Shown in pieces: positions 1 to 64,000 of a stretch of 64,000 nt of DNA. Source of the stretch: Halichondria panicea. Its lineage: Eukaryota > Porifera > Demospongiae > Suberitida > Halichondriidae. The stretch is taken from the NCBI RefSeq assembly GCF_963675165.1, contig NC_087381.1:5457378-5521377 (forward strand). Direction: 5' to 3'. Each line of letters starts with the position of its first letter. Position 1 is the stretch's first letter. The position numbers and the translations under genes are program-made. The notes under the pieces are model-generated. The model was not told where the DNA came from. It did no database searches and saw only the letters and a list, made by a program, of their open reading frames with translations.

Positions 1-33
1 AATAACTGTATACTTCTGTCATCGTAATCACAG

Positions 34-3000
34 CTATTTGTGGCTCCCCACCATCAATTTCCAACGGTTCACCTGGTACACCAACAAGCACAGTAGCAGG
101 AGGATCAGTGATATACACCTGTAACAATGGCTACCAACTGTCCGGATCACCCCTAGTGACCTGTCAGGCTAGTGGAAGTTGGACTGCAAGACCAAGTTGC
201 TCACGTAAGATTCCCAAAATCAGCAAATTGTGCACGTTAATGGTTTTAATACTTTTATAGTTATGCATGAGCTATAGTGTATACGTGCATCATTCTGTAG
301 CTATCCCCTGTGGTGATCCTCCGACCATTCCCAATGGGTCCAGGACTTTTACTGGAACAACATTTGGGGATACGGCCACCTACACCTGTAATACTGGGTA
401 CCAACGACTAGGACCATCCACAGTGACCTGTCAGGCTAGTGGAACTTGGAGTACTACACCAACATGCTTAGGTATCAAGAGTTCATTAGGAAGAGTATGC
501 AACTCCACTTAAAACCCTAGTAGGTGTTCTGTCCAACCTACGTCACAACCATGCATAAACTGTGAAATCTTAAATTAGGAAATTTTCAATGTATGCATGA
601 GTGATGATTATCATTAATGTTATTCCATCAGCATTGTTCGATTGTATCTCAATTGGCTGCATGTGCATGGTTACAAGAGTATAAATTATGTACTTTAATT
701 GTGACGCAGGTCTGGCAGAATGCGACCTGTGCATGTACAGTCTATTTGAGTACTCTTTCTAATAGAGTATAATTTATACTCTTCCTAATAAACTCTCTGT
801 TTAATAAAAATGTGTTAATCACTCATTGCAGCCATTTGTGGATCCCCTCCTTCTATCTCAAATGGATCTCCTGGCACACCCACTAGTATCATACAAGGAG
901 GGACTGTGGCGTACAGCTGTAACACTGGGTATCAACTATTGGGATCAGCTACTGTGGTCTGTCAAGATAGCGGAAATTGGAGCCCGAGGCCAAATTGTTT
1001 AGGTATATCTACGTTACATGCTCATTATGTGTATGCATTCTGCTGTAAGCTATAATAACTGTATACTTCTGTCATCGTAATCACAGCTATTTGTGGCTCC
1101 CCACCACCAATTTCCAACGGGTCACCTGGTATGCCAACAAGCACAGTAGCAGGAGGAACAGTGACATACATCTGTAACAATGGCTACCAACTTTCAGGAT
1201 CAGCTACAGTGACTTGTCAGGCTAGTGGGAGTTGGACTGCAAGACCAAGTTGCTCACGTAAGATTCTTAAATGTACTAAAACCATCAAATTGTACACGTC
1301 ACGTTTATACTTTTATAGTTATGCATGAGCTAGTGTGTACGTGCATCATTTTGTAGCTCCCTGTGGCAACTGTGGCGTGCTTATTCATTTTTAACCATTC
1401 ATAATGTAGCTGATCAGCCGGGCTCTTGTAACGATCCTCCGACCATTCCCAATGGGTCCAGGATTTTCACTGGCACCACATTTGGAGATACGGCCATCTA
1501 CACCTGTAACATTGGGTACCAACTGTCAGGAGCAGCTACAATGATCTGTCAGGCTAGTGGAAGCTGGAGTACTGCACCAACTTGCACACGCAACAAAAAT
1601 TAATGATCTGATCTCATGTATATATATAATTATGTCTGTACATCTGTTGTGTAGCTGTCCCCTGTGGTAGCCCTCCGACCATTCCTAATGGGTCCAGGAC
1701 CTTCACTGGTACGATATTTGGGGATACGGCCACATACACCTGTAACACTGGATATCAACGTTCAGGAGCAGTTACAGTGACCTGTCAGGCTAGTGGAAGT
1801 TGGAGTACTGCACCAACTTGCCCACGTAATAATTATTCTATACACAAATTTATGGTTTGAAAATTGTGTGTATATCTGTATAGCTATCCCCTGTGGTGAC
1901 CCTCCTACCATTCCCAATGGGTCCAGAACTTTCACTGATACAACAATTGGGGAGACGGCCACCTACATCTGTGACGATGGCTATCAACGTTCAGGATCAG
2001 CTGCAGTAATGTGCCAGGCTAGCGGAAGTTGGAGTATAATACCAAGCTGTAATGGTGAGCAGTATATATATCTTAAGTAGAGCTGGTACGAATCAAAGAC
2101 CCATGCAATCATCTTGCTTGTTTGTTATTGAAAGTTCAGTTTTTTCAATTGACACATTCATAGCACATCGCGTAATAACTTTTCTGAGAAGAATAACAAA
2201 CATGATTCTTGATCTGTATAACAGCTGTCTCCTGTGCAACCCTCCAGCCATTTTTTTTTATTTTGGACATCCACTGGTATATTCCGTAGTTAACCGTCGA
2301 ACCGGCCACTTGTTTTGATAGCTTCATTTAGGCTAAACAAGGGGTGGGCGGATATTTTATTATGTGGCTATTGAACCGTGCAAGCGCCCATCCAAGAGAA
2401 TTATGTTGGTACTTTCTGTGAAAACTACACAGCTCCATCTTCTTTACAGTGACAATGGGCGGTTTGACTTTTAACTAAGATACATCCTTTGGAGAAACCG
2501 CCACCTACTTCTGTAACACAGTGTTCCAGGCGTAGGTGGCGGTTTCTGAGTATTCCAAGTGTCGGTGACATGTAAAGCTAGTGGAAGTTGGAGTAGTAAG
2601 ACCAAGTTGTATTGGTTGTAATGATATAGAGTTTTCTTGCTTTAAAACTATGTTGATTCCTCAGCTTCACAAGCTTTCTATAAACAGCTATAGTTTTCAG
2701 TTCATCACTTATGTACATCTATACATCTATACATCTTTGTTGTAAATTCCATTTAGTTTTTGTTTCGACTTGTATCATACATAATAAAATACATGCATGC
2801 AATTGCTTTTTGCACATCTGTTACAGTAGCTCCTCAGCCTGGCTCTTGTGACAACCCTCCGACCATTCCTAATGGATTCAGGACTTTCGTTGGTACATCA
2901 TTTGGAGAGTCGGCATTTTACACCTGTAACAGTGGATATCAACGTTCAGGATCAGCTACAGTGACCTGTCAGGCTAGTGGAAGTTGGAGTACTAGACCAA

Positions 3001-4181
3001 CTTGTAAAGGTGTGTATGTATAGCTCATAGTTCTGCATGTCAGTTGCTATTAATTTCAATGCAGCAATTTGTCCTCCTCTCACTCTTGTGAATGGAGCAG
3101 TTGCTTACCTTCCAAGCAGTTTCATCATACTAGAAGGAACAGTAGCTCAACACAGCTGTAACACTGGCTACCGTCTCTCTGGAAACGGTACGAGACTCTG
3201 CAGCAATAATAATGGCACTGCTGGTGTTTGGAGTTTGCCAAATTTATCATGTAGAGGTGAGAATACGGAATAGCAACTGTGTTACACATGCACATAAGAA
3301 CACCTGAATTAATTCGTTGATTAATTTCACAATTATGAACTTTAGGTATCATAATTCAACTCCGTTTTGGTGATGTACGTGATTGCAGTCAGTACACTGC
3401 CTCTGAAATGGTTCAGAAAACTGATGACATCACTACCACACTTGTGCAAGGTGTCATTGCTTCTTGTAATTGTCGTTTAAACTCAACTTTCTTGTTTAAC
3501 GCGTTTCTGAAATGCTTTGCCGATTCTCCACAACATGTGACATACAGGGCAACATTGTTGAGCTCAAGTGATCTGTCCACATCAAAAGTGCTTGAGTATA
3601 TAGAGAATGGATTCATTCCACTCCAAGCGTGATTATTCAGAACCTTAATCTCAACCTTAATGCAACTTGTCCAACAGTTATTGCTGACTTCAATAGCTTG
3701 GAATGCCCAGTACAAGTCCCTGTGACCGTTTTGGATAACATTGCTGTTATTACAAGCTCTGTAATGGCTATTGTTATTTTTATATTCGTTCTGTTTGTTG
3801 TTTTTGTTCTCATCAAGAGACGTCGAAGCAAAACTGCCAATAACCGGGACTCTTTAGAAACGACAAGGTATTTCATAACATAATAATAATTATACACAGA
3901 GCTTTAAAACAATAAACATTCATTTTTGTCCATTAAAATGCAGCAGTAACAGAAATCTGAACACTACCGAAACAAAAATGATCAATTTCCCAACCATCCC
4001 TCGCCCCCATGTGGGTATCCCCTCACTCTCTACGGAGTATGAAGTGCCTGAGGCAACAGCATACCCAGAGTATGATGAGGTAGGACCTCCTGTGGTGAAG
4101 GGTGGCAAGAATCAGTACAGCTTTGACGTGGACCCTTGTCCTGCGTACGGACAAACGACTTTGAAGAAAAGATCACCTTGA
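34..4181 (+). CDS. Multi-sushi (CCP) single-pass membrane receptor, 3' part
   Basis: Cell-surface protein with tandem sushi/complement-control domains, probably binding or adhesion; ligand unknown. The 5' end lies outside the window. Sushi exons, each one domain and phase 1-1: 34-204, 301-471, 832-1002, 1087-1257, 1410-1589, 1655-1825, 1884-2054, 2830-3009, 3065-3256. Each shows the four Cys, a central NG and the GYQ..G motif. Exon 3346 onward encodes a non-sushi stalk (Cys pair CNC near 3460), then a hydrophobic segment at about 3733-3820 followed by KRRR, a stop-transfer signal. It ends at 3867; the last exon 3944-4181 encodes an ~80-residue tail with YEVP, YDEV and CPAYG, possible phosphotyrosine sites. 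Reading frame changes near 3590-3640: either a 53-bp intron (3588-3640) or a frameshift. The intron after 1589 needs a GC donor. Domain family is certain; exact gene model is moderate. Confidence 0.8.
2223..2620 (+). pseudogene. Decayed sushi exon
   Basis: Beginning (2223-2255, CNPP..I) and end (2485-2620, GETATYFCN, then ASGSWS) of a sushi exon are recognisable but separated by about 230 bp of unrelated sequence, with stops and frameshifts. It sits in the intron between the functional exons ending 2054 and starting 2830. A short inverted duplication interrupts the second half (see findings). Probably a former tenth domain of this gene. Confidence 0.7.
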
Positions 4182-4809
4182 CCTCAACTAAAATGGAATA
4201 ATTATTGTTTTGTTGGACTATATTATGCTTGACAATGTATTAACATTTATATATAGCACTTACAGTGCCATGACTGTAATGTAGATTAATTAGTGCACTT
4301 ATTTTTATTGTGTGAAATGCTGTCAGTATGTACTTTGATAATACGTTGCTGCAAATTAATGTATATTTGGTGGCCAAAAGTTAGGCCAAAGAGGTATCAA
4401 AAATTGATGAGGGGTGAGGCTTTGTTTTCTCCTTTTTTAATTCCCCTTGATAAAAATCATACAAAAAAAGAAAGTAATTGTACATCAAACCGATGGCTAG
4501 CTAATAAACAGTTTGAAACACTCTTATAGTAGCTTATCAATATTTGTCCGTCTCTAAAAATCAGACGCTCACAAAATAATCTGCAATGCAAACTTTTGTG
4601 CGCCACAATGAAGGCCTGCAGCTATACTGAAAGAGGTTTGATGATAATTTGGAACGTCTGCCGTTTCACAATGAAAGTAAAGTTTCTGGTCAACCTCCGC
4701 CTTATTGATTTCATTGCATCATCAAATTATTTGTTATGACGTCATTCACTGATTAGCGATCTACCTCATTTACTACTTGTATAGTGTATATATACATCTT
4801 TGACATGAG

Positions 4810-6320
4810 TCCTTTCTTGTCCTGCATACGGACAGACGCTGAAGACTTGATCATGATACACACCTCAAATAAAATGGAACAATGACTGAATCACACTATT
4901 ATGACTTAGATGTAAATACTCACTAGATGCATAGTCTGTTGTGCCGTTCAATCAAGCTCCTATTGGTATGTACTGGTATCGTTCTTATACTTCCCTCCTA
5001 TAGCACGTGCATGTCTTTGGATTTCAAATTCAAATTCACAACTATAAGACTGTGATCATTCAGAATCTTCATTTCAACCTCAATGCATGCAATTAACCTG
5101 TCCTGTCCAACTAGATCTACATGCAGTTATTGCTGACTTCAATAGTTTGAAATGTTCAGTACAACAACCTTCTTTGTTAGCTATGGATAACACTGCTGTT
5201 AGTATGGGATCTGTGAAAGCTACATGCATGCAATTGATTTATTATGTACTGCTGGTTGACACTGTGATAAATCTAAGCATGCAACATTCCTATCACTCAG
5301 GGGAGTTCCGTTAATTAATCATCCTTGTCACACCCGACAAATAATTATGCTGGTATAGATTTACCTGCAATATCCCAGAAAAAGTTTTCGTGCAAGTCAT
5401 TTAAATCGTGCTTATTATTATGGTCTATTTTTTGGGTACTTGTTTACTTATTGTTGTGGTTGCTGCCAAAACACATCAAACACAAAATTCCTCTAGAAAC
5501 AAGGTATTCTAAACAATAAACAAATCTAGAGGTTGTGCGCAGAAATTAATCACATAGTCAAATAGTCACTTCGTTGAAAATAATTATTGGTTGGAACTAA
5601 ACTCCTAGCCTCCTTCACAGGCCCTCCTTTTTCTGTTCTTTGTCACAGGTCAATATAAACATTACGGCAGGAATTGGAGGGAAAAAAGAATAAGAAAAAG
5701 GAAGCTGTAACAAAGAACAGAAAGGAGGGCCTGCGAAGGAGGCTACTAAACTCCACTGACCTTCTTGTCTACGAAATACTTTGCCGAGTCGTTCCGCTTT
5801 GACTGTGATCATTGAGAATCTTCGTCTCAACCGGGATGCAACCTGTCCAACGGTTATTGCTGACTGGAATACCCTGTACAACAACCTCTTTTGTCAGCCA
5901 TGAAAAACACTGCTGTTATTATGGGATCTGTAATTGCTACAATTATTGTTATTTAGTTGCCCGTTGTTTTATTTTATTGCTGTGGTTGTCAATAGACCTA
6001 TCTCTTAGCTACATGGTAAAAGCAAAATTTCCATCACTCGAAAGTCCATTCGTATCACCAATCCACGTCGGAGGTAGGTTCCACCTGGACTTCAATACTG
6101 AGTCCATTTTAATCATGTATGCATGAACCATCCCTGTCACACAATCTAGTCAGTCAATCCATGGATATAATACCGTCCGGTACGCATTTAAATCTATTAC
6201 GGGTGTGATAAACTTTTTGGTACTGAACAGATGATTGATACTGTTGTGTGATTGCTGCCAAAACACATTACAAAACAAAATTCCTCTAGAAACAAGGTAT
6301 TCTAAACAATAAACAAATCT
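4810..6320 (+). pseudogene. Broken copies of the receptor 3' exons
   Basis: Three blocks resemble the last exons of the upstream receptor: 4810-4880 matches the tail end and 3' UTR, 5041-5519 and 5762-6310 match the stalk/transmembrane exon (Val-Ile-Ala-Asp-Phe-Asn-Ser-Leu around 5120 and the equivalent near 5850) and then share an almost identical end with each other. Reading frames are interrupted and no sushi exons accompany them, so these look like partial tandem duplicates, not genes. The rest of 4182-7231 holds no gene I can recognise. Confidence 0.65.
5607..5744. repeat. Inverted repeat, about 40-bp arms
   Basis: Arms 5607-5648 and 5705-5744 are near-perfect reverse complements (few mismatches and a 2-base length difference) around a 56-bp purine-rich spacer. 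It lies between two broken receptor-tail copies. Foldback/MITE-like; no coding content. Confidence 0.75.
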
Positions 6321-6629
6321 GATATATGTACATAGCTAGCTGGCCTAGTGTAGTATAATTTAATTTATATATATCAGAGTTATTTTACCTGAGCTTCCTG
6401 CTCGTTGGCTGCCATTCGACTTCAAGACCCTTGCTAAAGCTTCCTGCAGTACGTGTTCTGGGGAGGTCGTGAGTTAATTGCAGTAAGTCTTTAATCTCTG
6501 GTCTTTTTGTGTACGTGTACAGTGAGTCAACTCCTGCCACGTGGCTCTTGGTAGTTCATGCGCATGCGCAGTAAAATATGGTGACCCATTCAGGAATGGA
6601 GCAGGGACATCGAATAAAAACGGGTGAAT

Positions 6630-6990
6630 AATTATTGGCAATACTTTGAACAATCATTGACCATAAATGATGATAATTATTGACAATAAAATTGAGCAAT
6701 CATTGACAATAATGATGATAATTATTGACAATAATTCCAACAATTATTGACAAACATGACGATATTATTGACAATGAATCAGATAATCATTGACAACAGG
6801 CAACCCAATTATTGACAACATCACGATAGTTTATTGACAATGAATCGGATAATTATTGACAATAGGCACCCAATTATTGACAAACATGACGATAGTTATT
6901 GACAATGAATCGGATAATCATTGACAATAGGTAACCCAAGTATTGACAATCACATTACATCATTGTCAACATATTTCGCCATTGACAATA
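6630..6990. repeat. Degenerate minisatellite built on ATTGACAAT
   Basis: About 360 bp in which TTATTGACAA or CATTGACAAT recurs every 15-30 bases, with longer units containing GAATCGGATAAT and AACATGACGATAG repeated about three times. It ends about 240 bp before the start codon of the second sushi gene, so it could overlap its promoter. No coding frame. Confidence 0.8.
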
Positions 6991-7231
6991 TTTTTCACTA
7001 TTGAATAATGAAACAAATGGAGCGCCATATATACCATGGCTGTGGTCAGACAGGTTGTATAAGTAGTATAAACTACAACTGAAGCCTTTGATCTTTGGTG
7101 CAACCATAGTACAAGTGTATATATAGGTGCTCATTTGTACTACAGTAGATCTGAATTGTATATGGTTTAGCCTATAATAATAGTCAAGGGTTTCAGTTAC
7201 AATCAAGTATAGATCCGTTACTGTTTCTAAA

Positions 7232-10200
7232 ATGATTTACTGCATGTACCAAGCGAACCAAGCCTTCATCTTTATTCTCTGTATTGTTGAAGGTATCATA
7301 TCAGTGTAGCTATAATATTAACCTAGCCAGTCTATTTCAATGACAAATATCGATTGTTTATGCACCACATGTCCAGTTTTAGGTCCTTCTCCATCCAGCT
7401 GCTCAACACTACCTGCTATTGAAAATGGCTTTGTCTCTTCAACTATGTCCTATTCAGCAACGTACAGATGCAACCCTGGGTACCAACTGTTGGGATCTGC
7501 CACAGCTATTTGTGAAATGGAAGAAATTGATTTTGTTTTCTGGATCTCCGTACCTACATGTATAGGTAATTACTATAGGCATGCATACTATAATCAATAT
7601 AACTGGGGTTTACGTATAATTATCTATAGCTGTGAATTGTAACTCTCCTCCATCTATTTCCAATGGGTCACCTGATACACCAACAAGTACAACTGTTGGA
7701 GGGACAGTGACATACAGTTGTAATACTGGTTACGTACTGTCAGGATCAGCTACAGTGACCTGTGAGGCTAGCGGAGGTTGGAGTACTAGACCAACTTGTG
7801 AAAGTGAGCATGCAATGAGTAGCTAGGAGACTTTAATTGTCAAATTAAAATCCACCGCCTTTCCATTATAATAGTTGTCTCCTGTGGGTCTCTTCCCTCT
7901 ATTTCCAATGGGTCACCTGGTACTCCGACAAGTACAACATTTGGAGGAACAGTGACATACAGCTGTAATACTGGTTACGTACTGTCAGGATCAGCTACAG
8001 TGAACTGTGAGGCTAGCGGAGGTTGGAGTACTAGACCGACTTGTGACAGTGAGCAATGAGTATGGATCGAGACTGTATCAGATTCAAACCTATTTCGCCC
8101 ATTATAATAGTTGTCTCCTGTGGGTCTCTTCCTTCTATTTCTAATGGGTCACCTGGTACTCCAACAAGTACAACATTTGGAGGAACAGGGACGTACAGCT
8201 GTAATACTGGTTACGTACTGTCAGGATCAGCTACAGTGACCTGTGAGGCTAGTGGAGGTTGGAGTACTAGACCGACTTGTGAAAGTGAGCATGCAATGAG
8301 TAGCTAGGAGACTTTAATTGTCAGATTAAATGCACCGCCTTTCCATTATAATAGTCGTCTCCTGTGGGTCTCTTCCCTCTATTTCCAATGGATCACCTGG
8401 TGCTCCAACAAGTACAACATTTGGAGGGACAGGGACGTACAGCTGTAATACTGGTTACGTACTGTCAGGATCAGCTATAGTGAACTGTGAGGCTAGCGGA
8501 GGTTGGAGTACTAGACCAACTTGTGAAGGTGAGCAATGAGTAGCTAGGAGATTGTAATGTATTGAAATGCATTGCCTCTTATAATAGTCATTTCCTGTGG
8601 ATCTCTTCCCTCTATTTCCAATGGGTCACCTGGTACACCAACAAGTACAACATTTGGAGGGACAGGGACGTACAGCTGTAATACTGGTTACATACTGTCA
8701 GGATCAGCTACAGTGAACTGTGAGGCTAGCGGAGGTTGGAGTACTAGACCAACTTGTGAAAGTGAGCAATGAGTAGCTAGGAGACTTTAATTGTCAGATT
8801 ATAATGCACCGCCTTTCCATTATAATAGTCGTCTCCTGTGGGTCTCTTCCCTCTATTTCTAATGGGTCACCTGGTACTCCAACAAGTACAACATTTGGAG
8901 GGACAGTGACGTACAGCTGTAATACTGGTTACGTACTGTCAGGATCAGCTACAGTGATCTGTGAGGCTAGCGGAGGTTGGAGTACTAGACCAACTTGTGA
9001 AAGTGAGCAATGAGTATATATAGCTAGTTGTCAGATTAAAATACACCACCTTTCCATTATAATAGTCGTCTCCTGTGGGTCTCTTCCTTCTATTTCCAAT
9101 GGGTCACCTGATACACCAACAAGTACAACATTTGGAGGGACAGGGACGTACAGCTGTAATACTGGTTACATACTGTCAGGATCAGCTACAGTGAACTGTG
9201 AGGCTAGCGGAGGTTGGAGTACTAGACCAACTTGTGAAGGTGAGCAATGAGTAGCTAGGAGACTGTAATGTATTGAAATGCATTGCCTCTTATAATAGTC
9301 ATTTCCTGTGGATCTCTTCCCTCTATTTCCAATGGGTCACCTGGTACACCAACAAGTACAACATTTGGAGGGACAGGGACGTACAGCTGTAATACTGGTT
9401 ACATACTGTCAGGATCAGCTACAGTGAACTGTGAGGCTAGCGGAGGTTGGAGTACTAGACCAACTTGTGAAAGTGAGCAATGAGTAGCTAGGAGACTTTA
9501 ATTGTCAGATTATAATGCACCGCCTTTCCATTATAATAGTCGTCTCCTGTGGGTCTCTTCCCTCTATTTCTAATGGGTCACCTGGTACTCCAACAAGTAC
9601 AACATTTGGAGGGACAGTGACGTACAGCTGTAATACTGGTTACGTACTGTCAGGATCAGCTACAGTGATCTGTGAGGCTAGCGGAGGTTGGAGTACTAGA
9701 CCAACTTGTGAAAGTGAGCAATGAGTATATATAGCTAGTTGTCAGATTAAAATACACCACCTTTCCATTATAATAGTCGTCTCCTGTGGGTCTCTTCCTT
9801 CTATTTCCAATGGGTCACCTGATACACCAACAAGTACAACATTTGGAGGGACAGGGACGTACAGCTGTAATACTGGTTACATACTGTCAGGATCAGCTAC
9901 AGTGAACTGTGAGGCTAGCGGAGGTTGGAGTACTAGACCAACTTGTGAAGGTGAGCAATGAGTAGCTAGGAGACTGTAATGTATTGAAATGCATTGCCTC
10001 TTATAATAGTCATTTCCTGTGGATCTCTTCCCTCTATTTCCAATGGGTCACCTGGTACACCAACAAGTACAACATTTGGAGGGACAGGGACGTACAGCTG
10101 TAATACTGGTTACATACTGTCAGGATCAGCTACAGTGAACTGTGAGGCTAGCGGAGGTTGGAGTACTAGACCAACTTGTGAAAGTGAGCAATGAGTAGCT

Positions 10201-11605
10201 AGGAGACTTTAATTGTCAGATTATAATGCACCGCCTTTCCATTATAATAGTCGTCTCCTGTGGGTCTCTTCCCTCTATTTCTAATGGGTCACCTGGTACT
10301 CCAACAAGTACAACATTTGGAGGGACAGTGACGTACAGCTGTAATACTGGTTACGTACTGTCAGGATCAGCTACAGTGATCTGTGAGGCTAGCGGAGGTT
10401 GGAGTACTAGACCAACTTGTGAAAGTGAGCAATGAGTATATATAGCTAGTTGTCAGATTAAAATACACCACCTTTCCATTATAATAGTCGTCTCCTGTGG
10501 GTCTCTTCCTTCTATTTCCAATGGGTCACCTGATACACCAACAAGTACAACATTTGGAGGGACAGGGACGTACAGCTGTAATACTGGTTACATACTGTCA
10601 GGATCAGCTACAGTGAACTGTGAGGCTAGCGGAGGTTGGAGTACTAGACCAACTTGTGAAGGTGAGCAATGAGTAGCTAGGAGATTGTAATGTATTGAAA
10701 TGCATTGCCTCTTATAATAGTCATTTCCTGTGGATCTCTTCCCTCTATTTCCAATGGGTCACCTGGTACACCAACAAGTACAACATTTGGAGGGACAGGG
10801 ACGTACAGCTGTAATACTGGTTACATACTGTCAGGATCAGCTACAGTGAACTGTGAGGCTAGCGGAGGTTGGAGTACTAGACCAACTTGTGAAAGTGAGC
10901 AATGAGTAGCTAGGAGACTTTAATTGTCAGATTATAATGCACCGCCTTTCCATTATAATAGTCGTCTCCTGTGGGTCTCTTCCCTCTATTTCTAATGGGT
11001 CACCTGGTACTTCAACAAGTACAACATTTGGAGGAACAGGGACGTACAGCTGTAATACTGGTTACGTACTGTCAGGATCAGCTACAGTGACCTGTGAGGC
11101 TAGCGGAGGTTGGAGTACTAGACCGTCTTGTGATGGTGAGCAATGACTATGGATCGAGATTGTAACATTTTGAAATGTATTGCATCTTAGTCATCTCCTG
11201 TGGGCCCCTTCCCTCTATTTCCAATGGGTCAACTGATACACCAACAAGTACAACATTTAGAGGGACAGGGACATACAGCTGTAATACTGGTTACATACTG
11301 TCAGGATCAGCTACAGTGACCTGTGAGGCTAGCGGAGGTTGGAGTACTAGACCGACTTGTAAAAGTGAGCAATGAGTAGCTAGGTGACTTTAATTGTCAT
11401 TTTAAAATGCACCGCCTTTCCATTATAATAGTCGTCTCCTGTGGGTCTCTTCCCTCTATTTCCAATGGGTCACCTGATACTCCAATAAGTACAACATTTG
11501 GAGGAACAGGGACGTACAGCTGTAATACTGGTTACGTACTGTCAGGATCAGCTACAGTGACCTGTGAGGCTAGCGGAGGTTGGAGTACTAGACCAACTTG
11601 TGAAA
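7232..11605 (+). CDS. Sushi-repeat receptor gene, amplified and 3'-truncated
   Basis: Secreted or surface protein made of sushi domains. Start ATG 7232 opens a 61-nt exon (7232-7292) encoding a hydrophobic signal peptide (FIFILCIV). Exon 7377-7565 encodes a divergent sushi domain. Then 17 exons, each 174 nt, phase 1-1 and one domain: starts 7630, 7875, 8111, 8355, 8588, 8829, 9066, 9299, 9540, 9777, 10010, 10251, 10488, 10721, 10962, 11191, 11432; introns are 55-71 bp. Each domain reads CGSLPSISNGSP...TYSCNTGY...CEASGGWSTRPTC. A further exon starts at 11673 but breaks off near 11695 at foreign sequence. No transmembrane or tail exon follows, so the gene is probably disrupted, unless an alternative 3' end lies in the insertion. 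Relative of the upstream receptor but a different domain subtype. Confidence 0.85.
8588..11030 (+). repeat. 711-bp higher-order tandem repeat of three sushi exons
   Basis: Units 8588-9298, 9299-10009, 10010-10720 and a partial fourth from 10721 each hold three exons and three introns. Exon starts recur at exactly 711-bp spacing (8588/9299/10010/10721; 8829/9540/10251/10962; 9066/9777/10488). Introns are as conserved as exons. One visible variant: T at 8552 and 10685, C at 9263 and 9974. The near identity indicates very recent unequal crossover or gene conversion. Confidence 0.95.
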
Positions 11606-11672
11606 GTGAGCAATGAGTAGCTAGGAGACTTTAATTGTCAGATTAAAATGCACCGCCTTTCCATTATAATAG

Positions 11673-11695
11673 TCGTCTCCTGTGGGTCTCTTCCC
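11673..11695 (+). pseudogene. Truncated twentieth exon of the sushi gene
   Basis: A normal acceptor (ATAATAG) and the first ~23 bases of a sushi exon (encoding VSCGSLP) run straight into unrelated sequence at about 11696. This is the left boundary of the foreign insertion or rearrangement. Confidence 0.8.
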
Positions 11696-12782
11696 CTGGT
11701 GGACCAAAAGTAGAAGAGACGGTCAAATTAGTTGAGTACATGGACAAGTTCTTTGCGCTTTGAACGTTTCTAACTGCGTAGAGGGGGTGCACAAAAGAAA
11801 AGAGTTTCAGTTGCCATATACTTCAGCCGACGACAACCGCCTTACAGTATGTGATAGTAAATATAAAATGTTATGCAAGTTTGATCGCTAATTACAGTGG
11901 CTGGAGAAAGTGTTTCTGCCTTATCTAGAAGACTGGGAGAAGTGGGTAAAATCCATCCCCGACCTCACCACAACAGAACGCAACAATATGCTTCTCAGCT
12001 CAGAGACACGACTAGGATTGAAAATTACATGTGAGGAATATAACAGTGTCTCGTTAGTACTAGCTGGGGGCTGTGTTAGGGTTAATTATTATTATTTTTG
12101 TCACCGATGCTTATCTTTTGCAGGCAAGTGGTTTATTGAACTCGTACACTATCTATTCAAGATACCAGACGTCCAATCCTTCTTAAGCCAAAGAATCTGT
12201 CAAGATCCATTAGAGAATTTCTTTGGGTGCCAAAGACAACGAGGTGGTGTTCATGACATCCCAAATGTTGAAGAATTTACAAAGAACACCCAAGCCCTAC
12301 GAGTCATTAACTCTTTTTGCAAAGGACCAGCTCGTGGGAACTGTATAGAGGTGGTAGTAAACGAAGTTCTACATGACTGTACAGATAGAGAGAACATTAA
12401 TGAACCGTTACCCAAACGCAGAAGACTCAAACTCAAAACATGCTGACTCATTATAAGTATGTACCCAAGGGTGTTAATTGCAATGTCATGGCTACTGTTT
12501 TGATTGCTTATGATGATGATGGATGATGATGAGACATAATTATAATTAATTGAACCCAAAAAACCTCCACCATAAGTTAATCTGAGTCAGAGGCATCTTC
12601 AGGAGTTGGCTGCTGGCAGGGTGTACCTGTAGATCTGGACTTCTCCGTTTTGGCTTTCGGTTTAGAAATTAACTGCTTTCTTACTCCCTTGGATTCTGGG
12701 TAGTCTGTTTCCGAGTGATTTTGAACTTTCAACCCATGCACTTGCCAATGAAAATCCACGAATGTTTACCCAATCTTGGACA
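11696..12782 (+). mobile_element. P-element/THAP9-like transposase fragment
   Basis: The open frame 11910-12446 encodes 178 residues ending in a basic PKRRRLKLK tail. Its second half (QDPLENFFGCQRQRGG, then FTKNTQALRVIN) resembles the C-terminal region of P-element/THAP9-type transposases, where a D-x-L-E-x-F-F-G motif and RGG are typical. A likely intron ends at the acceptor TTTTGCAG around 12124, although the frame reads through. Upstream 11696-11900 encodes further fragments. On the opposite strand 12577-12759 is a short open frame (acidic end EDASDSD) of unknown origin, possibly part of the same element. No terminal repeats found. Family call is from memory of the motif and could be wrong. 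Confidence 0.55.
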
Positions 12783-12840
12783 TTACAGCAGTTAGTACAC
12801 TGCCTCTGAAATGGCTCAGAAAACTGATGACATCACTAAA
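12783..12840 (+). pseudogene. Stub of the sushi-receptor stalk exon
   Basis: About 58 bases (encoding SQYTASEMxQKTDDIT-type residues) match the stalk exon of the first receptor at 3387-3432 almost exactly, then diverge into AT-rich sequence. It marks where the 3' end of the truncated gene once lay, beyond the transposase fragment. Confidence 0.75.
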
Positions 12841-14370
12841 ATTCGGAAATTTTGTGCTATTATAATTATAATTATAGTATCATTCGGTATTATGTTCGTT
12901 TGAATAATTATGATAATTCTCCATTTAGACAGTTGAGATTGAATTTTGACCAAACTTATACAATTATAATTATAATTATAGCCATTATAATTATAGCCAT
13001 TATAATTATAGTTATAATTACGTGCAAAAGTTTTCTCACATGCACTTAGAGAGTTTTGTCTGAACATGTCTGGATATAATATCGCAATTTTTGGTTAATC
13101 AGTAATATCTTTATCAAGGATTAATTTATATGTATCTTGTTTTTGCCAATGAAGAAATTTTTTCTCACCTCTTTCAGCAATAATAATTATTCTACAATAC
13201 TCAACCATATACAGAGTATACTATAATATACACTAATTATATCATACACTGATTACAAGTTCATGCATGCTTGCACTCAGACTAAGCGTTTTTAGTTCAC
13301 TACTTATTTGGCTTTCCATGCATGCTCTCCCACTTGCTCTCCCAATTGTTTCGAGGAAATGCTATCGTCCTGCATACATCAAATCATAAATGGCTTCAGT
13401 GCATGCATGTATATCATGAACAATATATACACTCACGAATTCTCTGTATATATATTTACCTGGGAAGAACCAGATGTCTCTTGTATAGATCTATCTGTAT
13501 TTGAAAACTCATTCAATGCTGGATTCGTTTCATCTTTAGCTTGAAAATCTGTATACATCAATCAAAACCTTATGTAGTTGTTAATTTTACTGAATCTTGA
13601 CATGTGCATGATTGCATTGGCATGTTTGTGTTGCATATAATTATAATTATACAATTTTATCCTTGTGTATATAATTATAACATGCATGTAAATATAGTAT
13701 ATGCATGAACTATACCAGCTGGCAGTGCAGAGGATTGCTGTAAACTTATGGGACCAGGCTCAGATTTTATAGCTGTAGGTAATGAACATTTTAACTCGCT
13801 CCCTGCCAAATTGGTTTCTCTCTGAAACTGGGCATCTGCATGTGTGTGTGTGTGTGCACGTGTTTGGGAGAGGAAATAAAAATGCCATTGGGTGGTAGCT
13901 ACATTCGTCGAATGAGACCACCTTGGTCTCTGACTCAAACGGTCAGACGGGCTGTTATATAAACATGCAGGAAGATAACAAATTAAGCCAACAGAAGAAA
14001 TAACATAATAACATATCTTCTATTCTATAATAGATATGTTGTTATGTTACTAGACTATAATTATGAGCCACTCGTTTCCTGGAAAGTGTGTTTACGGTAG
14101 ATGCTGAATAAACTGAGGCACAGAGATGCGAAATGACTCGCTATAGGTTGACTGCATGTTGCTAAACTATTAGGCTTTGGGATCTAGAAAAATAATATGC
14201 ATTAGTATATCTACACGTAATAGGCATGCACCATTATTATTATAATTATGAGCATTATAATAGAAGTACAAGTCAGTACGAATCATAATACTTTTAGTAT
14301 AAAATGTATATATTAGGCCTGATGGTCGCGATGGAAGTACACTATTTATAGTACATGGGTAATTATCTCA
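12841..14370. other. Non-coding, AT-rich
   Basis: No gene recognised. Contains ATAATTATAATTAT-type tracts (12860-13020), an inverted repeat at about 13996-14049 (arms TAACATAATAACATATCT and its complement), and a short GT run near 13840. Confidence 0.6.
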
Positions 14371-14465
14371 TTATGCCTCGAGGCGTAGCCGCACGAGGGA
14401 TACGGTAAAGCTGACTGTGTGTGTGTGTGTGTGTGTGTGTGTCTGTGTGTCTGTGTGTCTGTGTG

Positions 14466-15360
14466 TCTGTTCCAGCTGTAACTGCTCAACGGTTGCAATG
14501 CGACGAAAACTAACAGCTTCTATAGGCTTCTAGCCACGTTCTCTTGGATTTTGATTCGTGGATTAGCAAACTAAAGCTTCTTTCTCGAGTTATGGCTAGT
14601 TTGACTCACATTGAAGGCTGTTGCAGTCTCTTCAGAATCTTTCATAGCATCATCTGTCCGCACAAACTTTCTATTCAACATATGAGTTAGCCTTGCACTA
14701 AAGCGCTAGCTTTTTGTTAGCTACAAGACTCAGAAAATACCTGTTAAAACAGCTAGCTAGCAGTAGCCATTTGTGAAATTGATCTCTTTGGACACACCCT
14801 TTAATTATTCCTATGGATGTAATGCGCATGCGCGCTCATTCCCCAGATCCAGATCCTCCTGGCAGAATCATATTTTTCTTGAGGGCCTGGTAAGCCACAA
14901 AACACTACTATAGATAACAATATGCATGTACACAAGTCTTTTCTTCTTAAATATTATAATTATACACTGCATGAACTACAGATCCAATTTTCTTCTTTCT
15001 TGAGGTCCTGGTATTAAAGCCACATAATACAACAATAGATGCATGTAATAAGTCTTTTCTTCTCAGTGACTTTATATAGATAAGCTAACTTTATGAAATA
15101 ATTATGCACTTCCGCTTATAATTAATTGAAAACAAAATCTTCTTCTTTGTTGCTTCCTAGATCCTTGAGGTCCTGGTATAAGCAGCCACAAAACACAACA
15201 ATGATACCATAATTATACAATTGCAAGTCAGTTTTAGACAGATTATTTTATACACTTTTCCTCTTCTATACTTTCTCTTCTATACTTTTGAGCGAAAGCA
15301 AATCATGGCGAGAGGCATTAGCACAGCGCCAGCTTGAACACTAGTTGGCATTCTGTACTA
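14466..15360. repeat. Left long arm of inverted pair
   Basis: Runs from TCTGTTCCAGCTGTAACTG through to GCCAGCTTGAACACTAGTT. It contains three spaced copies of a GAGG(T/G)CCTGGTA...AGCCACA(A/T)AA subrepeat (near 14880, 15003, 15166). The reverse complement is found at 20178-20884, with indels and two subrepeat copies. Confidence 0.8.
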
Positions 15361-15791
15361 GTGTTAATAGATAGAGTCATGCATGTGGTCATGCATTGTT
15401 ACTTGTGCGGTGACATGCATGCATGGGTCTTTGGAAAAGAATAATATTTATAAGCAATTTGCAAAGGTTGTTAACTTGAGCATAAATGAATAACAAGTAA
15501 TATCTCGAGAATACGTATAAACAGAACACCTACCCACCCACCCAATCTACCAACCCCTATAGTGTAATTATGTGCGTACTACTATAAACGATAATAATTA
15601 TAGGCACATCACATCACAATTAAGATTTGATTTTCAGACTATTCATGCACTAAATACATGCAACCATAGATAGAAGAAGGAAAGGGATTGGAAACGCATC
15701 ACGTGATGCTCTATCAATTGTACGTGTGACGTCATAACTAGAGGCTAGTTGCCTAATTATGATGTCATATTGAGGGGTGTGGCTTCCTGTC

Positions 15792-16340
15792 TCAAATTTT
15801 CCGGCGCAGAGCGCCAGGGGCAATCCCATTTGAGTGGTGTTTCACACCAACAAGTGGCCCCCCAAACCTTTTAACTGTTCCTACTCCACTGTAATTATAT
15901 ATAAACAAGTGTAATCTTTGACTAGCTAAAACAAGTGATATCTTGCATGTGTATATTGTAAGTACTGTTTTAGCTATACATGCCAATTATAATTATACTG
16001 CATGTATATATTATGTACCTGCAACAATATCTTTCGAAGATGTGCCAAGTGTGCCTATTACTTTTCCTTTTATAAGCACGCTCCCGTCATAGTTGAAGTA
16101 AGCAATGGGGCGAAGATAGCTCACAGGTATTTTTTCCTCAGTTTCATCAGGATCTGGGCCAGATTTCAGCTCATGTAGTTCCGGCATGAAGTATTTTTCA
16201 TCATTGGAAATGATGTAAGGTGGGACTCGTGTACTCATTCTTTCACATAACGACAGTGCACTTTGAGCGAAGCCGTTCACAGTATTCGAATCTAACTTCT
16301 GGTTTATAATATCATCCTCTATCTTTTGGCTCAGCTCAGG
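15792..16340 (-). CDS. Unknown protein, two 3' exons
   Basis: Not recognised. Exon 16019-16340 (322 nt, phase 0 to 1) has clean splice sites on both sides and encodes about 107 residues, beginning PELSQKIEDD and containing PYIISNDEKYFMPEL and FNYDGSVLIKGKVIG. Exon 15792-15880 joins in phase (using acceptor GAGTAG) and ends RRKI-stop. Phase 0 at the 5' end is compatible with the exons at 26606-27489, so these could be the end of that gene with a ~10-kb transposon-filled intron, or a captured fragment inside the surrounding element. Both options are inference. Confidence 0.4.
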
Positions 16341-16865
16341 CTGCAGTACACATCATCAAATGCAAATGCATGCATGCAAGTTGTGACACAAGTACCACAT
16401 TGAATATAAAATTGGCTCAGTAGTGATGTAGGCCTGAAGGCGAACAGCACTACTGTTATATATCTGTGAAGCTGATTAACCTGATTTGTTGCATTCCTGT
16501 GTACACATCACACACCCAGAGGAGGTACGACATGCGTGCCTTGATTAGGCTAATTGCCTCTGCAATAACCTTGAGCGTGGGTGTAATTATATCTCGATTA
16601 TCCGCCCATGCACGGTCAATATTATTGCGGATCGAGACAATTAGCCTATCCTCTGCCACACACCTAGTTTAACTATATATAATTATTATACTTGTTGTCT
16701 AGCAAAACCGGCAACAACCATTGTTATGACTCCGTTTGACTGTGGTTTTATAATGATATTCATAATTTTTTTGCCTGCCCTTGGTGGTCTGTTTTTTGGA
16801 GATTAAAAGTCCGTGAAACATATAATTTTGTGTGGCCTTACTGTGCATGTCAGTCTATAATTTTA

Positions 16866-17165
16866 TATGCCAATAGATACTGCATGCATATGGGGTGTTA
16901 TCTGTGTCAAAATGACTATGACAATGTACACACACGTGCATTCATATGCACGTTACAATATGCATGTCACCATGTATAAATGCACTTTACAACATGCATG
17001 TCACCATGCATATGCACGTTACAATATGCATGTCAGCATTCATATGCACCTTACAATATGCATGTCACCATGCATGCGCATATGCACGTTACAATATGCA
17101 TGTCAACATAAATAATACGCATGGCAATACATGTTACAATAGGCATTATACATACATGTTATAGG
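16866..17165. repeat. Inverted pair (left), CATATGCATGTCA-rich minisatellite
   Basis: Begins with GGGGTGTTATCTGTGTCAAA and continues as repeats of ATGCACGTTACAATATGCATGTCA about every 30 bases. The reverse complement, same order, is at 19760-20044. Open frames here are by-products of the repeat. Confidence 0.85.
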
Positions 17166-17235
17166 TTACACTATATGCATGTCAATATGATTATCCACAT
17201 GCATATATGGCATGCGTATTGTATGCATTTACATG

Positions 17236-17587
17236 TACCGTAAGATCTCGATTTAAAGCGACACTTTTTAATAATTACAAAGTCAGAGGTCCCACTTTTG
17301 GAGGTTGAAAAATTATTGAAGTCCTGGTGTCGCATATTTAGAGGGTCGCATCTAATTGGAGGTAACTTTACAGAGTCTACTTGCCTCGATTTCAGGCCGC
17401 TTAAAAACACTGATTTTCCAGTGGGCTACAATCGAGGCTAGGGAGTGGCTACATTTACCTCTATTTAGAACGCGACATTAAAAAATAATTGTCAGTGCAG
17501 CTGTCGCACTTTTAGAGGTCAGACAATTGCTGAAACTCCTGGGTGTCGCATATTTGGAGGGTCGCCTTAAATCAAGGTCTTACGGTA
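17236..17587. mobile_element. MITE, TACCGTAAGATCTCGATTTA ends
   Basis: About 350 bp with imperfect terminal inverted repeats: TACCGTAAGATC... at the left and ...GGTCTTACGGTA at the right, including matched GTCGC(A/C) blocks about 100 bp in from each end. No coding capacity. Confidence 0.8.
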
Positions 17588-17768
17588 CGTATGCATTACA
17601 ATGATTATATCGTGTTCAATAATAATTGGTAGATCTAGGCGGGGAAAGGGTGGGTGGAGTCTAAATTTAATTAGAGTGACAAGTACATGTAAGTGCAAGT
17701 GCTCATCATATAGAATAGTCGAGACTATAATTACATTGCAGCTAGTGCAGTGCTAGCTAGATATACAG

Positions 17769-18362
17769 TAGCCTCGATTCCAGGCCGCTCTCAGTTGAGA
17801 AAGACGGCCTGGTATACACTGTCTGCGCATGCGTCAGTTGCCCCAAGATTCTTGGGGATCGAGATATCTTAGTAAATTAGTCAGTATATTGTATATTTTA
17901 CAATGATGTCATTGCACAAATCACAGCAGTTTTAATAAAATAACACAGCTACTTACAACATTTACGACCTAGACTAGTGACTAGTTTTGTTGTGATGGCT
18001 TCTACTTCTGTTCTGCTCTTGCTCAAGCTCTCTCCAGTGTTGAAAAGTCAGATTTTGTCTTCTTTTGTACTGTGGTAGAGTGGTAGGCGTTTTTCTGTCA
18101 GTACCAACCGGCTCTGGCAAATTTACTTGCTTCCAGACACTTGTTTGATGCCATCTCAGTAAGATCAGTGCTCCTCGTATGAGCCTAGAGTTGTGATGGC
18201 GATTTCTCTCTCTTGACACTAAATAGTTAATCAACCACGTGGGTGACCATAGTACAAAAGGTTAATTACAAAGAGTTTTACTAACAAATTTACTATTGAA
18301 TCCACCCACGCGCAAACAGTGGTTACCAGGCCCTCTAGTGAGAGGGGCTGGGATCGAGGGTA
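17769..18362. mobile_element. MITE-like element, TAGCCTCGATTCCAGGCC ends
   Basis: Left end TAGCCTCGATTCCAGGCCG and a second GGCCTGGTATAC...GCATGCGT block; right end mirrors these (GCGCAAACAGTGG...CCAGGCC...GGGATCGAGGGTA). About 594 bp. A relative lies at 53024-53630 and a solo end at 38722-38757. The minus-strand open frame at 17974-18234 is unrecognised. Confidence 0.65.
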
Positions 18363-18901
18363 GATATACAGTTAACTCTTTCCTTGGCAATCTGTTGTAG
18401 AAATTACAACAACGGTAACGAATCGTTATGATGAATTAGATGAAGTTGTATGTGAGCTCCTCCCTGACAAACAAACTGTAGTCTAGGTAACGGCCTTATC
18501 AGTCAAGTAGGCTAAAAATCTGTGTCCTTTGATGTAAGCTTTGATGTCTCTTTGTGCATATGTAGTTAAAAAAAAAAAAAAGAAACCTTTGACTAGAGTA
18601 GCAGTAGTAGTAGGAAGAGTAGCAGTAGTAGTAGCAGTGCAAACAGGACTAGACTAGATTAAAAAGTTGGTGGAAAGAATAACTGACCGTTTGGACGTCA
18701 CCTGGCTGCCAGACTTTCATCTGGACTCTTCCCCCTGAGTAGCTGGCCTTCTCTAAGCCACAAAACTGAGCAAGAAGCTGAAGAAGCAGCTAGACAGAGA
18801 CATGTACCTAGCCTTGAGAATTGGGAGGTGTGGCTCAACTAGTTAGCCCAGCCCAGAGGAATTGTTACCGTGGGTACTGAACAACCGTAGAAGTAGGGCT
18901 A

Positions 18902-18969
18902 CCCTAGTTGGGCGGAGCCCGACCGTCCCTGACGGGAGGTCGGGTTGCAAGCCTATCTGGGATTTGTTC
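18902..18969. repeat. Perfect 68-bp inverted repeat, left arm
   Basis: Exact reverse complement of 19158-19225, separated by 188 bp. GC-rich core (GGGCGGAGCCCGACCGTCCC). Immediately inside lies an 18-bp palindrome, GCGCCACTATAGTGGCGC, around 18971-18989. Confidence 0.95.
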
Positions 18970-19157
18970 TAGCGCCACTATAGTGGCGCCCTATCAGATT
19001 GCAGCATTTTTCACGTGGCTTGGTTACACTTCCGCTTGCATCTAGTTGCAAAACCGCATGCAGTATTGCTGTGCCATCCTTGTGGTTTACATGTCATCAA
19101 GTCGGTTAACACCCACTTGAGAATAATAATATTCATAGCAGTACTACATAATGCGCA

Positions 19158-19225
19158 GAACAAATCCCAGATAGGCTTGCAACCCGACCTCCCGTCAGGG
19201 ACGGTCGGGCTCCGCCCAACTAGGG
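19158..19225. repeat. Perfect 68-bp inverted repeat, right arm
   Basis: Exact complement of 18902-18969. No gene in the 188-bp spacer. Confidence 0.95.
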
Positions 19226-19759
19226 CTACCCCTGGCTTTACTGAATTAACTAGCTGTGTCTGCTGTCTAGTTGGACCAGATTTAGCTAGATAATGGGGTA
19301 GAGAATAGTTGAGCGGTGCTGTGTGTAGCTTGAACTGTACTGGCTGGCAAGAATCTAGTAAGCACCCTATGCACTGATAACTCGTCAGAATGGAGGGTAT
19401 GTTCTAGGGATCTGGACAGCTGTACATCCAAAGGAGCCAGGGAGTGCCAATCATCTTCTCCCAGTCTCTGACACGCTAAACAAAACGACCTAGAACTGGG
19501 AGTCCCAGCTAGAATTGCTAGCCGGATCTAGACTAATAGAATGACATGGAGGCGTGGTGAGGCCGGATCCACACTAATTGATCGACCTAAGACGCTCCTG
19601 TTCCAGACTTTCACGAATGGTAAGGAAAGGGTTAAGTTATGGACACAGCAGCAGCAGAAAAAAGAACTATTATAAGCAAACTGAACGCACTCATGTTGCA
19701 GCTCGATCTCAGCAACAATGATTCTATTGATTAACGTATATGAATGTTGATGTATAATT

Positions 19760-20044
19760 ATTGTAACATGTATTGCCATGCGTATTATTTATAATTTATG
19801 AACGTGCATATACATGGTGACATGTATATTGTAACGTGCATATGCATGTTGTCATGCATAATTATTGTAAAGTGCATATGCATGTTGTCATGCATATTGT
19901 AACGTGCATATACATGGTGACATGCATATTGTAACGTGCATATGCATGTTGACATGCATATTGTAATGTGCATATGAATGCACGTGTGTGTATACATTGT
20001 CATAGTCATTTTGACACAGATAACACCCCATACATGCATGCAAT
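19760..20044. repeat. Inverted pair (right) of the CATATGCATG minisatellite
   Basis: Mirror of 16866-17165, ending with TTTGACACAGATAACACCCC. The two copies flank the inner part of the composite element. Confidence 0.85.
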
Positions 20045-20177
20045 GGCAGTTCATCACCATCTGAACTATGGCTTATATTGGCACACTGCATGTTTCTTTT
20101 GATCTGAGAGGTCAAAATGGAACAACCACTTGTTGCCCAGTGCTCTGTATATGGCATGTTGCATCACTACCATAACT

Positions 20178-20884
20178 AGTGTTCAAGCTGGCGCTGTGCT
20201 AATGCCTCTCGCCATGATTTGCTTTCGCTCAAAAGTATAGAAGAGGAAGTATAGAAGAGGAAAAAGTGTATAGTCTAAAACCAAGAGTTCATAATAGACC
20301 AATGTTGTATTGTGAACTCTTGCTAAAACTGACTTGCATCGATCTATATTCAATTGTATAATTATGGTATCATTGTTGTGTTTTGTGGCTGCTTATACCA
20401 GGACCTCAAGGATCTAGGAAGCAACAAAGAAGAAGATTTTGTCGACTGTATTCTGGTATCATTGTAGTGTTTTGTGGCTTACCATGACCACAAGATTTCT
20501 GCCAGGATCTGGGGTTTACAATGGATTCTCTCACACGTGGTAATGAGCGCATGCGCAGGAATAAGGGGTGTGTCGGCAAGTTACAAGAAATTAAGAATGG
20601 CTACTAAAATAGCTAGCTTCTTTAACAGCTCTTTCTGACTATTGTATAGCTAACAAAAAGCTAGCGCTTTAGCGTAAGGCTAACTTATAATATTATGTTG
20701 AATAGAAAGTTTGTGCGAACAGATGATGCGGCCTTCAATGTGAGTCAAATAGTCATAACTCGAGAAAGAAGCCTTAGTTTGCTAATCCACGAATCAAAAT
20801 CCAAGAGATCGTGGCTATAAAAGCCTATAGAAGCTGTCAGTTTTTGTTGCATTGCAACCGTTGATCAGTTACCGCTGGAATACA
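20178..20884. repeat. Right long arm of inverted pair
   Basis: Reverse complement of the left arm, from AACTAGTGTTCAAGCTGGC to the TTCCAGC-equivalent end near 20880, where the CACTG element begins. The missing tip of this arm resumes at 26053. Confidence 0.8.
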
Positions 20885-21600
20885 CACTGTAAAAACTGGA
20901 AAGTGACCGTCACCACCAAAAGGTAGTGAAACGGCTGCCACAATAGTCACCGCAAATCGACTGGTGACCCTCACCACTTTTTCAAATCACTACATTTAAG
21001 TAGTGACGATCACTACATTTAGGTAGTGAACATCACCAGAACTAGTAAAAATCACTATACAAAAATTCTGAAAATGTGCACAGAAAATAATAACAAGCAT
21101 TATGCTTACTAGCCTAACAGAGTATAATAATGACAGTGTCTAATGGCTTGAGTTGATCATCAGTTCTTGGCTGTCTTTACATCCCAACCTCCTCCCTCCT
21201 CCTGTATATGCATGAAGGAGAAAGTATGTTTATTTCATTGACAAAATTAATAATAGAGTCAACTATGTAGGTTGGAAGTGTATAATTATACAAATTAGAT
21301 TATGTGCCGGGGGATATCGCATGATTAACAACAAAACTTTTGCATACCTACTGAGCTTCAATTATACGCGCATGTGTACTGGTAAACCACGTTTACGTTT
21401 TCGTTGGTAAGTTTTTGTAATTACCTGCTATGTATAATTAATTATAAGCCAAATAAAGTAATCCATGATGTCACAAATACTGGAGTATGAAAACAATGCG
21501 TGAAGCTGAGCCAATTATAGCTACAGAAAATAGCAGGCACAACTATGTTTACAAGAAGAAGTATCGGCCCAGACTATAGTGGTATACCTGAACAGCACAC

Positions 21601-21800
21601 TGGAGAGCCAGGGAGGCGATGCAAATTCTTATTACTCTATATAAAGCAGTAATCAATTATTGTGAGCAGAACAATAAGGTTTGGAAGAACTGCTATACTG
21701 TGGAGAGCCAGGGAGGCTATGCAAATTCTTATTACTCTATATAGAGCAGTAATCAATTATTGTGAGCAGAACAATAAGGTTTGGAAGAACTGCTATACTG
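21601..21800. repeat. 100-bp tandem duplication
   Basis: 21601-21700 and 21701-21800 begin with TGGAGAGCCAGGGAGGC and end with GAACTGCTATACTG; they differ at only a few bases. Non-coding. Confidence 0.95.
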
Positions 21801-21951
21801 CAAGCATTGTCAAAACAATTAATAGCTTGCTATAAATAATTCAAAATGAATGTAAACAATGGGTCTGCCTAAAACTCTGAAGAGGAACAACTTGCTATCA
21901 TAATCATACTGAAAATTAAGGTCAATGTGCTACAGGTGGCAGATTCATAAT

Positions 21952-22262
21952 TATTTGCGTGATCAGAGGCCGCGGTTACTTATTTTCCTGGCAAAAAATG
22001 CTACAATTTGTAAGGCCAATAGGTACAATTTTCTTTCATCTGCACACATTCAAACTCCGCCATGGGACAGTCTCTTAACTAAAGCACTAGCAAGCTGCTA
22101 CCAAGCTAACTGGCACATAGATACCGTGCAGTATCAATAAGCATGGCTCCCACTGCAGATATGTCTCAGCAAAGGTCAAAGTTCACTGAGGCTACCAATA
22201 AAGATGCAATTGAGATGCTACTATTCCACCTTTATAATTGTAAGAGCGGCCTCTGATCAAGC
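21952..22262. mobile_element. MITE with GATCAGAGGCCG ends
   Basis: Left GATCAGAGGCCGCGGTTAC, right GAGCGGCCTCTGATC. About 300 bp. A relative without a clear right end lies at 23330-23610, sharing CAAGCTGCTACC, AGATACC and TCAAAGTTCACTGAGGCTAC. Confidence 0.7.
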
Positions 22263-23616
22263 ACAATTTATATACATACAGATTAGGGGGTGTTTAGTAA
22301 CCTAGTAACAACAATTCTACAAATCTTTTGCTGACTTTATAGGCTAAGTACAAAGATGTGATACGAAGAGAGGTTGAAGTAAGACAATTATTTTTGGAAC
22401 AAAATGAACTGTTACACTCTTGTTTTGTGTGCAAAAGCAGGACTAACAGAACTAACATATTAATCACTGACAACAAATTGTGGCAATACGGCAGCAGCAT
22501 GCACATACCTTGATTTATGTCTATACTTAGGGTGTCCAGTAGTATGGTTGCTCCACACGTTTTTTTTTACTTCATATCCTGCAAGTCAATTACAACAGTT
22601 ACTGAACGCAATAGTGTGTAACAACAATAACAGTATAAATAAACGCGCTGCAGGTGCTGATGCCTTGTCCACTATTTATGGCAGTAAACCTCCGAGGACG
22701 AAGGCGAAGTCTCGAGGCCAAGGATGGTTTAACGTTGCCATAAATTTTATAATTATAATTATACCCACTGAAATGAAAAATGCTTGCTATATATACCTAA
22801 GCTAACTCACCTTGCAAGGACTAGTAAACAGTTAAAAACTATTGAAAATGAACGAAAAGCGTGTGCATATATATAGCTTGTATAGCCAGTGCTAAACTTC
22901 TAGCGCTACGCACTAACTTGTCCATGTGTAACGAGCCTATCCCATTGCTAACTTATTTTTGGCTGTTTGTGTATTATAGATCTAACAAAATCAGTGCGCC
23001 CTTAAGGCAACGGAGTTTATGGTAGTGAAACTCCACCCAGTTGCTATGATACAACCCAAGCGGGACATAAAGCTAATACATAATGATGACATGATTGCTG
23101 CGACACTTAAAGACAAAACACTGCATGCAACGGCATTCCAAGTATTAGAGCAAAATTACCCATAACTCGGGAACGATGAAATGGCTATAGAGCCTTTACA
23201 TTATACTTGCACTTCGTGTTCATTGTAACAGCTATGGCAATCTACACACAGACAGACAGTCACATACACACACAAACACAACTACTGTTGTGTCGCTCAT
23301 CTGTATAATAATATTATTAGCATGTATATGCTTGATCAGAGGCTGTGCGCATGGCTACTAAATGTTCATTTTGCTGACAAAGGAGGCTACAATTCGAGAG
23401 AGCACATTGTTCAAGAGAGGTGTTTATTAGCCCTAGCTAATTGTTTAAGTTATTTTTACTCGAACTATGCCATGAGAAAGTCTTCTAAAAGCACTACTTA
23501 AGCAAGCTGCTACCCTAGCTAGCTGCTACCATAGATACCAATCAACCACGTGCAGAGACATAGCCTCAAAGTTCACTGAGGCTACTATTTGAGTGCGGCC
23601 TTCAAGCATATAACGG

Positions 23617-23790
23617 TACCTAACAATTAAGCTGCAACCGTAGATACCAGTATTAATATGGCTGCCAAGTGCAGATACACATAGCCTCAAAGTTCACTGA
23701 ACCTAACAATTAAGCTGCAACCGTAGATACCAGTATTAATATGGCTGCAAGTGCAGAGACACGTAGCCTCAAAGCTCACTGAGGCTACTA
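23617..23790. repeat. Tandem duplication, about 84 bp
   Basis: Two copies starting CCTAACAATTAAGCTGCAAC and ending in CTCAAAG(T/C)TCACTGA. They lie at the right end of the MITE relative. Confidence 0.85.
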
Positions 23791-25736
23791 TTTGAGACCA
23801 GCTTCTATTGAAGACTACTTTATACGTACAAGCATGCATCAGTAGTTTGAATTCTATAAATTTTGCTGAAAGAGGATGGACGATTATTTGTGAGAGTACA
23901 GGAATGTAAGCCCTACAATGCTGAGAGGGTTAGCCTGGAAGTATTACAATGTGAAGTCCCTACTTCTTCTGATAGTTAATTAACTCACTTGTGTTGTGCA
24001 TGCTGAATGAAGCTTAGGGCAATGGGCTTTGGTCTCCCCTTGTTTAAGCCCTAATGAAGTGTTTACTTGCGCTTTGCTTGTCCTTCAGGAGAAATTCAGT
24101 TCTGCATAAAATATTAATTTAAACTGTGCAGCATGTTGAGGAACTTACCTAGTTACACAGTTTTGTCAAACAACTCTCAAAGCGTTCTCTAAAAGCTCAA
24201 CTTGTCTGCTTCCTTAAAAACTCCAGCAAATAAATTTTTGTTGATGTGTGCAGCTGCAAATCTGCAGCTGCATAATTGCACGTGCCCTTATTTGGTCATA
24301 GGTCTATTCAACAAACAAGAGCGCGCAAGTGAAGATATGGATATGGCCATGGAAGGAGCTAGCAAGCTAACTAGATCTTCCTATTACAGTTCAATTCAGT
24401 GACAAGGAAAGGCATTTGGCAGTCTTATAATTATTGCTGCTACCAAAGGATAAGGAATAGTAGTGTGTGGATGAATAGTGTTGAATCATGTAGCTTAGAT
24501 ATGGAGCATGTTGATGTCGTGTAACATCTTATAGTAAAAGCATTCCATGAACTGTTTTACTGAGGCAATTATGGTTAACAGTAAGCCGGGTTGCGTGTTG
24601 ACTATGTCTTGGTGACTCAGTTTCTGTAAAATAGACCACTAAATCTAGATCTACCTGGTACGGGTTAGCAGTAAGTCGTGTTGCGTGTTGATCGACCAGG
24701 TACAGAAACCTCTTTTCAAAGATGTTACACAATTAATACATCGCTTCAACTAGTAATTGTATTTGTAAATACGTGTGTGAATCAATTGTTAATTATTTTG
24801 TTTGGTAAAATCTTTTATTATTGTGTACTGGCCTTAATATGAATGCAGATATGCCATTGTAACTGTTCAAGCTAGCAGTAACATTATACGTCTATGGATT
24901 AATAATCTCATGCTTCTCTTTTATTGCAGAATATGGAATGCTGCTCAGGCAAAAAAGCTTAGTGAGATATCAGGGCACCATGGGGCCTCTTTGCAGCCTT
25001 TATATTTAGTCAGCAAACTAGATCCATCAAGCATCTGCCTGAGTTTGTCACTCCCTTAGATTTAACGGCATAATTATTATTGATGCTGATTGCCTTAAAG
25101 TTACAACCAAAGCTTACGTCTGTACCTGTGGGGAGTGGTCGTATTATTTATGTCCCAGTTTGTCATCATTGTTAGGGGAGGAGCAATTGTAGCTATACAA
25201 GAACAATATTAAAATTGTGTACCGCAAGTGTGTTAGGTAAACTTCATGTTGTTTCAAGTTTACAGTCAGTGGTGGATATTAAAAAGACACCATTACATTA
25301 TCGTATAATTATAATTATAGTAAGTAGCCGACCAAACAGTCGTCATGCACTGATATAGAATATTTATAGTCCGTTGTATTCTTCTGACTTGGTCTTCGAC
25401 GGTAGCAGGATAGACCGTAAAAATGACAACTTGTGACTTTCACCATGAAATATTAAAGTATCACATTGCATGCTGCATGCCTATAATTATCTATAAAATA
25501 ATAATTAATGGAGCTTGTGACCTCACACATGAGAAGGTACAGGGAACAGTAAGTTAAGTGAGAGGTACCACTGCATGCACACTGTGATGAAGGACTTAGG
25601 ACAGTACTATAGAGACATGGCGGAGGTTGAATGTAGTGAAGGACTTTGGTAGTGACCGTCACCACAGTTGGTATTGAGCTATGTGGTAGGACTTAGGTAG
25701 TGACCGTCACTGTGATTGGTAGTGAGGATCACCACA

Positions 25737-25966
25737 TACCGTATAGCGCGAAATTTTCGAGGGGCTTAATTTTCGTGGATTTCGTGGGTTAGCAATCCTA
25801 CACGAAAATTAAGTCCACGAAAATCGTTCTTTACCTGCTATAACGTGCAAGATCTAAAGGCGTGGCTTCCGGTAAGCAGTCATTCCGCGAACATTGTGCA
25901 ACGAAATGGCTTTTAGAGGCCAATCCACGAAATATAAGTGCCTCGAAAATTTCGCGCTATACGGTA
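25737..25966. mobile_element. MITE, TACCGTATAGCGCGAAATTT ends
   Basis: 230 bp with long imperfect terminal inverted repeats (left TACCGTATAGCGCGAAATTT, right AAATTTCGCGCTATACGGTA) and a second internal inverted block. It sits within the right subterminal repeats of the CACTG element. A copy in reverse orientation is at 52281-52511. Confidence 0.9.
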
Positions 25967-26052
25967 CATAAATCACCACCATGTAGTGATTCGCTTATGT
26001 AGTGACCATCACCACATTTGGTAGTGACGGTCACCACCCTGTTTTTACAGTG

Positions 26053-26083
<31 letters not shown>

Positions 26084-26127
26084 GGGGCTTTACCGTATCC
26101 CTTGTGTGGCTACGCCTCGAGGCATAA
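26053..26127. repeat. Displaced tip of the composite element's right arm
   Basis: (CA)n followed by GGCTTTACCGTATCCCTTGTG and GCTACGCCTCGAGGCATAA, the exact counterpart of the left tip at 14371. It adjoins the CACTG element at 26052. Confidence 0.85.
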
Positions 26128-26605
26128 TTATAGCAACCATGTATTGCACTGCATTATAATTATGGCATATAATGCACTGGGGTTATATGCAAATGCAGTA
26201 GTTTTTTTAGAAAGAAATCTACTTTTGGGACCAACCCACCCAATCACTCATTTGGTCCCTTTTATAGGCTATATACTCTACCTTTCATTAGTTGTGGAAA
26301 CAAAACCTTAGAATTTACTGAAATTCAACAAACTAATGTATTCACTAAAATTCCACTCAAAACACATGCATGCACGTCTTTTATTACAATTTATAGGGAA
26401 AAATTTACCAATCAGAAGAATTTGATGTCATTGGGCAACAAGTTAGTTATTGCAGGCGCCCGAGGGCATCACGTCATCCAGTAAAATATATGGCATGTTG
26501 CACTCATGCATGCTGGGCAATAACTAATACATAATTATGCTATAAATTATATCACGCATAATAATTATAATTATGCAGCATGCAACATGCAGTGTAATGA
26601 CTTAC

Positions 26606-27489
26606 AGAAGTCACAAAGACCTCCTCTTTCACCATCGAGATAAGGATAGAAAAAGCACGCTGGACATCTTTCAGGTAATCAGTGCTCTGAGTAGTCCCAG
26701 GTTTCCACGCTTTTTTAAGAATGAAAAGATCCCTCAAACATTCAGCCATTCTCTCAATGAGTACTGTCTGTGCTCTTTCATCAATTTTCTAGCAATAATT
26801 ATTATTATATAAGTCATAATTATAGAGACTCATGTTAAACAAAATAAATATTGCAATCGACAATCAACTTACGGATAGCCTGAAGTCTTTCGTATTTGTT
26901 GGGATTTCAACAAACCACACAAGGATAGAAAAAGCACGCTGGACATCTTTGAGATATATTTTTGAGCTCCCAGGATTTGGTTGAGTAGAAGAGAAAATAG
27001 TCCTCAAGCACGCAGTCATTCTCTCAATGAGCTGTTTTTGTACACTGCCATAGATTTCCTAATTTACAATAATTATCGGTATGGTATTCAAATCAACACA
27101 TAATTTAAATTATATACGCCCTTGGTATATACTACCCTGACAGTCCCTATATATATAACTGCATGGCACAATGCATTAATTCATGCCCTGACTCACCATA
27201 AATATATCACAGAAGACTCTACGAGTTTCATTTTTTTGTGAAGTGGATGTGCCTCTCGAGCTCTCAGCTTCATTATACAGAAACAGTTCATTCCACAATG
27301 ATGTCACATCAGTGTCTTCTAAAGAATTCCCTTGACGTTGCCCAAATTCAGCATTTAGTTTGACAGACAAGCTGTAAATGGATGTCGTCATCAAATCTTA
27401 TAATTTATTCAGTAAAATAAATACCTTTGTAACTTGGTATCCTGGTCTTTGATTACCACATCCTGGTCTTGTATTTTTTGCTGGAGGTT
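26606..27489 (-). CDS. Unknown protein with a duplicated helical domain
   Basis: Three or more exons in splice order: 27425-27489 (coiled-coil-like, QQKIQDQDVVIKDQDTKLQ), 27197-27371 (FGQRQGNSLEDTDVTSLWNE), 26873-27058 and 26606-26788. Phases are continuous (2, 0, 0, 0). The last two exons are paralogous: both contain (L/V)LIERM..CLR, a variable stretch and YLKDVQRAFSIL, so the domain of about 60 residues is repeated. No known family recognised. The 5' part is not found; 3' continuation may be the exons at 15792-16340. No transmembrane segment seen. Confidence 0.6.
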
Positions 27490-28486
27490 CTGAATTAATG
27501 TTTTAGTCCCACAAAAACCCAGCGTATTAAGAGTCCCTGCATTTATTGTGTATATAATAATTGCAGGCATAGAAAACCTTGTATATACCTATAATTATGC
27601 ATGATATAATTATATATACTTATTAAAACCTTAAAAGCAGCTATATAGGTAGACCAGCTCTTTTTAGCTGGTATATATATAATTTTATAGGCTGGGTCAA
27701 AGGTATCTTAATTGTTGCTCAGTGAGTGCAGGGGCAGATCAATTAAGGCAATCCAGTGCTCTGTATATATATATATGGCATGTTGCATCACTATACTATA
27801 GCAACCATTCATATATTATATTGCACTGTGTGTAAATGCAGTGGATAAATCCCCATGCACCCAATAAATCATTTGGTCCCTTTTATTGGGGTGAGCCCTG
27901 AGGCGAGACCCATAGTTTCGAGTATACTGTAGAGAAAAGCTCAGTGACCGGATATCCGTCTGTCTGTCTGTGTGTCTGTCGCTTAGCATGACGATCGCTC
28001 CATTTGCACGCTTTTTAGCGTGACGATCTGTTTGAATTTTTATTTCTACTCGAACTCACTGGATGAAACTGATAGTCATACAGTTCAACAACTATTAAGG
28101 CAGTGAGGCAATGGCGTTGGGACACCATCTGCTGGCAAGACTAAGGGAAGTTTGACGAGCTAATGAGACAGAAGCTCAGCTCGTCTGAAGAGGAAGAGAG
28201 AACAGTTAGAGAGACCTTTACGAAACAGTAAATGAAACTGATACAGCTCAACAACTAAGGGAATATATCAAAGACACCATCTGCTGGCAAGGCTAAGGAA
28301 GTTTAACAACAAGTAGGAGCTATGAGACAGAAGCTCGTCTGTCGCCAAAAGGTTCGAATTGAATAGGAAAAGAGAATTGCAGTTAGAGAGATCTTTAGGA
28401 AACGAAGGAAACAGCAACTCACTACAACTTCTTTGTCTTCGCTAAGGCTATAGGCTCGCCCCACATGCACAATGCTTCTAGGCTAA
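27490..28486. other. Non-coding with duplicated blocks
   Basis: No gene recognised. 27795-27890 resembles 26130-26270 (ATAGCAACCAT...ATTTGGTCCCTTTTAT). 28065-28230 and 28235-28410 are two diverged copies of a block with CACCATCTGCTGGCAAG and GAGACAGAAGCTC. Confidence 0.6.
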
Positions 28487-28529
28487 TTATGCCTCGAGGC
28501 GTAGCCGCACAAGGGATACGGTAAAGCTG

Positions 28530-28575
<46 letters not shown>

Positions 28576-28628
28576 TGTTCCAGCTGTAACTGCTCAACGG
28601 TTGCAATGCGACGAAAGCTAACAGCTTC

Positions 28629-29443
28629 CAGTGGCGTGTACAATGGGGGGATTTGGGGGCTTGAGCACCCCCCTGTCCTCCCAGACAACCATGAAACTAA
28701 TCCTATCACTCAGTAGCTAGCTAGCTAACTGTGCAGCTCCAGAGATACGTGCAGCTCTATCTCCCGACGATGATTGACCACGCCCAATTGAGCATGCGCA
28801 ATCAGTACTGCCATTCCAATGGTTATGTAATGCTAAATAGCTGATCAAGATCCTTTGCACTCTCCCAGTCACCTCTTGCTCCACTGAGAGATACTGAGAA
28901 GCAATGACTAACACCAAAATGACTGGACATCCCCATTGCAGTGATTGACCAGTTTGCTAGGATGTACCCCAGGAGAATAGTGCATGGAGATCCTACAAGA
29001 TGACTGACTCATAATTATCACGCTATGCATGTCTTAGATCCCATTTGACTCAGTGTATTTAGCAGGGAACTATGAGCTATAGTACCGGTACTATAGATTG
29101 CTCTGGGCTAAAAACTACAACATTATACATTGTATTGTCATTTACAAGAAGATACACATGTAATAACATAAAATTATTGTAGCTAGATGCTTTATCTAGT
29201 AACATAGTAACAGAACTATAGAATGGAAAAGAGAGAAGCTCTAGAGGAGAATAGTAGGAGCCGCTCTTTTCTTGGGCAGTGTGCTGTACTTTTTTGCTGC
29301 AAGGCTGCATGGGGGAGAGCTGGATGTATGAAAGATGCGCCGCAATAAATGAGGGGGCGTAAAATCGCGCGCGCTATGCGCGCGGCCCCATTTTTTCTGT
29401 ATTCTTGAGCACCCTCCTGCTTCAATCTCTAGAAACGCCCCTG
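28629..29443. mobile_element. 815-bp CAGTGGCGT-type DNA element with 5-bp target duplication
   Basis: Starts CAGTGGCGTGTACAATGGGG and ends AGAAACGCCCCTG, terminal inverted repeats of about 9-10 bases with further similarity (CTTGAGCACCC) just inside. It is flanked by GCTTC at 28624-28628 and 29444-29448. The uninterrupted relative at 14508 has a single GCTTC, so insertion is precise. No transposase. Confidence 0.85.
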
Positions 29444-30104
29444 GCTTCTATAAGCTTCTAGCCACGTTCTCTTGGATTTTGATTCGTGGATTCATTTAGC
29501 AAACTAAAGCTTCTTTCTCGAGTTATGGCTAGTTTGACTCACATTGCAGTCTCTTCAGAATCTTTCATACCATCATCTGTTCTGAATGACCACATGGATA
29601 ATGGAAATCCCCATCTCTGTTCAGGGAGCTTCCCTCAATTTTGCTGCTATTGCATAATTATTTGCGAAGCGATCCAGTTGAGAAAGAAGAAGCTACCACT
29701 GGTTTTAGCTAACTTCTGTTCGTTCTAGAGTTGACTGCATGCAGGTATTGACCTTAGTACATCAGTAAAAATAGGTAAAATATGACTGATAATCACTTTT
29801 AATATTCTGAGCAAAAGGGGGGTTCCTTTGCTCCCTTGGATCTCCCACTCGATCCGCCACTGCCACCTATTATTCAAAACTGTGTACGTTAAGTTACTAC
29901 GAGGACACACCTAAGAAGATACACTTAGCTTATACCATACGAGACAAGACATGTTACTAATCTGTCTTCTGCTCCAGTTTTATGCAGAACCTCGGTATAA
30001 TTATAGTCTTTTTTCCAAGAAAACTATGGAACAAGATTGTGTTAAATTGTGAACTTAGCGCTTATTTAAGTATTAACGATCAACTCTCATTTGATAGTAC
30101 TCAA

Positions 30105-30352
30105 CAAAAACTAAAAACAGAGTAAAGACAGCGGACTTAGACAAGTTAGAGCTTGTCAGTGGTGTAAACTTACTTCTCTAGAGTAACCTCCCAGCCTCTG
30201 AGTGATCGCTAGTGGATAGGAGAGCTAGAAACAGTTGAAATACAACCAGAGTACGGTCAAAACAAAAATAATCGCGAGCGCGAAATCATAACGCGGAGTG
30301 TTTCAACCATTTACACAGGGAGGCCTGGTCGTTTCCAATCCCCTTCCTTTTC
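30105..30352. repeat. Direct repeat, copy 1
   Basis: About 250 bp almost identical to 30836-31080, 731 bp apart. Starts AAAAACTAAAAACAGAGTAA and ends near TTTCCAATCCCCTTC. An inverted echo (GGTGAAACACTCCACGTTAT, 30363-30384) follows only this copy. Confidence 0.9.
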
Positions 30353-30835
30353 GAAAATTTTTGGTGAAACACTCCACGTTATAGGGTTTGGCTAAAACTA
30401 CAAAGGGATTATTTTATAGTCAGCATGCTCATTACCTGTCTTGGCTGCCATACAATGTGCTGTACATAGAAACGGTGAAATTGATCACTTTTAATTAATG
30501 TTGAATATTCTAAAAAGTAAAGAGAATATAGCTCTAAAAGGTCGACTAAGCAACGCAACCACTATCACTAAACAAATAAATGCTATAAAATAAGGAATAG
30601 CCCTTACTATGAAGTCGTGAGAGGTCAAGGCCCGTGGTGTGTCTAAAAGTATACTAAAGCAGTTTGAAGGACTATACTGCAAACGTTTATGAACAGTAAA
30701 GCTTATCCATGGCATGAAACCATTCTATATAGCACTTAGATACATAATAACCAAGTCAAGCAATGTCTTTTGCTGTTTAGGCTTCGCAGCAGGGAAAGAG
30801 AAAAGTTGACATGGAGTAATTCAAGCTATACTCAT

Positions 30836-31080
30836 CAAAAACTAAAAACAGAGTAAAGACAGCGGACTTAGACAAGTTAGAGCTTGTCAGTGGTGTAAAC
30901 TTACTTCTCTAGAGTAACCTCCCAGCCTCTGAGTGATCGCTAGTGGATAGGAGAGCTAGAAACAGTTGAAATACAACTAGAGTACGGTCAAAACAAAAAT
31001 AATCGCGATCGCGAAATCATAACGCGGAGTGTTTCAACCATTTACACAGGGAGGCCTGGTCGTTTCCAATCCCCTTCTTT
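30836..31080. repeat. Direct repeat, copy 2
   Basis: Second copy; the 480 bp between copies has no recognisable gene. The pair could be LTRs of a very small element or a simple duplication. I saw no primer-binding site. Confidence 0.9.
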
Positions 31081-31636
31081 TTCAATCTATGGTAAAACCA
31101 TACTCAGCCAGGGGAAGTCCCACTTGCGTAGAGCTAGCTAGCTGCCACGATCGAACAGTCAACTAGCTAACCTAGGCTAACCTGAACACTCCTTTGGCAG
31201 TTGATGCATCAGAACAACAGGTACAATCATTGAATCAAATTACAATAGCTACAAAACTGATAAATAGCTAGCTGGTAGCTGTAGTAAAGCCACAATAGCT
31301 TAGTCTGAAAGGGGGGATCCGTGGCACCCTGGGATCTCCCCCTGGATCCGCCACTGGTTTGCTAATCCACGATCAAAATCCAAGCTATAGAAGCCTATTA
31401 TATAGAAGCTGTTAGTTTTGCATTGCAACCGTTGAGCAGTTACAGCTGGAACAGACACACAGACAGACACAGTCAGCTTTACCGTATCCCTTGTGCCGCG
31501 AGTCCTGCGTGCGGCTACGCCTCGAGGCATAATAACACTGCAAAGAACTCGATTAGAAATCAATAGTACGGTTTTTTCATGCAATAAGGGATTAACAGCA
31601 CCAGGAGTTCATTAAGAGGACTGGAGTAGTACACAC

Positions 31637-31859
31637 CAGTGGCGTAGCCAGGATTTTGGGAAGGGCAGGGCTCAGTCACTTTTTCCTCAGCAGTCAGCAT
31701 GCGCATTAGATGGCCCTGCCCACATTTCCATTCAATGACATCATTCTAGTATAACAATACTGGACAGATCGTGGTAATTCAAGCTGAGTTGGAGTTGATA
31801 AAGCACAAAAGGGGGGGGGGGGCTCTAGCCCCTCAGCCCCCCCTCTGCCTACGCCACTG
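31637..31859. mobile_element. MITE, CAGTGGCGTAGCCAGG ends
   Basis: 223 bp. Left CAGTGGCGTAGCCAGG, right CTGCCTACGCCACTG. Flanked by CACAC on both sides (31632-31636, 31860-31864), consistent with a 5-bp target duplication although low in complexity. A solo left end lies at about 54179. Confidence 0.8.
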
Positions 31860-31994
31860 CACACTATACATTACGGTATACATGCATGCAGGTATTTCAT
31901 ACTAAGTCACTAGCAAAACGTTTGAAGTGGGTGCAGACTGCTAGGTGGAGTGGTTAATTAGTTAAAACAGTATACCTCCAGCCCAGCCACATTC

Positions 31995-32218
31995 ATGGTA
32001 CAGTTTACAGGTGCAACATTTTGCGTTTTTCGAGGGCAGACAGAAAACGCGGAAAATTTAAACTGGGATAAACTTCCAATCCCACGCACCAGTATTTGTT
32101 ATTGGTGGGTGTGGTTTCCTGGAATTGATACGCGAATATTAGAACCCACGAATATTTTTACTGAGGGCTCTGGAGCCATTTGCACTGCGGAAATTTCCCG
32201 CTACATGGTATTCAGATG
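31995..32218. mobile_element. Degenerate MITE, second copy at 60367-60589
   Basis: Shares TTTTTCGAGGGCAGA, CCCACGCACCAGTATTT, TATTGGTGGGTGTGGTTTCC and GAGGGCTCTGGAGCC with the element at 60367-60589. Ends are eroded (right GGAAATTTCCCGCTACATGGTA). The open frame across it is incidental. Confidence 0.8.
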
Positions 32219-32883
32219 TAGAACAGAACAACGTGCGCGGGAGTTGGATACTCTTCTTAATGAACTCTTATAGCACGCTGATAGCACTGCCTCATGCAAT
32301 TAGTAGCCTTGCCATTGCTTGTTACTAATCCCATAATTATATTGATAGTGTACACAATTTGAAAGTATATAATTATTATATGCAAATTATATGATAGCTC
32401 GCATAAATATAGTATCACTCAGTATAATTTAGCACAATAATACATTTATTTAGTAGATTTTCTTACTGTCTAAAAAGCTCGGATCCCTTTCGCTCTGGAT
32501 GCTCTGGCTGCTCCTCTGGCGTTGTCTGCATTATTATACAGAAAGAAGTTTGTCAGATCGATTCAACAGATGCCCATGAAATGGCTCACCTCCTAGAATC
32601 ATTATGGGGATCCATTTCTATATCTAGATTTATAGATATCTTGCTATATAAATATATTTTGCCTGGCTAATAGCTATAACTGCATGCATACATAAAAACT
32701 TAACTTATAATTATAAGCCGATTTGGGAATGCATTGGTTAAATCTATAACTATTCATAGCATAGCATGCATACCTGTCCAACAGTTCACCTGATTTTGCA
32801 ATCACATGCAGTCTCCTATATAATATATATATATGTATAAAAGAAGATTCACCTCCAGTTAGAATCTACAGCTATAAATTAGC

Positions 32884-35188
32884 ATGGCCTCCAACTCAAA
32901 AAAAGTGATATGTGAGAATGGCTGTGCCAAAGCTACTAGAGTTGCTAAAAAATTTGACCCTTTTCGCTCAACACCTAAGTCAATTGTCACCATTGACTTT
33001 GGAACAACTCATTGTTCTGTATCGTCTCTACTAGACGTCAATGCATGCCCCGACCCTTCTGTACTGGACCCAGTGCTTCTGAATCTTGATACTAAATGTC
33101 GAAAAAGAGTGCCTTCTTGCATTCTCTTTGACAAGTTTGGCGACAGAAAAGGTATTGGATACGAAGCGAGAGAAGAATATGCGACTCTTGGAATGAGAGT
33201 GAGACCAGCATATGCTTTTTTTGAGCATGTTAAGAAGGAAATCCAAAGAAAAGAAGTAAGTCAATTTTTAGCCTTTATAATTATAGTAAAGTTTATGTTT
33301 TGTCACTTTTGTGCCTATAAGCATGCACTTTTAATAGTCATGTATCAACATTGCAATACCTTATATTTTAGGATGTTGATAGAAACCACAAGATCCAAGC
33401 TATGAATGGAAAGCAGTACTTCCTCATTGATGTGATTGCACACATTTTGTGCCACCTAAAGGAGATGATCCTTGAAGAAATTAAGGATGATGGATTTCAT
33501 AGTATAGAAGATGTCGACTGGGTTGTTACTGTTCCTGCAATCTGGAAAGCAAGAGGGAAAAGAATGATGCGGGAGGCTGGATACATGGTATAAATTATTT
33601 GATTGTAACAAGTTAGTTCATGAACAAATTTCTATGGTTATGATTATGAAAGCATGTACCATAGTGCTTGAAAAAAGAATTGCAGAAACCTATATCGGTA
33701 CTGGCATCACAATATCCTTGCCAGATGGCAAAAGTTAGATTGAAAAATTAATTGTCTGCTCATTTTGCACATTCGCAAAGGTTTTCACATAAGTTTTTCA
33801 CAAGTTTCTGTATAATTATGAATAACTTCAGCTGTTGAACGACTTGTATTCTCTTTGTACACATGCAGGCTGGCTTATGTGATCCTCATGTGAAAATGGG
33901 TAACCTGGAAGAAGCTACAGGACGAGTACAACCTCCACCAAAGGAAGAATCTAATCCCGAAAAACTATCGCTTGCTCTTGAGCCAGAATCTGCAGCAATT
34001 TGGTGTAAGAAAAAGATTGATACCGCACAAAGAAATGATGTTGAAACCTATCTGGTTGTGGATTGTGGTGGTGGCACTGTGGACATAGCTACCCATGGAA
34101 TTAGCAATGGTCATGTTCAAGAATTAGCACCTTCGGCAGGTAACATGAGCGGCGGAACAACCATCAATGAAACGTTTCGACACTTTTTAAGTTGTTTTAT
34201 TGGTGATCCGGGTTTCACTCGGTACTTCAGTGTACCTGATCCTGTAAAAAGATCAAAACGGGTGTCAGATATAAACAAAATTGTGTACACAGCCTTTGAA
34301 GAGCAGAAAATAATTTTTGGCAATCAAGAACGGAAAGATAGTTTTGTTGTGGAGTTTACCTATGCTTTCATACAAGATTTTGGCAAGCTGATGGAAGGGA
34401 AGGCAGAAAGTCTTAACCACACAAATGTCCAGATCGAAGAAGATGGGTCAAAAATGAGATTATCTCGTTCAAAAATGGTGGAGTTTTTCAAACCAACTAT
34501 TGATGACATTAGTAAACTGATTTGTGACCACATTCGTGCTAAAGGTTTGGCACCTACACTCGACAAAATTTTTTGGATTGGTGGATTTGGCGGGTGCAGA
34601 TATTTGAGAAGTCAACTTCAAGAAGCTATCAACAATCAGTTTCATACTGAGCTCAAAAGAGAATACGCATGCAGTTGTCCAACTGAGCCGCAGTTAGCCA
34701 TAGTAAAAGGTGCACTGGCGTTTCGGTGTGATCCTAGTGTGATACAAAAACGAAAGGCTGATGCTACGTACGGGATAGCATGCAGTATGCCATTTGTCAA
34801 AGGCAAGCATCGACCAGACTACAGTGTAGATGATGAAGACAACCGTTCTAAAAAGTGGTGTAAAAACATTTTTTCAACGTTTATTGAGAGAGACGAGAGT
34901 ATCTGCACCAATGAAGTTTTTGTAACTAATTATGTCCCACTTTCCAAATCACAGAAGACAATGACGTTAACTTTCTACAGTGCTCTACATCCAAACGTGT
35001 GGTATACGACTGATCGTGGTGTTAATCAACTAGCCAAAATGGTTGTCAATATTGCTGGTTACGGTCGGGATAGGGACGTCGAAGTAGTTTTCGATGTTAC
35101 ACACACTGAGATACAAGTGTGCGTTCGAGACAAGCTGAGCCAAAACGAGTATAAGATTGTTATCGATTTCTTGTTTTCAGAGTTGTAA
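32884..35188 (+). CDS. HSPA12-like atypical Hsp70 family protein
   Basis: Cytosolic actin-fold ATPase of the HSPA12 branch of Hsp70, which lacks the normal peptide-binding C-terminal domain. Three exons in phase 0: 32884-33255, 33372-33587, 33869-35188 (635 residues; human HSPA12A/B are slightly longer). Motifs: phosphate-1 loop TIDFGTTHCSVSS (residues 36-48), VVTVPAIWK in exon 2, EPESAAIWC, phosphate-2 VDCGGGTVDIA (about 259-270), and adenosine-binding IFWIGGFGGCRYL (about 430-442). ATG 32884 gives an N-terminal extension before the ATPase fold and is the first in-frame ATG after an AT-rich region (TATAAAAG at 32835). All junctions are consensus and the frame is open, so the gene looks functional. 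A short copy of its 3' end lies at 37299-37352. Confidence 0.92.
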
Positions 35189-35514
35189 ACTGAATACAAT
35201 GGCTACAGAACTTAAAACATGCTTTTATTAGAACATAATTTATAGTTATACCCATAATTATATAGATCTCTATTGTCCTGAGTTTGTACAATGATAATGT
35301 TTTGCACCCTTCGTAATATTTAAATCAAGGTACAGATCAAGAATACGTTAGTACTGATTGTTATAATTTTACTGCATGCTCAGCTGCATGTGATTGCTGC
35401 CAATTTTTTGAACAAAAGTCCAATGGCGGGACAAGACTATACACTTATTATAATTATAGTGTCTCTGCATTGAAACTATATACAATGAAGAGACAAAATT
35501 AATGAGAACTCAGA

Positions 35515-35560
35515 TTGACTTCTGACCGTTCAGGGCAGGCCTCACCAGCTGAATAAAAAA
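35515..35560 (-). pseudogene. Fragment resembling TBC1D25-like exon 8 5' end
   Basis: Short match (GACCGTTCAGGGCAGGCCTCACCAGCTG-like, with acceptor) to the start of exon 8 at about 43170-43204. Too short and diverged to be functional. Confidence 0.45.
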
Positions 35561-36721
35561 TTATACGTTTAATAGAGTGTATATATAGGCCTATTAAAAA
35601 GACAATAAAAATTATTTCAATTCTTTACCAATTATCTGTATACCGTATAATCTGGTTAGTAAGCGCATGCGCCTATAGCAGGCCTCTATATGCGCCTATT
35701 ATCCATACAGAGGTGCTTATAGAGATTAACCACGCCCATGACGTTTCAATGAAGCAAATCTCCATTAGCTAGCTCGATCAAGGCTCTTGGTCTGCTAACC
35801 AGTATGCGCCTATTAGTTGATGTGCGCTTATCAACCAAGTGCACTTATCAACCAGATTATACAGTATAATTATCAGGACATGTATCAAAATTGCCTTGTC
35901 CAACAATCGCCAGTAACATCTCTTTGTGTATAATGGCCAATATAATTATAACTGTGACTGAAACATTTTAGCCATCAAGACTGATGCATGCGACATAATT
36001 ATACAGATTATATAGTCATAAAAGCGTATTAGTTATTGTTTAATTAATAATTATACACTGTAATGTGTATAATACAATGATAATGTGGTTTTCACCCAAG
36101 TGCATGTGTGACTGCATGTTGTGGCAAATAGTCACGCACTCTGAAAACCACACACATGCATATACTGTATATACACCTCGTGGGAGTAGTACTATAGCTA
36201 TAATGGCAGTAAATCTGTACGCCTCACGCATGGGAGTACTATAGCTATAGGCCTCTGTGTATAGATTTACTGCCATTATAGTACTATACATAGTTATATA
36301 ATTATAGGCATGCATGCATAGCTATAGTACTATAGACTGTCAGTCTGTGTATTCTGAGTCTATTCACTTAGATGCGATAGCATTTTGGTGTTAAAGCTTA
36401 ATTCGTCGTGTTAAATAAAAGCGAGCAAAAGCGCTATAAGAAGCTTGACTTATATGTTGGCCTAGATGTGCACGCAGCTGTGACTCGAGGCTGATAGGCT
36501 ACACTAAACCCCAAATTAAATATACGTCGAGTTAGTACATGTATATACATCACAGAATGTTCAAAATCAAATTTTGCCCACAAGGCCTATCTATATATAC
36601 AGTGTCTGATATAATTTATATCTCTAGATCTTCAAGTGCTATAATCGAACAGACGAAATATCGATAATTTGTTTAGGCATTATTGACTAAGGGTAACTTA
36701 AGGCCGTACATATACGTACGT

Positions 36722-36850
36722 ATAATCTGTCACCATCTATATCCTTGGCGATGACTTGTGTCTGTTACCACGAGAGCGTAGTCAGAGTTGAGCACCTCAG
36801 AGCCTCCTTGAAAGGGAATTCCCTCTATGCCATGGTGAAAGAGATAATTA
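36722..36850 (-). pseudogene. Truncated copy of TBC1D25-like exon 7
   Basis: Matches 43519-43667 but lacks about 40 bp in the middle, and its flanks are altered. Encodes fragments of the EFPF...VVTDK region in a broken frame. Confidence 0.75.
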
Positions 36851-37298
36851 TTATCGGAGCATTTGGTCTCTAATGTGAATGTCAATGAATATAATTACCA
36901 GTATCATGATAACAACAGAGGCCATACAAAAAGAGCCACTTAGGTTACAGTGCTTTTATGGTAAGGTATAATTATTATCTTAGCCTATAGCTAATGTGCT
37001 ATGTATACTGTGGCTCACGTACTGCATGTATATCCGGCCATCCATCCTCATAAAATTATTTGTTTTTTTCAATCGAGTTTGTGCAGACCATGCACTGCTT
37101 GCTCTCTCTTCGATATCGAGTTAATTTCCTGGGTATAGAGATTGGCCTTACCATGCATAGTGTACGTGGTATTATACTATACGACTGATTGTTGTCAGAT
37201 CCGTTTACACTGTTATATAACGTAAAAAATGAAGTGCGGTGAGCACACTAAAACAGTTGCATAATTATAGCCGACCGTTTTAGTGTGCCCACTGCACT

Positions 37299-37352
37299 TT
37301 TGATGTGACACACACTGGGATACAAGTGTGCGTCCGAGACAAGCAGTCTGAG
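37299..37352 (+). pseudogene. Fragment of HSPA12-like 3' coding end
   Basis: Matches 35094-35145 (GATGT(T/G)ACACACACTG then ATACAAGTGTGCGT and CGAGACAAGC) with few changes, then stops. Isolated from any other HSPA12 sequence. Confidence 0.8.
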
Positions 37353-37365
37353 GGCAAAATCGATT

Positions 37366-37417
37366 AAATACCTGTTACCTACCTACATCAAGGTATGTAG
37401 GTAGGTAACAGGTATTT
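37366..37417. repeat. Perfect 23-bp hairpin
   Basis: Arms 37366-37388 and 37395-37417 (AAATACCTGTTACCTACC...) are exact complements around a 6-base loop. It directly follows the HSPA12 fragment. Confidence 0.95.
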
Positions 37418-38089
37418 GACATACTTGTTAAAAACTTGAATACTCATATAGAACCACCAACAAAAGAACTACTCGAAAGGACCTTTCTGGAACCTTCATT
37501 ATACCAACCACCTCTGAAGAGCAACCACACGCTATAAAACGGCTAAGAGCTCAGGTCCCGGATTTACAATGACTTCAATGTAGAGCAACCTCTCAGGAAC
37601 GGCCATGCACCTTTCTACTGCGTATAACGAGCAGTTTTCTACTCCTAATCGGCTTTAGCAATTGAATAACCTCCCGGAACGGACAGCCACAACCAGAATT
37701 AGCAGCTATTTTGCACAACTGTGAAACCTATAGCTGTAGCTCACCCCTATACAGCCTTTTCAAAGCTTGTATGAGCTATAGAGAAGCGGTTAGCAAAGAT
37801 CCAAGATTGATTTGCAGCAGGAATGTATTCGGAGAATCCACTTTTACAGTATTCACATGCATCTGTGTATTACTATTACTATACTATAGAGGCATTGTCA
37901 CTTACACTGGTACTACATCAATTACCATATGGCAAATGGAGTGCGAGGACAATATAATTATGTTGTACATCTAAGTTTTAGAGTCTACATAAACTTTATA
38001 CTATAGTCTTAATTGACACAATAATTATTGATTAACAATAGAGGCATTGTCACCAGTATTTATACAAGGTCACATGTTTCACTCACCCG

Positions 38090-38236
38090 TTGAGACAGCC
38101 ATAGATTCCAGCAGCATCAGAAGCCTTGCAAATGTCATTACTGTTCATTGTCAGAATGGCCACACACACGAAAACATCAAACGTGAACTCCAGGTTGACC
38201 TCTGATCTCTCAGAGCGGGTCTCACCAACTGAAGAA
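38090..38236 (-). pseudogene. Near-intact copy of TBC1D25-like exon 8
   Basis: Differs from 43063-43204 by only a handful of substitutions; donor (GTGAGT) and acceptor (CAG) are preserved and the frame is open. It lies downstream of the gene's last exon, so it belongs to a partial duplicate rather than the main gene. Confidence 0.8.
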
Positions 38237-38499
38237 AGAAAATACAAGTGTATATAATACAGGGATAGAAGTTCTTTACTCGAATTCCTTTATCCGAATC
38301 AATACATAAATAATAGATCGTTAACCTAACAGAACTATATATCACTATGGGGTGCAGCATTATCTATAGCCAACAAATGTACCCATGCTGGCACAGGACT
38401 ACATGCAAGCATATAGAGGACTGCATAGGTTTGGGTATTTGTATGTATAGTACTCTTTTAACTTAATAGACTACCTGCACCTAATTGTACATGCATAGA

Positions 38500-40780
38500 T
38501 ATAAAATGAAGTATACTATAGCACATGAATCTCTTATTAGTTTGATAGCCTTTAATTATGTGGTAAGAGTGCAAAACACCACATGCATGCATGCAGGGTG
38601 TATTATAAAATTTATGTTATATATGCACATAATTATAGTTTTAATAAAAATGCCTAGGTATAGCTGTATAAACTGTCTTACCATTCAGGGCGTAAGCAGA
38701 CTATACATCCCTTAATATACTAGCCTCGAGATTCCGGCCTGGATTCGAGGCTACTAATATACATGCACATGCATGACTGCATGTAAGCTGTGAATTAAGG
38801 ATAAATTCTGGCCCCACACATTCTGGGAATTAAGTACACATTCTGGCCCCATGCACAGCAAGACTATAGTGAATACTGTACTGGGTATTTAAGTTTTACA
38901 CATCTGAGTCTCACATGTCTAAGCTGTGAATTAAGGAAACATTCTGGCCCCACAGCAAGACAGTGAATATTGTACTCACGTAAAGGCCTACACATGCATG
39001 ATTACAATTATAGCCTATTGTGCTGATATGGGTTACAGAGTGTAGAGGTATAAGCACATGAATAATAAATGATTCCTAAGTTTACAACGCCAATTTTACT
39101 GGAAAAACTCATATAATGGCCATCACTGTATGATCCTGGCCAATTAACTACGTTATGTCCCAATTCATACAAAACAACCTGCTACTCTCAATAAAGGCGC
39201 CACACATCTGAATTTCTTGACAGCCCATGCAGAGTCCACGTACAAGTATACTTGTACCATGCATGATGTGCTCTGACACTAAGGAATATCCATTGAAACT
39301 ATATATCAGGATACTCCATATACCCAGCTAGCCTAAGGGTGCATGTACATTCATATACCCTAGGGTATACATTGGCTGTGGTCAGCCTGGAGCCCTCCCT
39401 CCACCCTTTAAGGACCAACGGCCATCTAAGAAAGATATATAAAATGAAGTATACTATATGCATATGATGATATCCTTTATGTGGTAAGAGTGCAAAACAC
39501 CAGGGTGTATTGTAAATTTGTGTTATGCTAATAAAAATGCCTAGGTATATAGCTATAATTATATAAACTGTCTTACCATTCAGGGCATAAGCAGACTATA
39601 TACATCCCTTAATAATTATACACATGCATGACTGTAAGCTGTGAATTAAGGATAAATTCTGGCCCCACACATTCTGGGAATTAAGTACACCGGCATTCTG
39701 GCCCCACAGCAAGATTAGTGAATACTGTACTGGGTATAAGTTTTACACATCTGAGTCTCACATGTCTAAGCTGTGAATTAAAGAAACATTCTGGCCCCAC
39801 AGCAAGACCAGTGAATATTGTACTCACGTAAAGGCCTACACATGCATGATTACAATTATAGCCTATTGTGCTGATATGGGTTACAGAGTGTAGAGGTATA
39901 AGCACATGAATAATAAATGATTCCTAAGTTTACAACGCCAATTTTACTGGAAAAACTCATATAATGGCCATCACTGTATGATCCTGGCCAATTAACTACG
40001 TTATGTCCCAATTCATACAAAACAACCTGCTACTCTCAATAAAGGCGCCACACATCTGAATTTCTTGACAGCCCATGCAGAGTCTACGTACAAGTATACT
40101 TGTACCATGCATGATGTGCTCTGACACTAAGGAATATCCATTGAAACTATCAGGATACTCCATATACCCAGCTAGCCTAAGGGTGCATGTACATTCATAT
40201 ACCCTAGGGTATACATTGGCTGTGGTCAGCCTGGAGCCCTCCCTCCACCCTTTAAGGACCAACGGCCATCTAAGAAAGATATATAAAATGAAGTATACTA
40301 TATGCATATGATGATATCCTTTATGTGGTAAGAGTGCAAAACACCAGGGTGTATTGTAAATTTGTGTTATGCTAATAAAAATGCCTAGGTATAGCTATAA
40401 TTATATAAACTGTCTTACCATTCAGGGCGTAAGCAGACTATATACATCCCTTAATAATTATACACATGCATGACTGTAAGCTGTGAATTAAGGATAAATT
40501 CTGGCCCCACACATTCTGGGAATTAAGTACACCGGCATTCTGGCCCCACAGCAAGACTAGTGAATATGTACTGCATGGGTATAAGTTCTACACATCTGAG
40601 TCTCACATGTCTAAGCTGTGAATTAAAGAAACATTCTGGCCCCACAGCAAGACCAGTGAATATTGTACTCACGTAAAGGCCTACACATGCATGATTACAA
40701 TTATAGCCTATTGTGCTGATATGGGTTACAGAGTGTATAAAAGTATAAGCACATGAATAATAAATGAATCCACCCTAAAG
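38500..40780. repeat. Triplicated segment, about 0.85 kb per copy
   Basis: Three successive copies recognised by AAAATGCCTAGGTATA (38648, 39536, 40378), TAAGGATAAATTCTGGCCCC and GGTATACATTGGCTGTGGTCAG (39365, 40206). Copies 2 and 3 are about 844 bp apart and almost identical. No gene recognised; each copy includes a short CTTACCATTCAGGGCGTAAGCAG block resembling an exon end. Confidence 0.9.
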
Positions 40781-40977
40781 ATGCACCAATCTGTCCTAAC
40801 CGAGAACTGTAAAGAATATAAACGTATATATGTATACACGTAACAGTATAATTATATAGAACCCCTATGGCGACCCCTGAAGAAAACCTCGATCGGCCAT
40901 ATGGCAGCGTTACAAAGGTCATGCAGACACCTATATATATAAGGTCCCAAAATAATAAGAAGTTTGTGTACACTGAA

Positions 40978-41225
40978 ACAAACTCTCACCATATCCATTT
41001 CATCCTTAGCGATCAGATTGTCTGTTACCTCGAGAGCCCGGTCATATATTATATTCAATTGTCTTTTTGCAATTATTATACTATATAGGGCTACAACTAT
41101 CGTTACACTCTTTTACAGGGATTTGTGGTATGGTAACCACCTACGCATTCGGTCGGTTAAATTGCTGTAGTCTATATACTGTAGAGATCAGGGTAACAGT
41201 GTATTATATTTAAACGAGCAACCTT
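40978..41225 (-). pseudogene. Copy of TBC1D25-like exon 7 end plus flanking intron
   Basis: 40978-41045 matches the 3' part of exon 7; 41090-41225 matches the intron flank at 44560-44670 (CACCTACGCATTCGGT...GAGCAACCTTCAA). Between them lies a single unit-like stretch (TCGTTACA...ACAGGGATTTGTG), where the main gene has 16 tandem units. Confidence 0.8.
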
Positions 41226-41373
41226 CAAATACATTCTCGATAACTCATTTTGCATAATTATTAATGTCTATACAATTATAGGCCTACATATACAACATAA
41301 TTTCTTAGATCATAATTAAAAAGACATGCACTGTAAGCAGATACAACACGGATTAGAGAAAAATACAAACAAA

Positions 41374-44300
41374 CTACAGGTCTATCTCAGCAAATCCCCT
41401 AGTGATGTTCTGTCTACAATACTTGTAAAACAGTTCCTCTGCTTGTGTCAGAACTTCCGTCAGATTCATCTTCATGGAGAGCCTGCATGTGCATGAGAAT
41501 TACATATTTAGATGGAATAATTAAAACTTGATTCATAGAACTATACCAACAAATTAAGAACTACCCGAAAGGACCTTTCTATTGCAGTGGAACCTCAATA
41601 ACAACCACTTCCGAAGAGCAACCACACGCTATAAAACGGTCAAGAGCTCATGCAGGTCCGGATTGAAACTATATACAATCACTGCAATGTGGGTCATTCT
41701 ATATCAATTCAACGAAATTTAAAACGTGACCTCTTCAGAATTGCATGAAACTTGGTATTTGTATGGGGAATGGTATGATAATATCTCAGAAAATATTTGG
41801 GTTTGTAAATAATAATTATGGCTTCTAAGCTCGAGTTAATTAAAAAATGCAGAAATTCCCTACTTTTAGCGGCTGTTAGTTAAACTGTAACTTTCTAACC
41901 ATTAACATTTAAGATAAGAATGTACATCATCTTGTTGCCCAAGAAATTCCGCATCATTTGGAATGTCGTACGGCTTCACTCGATAAATTTTAGATATTGC
42001 ATATTTAAGTAGTGTCCTTTGAACTATGCATGGCTACTCAAAAAGCGCTGTTTTATTCCTGTACCTTTTGGGTATCATGTTCCTCCTACAATTCTCTTGA
42101 AGTGTGGCAAGTTTGGTTCTGGGATTCCAATGGGATTATGAGATGTTGCAGGATGTACTATGATGTGGGCAATATTTGTGGCTTCAGAGAATAAACATTT
42201 GTTGTGTAATTACCTAAAACTTTTTATTCTATGCTGCCACGCTTGCAACTGGTTCCACGTGCTATTTCAGCTCCACCCACAGTGCCATGCCCCATACATG
42301 GGCGATTATTCAAGATGGGCGTTTATTGACAAAGACAGAGCTTTTACCATGGGCATTTAAACGAGATGGGCATTTATTCAAGGAGGGCGTTTAATCAAGT
42401 AAATACGGTATATGTATCAGATTTTATTTGGAAAATCCACTAGCTTTTACAGTATTCAGTAAAGGTCATGCATATTGTGTTACAGAAGCAGTGTTATTCA
42501 TTACCCAAGATTGTGTAGATTATGGTAGTGTTAATATAATTTTTTGTAAATCATTATGGTAATGATCGCCAGGTTTAAAATTGTCACATAATGGCGCCTC
42601 GTGCCTTTCCGGACTTGTGCCTGACAGCTGAGTGTGTATTTTTCCTAAGATTGTATTTTGTATGTACTTTTCCTGAAATGTAAGGAGGAGTGGCCAAGAT
42701 GTGGCAATAAACTGCCTGTGGCACGAATTGCCATGCATATAATAACACATTTTTTGCCTTAAAAACCAAATTCTGCATATAGAAACCAGCATAGAAACCA
42801 CTTGCGGCATAGATACGAGGTAGTTTTGTTCAGTTTTTGGTACATTATTGTATAGTAAGTGCATCGAAACCATGGATATAATTATGCTGCTATCTAGTAA
42901 ATTTACCATGCCATAATGTCTCTCACTATAAAAGCAATGATTTGAAGTATTGGGTGGAGGGTGGGCTCTATAGTATCAAAAAGGTCACTTTGCCCTAGTC
43001 AGTAATGCAACATCGAGGCATTGTCACCAGTATTGATACAAAGTGTCACATGTTTCACTCACCCGTTGAGACAGCCATAGATTCCAGCAGCATCAGAAGC
43101 CTTGCAAATGTCATTACTATTCATTGTCAGAATGGCCACACACACGAAAACATCAAACGTGAACTCAAGGTTGACCTCTGACCTCTCAGAGCGGGTCTCA
43201 CCAGCTGTAGAAAAAATGTTAAGTTAATAATAATAATCTTTAATCCAATTCCTTTATCCACAATCACTAGACAATGCAATAAACGACAGAACGGTAACCT
43301 AACAGAACTAACATCAGTCGAGTCATGTATATAACATTATCTAGCCAACAAATGTACCTATGCAGGCACAGGACTACATGCATATAGAGGGTTGCTTGCA
43401 TAGGATAGGGTGATATCGTACATGTACGTATAGTACAGTACTCTTCTAACTCCCCGAACGTAATTGTACATGTATGTACAGTATATAATAATTATCCTTA
43501 AATTAAACGAGCACTCACCATCCATTTCAAACTCCTTAGCGATGACCTTGTCTGTTACCACGAGAGCCCGGTCAGAGTTGAGCTCCAGGTACTGACTGTT
43601 GAGCACCTCAAATATCCTCAGGGCCTCCTCGAAGGGGAATTCCCTCTTGAAGTCCAATAACAGCCATCTATGGAGAAAAGAGATTATCAATAATTATTTC
43701 AACCATCGTTACAGTGCAAAACACTACAGGGATTTGTGTTAGGTAAAGATCAACCATCGTTACAGTGCAAAACACTACAGGGATTTGTGTTAGGTAAAGA
43801 TCAACCATCGTTACAGTGCAAAACACTACAGGGATTTGTGTTAGGTAAAGATCAACCATCGTTACAGTGCAAAACACTACAGGGATTTGTGTTAGGTAAA
43901 GATCAACCATCGTTACAGTGCAAAACACTACAGGGATTTGTGTTAGGTAAAGATCAACCATCGTTACAGTGCAAAACACTACAGGGATTTGTGTTAGGTA
44001 AAGATCAACCATCGTTACAGTGCAAAACACTACAGGGATTTGTGTTAGGTAAAGATCAACCATCGTTACAGTGCAAAACACTACAGGGATTTGTGTTAGG
44101 TAAAGATCAACCATCGTTACAGTGCAAAACACTACAGGGATTTGTGTTAGGTAAAGATCAACCATCGTTACAGTGCAAAACACTACAGGGATTTGTGTTA
44201 GGTAAAGATCAACCATCGTTACAGTGCAAAACACTACAGGGATTTGTGTTAGGTAAAGATCAACCATTGTTACAGTGCAAAACACTACAGGGATTTGTGT

Positions 44301-46651
44301 TAGGTAAAGATCAACCATCGTTACAGTGCAAAACACTACAGGGATTTGTGTTAGGTAAAGATCAACCATCGTTACAGTGCAAAACACTACAGGGATTTGT
44401 GTTAGGTAAAGATCAACCATCGTTACAGTGCAAAACACTACAGGGATTTGTGTTAGGTAAAGATCAACCATCGTTATAGTGCAAAACACTACAGGGATTT
44501 GTGTTAGGTAAAGATCAACCATTGTTATAGTGCAAAACACTACAGAGTGCGTTTGTAATGTGGATATCACACCACCACCTACGCATTCGGTTAAATTGAT
44601 GTAGTCTATATACATTGTACTATACACTGTAGAGAGGTAACAGTGTAGTATATTCAAACGAGCAACCTTCAACTATAGGAGCAAGCAACTAATTTCCCAT
44701 GCATGGACACACCCCACTCACCTGTGACAAAAGAGGTAGTCACGACAGTCAGACTTGTCAAAGAAGCCGTACAACTCTCTGTCCACCTCCCTCACCAGGT
44801 TCTTCACAAATGCTGCAGACCAAGGAAAACATTCATTCAGACGGTGCAACCTATTACAACTCACACACACCTAACTTGTACAGTGTACGGGCCACACTTA
44901 ATTGGTAATCGATGATGCGGAATTGTTAATGCAAATCACAACTCGCACACTACTACAGCACACTACATGCACTAGTGATACAAGAGCCATTGTGACTGCA
45001 CTCACCGACTTTCCTCATCATGGTGTGCTCGAGGAAGTCCTCTCTCTTCTTGGACATGTAGCTGGCAAACAGCCAGTACGAGTCAACCTCCGAGTCTGTC
45101 ACCACTAGGAATCGGGCCAGGATGTCATTCATGCCCTGGGCATAGCCAACCTCTGGAGGGGGGGGTGGCCAATCAAATCACTAAAAATTTGGCGAACTTC
45201 CATTTGGAGTGATAATGTAATGTATTACATGTATTAAGTGAATAATTGCAATTGCCATGGTCACTGAAAACTTACTACGTTACCAGGAAACAAAAACATG
45301 TACATGACTGTAATGTGTACTGAAGAACTATACATACACAATAAATAAAGTCAATTACAGCAATCAGGAGAACTCTTATACAGACCACTCCTTCTAAACT
45401 GCGTACAGTACTATAGCTCTAACTCACCCGGGTGAAACATGGCGTAGGTGAGGAGTATTCTGTGGACCTTCCTCAGGTTGCGCTTGTGAGTGAAGTAGTG
45501 ATAGTTCCTGTCAGTTCTGGCCACATCTCTGAGAACTATTCTCCTGGCCTTGGGATAGCTGGTCTCTAACTGGACAGGCCGGCGAGCTGCGTATACCTGT
45601 GTTGTGTGGTGTGTGTATGTGTGGTGAGTGTGTGGGGTGGTGGTAAGTGAGTGTGGTGAGTGTCAATGTTTGAATACGTTGCACATGTGTAACCGTGCAC
45701 AAGTATAAACTTAATGCTAAAAGGAGAAACTGTTAATGCTAATTAATATGAACTTATGCTCTATTAGTCTATATAGGATTCCATACGCCCTTATATATAT
45801 ATTGGGCAACATTCCTTACATTCTAGCCTAATTAATAGAGCAGCAAAACACATGCACTGTACTAGCTCACAGTACTCGGCACATTTACTAAAAACACTGA
45901 CTCACCCGAGAAGGGAAATCGAGGATCTCCAACAAAGCCTCATCGTCTTGACTCAAGTTCTCACAGCTGCTCTTGAACTCACACACGCACTTCTTCACAC
46001 CTTCCTCCCTCTCCTGACAGATGCCACACTCGTTGCTAGTCTCCCCAACTGACCGACTGCAACTGCACGAGCTCTGATCAACACTCTGACACCCGCTGCC
46101 ATCGCTCGGGGATAAAGTTGAACCATTAGTACTTGAGGTTGTAGGTTGAATATTAGTCTCGCACCCAGACTCATTTTCAGAGGATGCAGACAGATCAACA
46201 GTTGTGCGCCTACATGTAACTCCATCATTTTCAGAACTTTTTGATTGGTCACTTTTTGTACAAGTACATGAGGAGAATGTCGTGTTTGAAGCTTCTGAAA
46301 ATCCGCTTTCACTGTTTGTAGTTACAGAGTTACTTAAAGAGCCCGAGGCTATCATCTTGTGACATCGGCTACACATTTCTCCACTGCAGTCCAAACTGGC
46401 CTCTATCGAACCTGTATCATCATTGGTCGGAGATTCATCATTTGTGACAGGGGATTTTTCATTGGAGGAGGGGGAATTTGATCGGGATTGATTAACTATT
46501 TCATCGTCGCTCAGTTCTAGATACGAGGGTTGGTCATGGATGGTTGTTTCGGGGGATTGCATTGTATTATCGAGGATTTTCCAGCGTTGTCGAAGTGCCA
46601 GGTAGTTAGCTCTGTTCTCCAGGTCGATGGTTCTCTGGTCACTGTGTGTGT

Positions 46652-46682
<31 letters not shown>

Positions 46683-47656
46683 CGTGCGTGGTGTGTGTGT
46701 GTGTGTGTGTGTGTAGGTGTAGGTGTGTGCGTGTGTGTGTGTGTGCGCGTGTGTGTGTGTGTGTGCGTGGTGTGTGTGTGTGTGTGTGTAGGTGTGTGTG
46801 TGTGTGTGTGTGTGTGGGTGCGTGTGTGTGTGTGTGTGTGTGTGTGCACGTGCGTGGTGTGTGTGCGTGCGTGTGTATGTGTAGGTGTAGGTGTGTGGGT
46901 GTGTGGATTAAATAATATAACAGGCATTTTGAATAACTTCTGCAATACTGAAGTGGAATCTTCACAATGTATCCTATTACAGCATATCGACACTTCTGTC
47001 TGCCAAATTTTAGTACACGTACTTTCCCGCATTAACATAGAGAGTACAATAAAGAAGAGTAAAGGACACCTCTCAAATTACCCCAGTTTGGGGGTTTCAC
47101 TGTAGCCTTACTTCTGTTAGGTATAGTGATAATTGTGAGGCTATAGTGATGCCCTAAGGGTGTACTGTGTGTGCATGGTTACTCACCGTCTTGTTGAGTT
47201 GAGGGGGTATATTTCAAACAGGAACTTCCAGAGACAGGGACGACATGGAGAGGACACACCCACTAAAGGGAGGGGGTAATTGATTGCATGATTGCGGTAG
47301 TTATTATAATTATTAATGTATGTTCACTAAGAGCTAATGGCCACCCCTGAAGAAAGGTCCACTGCGATATAAAGGACAGGTCCCAAACACCTCAACAAGG
47401 CTACCATCGTACAACGAACAAAACTATACTCCCAAAATTAATGTGTCTGTTATGAAAGGTGCCACTACATGTACATGTACATAATCATAACCATAATGAT
47501 CCACTCACAGCGGAAGAGAGCCTCTCTCATGGCCGCCTCATTCACTAGTCTCCCGTCAGAATCGAACCAATCACTGAACTCCGAGTCACTCACAGGGTTA
47601 CCGTGGCGATGGTGAGTCTTAGCATTTGAGAGTGATGCTCCGTTAGAGTAAGACAT
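41374..47656 (-). CDS. TBC1D25: TBC1D25-like Rab GTPase-activating protein
   Basis: TBC-domain RabGAP acting on membrane traffic; the vertebrate relative works on autophagosomes. Nine exons with continuous phases: 47509-47656, 47187-47262, 45906-46632, 45428-45596, 45006-45152, 44722-44812, 43519-43667, 43063-43204, 41374-41482; 585 residues. Seen: DSDGRLVNEAAMREALFRLG and a CLWKFLFEIYP start of the TBC domain, arginine-finger motif LRDVARTDR, glutamine-finger GYAQGMND, and RWLLLDFKREFPFEEALR near the end. Exon 3 carries a ~190-residue Ser/Asn/Cys-rich acidic insertion. ATG 47656 follows an acceptor-like site, so a 5' exon may be non-coding or missed; no PB1 domain is seen, unlike vertebrate TBC1D25. 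Orthology is from motif similarity; TBC1D15/16/17 are the alternatives. Confidence 0.85.
43709..44546. repeat. 51-bp minisatellite, about 16 units
   Basis: Unit TTACAGTGCAAAACACTACA followed by 31 more bases ending AACCATCG; units are nearly identical (few C/T changes near 44269, 44477, 44519-44527). It sits in the intron between exons 6 and 7 of the TBC1D25-like gene. As 51 is a multiple of three, it leaves long open frames on both strands that are not genes. Confidence 0.97.
46645..46905. repeat. GT/CA-rich microsatellite
   Basis: About 260 bp of (GT)n with GC and GGT interruptions. On the minus strand it forms a CA tract reaching to within about 10 bases of the acceptor of TBC1D25-like exon 3. 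Confidence 0.97.
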
Positions 47657-49479
47657 GTTTGTATACCTGTAAGTATCACAGTGGAGCTTTAATTATTAAA
47701 CGGGCTTTTTGTTAATTAACTTTGTTGCCTAAAATGTGTCTGCTATTAATTAGGGACTGTACACATGATCGAGCATTGCACTAACTTAAAGTGCAGCAAT
47801 AAAAGCAACAGATTCTTGTATTGTAAACAAGCCAGGAAAACAATAACACAAACTTGAAGAATGTCAACTGGTAACAGTATCACTGTAGCTATAGTGCAAG
47901 CTTATTAGACATGTCATCATTATATTATTATTATGCATCGATATCAACCAGCTTGATAATATAAGGTGTGGATATCTGCAAACACGGTTCGGACCCTAAT
48001 GTACTGTAGCCAAAGCTTGGTTTAAGATTTCTTAATGGTGGTATGATCACTATTGAGATATACGCTATTCACAACCACAACATAAATATCCACATCAGTA
48101 CCTTGTAAATTAAGTCTCGGAAAAAAGACAATGACATAATGATAGCAGATACAAACACAATCAAGCTCTCACAATAACCTCAGATACAGTTCGTACTCAA
48201 ACTAGGTACGTACTAAGATAAATAAGATAATTATAACTCACAAATAACTTCTTGATTGGCGCGTATAATGGATGAAGAAGACTTTACTGAATTCAGGTTG
48301 TTTTTTGATACTAATAATAAATCTAAACAAGCACAACTATTTATAAACACAACTGTACATGCTGCTGAGGTGTCGTTATTCTGTCATGTGTCTTTTCAAA
48401 ACAACAAATACTATAAGCTGAACCAGCTAGTACACGAGTGTTACAAGCTTTTTACAAGAGTTGCAAATGCCTTTACAAGCACATGACAACAAGCGGAGGC
48501 TTGCACAATAAACAAAATGTGACATTAAACAATAATTATCTTTGATGGTTGGAAAGCAAAACACATGAGCTAAGCTTTGTTAGAACATGTACACACAGCA
48601 CATGATATACTGACTCAACATTAGACTCATGCTGAACTGTTAACTCAAGTTGCAGCATCAAAGATTGTGAACTGTACAAATACAAAGTGTGAACACTCTA
48701 CCGGAATCAAAGCACGGGAATTTCCTTTGTGTACGACATAAAATACAGCCCTAGAAGTTACACAAACAAAAGAAATCAATAGGATCATCAGAATGCTATA
48801 AAAAGGGCAATGGCACAAAATAATAAGTGTGTGCGCATTTACACTACAATAGCGGACGCCCTATCCATATAGATACGATGTATCGTTTGGTTGTCTATTA
48901 ATTAACAAACGGACGCGTACGCGACACAGCCATTTGTCATGGCTTTATCACAACATACCAGCAGTACAGTGTACAAGTGTGGGATCAATCCTAGACTTGT
49001 ATCAGTCAGTACGTGGTTAGTCAGAGTCTCTCTTGGGAATATCCACAGTGATCTATACCTATATACCTGTCCTGCAACAGGCCGTAGCCAAAGAGCCAGA
49101 GTTGTGTACACATAGATCTACATGTGAATCGAGCCTCTCCCAGCTACGCCTACTTCTGATTTTTCTACTACTTTTTCATTGTCTAGTTAATCATCTTTAC
49201 CCATTATTGATATTGAGTCTGAGAAGAGATGGTCTAATGTGGAATCCTTACAATAGCAAACACAAGACAAACAAAATAATAACACAAAAAACTAAATAAA
49301 AAAAGCTATATATATAATTATGACTGCACAAAATACAGTGATGCCAAAAACTAATTATAGATAGATAGGTTCTTCTCTCCTCTGCATGTAACCTCTGTAT
49401 CCACACATAATTATACATACTCCAGCCGATTGGTTGCATATAAGACAATCCGATAAGAACAAACATAACTATATAATAG
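47657..49479. other. Intergenic, no gene recognised
   Basis: AT-rich. A plus-strand open frame at 48256-48486 (76 residues) resembles nothing I know and lacks supporting splice or signal features. The interval is between the divergent 5' end of the TBC1D25-like gene and the 3' end of the NB-ARC gene. Confidence 0.5.
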
Positions 49480-49612
49480 TTAGACACTGTTTAGGAAGTT
49501 TCTACATGATTTAGAAGCCCAAAGGGCTGGTTGTAGTATCCCGAACGCAGTGAGGGTTCTACTAGCCCTAAGGACTTCTAAATCATGTGGAAACTTCCTA
49601 AACAGTGTCTAA
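49480..49612. mobile_element. Short MITE, about 36-bp inverted ends
   Basis: Left TTAGACACTGTTTAGGAAGT and on to GATTTAGAAG, right the reverse complement with few changes. The 58-bp centre includes CCGAACGCAGTGAGGGTTC. Just downstream, 49680-49740 repeats TACATGATTTTCTAA three times. Confidence 0.9.
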
Positions 49613-49833
49613 GCATTTTAGATCATAGCAACCATGAGTATTTAGCCAATCAGATTTGAATGTTCTTATCTAATCTTTGCTACATGATTTTCTAAGTGAA
49701 GTACATGATTTCTATTGAAGTACATGATTTTCTAAATTGGATAGAACATTTCTTCTTACCAATCAGATTGCAGTATTTATGACAAACATGATCTAAAAAA
49801 TTTTAGGTATAACTGAATTGCATATTCATTATT

Positions 49834-49839
49834 TTTATT
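49834..49839 (-). terminator. Putative polyadenylation signal of the NB-ARC gene
   Basis: AATAAA on the minus strand about 36 bases after the stop codon at 49875-49877. Confidence 0.5.
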
Positions 49840-49874
49840 ATTAAACATAATGGGGATTGTGTGAATACAAAAAG

Positions 49875-52800
49875 CTAATTGTGGAAACTTCTTTTACTTG
49901 TGTATACAAATTGATGAAAATCACTCATAAATAAGCTAATGATGCTGCCAACAAAGTATCTAGCTATAAAGTATAGAGGAATACCAGGAAAAATTAATGA
50001 GCATATAAGATTGTTAAGAAAATTTGCAATCCAAAACGAGTTTTTACATGTTAAATGTATGCATAATAGACACCACTGTTGGTATCTCATTGATCCATTT
50101 CCTTCTAGTGAAAAATATCCAAGAGCGTTAGCTAAAACACCCAAAACATAAAAATTAAGATAAAGAATGCACAAAAAGAAAAGATGAGTAGTGACACACT
50201 TGTTCCAGATATAACCTCTCAAAGCATACAAAATCACAAGTATAAAAATCGTGAAACAAAGCATAACGTAAGATTCAATTGTTTGAATCACTAAAAAAAA
50301 AAATAGAAAGTGTAATAAAGATTGAAATGTGCCAGTCTTTCCCATTTGAATGCGAAAGACAACTGCAGAATACTTTAATGAAAACCAACACTCCAATGAA
50401 AAAAGCAAATACTTCAAAATCTTGACAATGTTATGTGCAAAATTGTTTTGTGAGCAGAAAACATAAGAATTGTCAATTAACTGTAGCAAGTCATCAGTGA
50501 TAAAGTTTATGAGCTTGTCTGGGCCACTAACTGTGTCACAAATTGTACAAGGGAGGTGTGTATAGCCAGTTTCGGTAATGGAGAGCAATAGGTTGGATAT
50601 CAATACTTTGCATACACTCGTGTAAGTCTGAGAGCACGCTTTGTTCAGCAATGTGTTGTTTTCTTCTAAAAATGTCAAGGTGACATCTAGAATAATACTT
50701 GAATGGTTGCTTTCTAAGCCTCCTTGTTGAGAATAAAATAGAAGAACTATTATTTCTTCTGAAGAAAAGTTGTGATCTTTTGTACTTAACAAAATTCTAG
50801 CTAGCTGTCGTATGTTATGCTGTTCGCTAGTGATAAGTTGTTGGTCTTTTTGAGCTGGTTCTTTAATCGACTTTATAGAAGTGAGATAATTATAAAGTTT
50901 CTTTGTATAATACTCTACGAATGTTGTTTTGAAGTCAGATTTCAATACATTTTTTGAATCTATCAAAATCTTCTCCCTAAAATATATTTTTATTAGCTTA
51001 TGCAACTTGTATCTTTCTCCAAAAATGTGAGCGTACCTTTCAAATAGAGAGCGCTCAAAAAGATTTTTGATTTCTTCTTGGAATTCAATGAAAAACGGAA
51101 ACAAAAGAATATCTTCATCAAATGAACCAGGAAACAAAGAAAAAACATATGCAGCTCTTTTGGAGTTGTTGCTGAGATATTGACAAGCAGTGTCCATTAC
51201 AACATTGAACCTCTCACGCCTTGGAAATTGTGGAGAAGATATCGCATCAACATTTTTTGCCTTTAGATCTCGGATTAACATTGTCGGGCTAATTGTTTTG
51301 AGCAGCATAACCGCCACCTTAATTGCCAATGGACAGTTTCCTACGAGTTCAACTATTTCATTCTGTAAGTGATGACTCAAGTTTGGTTGAAGAACACTGA
51401 TTAAGGATTTTGAATCCTTTTCACTTAACTCTAACACTTCAATATCACTAAAGTAGTCTGCAAAAGAAATTTTTAGCTGGCTTGTAATTATGACCTTCAA
51501 ATTATCTTTAGATGACTTTCTCAAATCTAGTATGAACTCTTGGAATTCATCATGCCATTCATTAAGGACTAGATCGCAGTTATCAAAAATCAAAATAGAA
51601 TGTTCTGCAATTGAAGCTGCCCAGTTTAAGAGGTAGTCACCGTTGACAGACCTGCCTAGTAAATGTTTCTCAAAATCGCCGCTGTAACAGTTGTATGTCT
51701 GTACTCCTCTGACAAGTCTTTTCAGGTGAGGTTTTTGCTCAAAGGATAGTTTGAATTCGCTTAGATCAACATAACTTACACCAATTCCCTTTGTACTCAT
51801 GATTTCATGACCAATATGAATAGCCAATGAACTTTTTCCGAAAGCAGGAGGACCAAACAATCCAACTATTGATGTGTGAGTATTAAAGAGATTTTGCATA
51901 ACTGTATATATTAATTCTTTTCTACCAACAAAGGGCTCAGGACGGGAAGGCAATGGTAAACTGATATTTAATAGAGGTGCATCTAGTCTAATATAACTAA
52001 TTTGCTGTACAATTTGCTGTTGTACTTGATCATCACATCTTTCAAACTCATTTTCTAAGAATTGTTGTTGCTGCGGACCAAATCCCTCAAAAATAGTAGT
52101 ACTTTGAGGGTATATTACATATCCGAATCCGATTACAATTGATAGTACGGCGATACACATCACATAGCACTTCTTAGTTCGTAGTCCAAGACAAGATCTG
52201 TACTGTCGTTCAGTTGAGCTTGCAATAACTTCTGTGAAAAATTAAAGCAGGCATACATTTATAATAGACATGTAATGACATACCGTATATAGCGAGAAAT
52301 TTTTGAGGAACTTATATTTTGTGGAATGGCCTCTAAAAGCATTTCGTTACACAACATTCGTGGAATGACTGCTTACTGGAAGCCACGCCTTTAATCTTTG
52401 CACGTTCTATAATCAAAGAACAATTTTCGTTGACTTAATTTTCATTTAGAATTGCTAACACACACAATCAACGAAAAATTAAGCCCCTCGAAAATTTCGC
52501 GCTATACGGTACATATATGCGTAGCTAGGCCAATTAAGTATGTGACAGACTCTGGGAAAATGTAAAGTAACCTCTCAGGAACGGCCACCTGGCCCACCTC
52601 TCTACTCTGTATAACAAGCAGCTTTCTGGTCTAGTCCCCAATCAGCTTTAATAATATCCTATCAGAACGGACAGCCTTTTCAGAGCTTGTATTTGAGCTA
52701 GAGAGGCAATTAGCAAAGCCCCCGCCAAAATTCATTTGCATGCAACAAGAATCATGTGGTTGGCAATTGAAATCTCTCAACAAAGACCATGCATGCCACG

Positions 52801-54619
52801 TACCTCTTTATAATGGCCAAAAGGCTGCTCCTCAATGCACTTATATATTACTATGAGCCCTCTCCTTTTTTGGCAGGCATACATGCTCTGGGTACTTAAG
52901 GCCTGGGTCAGGCACTGATAATAACATTAATTGCCAACATTTAATGTAGATGATGTAGATTATGAGTGTTAATGAGATTCTTAATGTTTATTAATGTTTT
53001 CATTGCAAGTGAAGAAGTCCGTGTCCAAGTAGCCTTCTTCACAAGGCCTCAAAATAAGGAGGCCTGCTACTGACTGCTTGCGCATGCGCAAAATTATTGG
53101 ATAATATTCCCGTAATGTTTTCCATTAAACTGAATTTTTACCCGAATTATATCCTGAATAACATAATTATTATACAGACAAAGAATACTCTTCATAAAGT
53201 CAGACACAGAGCTATATAGCTAGCTAGCTAGAGACAGAACTGTATTGGTTACAGCAGCAATTTCTTTCTGATAGAATTGACTCGACTTTCACCAAGGTTA
53301 GTGTCAGATGGGCGTGGCCTATCCATATAGGCTATTGTCAGCCTTCCCCTCCGTTCAGAGGATTGTTATCCACACTGTTGCAGGCTGTGAGTCCTTTGTT
53401 AACATATTAGGCTAAGGGTAGCTATTAGAATGCTATCACATGGGCTAGAAACCTTCTTCTATCCACTTTCTTCAATCCACTTCTGTTCGTTGTGACGTCG
53501 TTGTTTTACTGAGCAAATACAATGGTATCCGAATTACCCACTTTCTGGGTAATAGGTGGCGCATGCGCAAACAGTCGATACCAGGCCCTCTCTTCGAGGA
53601 GAAGCGGCCTGGGATCGAGGCTAGTGTCCAAGGTACTTGCTTAGCTAGCTGCCTGAACGATTCTCAATATCTTTAGCAACAAATGCGGTGGGCTTACACG
53701 AGGTAAGAGTACTTGTTTAGGCCCTTAAGATAGAGTAGGTTGTCATGATTATGTTTCCAGCTGGGGAAATTAATATGTGCAAAACTGCCTTAGCTATGCT
53801 GGCTTCTTTAGCTCTGACAGCCACTCTAGAGGTAGGCTATGTTGTGTATCTCAAGAATGCAGTAACTTTTACTCTTCCCCAGCTGGATCCTGGTACTTAG
53901 CTACGAGATATTCATCTAGCCTTGTTTTTGAAGCTTTCTTCATGTTCGCATTTGTAGTTCTTCTTACAAAACTGCCATGACGTCATCACTATTTATGGGA
54001 CTAATTAGCATAATTGAATTAAGCTAATTAGTTTTTTGGAAAAAAACATTGAGTTTCATTTTGAGTCATTTTGATGCAGCATACACTGTATATTGCAAAT
54101 AATACAGCAGTATGAACATAGTGTAAATTTTGGTATTTAAGGCTAGACCCGGGCCTTAACTACCCAGAGTGCACAGCCCAGTGGCGTAGGCAGAGGGGGG
54201 CTGATGGGGCCATTATAGATTAGTTAGAAAACTTATTACATACCATCCTTAAATCCTGGCAAAACATCCTTGAGATTGTCGTATTCTTCTCTCATTCGAT
54301 CAACGACTGGTATCAATTCAATGTACTTGCCGCAACAATCGAGGATGGTCTGTAGATTTGAGTTATCAGACTTGATAGACTGTATTATAGCACCAACGAG
54401 CTTTGTAGCCTTATCACTCTCACTGAGCATGACGTGTGTTATGTTGGTACATGTTGCTTGAGAGAATATCTCTGCTTGGAAGAGATCCCAAGCCAATCTT
54501 GTTAACACACCATCATTGAGAACTTCATGAAGCTCACTGGAATGCTTAACAAAGGCCTGCAATTCAAGAGACTTTTTCCTTAGCTTCTTGGCTTTCTTGT
54601 TTGTTGTACGGTGACTCAT
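49875..54619 (-). CDS. CARD-like / transmembrane / NB-ARC / multi-pass membrane protein
   Basis: STAND-type ATPase, probably an innate-immune or cell-death sensor. Exon 1 (54244-54619) ends phase 1 at GGATG/GTATGT; exon 2 (52231 down to 49875) begins phase 1 after TTTTCACAG; joined length 910 residues. Residues ~15-120 look like a helical death-fold domain of CARD type (KKSLELQAFVKHSSELHEVL, LIPVVDRMREEYDNL). Residues ~149-168 are a membrane helix. NB-ARC follows: VGRKEL, P-loop GPPAFGKSS (~252-260), Walker B LIFDNCD (~339-345), KVIITSQ, and GNCPLAIKV (GxP motif), then a winged-helix-like region. The last ~190 residues hold four or five hydrophobic segments; no LRR, TPR or WD repeats are evident. 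The intron is about 2.0 kb and full of MITEs. CARD call is moderate; NB-ARC is firm; the splice joining is inference. Confidence 0.75.
52281..52511. mobile_element. MITE, reverse copy of the 25737-25966 family
   Basis: TACCGTATATAGCGAGAAAT at the left and GAAAATTTCGCGCTATACGG at the right; internal GGAAGCCACGCCTTTA and TTCGTGGAATGACTGCTTAC match the other copy in reverse. Lies in the NB-ARC gene intron. Confidence 0.85.
52560..52700. repeat. Dispersed repeat, AACCTCTCAGGAACGGCCA family
   Basis: Shares CTCTCAGGAACGGCCA, GTATAACAAGCAG-like and GAACGGACAGCC with 37585-37690; a linked upstream part (GAAAGGACCTTTCT...GAAGAGCAACCACACGCTAT) occurs at 37470-37570 and 41560-41660. Confidence 0.7.
53024..53630. 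mobile_element. Relative of the 17769-18362 element
   Basis: Left AGTAGCCTTCTTCACAAGGC with GGCCTGCTACTGACTGCTTG and GCGCATGCGC; right GCGCATGCGCAAACAGTCGA, CCAGGCC and GGGATCGAGGCTAG. Similar length (about 600 bp) and order. No coding content. Confidence 0.6.
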
Positions 54620-55070
54620 TTTCGTAGATCTATAATAATAATATCAAGCTACAAACTCGTATCTCTAGAGTGTTTTTGTACTTGCTGCCCCAAAAGGGGC
54701 GTATCTGATTTGCCTACTACGCATGTGTAGACACATTAACAATGTAAATTGGCAATCGATGGAAAAGACCAATATCGTTGTTGGCTAAGTAATTATGGGT
54801 GGTTTTGTCATAATTAACATGTACAAAAACAGTTTTTTGGGTGCGTTTTCGCGGGAACTCAAGCAAATTTGTCGGCTAAGGTCTAATTGTTTTTTGCACA
54901 TTAAATTTTCTATCTTTTGATCAAACTGTTAGTAATACACTTTTACGATCACTCTCGTTTTCACCTTCCCGCTGCAGGCACTGTACCACTGTGGTCATAC
55001 CAAGATGCGCATAAACATGAACATAAAAATGTAATGTGCTACAAAGTTTCAACTATAATTATGAATAAGT

Positions 55071-56795
55071 TTATGGGTCCACTTCTGTCACTTTGGGTTT
55101 GTTAGGATTGTTGTCCAGCAACCATTGAGCCAGCCAGGTCTGCAAGGGAATAAGTGGCGTGAATGATGCAGATATAAGCAAAATACAATTTTGAACCTTT
55201 ACATGATTATACGCTTATGTAGGTGGATAGTTGGTTAGGGTAGCTAGCAATTGCATACAAATTGTCCTCAAAATGGAGCAGGGGATGGGCAGTACAGATT
55301 CACACATGAAAATAGCCGTACGTCACGTGTACCATTCAACTGATTATTTCCATCATATAATTTTAATGATTGTACGTACCAGTGGATCTTCTGGTTTTTG
55401 CTTGGACAGATGTGTGAGAGCCTTGGTGAGGACAGGGTTCACTTTGCTCTGGAGATAGTCAGTTGCATCTTGGCCGTGGTAGATGGGCTCTGTGATTGCT
55501 GCAGACAAAGAGATAATACATGTATTCATGCGTAAATTCTAGAAACGAAGGTACCTATTCATTACTGTATATACGTACACTAAAATAATGTTTGAACCTT
55601 CAGAAACGATAATTTCATATCGCAAACTCTAACTAAATGCAGAAAATTGAGTAGCCCTTACATTCTGAGAACATGAATCTGATCTCTCTCTCAGCCGTAT
55701 GGTAGCTATCACTGCCGTGCAGTCCATTTCTTGTTTGATCATGCCCGTACTTTGCCCTGAGTGAGTCGGGAGCTTCCTGCTTGGCTCTGACTGCATTCGT
55801 GGGTCCCAGCAGATCCCTCCACTCTTGAATAGCATCACGCTTGGCCAGAACCAGTGCTATGATGTCAGCACTGCAAGGAATACAAGGTTTTATACCAATG
55901 ACATGTTGGCAAATATTATAAGGCCCGTCCGGTGCGTGTAACTTAGTACTCTAAGAGTTTACCAAAAAGGTACATGCAAACACTTCATGGAAAATACTAC
56001 AGATATTTGAGCCATCACACATTTTTGATCTACATGTACACACCACCGAGATACTGTATGCTCCTCAGAGCTACTAAATATATCTTGCGAGATTAAACCA
56101 TCATACCTTTGCATGTAAGCGATGAGACTTGGGAAGAACATTTTGCCATAGTGCTCAGCATAGAAGTCAGAGGCCTGTTCTGGAGTCAGCCTCAACCTGC
56201 GTTGCTGTGATGAGAGAGAAAGATTTGGTGATTGCAAAAGGGCATGCAACAAATACACTCTACTGCATCTTTACAGGTTCTAGAGATTACATAATAAATT
56301 ATTACAGAGGAAAAAACTGCCACCCTGAAGATAGGCCAACCAAAAATTTCCCCAAGGTGTCCGTTCTCTACTAGACTGTAAGTTACCTGAATATGCACAT
56401 GTAGAGGTACATGTACTGACCATCCTGGGCAGTACAATGAATTTAACATACATTTTTTAACTACAGGTGAGCATAATTTATCTAAATTTCAGTGTTCCAC
56501 AATCCGGCCTGTTCGCTACATGTACGTACATACAGGGTATGTACATCGACTCAGACGTCTGCAAGAGTAATCGTACTTGTATGAATGTGAATGTGAAAAA
56601 ATAAAGTTATAAGGTGCATTTTCAGAAATTTATTTATTTACGAGCTCTACAACTCACATTTAGAATGGAAAATTCCAAACTTTTGATGTCCTCCATAACC
56701 TCATCTGCTCTGTGCACTGCATCAGGTTTGATAATAGCCAGAGTTCTCTCCACAGTTACAACAGGAGGGTCGGGGAAAATTGGAGTGTCTTCCAT
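55071..56795 (-). CDS. NME5: NME5, nucleoside diphosphate kinase homolog 5
   Basis: Ciliary/flagellar (radial spoke) protein with an NDK-like domain and a C-terminal Dpy-30 motif. Five exons with continuous phases: 56658-56795, 56107-56204, 55662-55870, 55380-55498, 55071-55139; 210 residues, like the ~212 of human NME5. Seen: VERTLAIIKPDAV at the NDK start, QRRLRLTPEQASDFY, GKMFFPSLIAYM, LLGPTNAVRAK..PDSLRAKYG, NGLHGSDSYHTAEREIRFMF with the conserved His, then DYLQSKVNPVL and WLAQWLLDNNPNKPK of the Dpy-30 motif. ATG 56795 (MEDTPIF) is the first Met of the frame. Head to head with CSDE1. Confidence 0.96.
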
Positions 56796-57321
56796 TTTTG
56801 CCTTCAAAGTTTCTGTGGTTGCTAATAGTAACAAGCAAATTTAATGGGCGAGCTAACAAAAAATTTATAATAATTATAAATCTTGCTGACTCGACTTGCA
56901 CCCATTAATTAGTGGCTTTGGCTTCTTTGGGCAGGAGCCAGAACTTCTTTATCTCTGTAGATTAGGTTTCTTTCTCTTTGTAGCGTTTTTATAAAGCACA
57001 CCAAATTGGCAAATCACTCAGCATAATAGGTGAGATAATAGTGTGTTTTATGAACATGTAAGATTTGCATAAAAAATTATAATTCTAATTGATGACCACC
57101 CTTTTACACACGTACACAGGTTCAACACAAATCTGGACGATCTCTCTCTCTCTTTTTGAAGCAATCATATCTTATACAGACTGGTTTTTACGCATTTTAA
57201 AAATTCGATATCCACATGTACGATCAATAAATATAATCAAGACGAAAAGAATCAAACAAAAGTCGGACCCAATATCTGAATGAAATACTTATAACATTGA
57301 ACAAACAAAGAGACACCACAA
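56796..57321. promoter_or_regulatory. Shared upstream region of NME5 and CSDE1
   Basis: 526 bp separate the two divergent start codons, so 5' UTRs and promoters of both must lie here or in unseen 5' exons. No TATA box or CpG-rich stretch stands out. Confidence 0.5.
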
Positions 57322-60300
57322 ATGTTTTCGGTAAGTACTTTTGTTAATAGATTCTCCTGCTGCATTAATACATGAAGGTTTTCATCAGCAAACTATGCAA
57401 AAAGTAGGCTTAACAGGTTCACACAACAAGTGCAACCAACTCATGCTTTATTTCTATACCTGTACTGGTAGTCAACAATTTTGTAATAGTTGTACACGCA
57501 TTGACACGTAGCTATACTGTTAATGTGTTATTGATTGCCATTGTTGTGCATGATGTGCAATACTCGACTACATACACTGTATACTGACTGTAGTATACAT
57601 ATACTGACAATTAATATATGGAACCCCTTAGCTTTCATAACGGACATATTTGGTGAACAAGATTTTGGCCATTTAATACAGACTTGTTGAGGAGTTGTTT
57701 TCCACTCGCACAAATTGCTAATTTGGTACCTGGCCTTGATTTCTCAGTTATTTGGCCTTTCTTCAGGCCGGGGTGGCCATTATATAGAATCAACTGTATC
57801 CTATAGAACACCCACCCCACACACACATAACAATCCACCCACCCACACGCACACACAGGATCCATTTGCGGGCCGCAGTCGAAGCGGCAGTTTCAACAAG
57901 AGTGGGAGCTTCAAGTCTCAGCAACCTAGCTCCTCATCATTCGTGGCCACGAGGTCAGTGTACACAGTGCCGTATCAACTGTTGATATGCACATGTGCTT
58001 ATAGGGTCAGTTAATATTAGCCATGCTTTTGAATCATGCTGAGCTTATAGAGAAAGCTTGTTTTGGTTGATGACGTACATGTCCTTACTTCAGGGGAGAC
58101 CTCGTTTATGGGTTGCACTTAATTTATACTGTACACACACACACACACACACATCATTATGCTTATTGCTCGTTGCAGTGCTAGCATCAGAGAGACTGGG
58201 ATCATTGACAAACTCATGGTAGGCATCATCAGTGTGTATAGTGTACTTGTCGATCAGTACATATAAAGTTCTTGAAGAATTTAAACCCAAAACCTGTCCC
58301 ACATCCTACATTGCATTTCATACTGTCTGTGTACAGTTACTTCAATGGCCATATTAACCGCATGACCTCTTTCTGCATATTCAACCTCTTTGTACTCTGT
58401 GATTATTCTCCAGCAAAGCTTTGGGTTCATCACGTGCTGTGAGAGGAATGAGTCCATCTTCTTCCACTTCTCACAATACAATGGCAGTGCCTCAGAACTC
58501 AGCTCTGGAGGTACCTCATTGTGCTGTCTTGTGTGCATGCATGTACATTGCTGCAGTGGTCCTACATGTACAAGTAGCTCCCAATTGCAAACTAGGAGAT
58601 CTATGCAAAAATGTTATAATGTACATGTACATCATCATCATCGTGTGTTCAGATGGTGTCATAAGTACATTGTATAGGGCTAATTCACGATGAGTGTTCT
58701 AAGAGGTCCCTCAATTTTAATGTCTACTTCGTTATGTATCTAAATCAATAATTTTGAATTAATGTGCTCGTTTTTGAGTGGCTGTAAATTATTGACACCA
58801 ACTTGAAGTCAATCTGTTCAATAGCTTAATCAAATGTATGTGTTGAGCATGGACAATACAAGTACCCCACCCCCCTCCAGACGAGGTAGAGTTTGAGGTG
58901 GGTGTGGACTCCAGGACTGGTAAGCTGATAGCACGACGACTGGTCCTCCTACCCACTGGCACCGTCTCCTTCGAGAGCATCAGCGAGGAGAGACTACTGG
59001 GAAAGGTACATTACCATTAGCAACACGATATTCTACTGGGGATATTGTCAAGTTGCCGATTTTTACCAACGGCATTCCACTGTCAACAACACTACAAGTA
59101 TTTACAGTGGATCCACTAAGTTTTGGTACCTATTTAAAATGTTTGGTGTTATCACGTAATCATAATTATATTAAAAGTATGTGCCCTTGTCTCTCTCTCA
59201 GGTTGACTGTGAGCCCAAGATCATCTCAATAAGAGGGGCTTCCCCTTCAGAGAGAGATGGGCCGGCCAGAGGGTCAAAGGTGAGAGTGAATTCTACTGTT
59301 GCAAGTTGGTAAAGAATTTAGGTCAATCAATTCTGACAATAAAACAACAAGTCCAAGTATTTGATGCCTATTCTATTATAAAGGGTTGCCTGCTTATTTC
59401 AAGTACTGTACCTACCCATGTTATACATGTACTTAGTCATAGATGCGTATGTGTTGCTTGTTGCTCAGGTGAAGCAGACCTACAATGATCCCATGATGGG
59501 CAGGATCATCTACGAGAGGAGTGGGGTGCGTGAGCACTAGCACAATACCGTCATGTACTCTACAAGTGTCTGTGTCTGTGTCTGTAGTGTGCGTACACTG
59601 TTTCAGTACTACAGATGAGCTGGATAGTTGCACAACAGCAGGGTTTCATCTAGTGGGGGTTTGAGGGGTTGTTTTGTTGCATTTGGTACCTGCCTGGCCT
59701 TTATAATCATATCACAGTTGGCCTTTCGTTCAGCTTGGCCGTTAAGATTCCACTGACTGTACATGTGCGTGTACATGTTAACATTGATAACTTACTTCTG
59801 TGTTTACTTTTAAATTAGGAGGTCTTCTTTGTGCCGTACACATTCACTGATGTCAACGATGAGAGAGACATTCGCAAGGGAGACGAGGTCTCCTTTTACA
59901 TGGCCAAGAACAAGAGGTGGGTGTGGTCAGGATATGACCTTAATTTTTCAGATTTCTAGGGGAGGGGGGATCCCAGGACGCCCCCCCTCTCTATGAAACC
60001 CTATTTTTAACTGTGTTTGTATACATATCATACAGAGCATGTATACAGACAGTACTGTGTGTAAAGTTTTGTTGTACAAGTACAGTGATGCCCCTAAATG
60101 CAGTAGATTCCCTGAAATTGGATCAACCAAGTCCGTACAATCACGCAATGAAACAGTCGGTGATTTTGACTTCATTAAATGTTTCCCCAAGTACTGACTG
60201 CACGTGTACTTGTCCTCTCTATTGTTATTAAAGCTGAATTACATGTACATGGATTATTCCTATGCAGGACCGGAGCTCTTAAAGCCAGGCTGGTGAGATT

Positions 60301-62299
60301 GGTGCAGCCAGCCAAGGTGGAGACTGTGCAGGTAATGATATCTTATACAGTACACATTCAAATGAATATCGTATAGCGGGAAACTTTCGTGAGGTGCAAC
60401 ATTTTTGTGCGTTTTTCGAGGGCAGAGCAGTCAACGCGAAACTGGGATAAACTCCCACGCACCAGTATTTCACATACAAAGCTATTGGTGGGTGTGGTTT
60501 CCTGGCATTGAAACGCGAATATTAGAACCCAAGAGCATTTCTGCTGAGGGCTCTGGAGCCAAATAGCAAAAATTTTCCGCTATACGGTACTATTACATTG
60601 TATTACAAACAAGTACAGATTGTATAATCCTTTCAAAGTCTGCCTTTTATGCATGTACATGTACAAGTGTGTATAAGGCTCTTTGTACCTGTATGCACTT
60701 TAGTAGTCGTGTAGAGAGATTGCCAGTTACAGTGTGCTTGTACTACATGCACTTCTCAACTGTTAGTTTCCTTCCACGTGCAGGGAATAGTGAAGACAAT
60801 GAAGGACTCCTTCGGGTTCATCGAGAGAGCTGACCTTGTCAAAGACGTGAGTCCTACATGTACATGTATAGCAGAACACTGTTATGATGATGAATGGTGT
60901 ACAGTGGAACCACTAATTAAATGTAGACTCCCTGAAATAAGGACACCTCTTATAATCAGAACACTCAATCAAGTCCCAACTCTAGCACATACATGTGCAT
61001 ACATGTACGAATGAACCCGTCAATAAAAAGGACGCTTTCCATAAGTTCCAAAAGTGTCCACATTTTGATTTTGCGGTTCCTCTAGGTGTAGATGCAGTTT
61101 TACACATACGATTAATAAAATGACCATGTCCCCTATCCGCCACTGTACCAGAGGAGATCGTGTACGACAGGCGCGGTGCAGCTCAAGATATTAGTCTTTG
61201 ATTGAGCACTAATTATCCGCCCACGCTGAGTTTTATTGCTGCGTGTAATCAGAGGCTAATTGCTTGAGCTGCACCGCGCCTGTTGTACATTGTGTCCCCT
61301 ATCCCCCACTGCAGCCTTACACCCACGTTACACCACTCCCCCTACAGATCTTCTTCCACTACAGTGAGGTGACTGGTGAGTCCAGTGTGGAGGTAGGCTC
61401 CTGTGTGGAGTTCGTGGTGCAGAACAGACAGGTGGGTGGTGGGCTCGGGCATTGCTGTACTGGAGATTGTATGAACAAGCGTGTAGTATGGATACACCAG
61501 TATTGCATTGTGTACATGCACATACATGTATTGTTGAAATCTAGCATGCCCTGTATTTGGACATGTAGTTCCACACTTGTATTCAACTTAGGGCCTCATT
61601 TTGTGAGATGCATGTAAGAGCAGCTTAATTTTCGTTTAAAGAGTGGATGCATGTACATGTACATGTATATGCAAAGGCTATGTGTGTTTAGTGGATGTTC
61701 GTTTCACCCCTCTCTCTTAGGGTAAGGACGTAGCTGCCAACATCCAGCTCCTCTCCGCCGGGTCAGTCCAGTTTGACGAGGTAGCGGGGGACTTCTTACA
61801 GGGGGTGGTCAAGAAACCTGTCATCCGCTCGTTCACCCACGGCCGCGGGAAGGAGACGGAGAGCACCCAGGGGGAGGTCACGTACATGGAGGACATGGAC
61901 GGGTGAGTTGATGATACTAGTATGTAGTACAATGGTTCATGAAGTTTTCCTAAGAGTACAAAATATTGTGTTGGCGGTTTGGTGCAGTGAATGTGCTTTA
62001 CAAACAGTGGCTGTAATAAAGAGGTGATCTGCTAACACATGCAATGGAGACTTTGGGGCCCATTACATGTATAAACCTGGCTGTATTATAGAGGGTGACA
62101 TGAAGTTTTTCTAGAGTGCTTGACCGTTATCGTGTATGCGAGCTATTGCATCTACATGTAGAATTGAATTGCCTCGTACAGTGAATACATGACAATGTGT
62201 TGACAGCCACTGTTGGGTAGATCAACAGTGGCTGTAATAAAACCTTGCTAATACAGTAGGTCAAAACACATGCTGCAGAGAGACTTTGTGACCCCCCCC

Positions 62300-62371
<72 letters not shown>

Positions 62372-64000
62372 CAGGGTTCGTGTGCTATCGTACAGTGACA
62401 CAGACCAGGTGGGGGACTTCACAATGCTCTCTGGGGACATAGTCAACTTCAGTCTGGCCATTGACAAGAGAGACGGCACAGAGAGAGCCACAGGTGTGAG
62501 GCTACACCGCCTGGTTGAGGAGCAGAAGGACACATCTCAGAGGGAAACGGTGGGTTCATTGTCAGTGTAACAAATATTGTGCCAAGTTAATAACAAAACC
62601 AGATCTTCACATATCTAGAGCCTGAACATTTGTAAGGCTTACAGAAAATAATGTACAGAATAGCATGTACATATACGTGTCTTTATCATAATTATCATTT
62701 TGGTTGGATTGAAAGCAAGTACATGTACATGTATGTATATGGACTCTGTACATATTAATTTGTACTGTCTTCACATCATGTCGTTATTGCCTGCCTCCCC
62801 TACAGGGTGTGGTGGCGGCACTAAGGGACGGGTTCGGGTTCATCAAGTGTGCTCAGAGGGACATGAGGATGTTCTTCCATTTCAACGAAGTCATTGATCT
62901 CGTAAGTGTGCTAATAACAAGTTTCACCAGGTGTACGTACGTTGGAACACTGCTCCATCAATGCCTGTACATGGATACAAAGAGCTATGTGTACATGTGT
63001 ACAGCGCACTAAAATAGTGTACATGAATAGGCAAATAAGTAGCCTCAGTTGAAGGCGTAGCATTGACAACCAACTATCAATGGTGTCTTTACGTGAGGCC
63101 GTACCAAAATTATGCTTAGAGTGCCAAATTGTCTAGTCATTAAAAGATGCACTAGAACAAACCAGTAACACGTATTCTAGCTGTCCTATTAGTGTGTGTT
63201 CTCTCTACATTTCAGGACCACAAACTGGCTCAGTACGACGAAGTCGAGTTCTCTGTACAGAATGTGAGTGCACTCATGTGTATAAATGTACAACATTTTA
63301 GCCAGTATACATGTAGTACAGTACAAAGGTGGTCTTGGTTGAGGGATTGTGTTGCACTATTTGGGACCTGTGGGTTCCTGACCGTTGTATTGCAGTTGCC
63401 ATTAATTTTCCTTAAGAGTGGCCATTGAGAAGGTCACCACACTGTGTACTAGTCAGCTGCCCATCACTTGTCTGTGTTACTGCAGGACTACACAAATGAG
63501 AGACTCCATGCTGTCAGGATCAAGGTCATACCCCTGGGCACTGTAAAGTTTGAGGTAAATTTAGTACAGTTACATGTATGTAGAATCACATACTTTTGTA
63601 CATGCATATACATAGAACATGTAAGACAGTATGTACATGTGTAATCATAGTATTATGAGGAAAGTTATTTGGTGGAAGCTATATTGAGTGTTGGGCCACC
63701 CAAAAGTCTGTATGAACTTTTATTGATGAATGCAGAAGTTGGTCAGAGTGGCATTCCATAAAACAGGTCACCCTCTATACAGTGTACATGATTGTACAGC
63801 TTGTACACTGTACAGTTGTACTTGTATGTGCACATTTTGCAATACGTGTACAGCTGTTAATAGGCCCCCTAGCATGCATTTGTACCTGTTAGCAGCTGTT
63901 AGCTATAATTACAGCCAGTTTAATGGGCCTCAAAGTCTCTCCATAGCACGTGTTTCAAGTAGTGTTAGTAGACCACCTCTTTATTGCAGCCACTTCTTGG
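57322..64000 (+). CDS. CSDE1: CSDE1/UNR cold-shock-domain RNA-binding protein, 5' part
   Basis: Cytoplasmic single-strand RNA-binding regulator of translation and mRNA stability. Coding exons: 57322-57330 (MFS), 57859-57953, 58179-58218, 58414-58510, 58881-59005, 59202-59279, 59469-59525, 59819-59916, 60268-60331, 60784-60846, 61348-61431, 61721-61902, 62375-62549, 62806-62901, 63216-63263, 63486-63554, 63990 onward. All phases agree. CSD signatures: RETGIIDKL then [10 protein letters not shown] and [27 protein letters not shown] and [27 protein letters not shown] and MFFHFNEV; degenerate domains between, as in CSDE1. The MFSDP start echoes the vertebrate MSFDP start. The 3' half lies beyond the window. 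Confidence 0.96.
60367..60589. mobile_element. MITE in CSDE1 intron
   Basis: Ends TATCGTATAGCGGGAAACTT and TTTTCCGCTATACGGTA; interior shared with 31995-32218. About 223 bp. Confidence 0.9.
61162..61288. mobile_element. 127-bp MITE in CSDE1 intron
   Basis: Arms 61162-61187 (GTACGACAGGCGCGGTGCAG...) and 61263-61288 are complementary over 26 bases with one mismatch. The core, with ATTATCCGCCCACGC and GAGGCTAATTGC, resembles the inverted block at about 16536-16660, suggesting one family. Confidence 0.85.
62302..62367. repeat. (CA)n microsatellite before a CSDE1 exon
   Basis: About 33 uninterrupted CA units ending 7 bases before the acceptor of the exon at 62375. Confidence 0.97.

Follow-up and report, generated by a model that had tools for sequence, protein, structure and literature searches.

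The CARD belongs to the death-fold superfamily, which has a six-helix Greek-key fold, and in Apaf-1 it forms part of a CARD-NB-ARC-WD40 plan with the WD40 propeller at the C-terminal end. Apaf-1 and NLR proteins are regarded as soluble sensors, and the AfsR and FxSxx-TPR proteins carry other effector parts together with TPRs. One study reports that a sponge has CARD- and DEATH-NACHT-LRR genes (PMC12909245), and another describes DED-TRADD-N proteins with a membrane helix in Crassostrea virginica, some of them also with a STAND domain, whose entire intracellular module follows the helix and an extracellular Cys-rich domain (PMC8195603). Here we analyse a gene in a 64,000-nucleotide stretch of the Halichondria panicea genome (the window), for which we propose the order CARD-like module, membrane helix, NB-ARC and membrane-embedded C-terminus; no description of this architecture was found in the literature at the level of titles and abstract openings.

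Gene model and selection

The window gene (copy A) comprises two exons on the minus strand, which after a phase 1 join encode a frame of 910 amino acids:

54244..54619, minus strand: exon 1, 125 codons plus 1 base with the ATG at 54619; open frame for a death-fold-like module
52232..54243, minus strand: intron, phase 1, GT..AG, 2012 bases; contains a dispersed repeat piece at 52437-52510
49875..52231, minus strand: exon 2, 784 codons preceded by 2 bases of the split codon and closed by a TAG stop; open frame
49834..49839, minus strand: AATAAA, poly(A)-signal-like, ~35 bases past the stop, as read from the sequence

Both open frames lie where the earlier note had placed them, and the predicted in-phase splice between 54244 and 52231 is strongly supported by a paralogue and by a phase-1 intron that joins the N-terminal exon at an equivalent position in seven loci. 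The paralogue, B, lies inverted ~310 kb from the window gene and has kept the two-exon layout together with its phase and splice sites. Its exons are 90-91% identical to those of A, with 89% identity of the exon 1 protein and 86% identity of a full-length exon 2 partner without stops. The A/B alignment stops at 54236 and 52233, at or no more than 8 bases from the splice sites, and the introns are unrelated, their sole match at E ≤ 1e-5 being a 74-column repeat piece; the splice is supported because the exons align up to the splice sites while the introns do not. A further match to exon 1 at 24972-25037 (23 residues, E 0.1) was judged on inspection to be due to chance.

Comparison of A and B gave a dN/dS of 0.43 over 900 codons (Fisher p 2.4e-9) and of 0.24 in exon 1 (p 1.6e-4). 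Region by region, dN < dS was not significant in the linker with the first membrane helix (p 0.13), the middle (p 0.24) or the C-terminus (p 0.13). The dS was ~0.04 in the C-terminus versus ~0.24 in exon 1 and the NB-ARC, and by this measure the two C-termini are not independent of each other. At the level of sequence, the two-exon gene, the selection acting on it, its NTPase and the plan repeated in its relatives are established.

NB-ARC core

The 910-residue protein is ordered as a CARD-like part, one predicted membrane helix, NB-ARC with winged helix, ~190 residues and a membrane C-terminus. Its core and the region that follows are:

50982..51956, minus strand: NB-ARC and winged helix, ending RYKLHKLIKIY; profile match to Apaf-1 119-469 and AfsR
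51828..51854, minus strand: Walker A (P-loop) GPPAFGKSS; its G, P, P, K and S do not vary among 8 aligned members
51573..51596, minus strand: Walker B ILIFDNCD; DNCD invariant in 8 aligned members
50334..50909, minus strand: ~190 residues after the winged helix, without detectable repeats or a meaningful Pfam match

The protein contains the hallmarks of STAND and NB-ARC proteins: P-loop, Walker B, GxP and a winged helix with a conserved His, with GNCPLA and RYKLHKLI both found. These motifs bear out the full NB-ARC described earlier, as does a profile built from the NB-ARC regions of 8 paralogues, which matches Apaf-1 119-469 (E 3e-9) and AfsR (E 1e-9). Exon 2 alone matched the NCBIfam model FxSxx_TPR at E 4.6e-7, yet with 28.7 bits against a model cut-off of 300. 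Pfam NB-ARC was not reached by the window protein alone and was above cut-off in L019 and L022 only. L019 also exceeded the NACHT, AAA_16, NPHP3_N, nSTAND3 and AAA cut-offs, and since it passes several ATPase models, Pfam alone cannot settle the STAND subfamily. The sensor-1 Arg of STAND and NB-ARC proteins is that of the TTR motif; the sensor-1-like position here holds Gln in eight of the ten loci with a common plan, Cys in L021 and Arg in L019 alone. Nucleotide handling may therefore differ.

The earlier note had also described the protein as having no repeat sensor. This holds for the window gene, in which the Pfam scan found no WD40, LRR or NACHT match, but L019 and L021 show weak, below-cut-off TPR matches between the NB-ARC and the C-terminal membrane segments, and the family is therefore not defined by the absence of repeats. 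Homology of the middle region to this TPR part was not significant (prob 0.9%, 52 columns).

CARD-like exon

54299..54562, minus strand: CARD-like region, approximately residues 20-107, from the N-terminal-exon profile against CARDs

Aligned with hhalign, a profile of 7 N-terminal exons matched 17 CARDs of the same genome with a probability of 92% over 82 columns. Its score of 42.0 was compared with 100 column-shuffles of the N-terminal profile, one of which scored 128.3 (prob 99.6%) through a one-column output without alignment, a program artefact, with the next largest at 7.5. The five other N-terminal exons matched CARD at 92.6%, and the window and B exons matched those five at 78%, with none of 60 shuffles as good in either case. 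Compared directly with CARD, the window and B exons gave 1% (1 of 60 shuffles equally good) and the window exon alone 0.4%. Pfam CARD was not reached by window exon 1 alone and was matched by one of eight N-terminal exons; a PDB profile search without that single Pfam-positive paralogue gave no significant CARD. The proposed CARD identity of the window exon is thus transitive, reached through its paralogues' exons: the earlier claim of a CARD finds support only by way of these relatives, and a direct match of the window exon did not appear.

Predicted membrane segments

52110..52172, minus strand: predicted transmembrane helix 1 (TM1), protein 146-166, dG -1.1; counterpart in all ten loci
50274..50330, minus strand: marginal membrane segment, protein 760-778, dG 0.96
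50205..50273, minus strand: predicted membrane segment, protein 779-801, dG -2.6
50130..50198, minus strand: predicted membrane segment, protein 804-826, dG -0.7

Transmembrane prediction, which the earlier note had proposed, was carried out as a dG scan with a Hessa-type scale, an approximate length term and segment lengths of 19-23 only. The scan predicts an integral membrane protein, with a helix before the NB-ARC as previously suggested, and the same plan recurs in distant paralogues. In all ten loci a TM1-type helix begins 60-107 residues ahead of the P-loop, and at each locus no more than 1% of 200 random segments with the composition of the NB-ARC (that of the window protein for L015 and L021) were equally hydrophobic. 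Three further P-loop frames of this genome, L029, L030 and L031, have no such helix and the NACHT-type L028 has one. The TM1 sequence is strongly divergent between A and B and hydrophobic in both; when 31 random changes in TM1 were simulated, a dG ≤ 0 was kept in 10% of 1000 runs and the value of B was reached in 1.3%.

C-terminal membrane segments were predicted in 9 of 10 loci, numbering 1 to 5 at dG < 1, and none of 23 predicted segments falls in the core (seven proteins counted). The 'four or five' C-terminal hydrophobic segments claimed for the window protein proved a generous number, as two are strong, one is marginal and one, at protein 875-895, is weak (dG 2.9). Shuffles of the window protein gave at least three segments at dG < 0 in 1 of 200 cases, four at dG < 1 likewise in 1 of 200, and four at dG < 2 in 28 of 200, and a Kyte-Doolittle count was unremarkable (9 runs; shuffled mean 5.3, maximum 14). 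We reject the reading of TM1 as a misread soluble helical repeat, as it recurs in all ten loci despite its diverged sequence, and consider the same reading of the C-terminus unlikely given its recurrence in nine.

Family and genome context

Ten loci of the genome have a common plan, and an upstream death-fold-like exon was seen in eight (for L016 and L022 the search covered 4.5 kb and frames of at least 60 aa). Further genes with a C-terminal membrane part may exist besides these. Counted exon by exon, the genome has 48 CARD matches (43 above cut-off) and 33 caspase-domain matches, and these CARD- and caspase-domain genes are possible partners for the family. Together with the NB-ARC matches, they are in keeping with an animal host. 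Other NB-ARC exons with nearby CARD matches lie on C13 and C3, genes that by eye we take to be Apaf-1-like. Prokaryotic or viral relatives were not confirmed by six, six and one peptide patterns, which are weak negatives.

Proposed function and alternatives

We propose, at about an even chance, that the product of the window gene is a STAND NTPase of the Apaf-1/AfsR class, integral to the membrane, that acts as a membrane-tied, apoptosome-like switch clustering CARDs. The middle region or the C-terminal membrane part would sense a condition at or in the membrane, nucleotide exchange would let the NB-ARC parts assemble in the membrane plane, and this assembly would gather the CARDs, which could nucleate CARD assembly and draw in caspases or adaptors that bear a CARD. 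The earlier note's suggestion of a receptor reading a membrane signal remains an inference.

Because one helix separates the CARD from the NB-ARC, the two should lie on opposite sides of the membrane, and with the CARD most probably facing the cytosol, the ATPase would be non-cytosolic. The earlier note had missed this consequence of a single helix, as well as the weak TPR matches in two relatives. A transmembrane STAND receptor, with its ATPase in the ER lumen or another compartment and its CARD in the cytosol, might thus cluster death domains across the membrane in an IRE1-like manner; we regard this as a tentative possibility. A non-cytosolic ATPase counts against the proposed switch, as STAND ATPases are not known from that side. 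N-glycosylation sequons on the ATPase part (35 observed, 35.8 expected in 8 proteins) show no enrichment that would mark a lumenal topology. Summed over ten loci, 31 K/R precede TM1 and 16 follow it, a modest bias, with net charge favouring the CARD side inside in 7 of 10 loci and not in 3; the C-terminal charge rule gave no decisive sign.

The modest charge bias and the chance level of sequons also fit a cytosolic Apaf-1-like protein at the membrane, with TM1 forming a re-entrant hairpin or serving as a monotopic anchor and with CARD and ATPase both cytosolic. This would remove the problem of opposite sides, but the best TM1 segments, at 19-23 residues (the only lengths scanned), are strongly hydrophobic and of single-crossing length, and we consider it rather unlikely. 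Similarly doubtful is a membrane-executing effector whose C-terminal segments are the output and, upon STAND assembly, open or break the membrane. Fungal HeLo and plant RPW8/CC domains open or break membranes, from the N-terminus. The varying number of terminal segments in nine loci and the lack of a visible sensor repeat in the window gene agree with an effector; however, the segments sit at the C-terminal end, where STAND proteins usually bear their sensors, and a CARD-like domain plus a pore would make two outputs. It is improbable that exon 2 is also made alone from a Met at the TM1 start, with the CARD-joined form minor or absent: the window gene has such an ATG (CYVMCIAVLS), but paralogue B lacks it, selection acts on exon 1, and seven loci have such an exon connected through the phase-1 intron. 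A decaying or non-functional copy, as in-frame TGA in relative L015 and Glu for the last P-loop Gly in L020 might suggest, is hardly credible when the window copy and B are both open and jointly under purifying selection.

Comparison with known systems

If the membrane-tied, CARD-clustering switch is correct, an animal has coupled death signalling directly to membranes with an Apaf-1-type switch built into the membrane and a helix flanked by CARD and ATPase, and the family offers a defined test of a STAND ATPase working outside the cytosol. Like Apaf-1, the window protein has a CARD-like N-terminus and an NB-ARC with winged helix matching that protein; unlike Apaf-1, it has a predicted helix between CARD and NB-ARC, a membrane C-terminus and no WD40 match. 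Its NB-ARC and winged-helix sequence resembles that of bacterial AfsR and FxSxx-TPR STAND proteins. The death-fold plus STAND plan is shared with NLRs of sponges, cnidarians and placozoans (NACHT-LRR; NACHT/NB-ARC with TPR or WD40), whereas the window protein is predicted to be membrane-embedded and, having no LRR match, falls outside NLRs in the strict sense of NACHT plus LRR. The C. virginica DED-TRADD-N proteins likewise combine a membrane helix with a death fold and a possible STAND domain, and differ from the window gene, whose helix splits the CARD from the ATPase and whose C-terminus is predicted to be membrane-embedded.

Gene model and duplication

The gene under study (A) is assembled from two open frames on the minus strand, and a second copy (B), inverted and about 310 kb distant, has its exons in the same order. 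The window spans C5:5457378-5521377 in an assembly of 131.5 Mb in 39 contigs.

54643-54236, minus strand: open frame of 135 codons, from the window sequence
52241-49875, minus strand: open frame of 788 codons, from the window sequence
C5:5194571-5194946: exon 1 of B
C5:5196493-5198840: exon 2 of B
55071-55500, minus strand, as A: tail of an upstream gene, ending PKVTEVDP

Joining 54244 to 52231 in phase 1 yields a protein of 910 residues. The in-phase splice proposed in the earlier note is supported by B, whose DNA identity to A (91% and 90% in the two exon blocks) stops 8 bases beyond the donor (G/GTACGT in B, G/GTATGT in A) and at the acceptor AG (TTTAG in B, CACAG in A). At E<=1e-5 the two introns have nothing in common beyond one dispersed-repeat piece, 74 columns long. 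Within the window this repeat is represented by CGCGAAATTTTCGAGGGGCTTAATTTT at 52475-52501 in the intron of A and by a second copy at 25747-25773, a sharing for which the chance expectation is none; the similar 74-column piece in the intron of B lies at a different place. The neighbouring upstream gene, which may encode a DPY30-motif protein, was copied along with A (85.7% identity, at B).

Across 900 codons, Nei-Gojobori counting between A and B put dN/dS at 0.43 (p 2.4e-9); for exon 1 the ratio was 0.24 (p 1.6e-4). The synonymous excess was not significant for the linker with the first helix (TM1; p 0.13), the middle region (p 0.24) or the C-terminus (p 0.13) taken alone. Synonymous divergence, 0.54 in the linker with TM1 and about 0.24 for both exon 1 and NB-ARC, falls to about 0.04 in residues 570-911, as would follow from gene conversion, so that the C-terminus of B is no independent witness. 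Conversion between the inverted copies is the likely cause of the low dS in this 3′ part (49875-50909).

A family with an Apaf-1-like NTPase

Searching the genome with exon 2 returned at least 11 matches at no fewer than ten loci, A itself counted: A, B (L014) and L015-L022, locus counts from these searches being lower bounds. L022 as query recovered nine of the ten and none new among the matches listed, themselves a lower bound, and L019 recovered all ten, adding two further matches: a NACHT-type frame on C17, more distantly related, and a stretch of 31 residues on C2.

By Pfam the relatives fall into several P-loop families simultaneously, and the class assignment was therefore rested on a PDB profile match. 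A profile built from eight NB-ARC regions finds AfsR (E 1e-9), Apaf-1 residues 119-469, from the NBD through the winged helix (E 3e-9), and, less strongly, plant NRC proteins (E 7e-7 at best), which bears out the NB-ARC identity first read from motifs. In the eight aligned members the P-loop residues G, P, P, K and S and the Walker B DNCD are invariant; the P-loop of L020 reads GPPAFEKS, and that of L021, outside this alignment, GSPGFGKS. The sensor-1-like position across the ten loci is Gln in eight, Arg in L019 alone and Cys in L021, in agreement with a separate alignment for its eight members.

The N-terminal exon

Exon-1-like upstream frames were chosen by eye for A, B, L015 and L017-L021 and then aligned; none was picked for L016 or L022. 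With donor and acceptor likewise chosen by eye, the junction is in phase 1 in all seven cases computed (introns of 153-2012 bases), L019, where the choice of acceptor is ambiguous, being left out.

Pfam detects a CARD in one of the eight exons (E 2.1e-5), by its place that of L021 (24.3 bits against a cut-off of 23.9), with a weak Death match further upstream at this locus (E 0.046). The remaining seven exons, combined into a profile, aligned to a set of 17 CARD matches (out of 48 in the genome) with 92% probability over 82 columns, and singly these exons reached just 0.3-23%. A and B together match the exons of five relatives (probability 78%, score 34.7; 60 shuffles <=15.8), and those five match CARD (92.6%, score 40.5; 60 shuffles <=13.3), whereas A and B against CARD directly gave 1% and a score of 14.4, equalled by one of 60 shuffles. 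The CARD identity is thus transitive: exon 1 of the window gene is a candidate CARD-like exon, the CARD identity proposed earlier gaining support through its relatives and not through a direct match. In PDB profile searches CARDs appear with L021 included, BCL10 first (E 0.018); without L021 the best CARD, ICEBERG (E 0.3), ranks under unrelated matches.

Predicted membrane segments and topology

On the Hessa dG scale, with an approximate length term, a hydrophobic helix is predicted to begin 60-107 residues upstream of the P-loop at all ten loci; of 200 random segments of NB-ARC composition drawn for each, no more than 1% were as hydrophobic. Among other P-loop frames of the genome, the corresponding stretch lacks a helix in L029, L030 and L031 and has one in L028, the C17 frame. 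The C-terminal region carries one to five segments at dG<1 in 9/10 loci (on a second frame piece in L015, L020 and L021), L022 having none within its frame, and none of 23 segments falls inside the NB-ARC/winged-helix core in the seven proteins counted. By a plain Kyte-Doolittle count A is not distinguishable from shuffles.

The helix of L028 (L028:1018-3306, C17:1269953 region) is strong (dG -1.4) and lies right before the P-loop; the NACHT-type label was given by eye, the Pfam match being NB-ARC, and some 4.5 kb upstream, in the same orientation, lies a sub-threshold CARD match. A helix before the STAND module may have arisen in this second lineage too.

A single crossing between CARD and NB-ARC would place the two on opposite sides of the membrane. 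Over the ten loci, Lys and Arg sum to 31 before TM1 and 16 after it (<=20 residues each), and net charge favours a cytosolic CARD in seven, the exceptions being L015, L019 and L021. Sequons occur at chance on the ATPase part (35 vs 35.8, eight proteins) and number 4 vs 5.1 on the CARD exons, and so lend no support to a lumenal ATPase. Given these counts, we consider a lumenal ATPase rather unlikely.

We propose that the protein is a membrane-tethered STAND switch that would gather CARDs. Judged from domain matches, the genome has the partners that such a CARD platform would need, with 48 CARD matches (43 above cut-off) and 33 caspase-domain matches, both counted exon by exon. The earlier view that no repeat sensor is present holds for A by Pfam but does not define the family: weak TPR matches below cut-off in L021 (TPR_12, E 1e-4) and L019 (TPR_7, E 0.01) hint that a repeat region was, or still is, located between NB-ARC and the membrane segments.

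Other elements in the window

An Hsp70-like frame (33839-35188) has a weak Pfam HSP70 match below cut-off (E 8e-4); its possible first exon (32878-33405) has no Pfam match. A transposase-like fragment (11892-12446) resembles the TNP-like RNase H C-terminal domain (23.6 bits, cut-off 24), and a long minisatellite (43668-44672), open on both strands, carries repeated FCTVTMVDLYLTQIPVV / QPSLQCKTLQGFVLGKD.

Comparison with known systems

The NTPase is of a known kind, as is the CARD-like domain via its relatives. Their order (CARD, helix, NB-ARC, membrane C-terminus) was not found in a limited literature search. In PMC6321704, placozoan NACHT/NB-ARC genes are described as carrying just WD40 or TPR repeats. 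The oyster DED-TRADD-N modules, some with STAND, are described in PMC8195603 as preceded by membrane helices; there the helix stands before the whole module, whereas in A it is predicted between CARD and NB-ARC.
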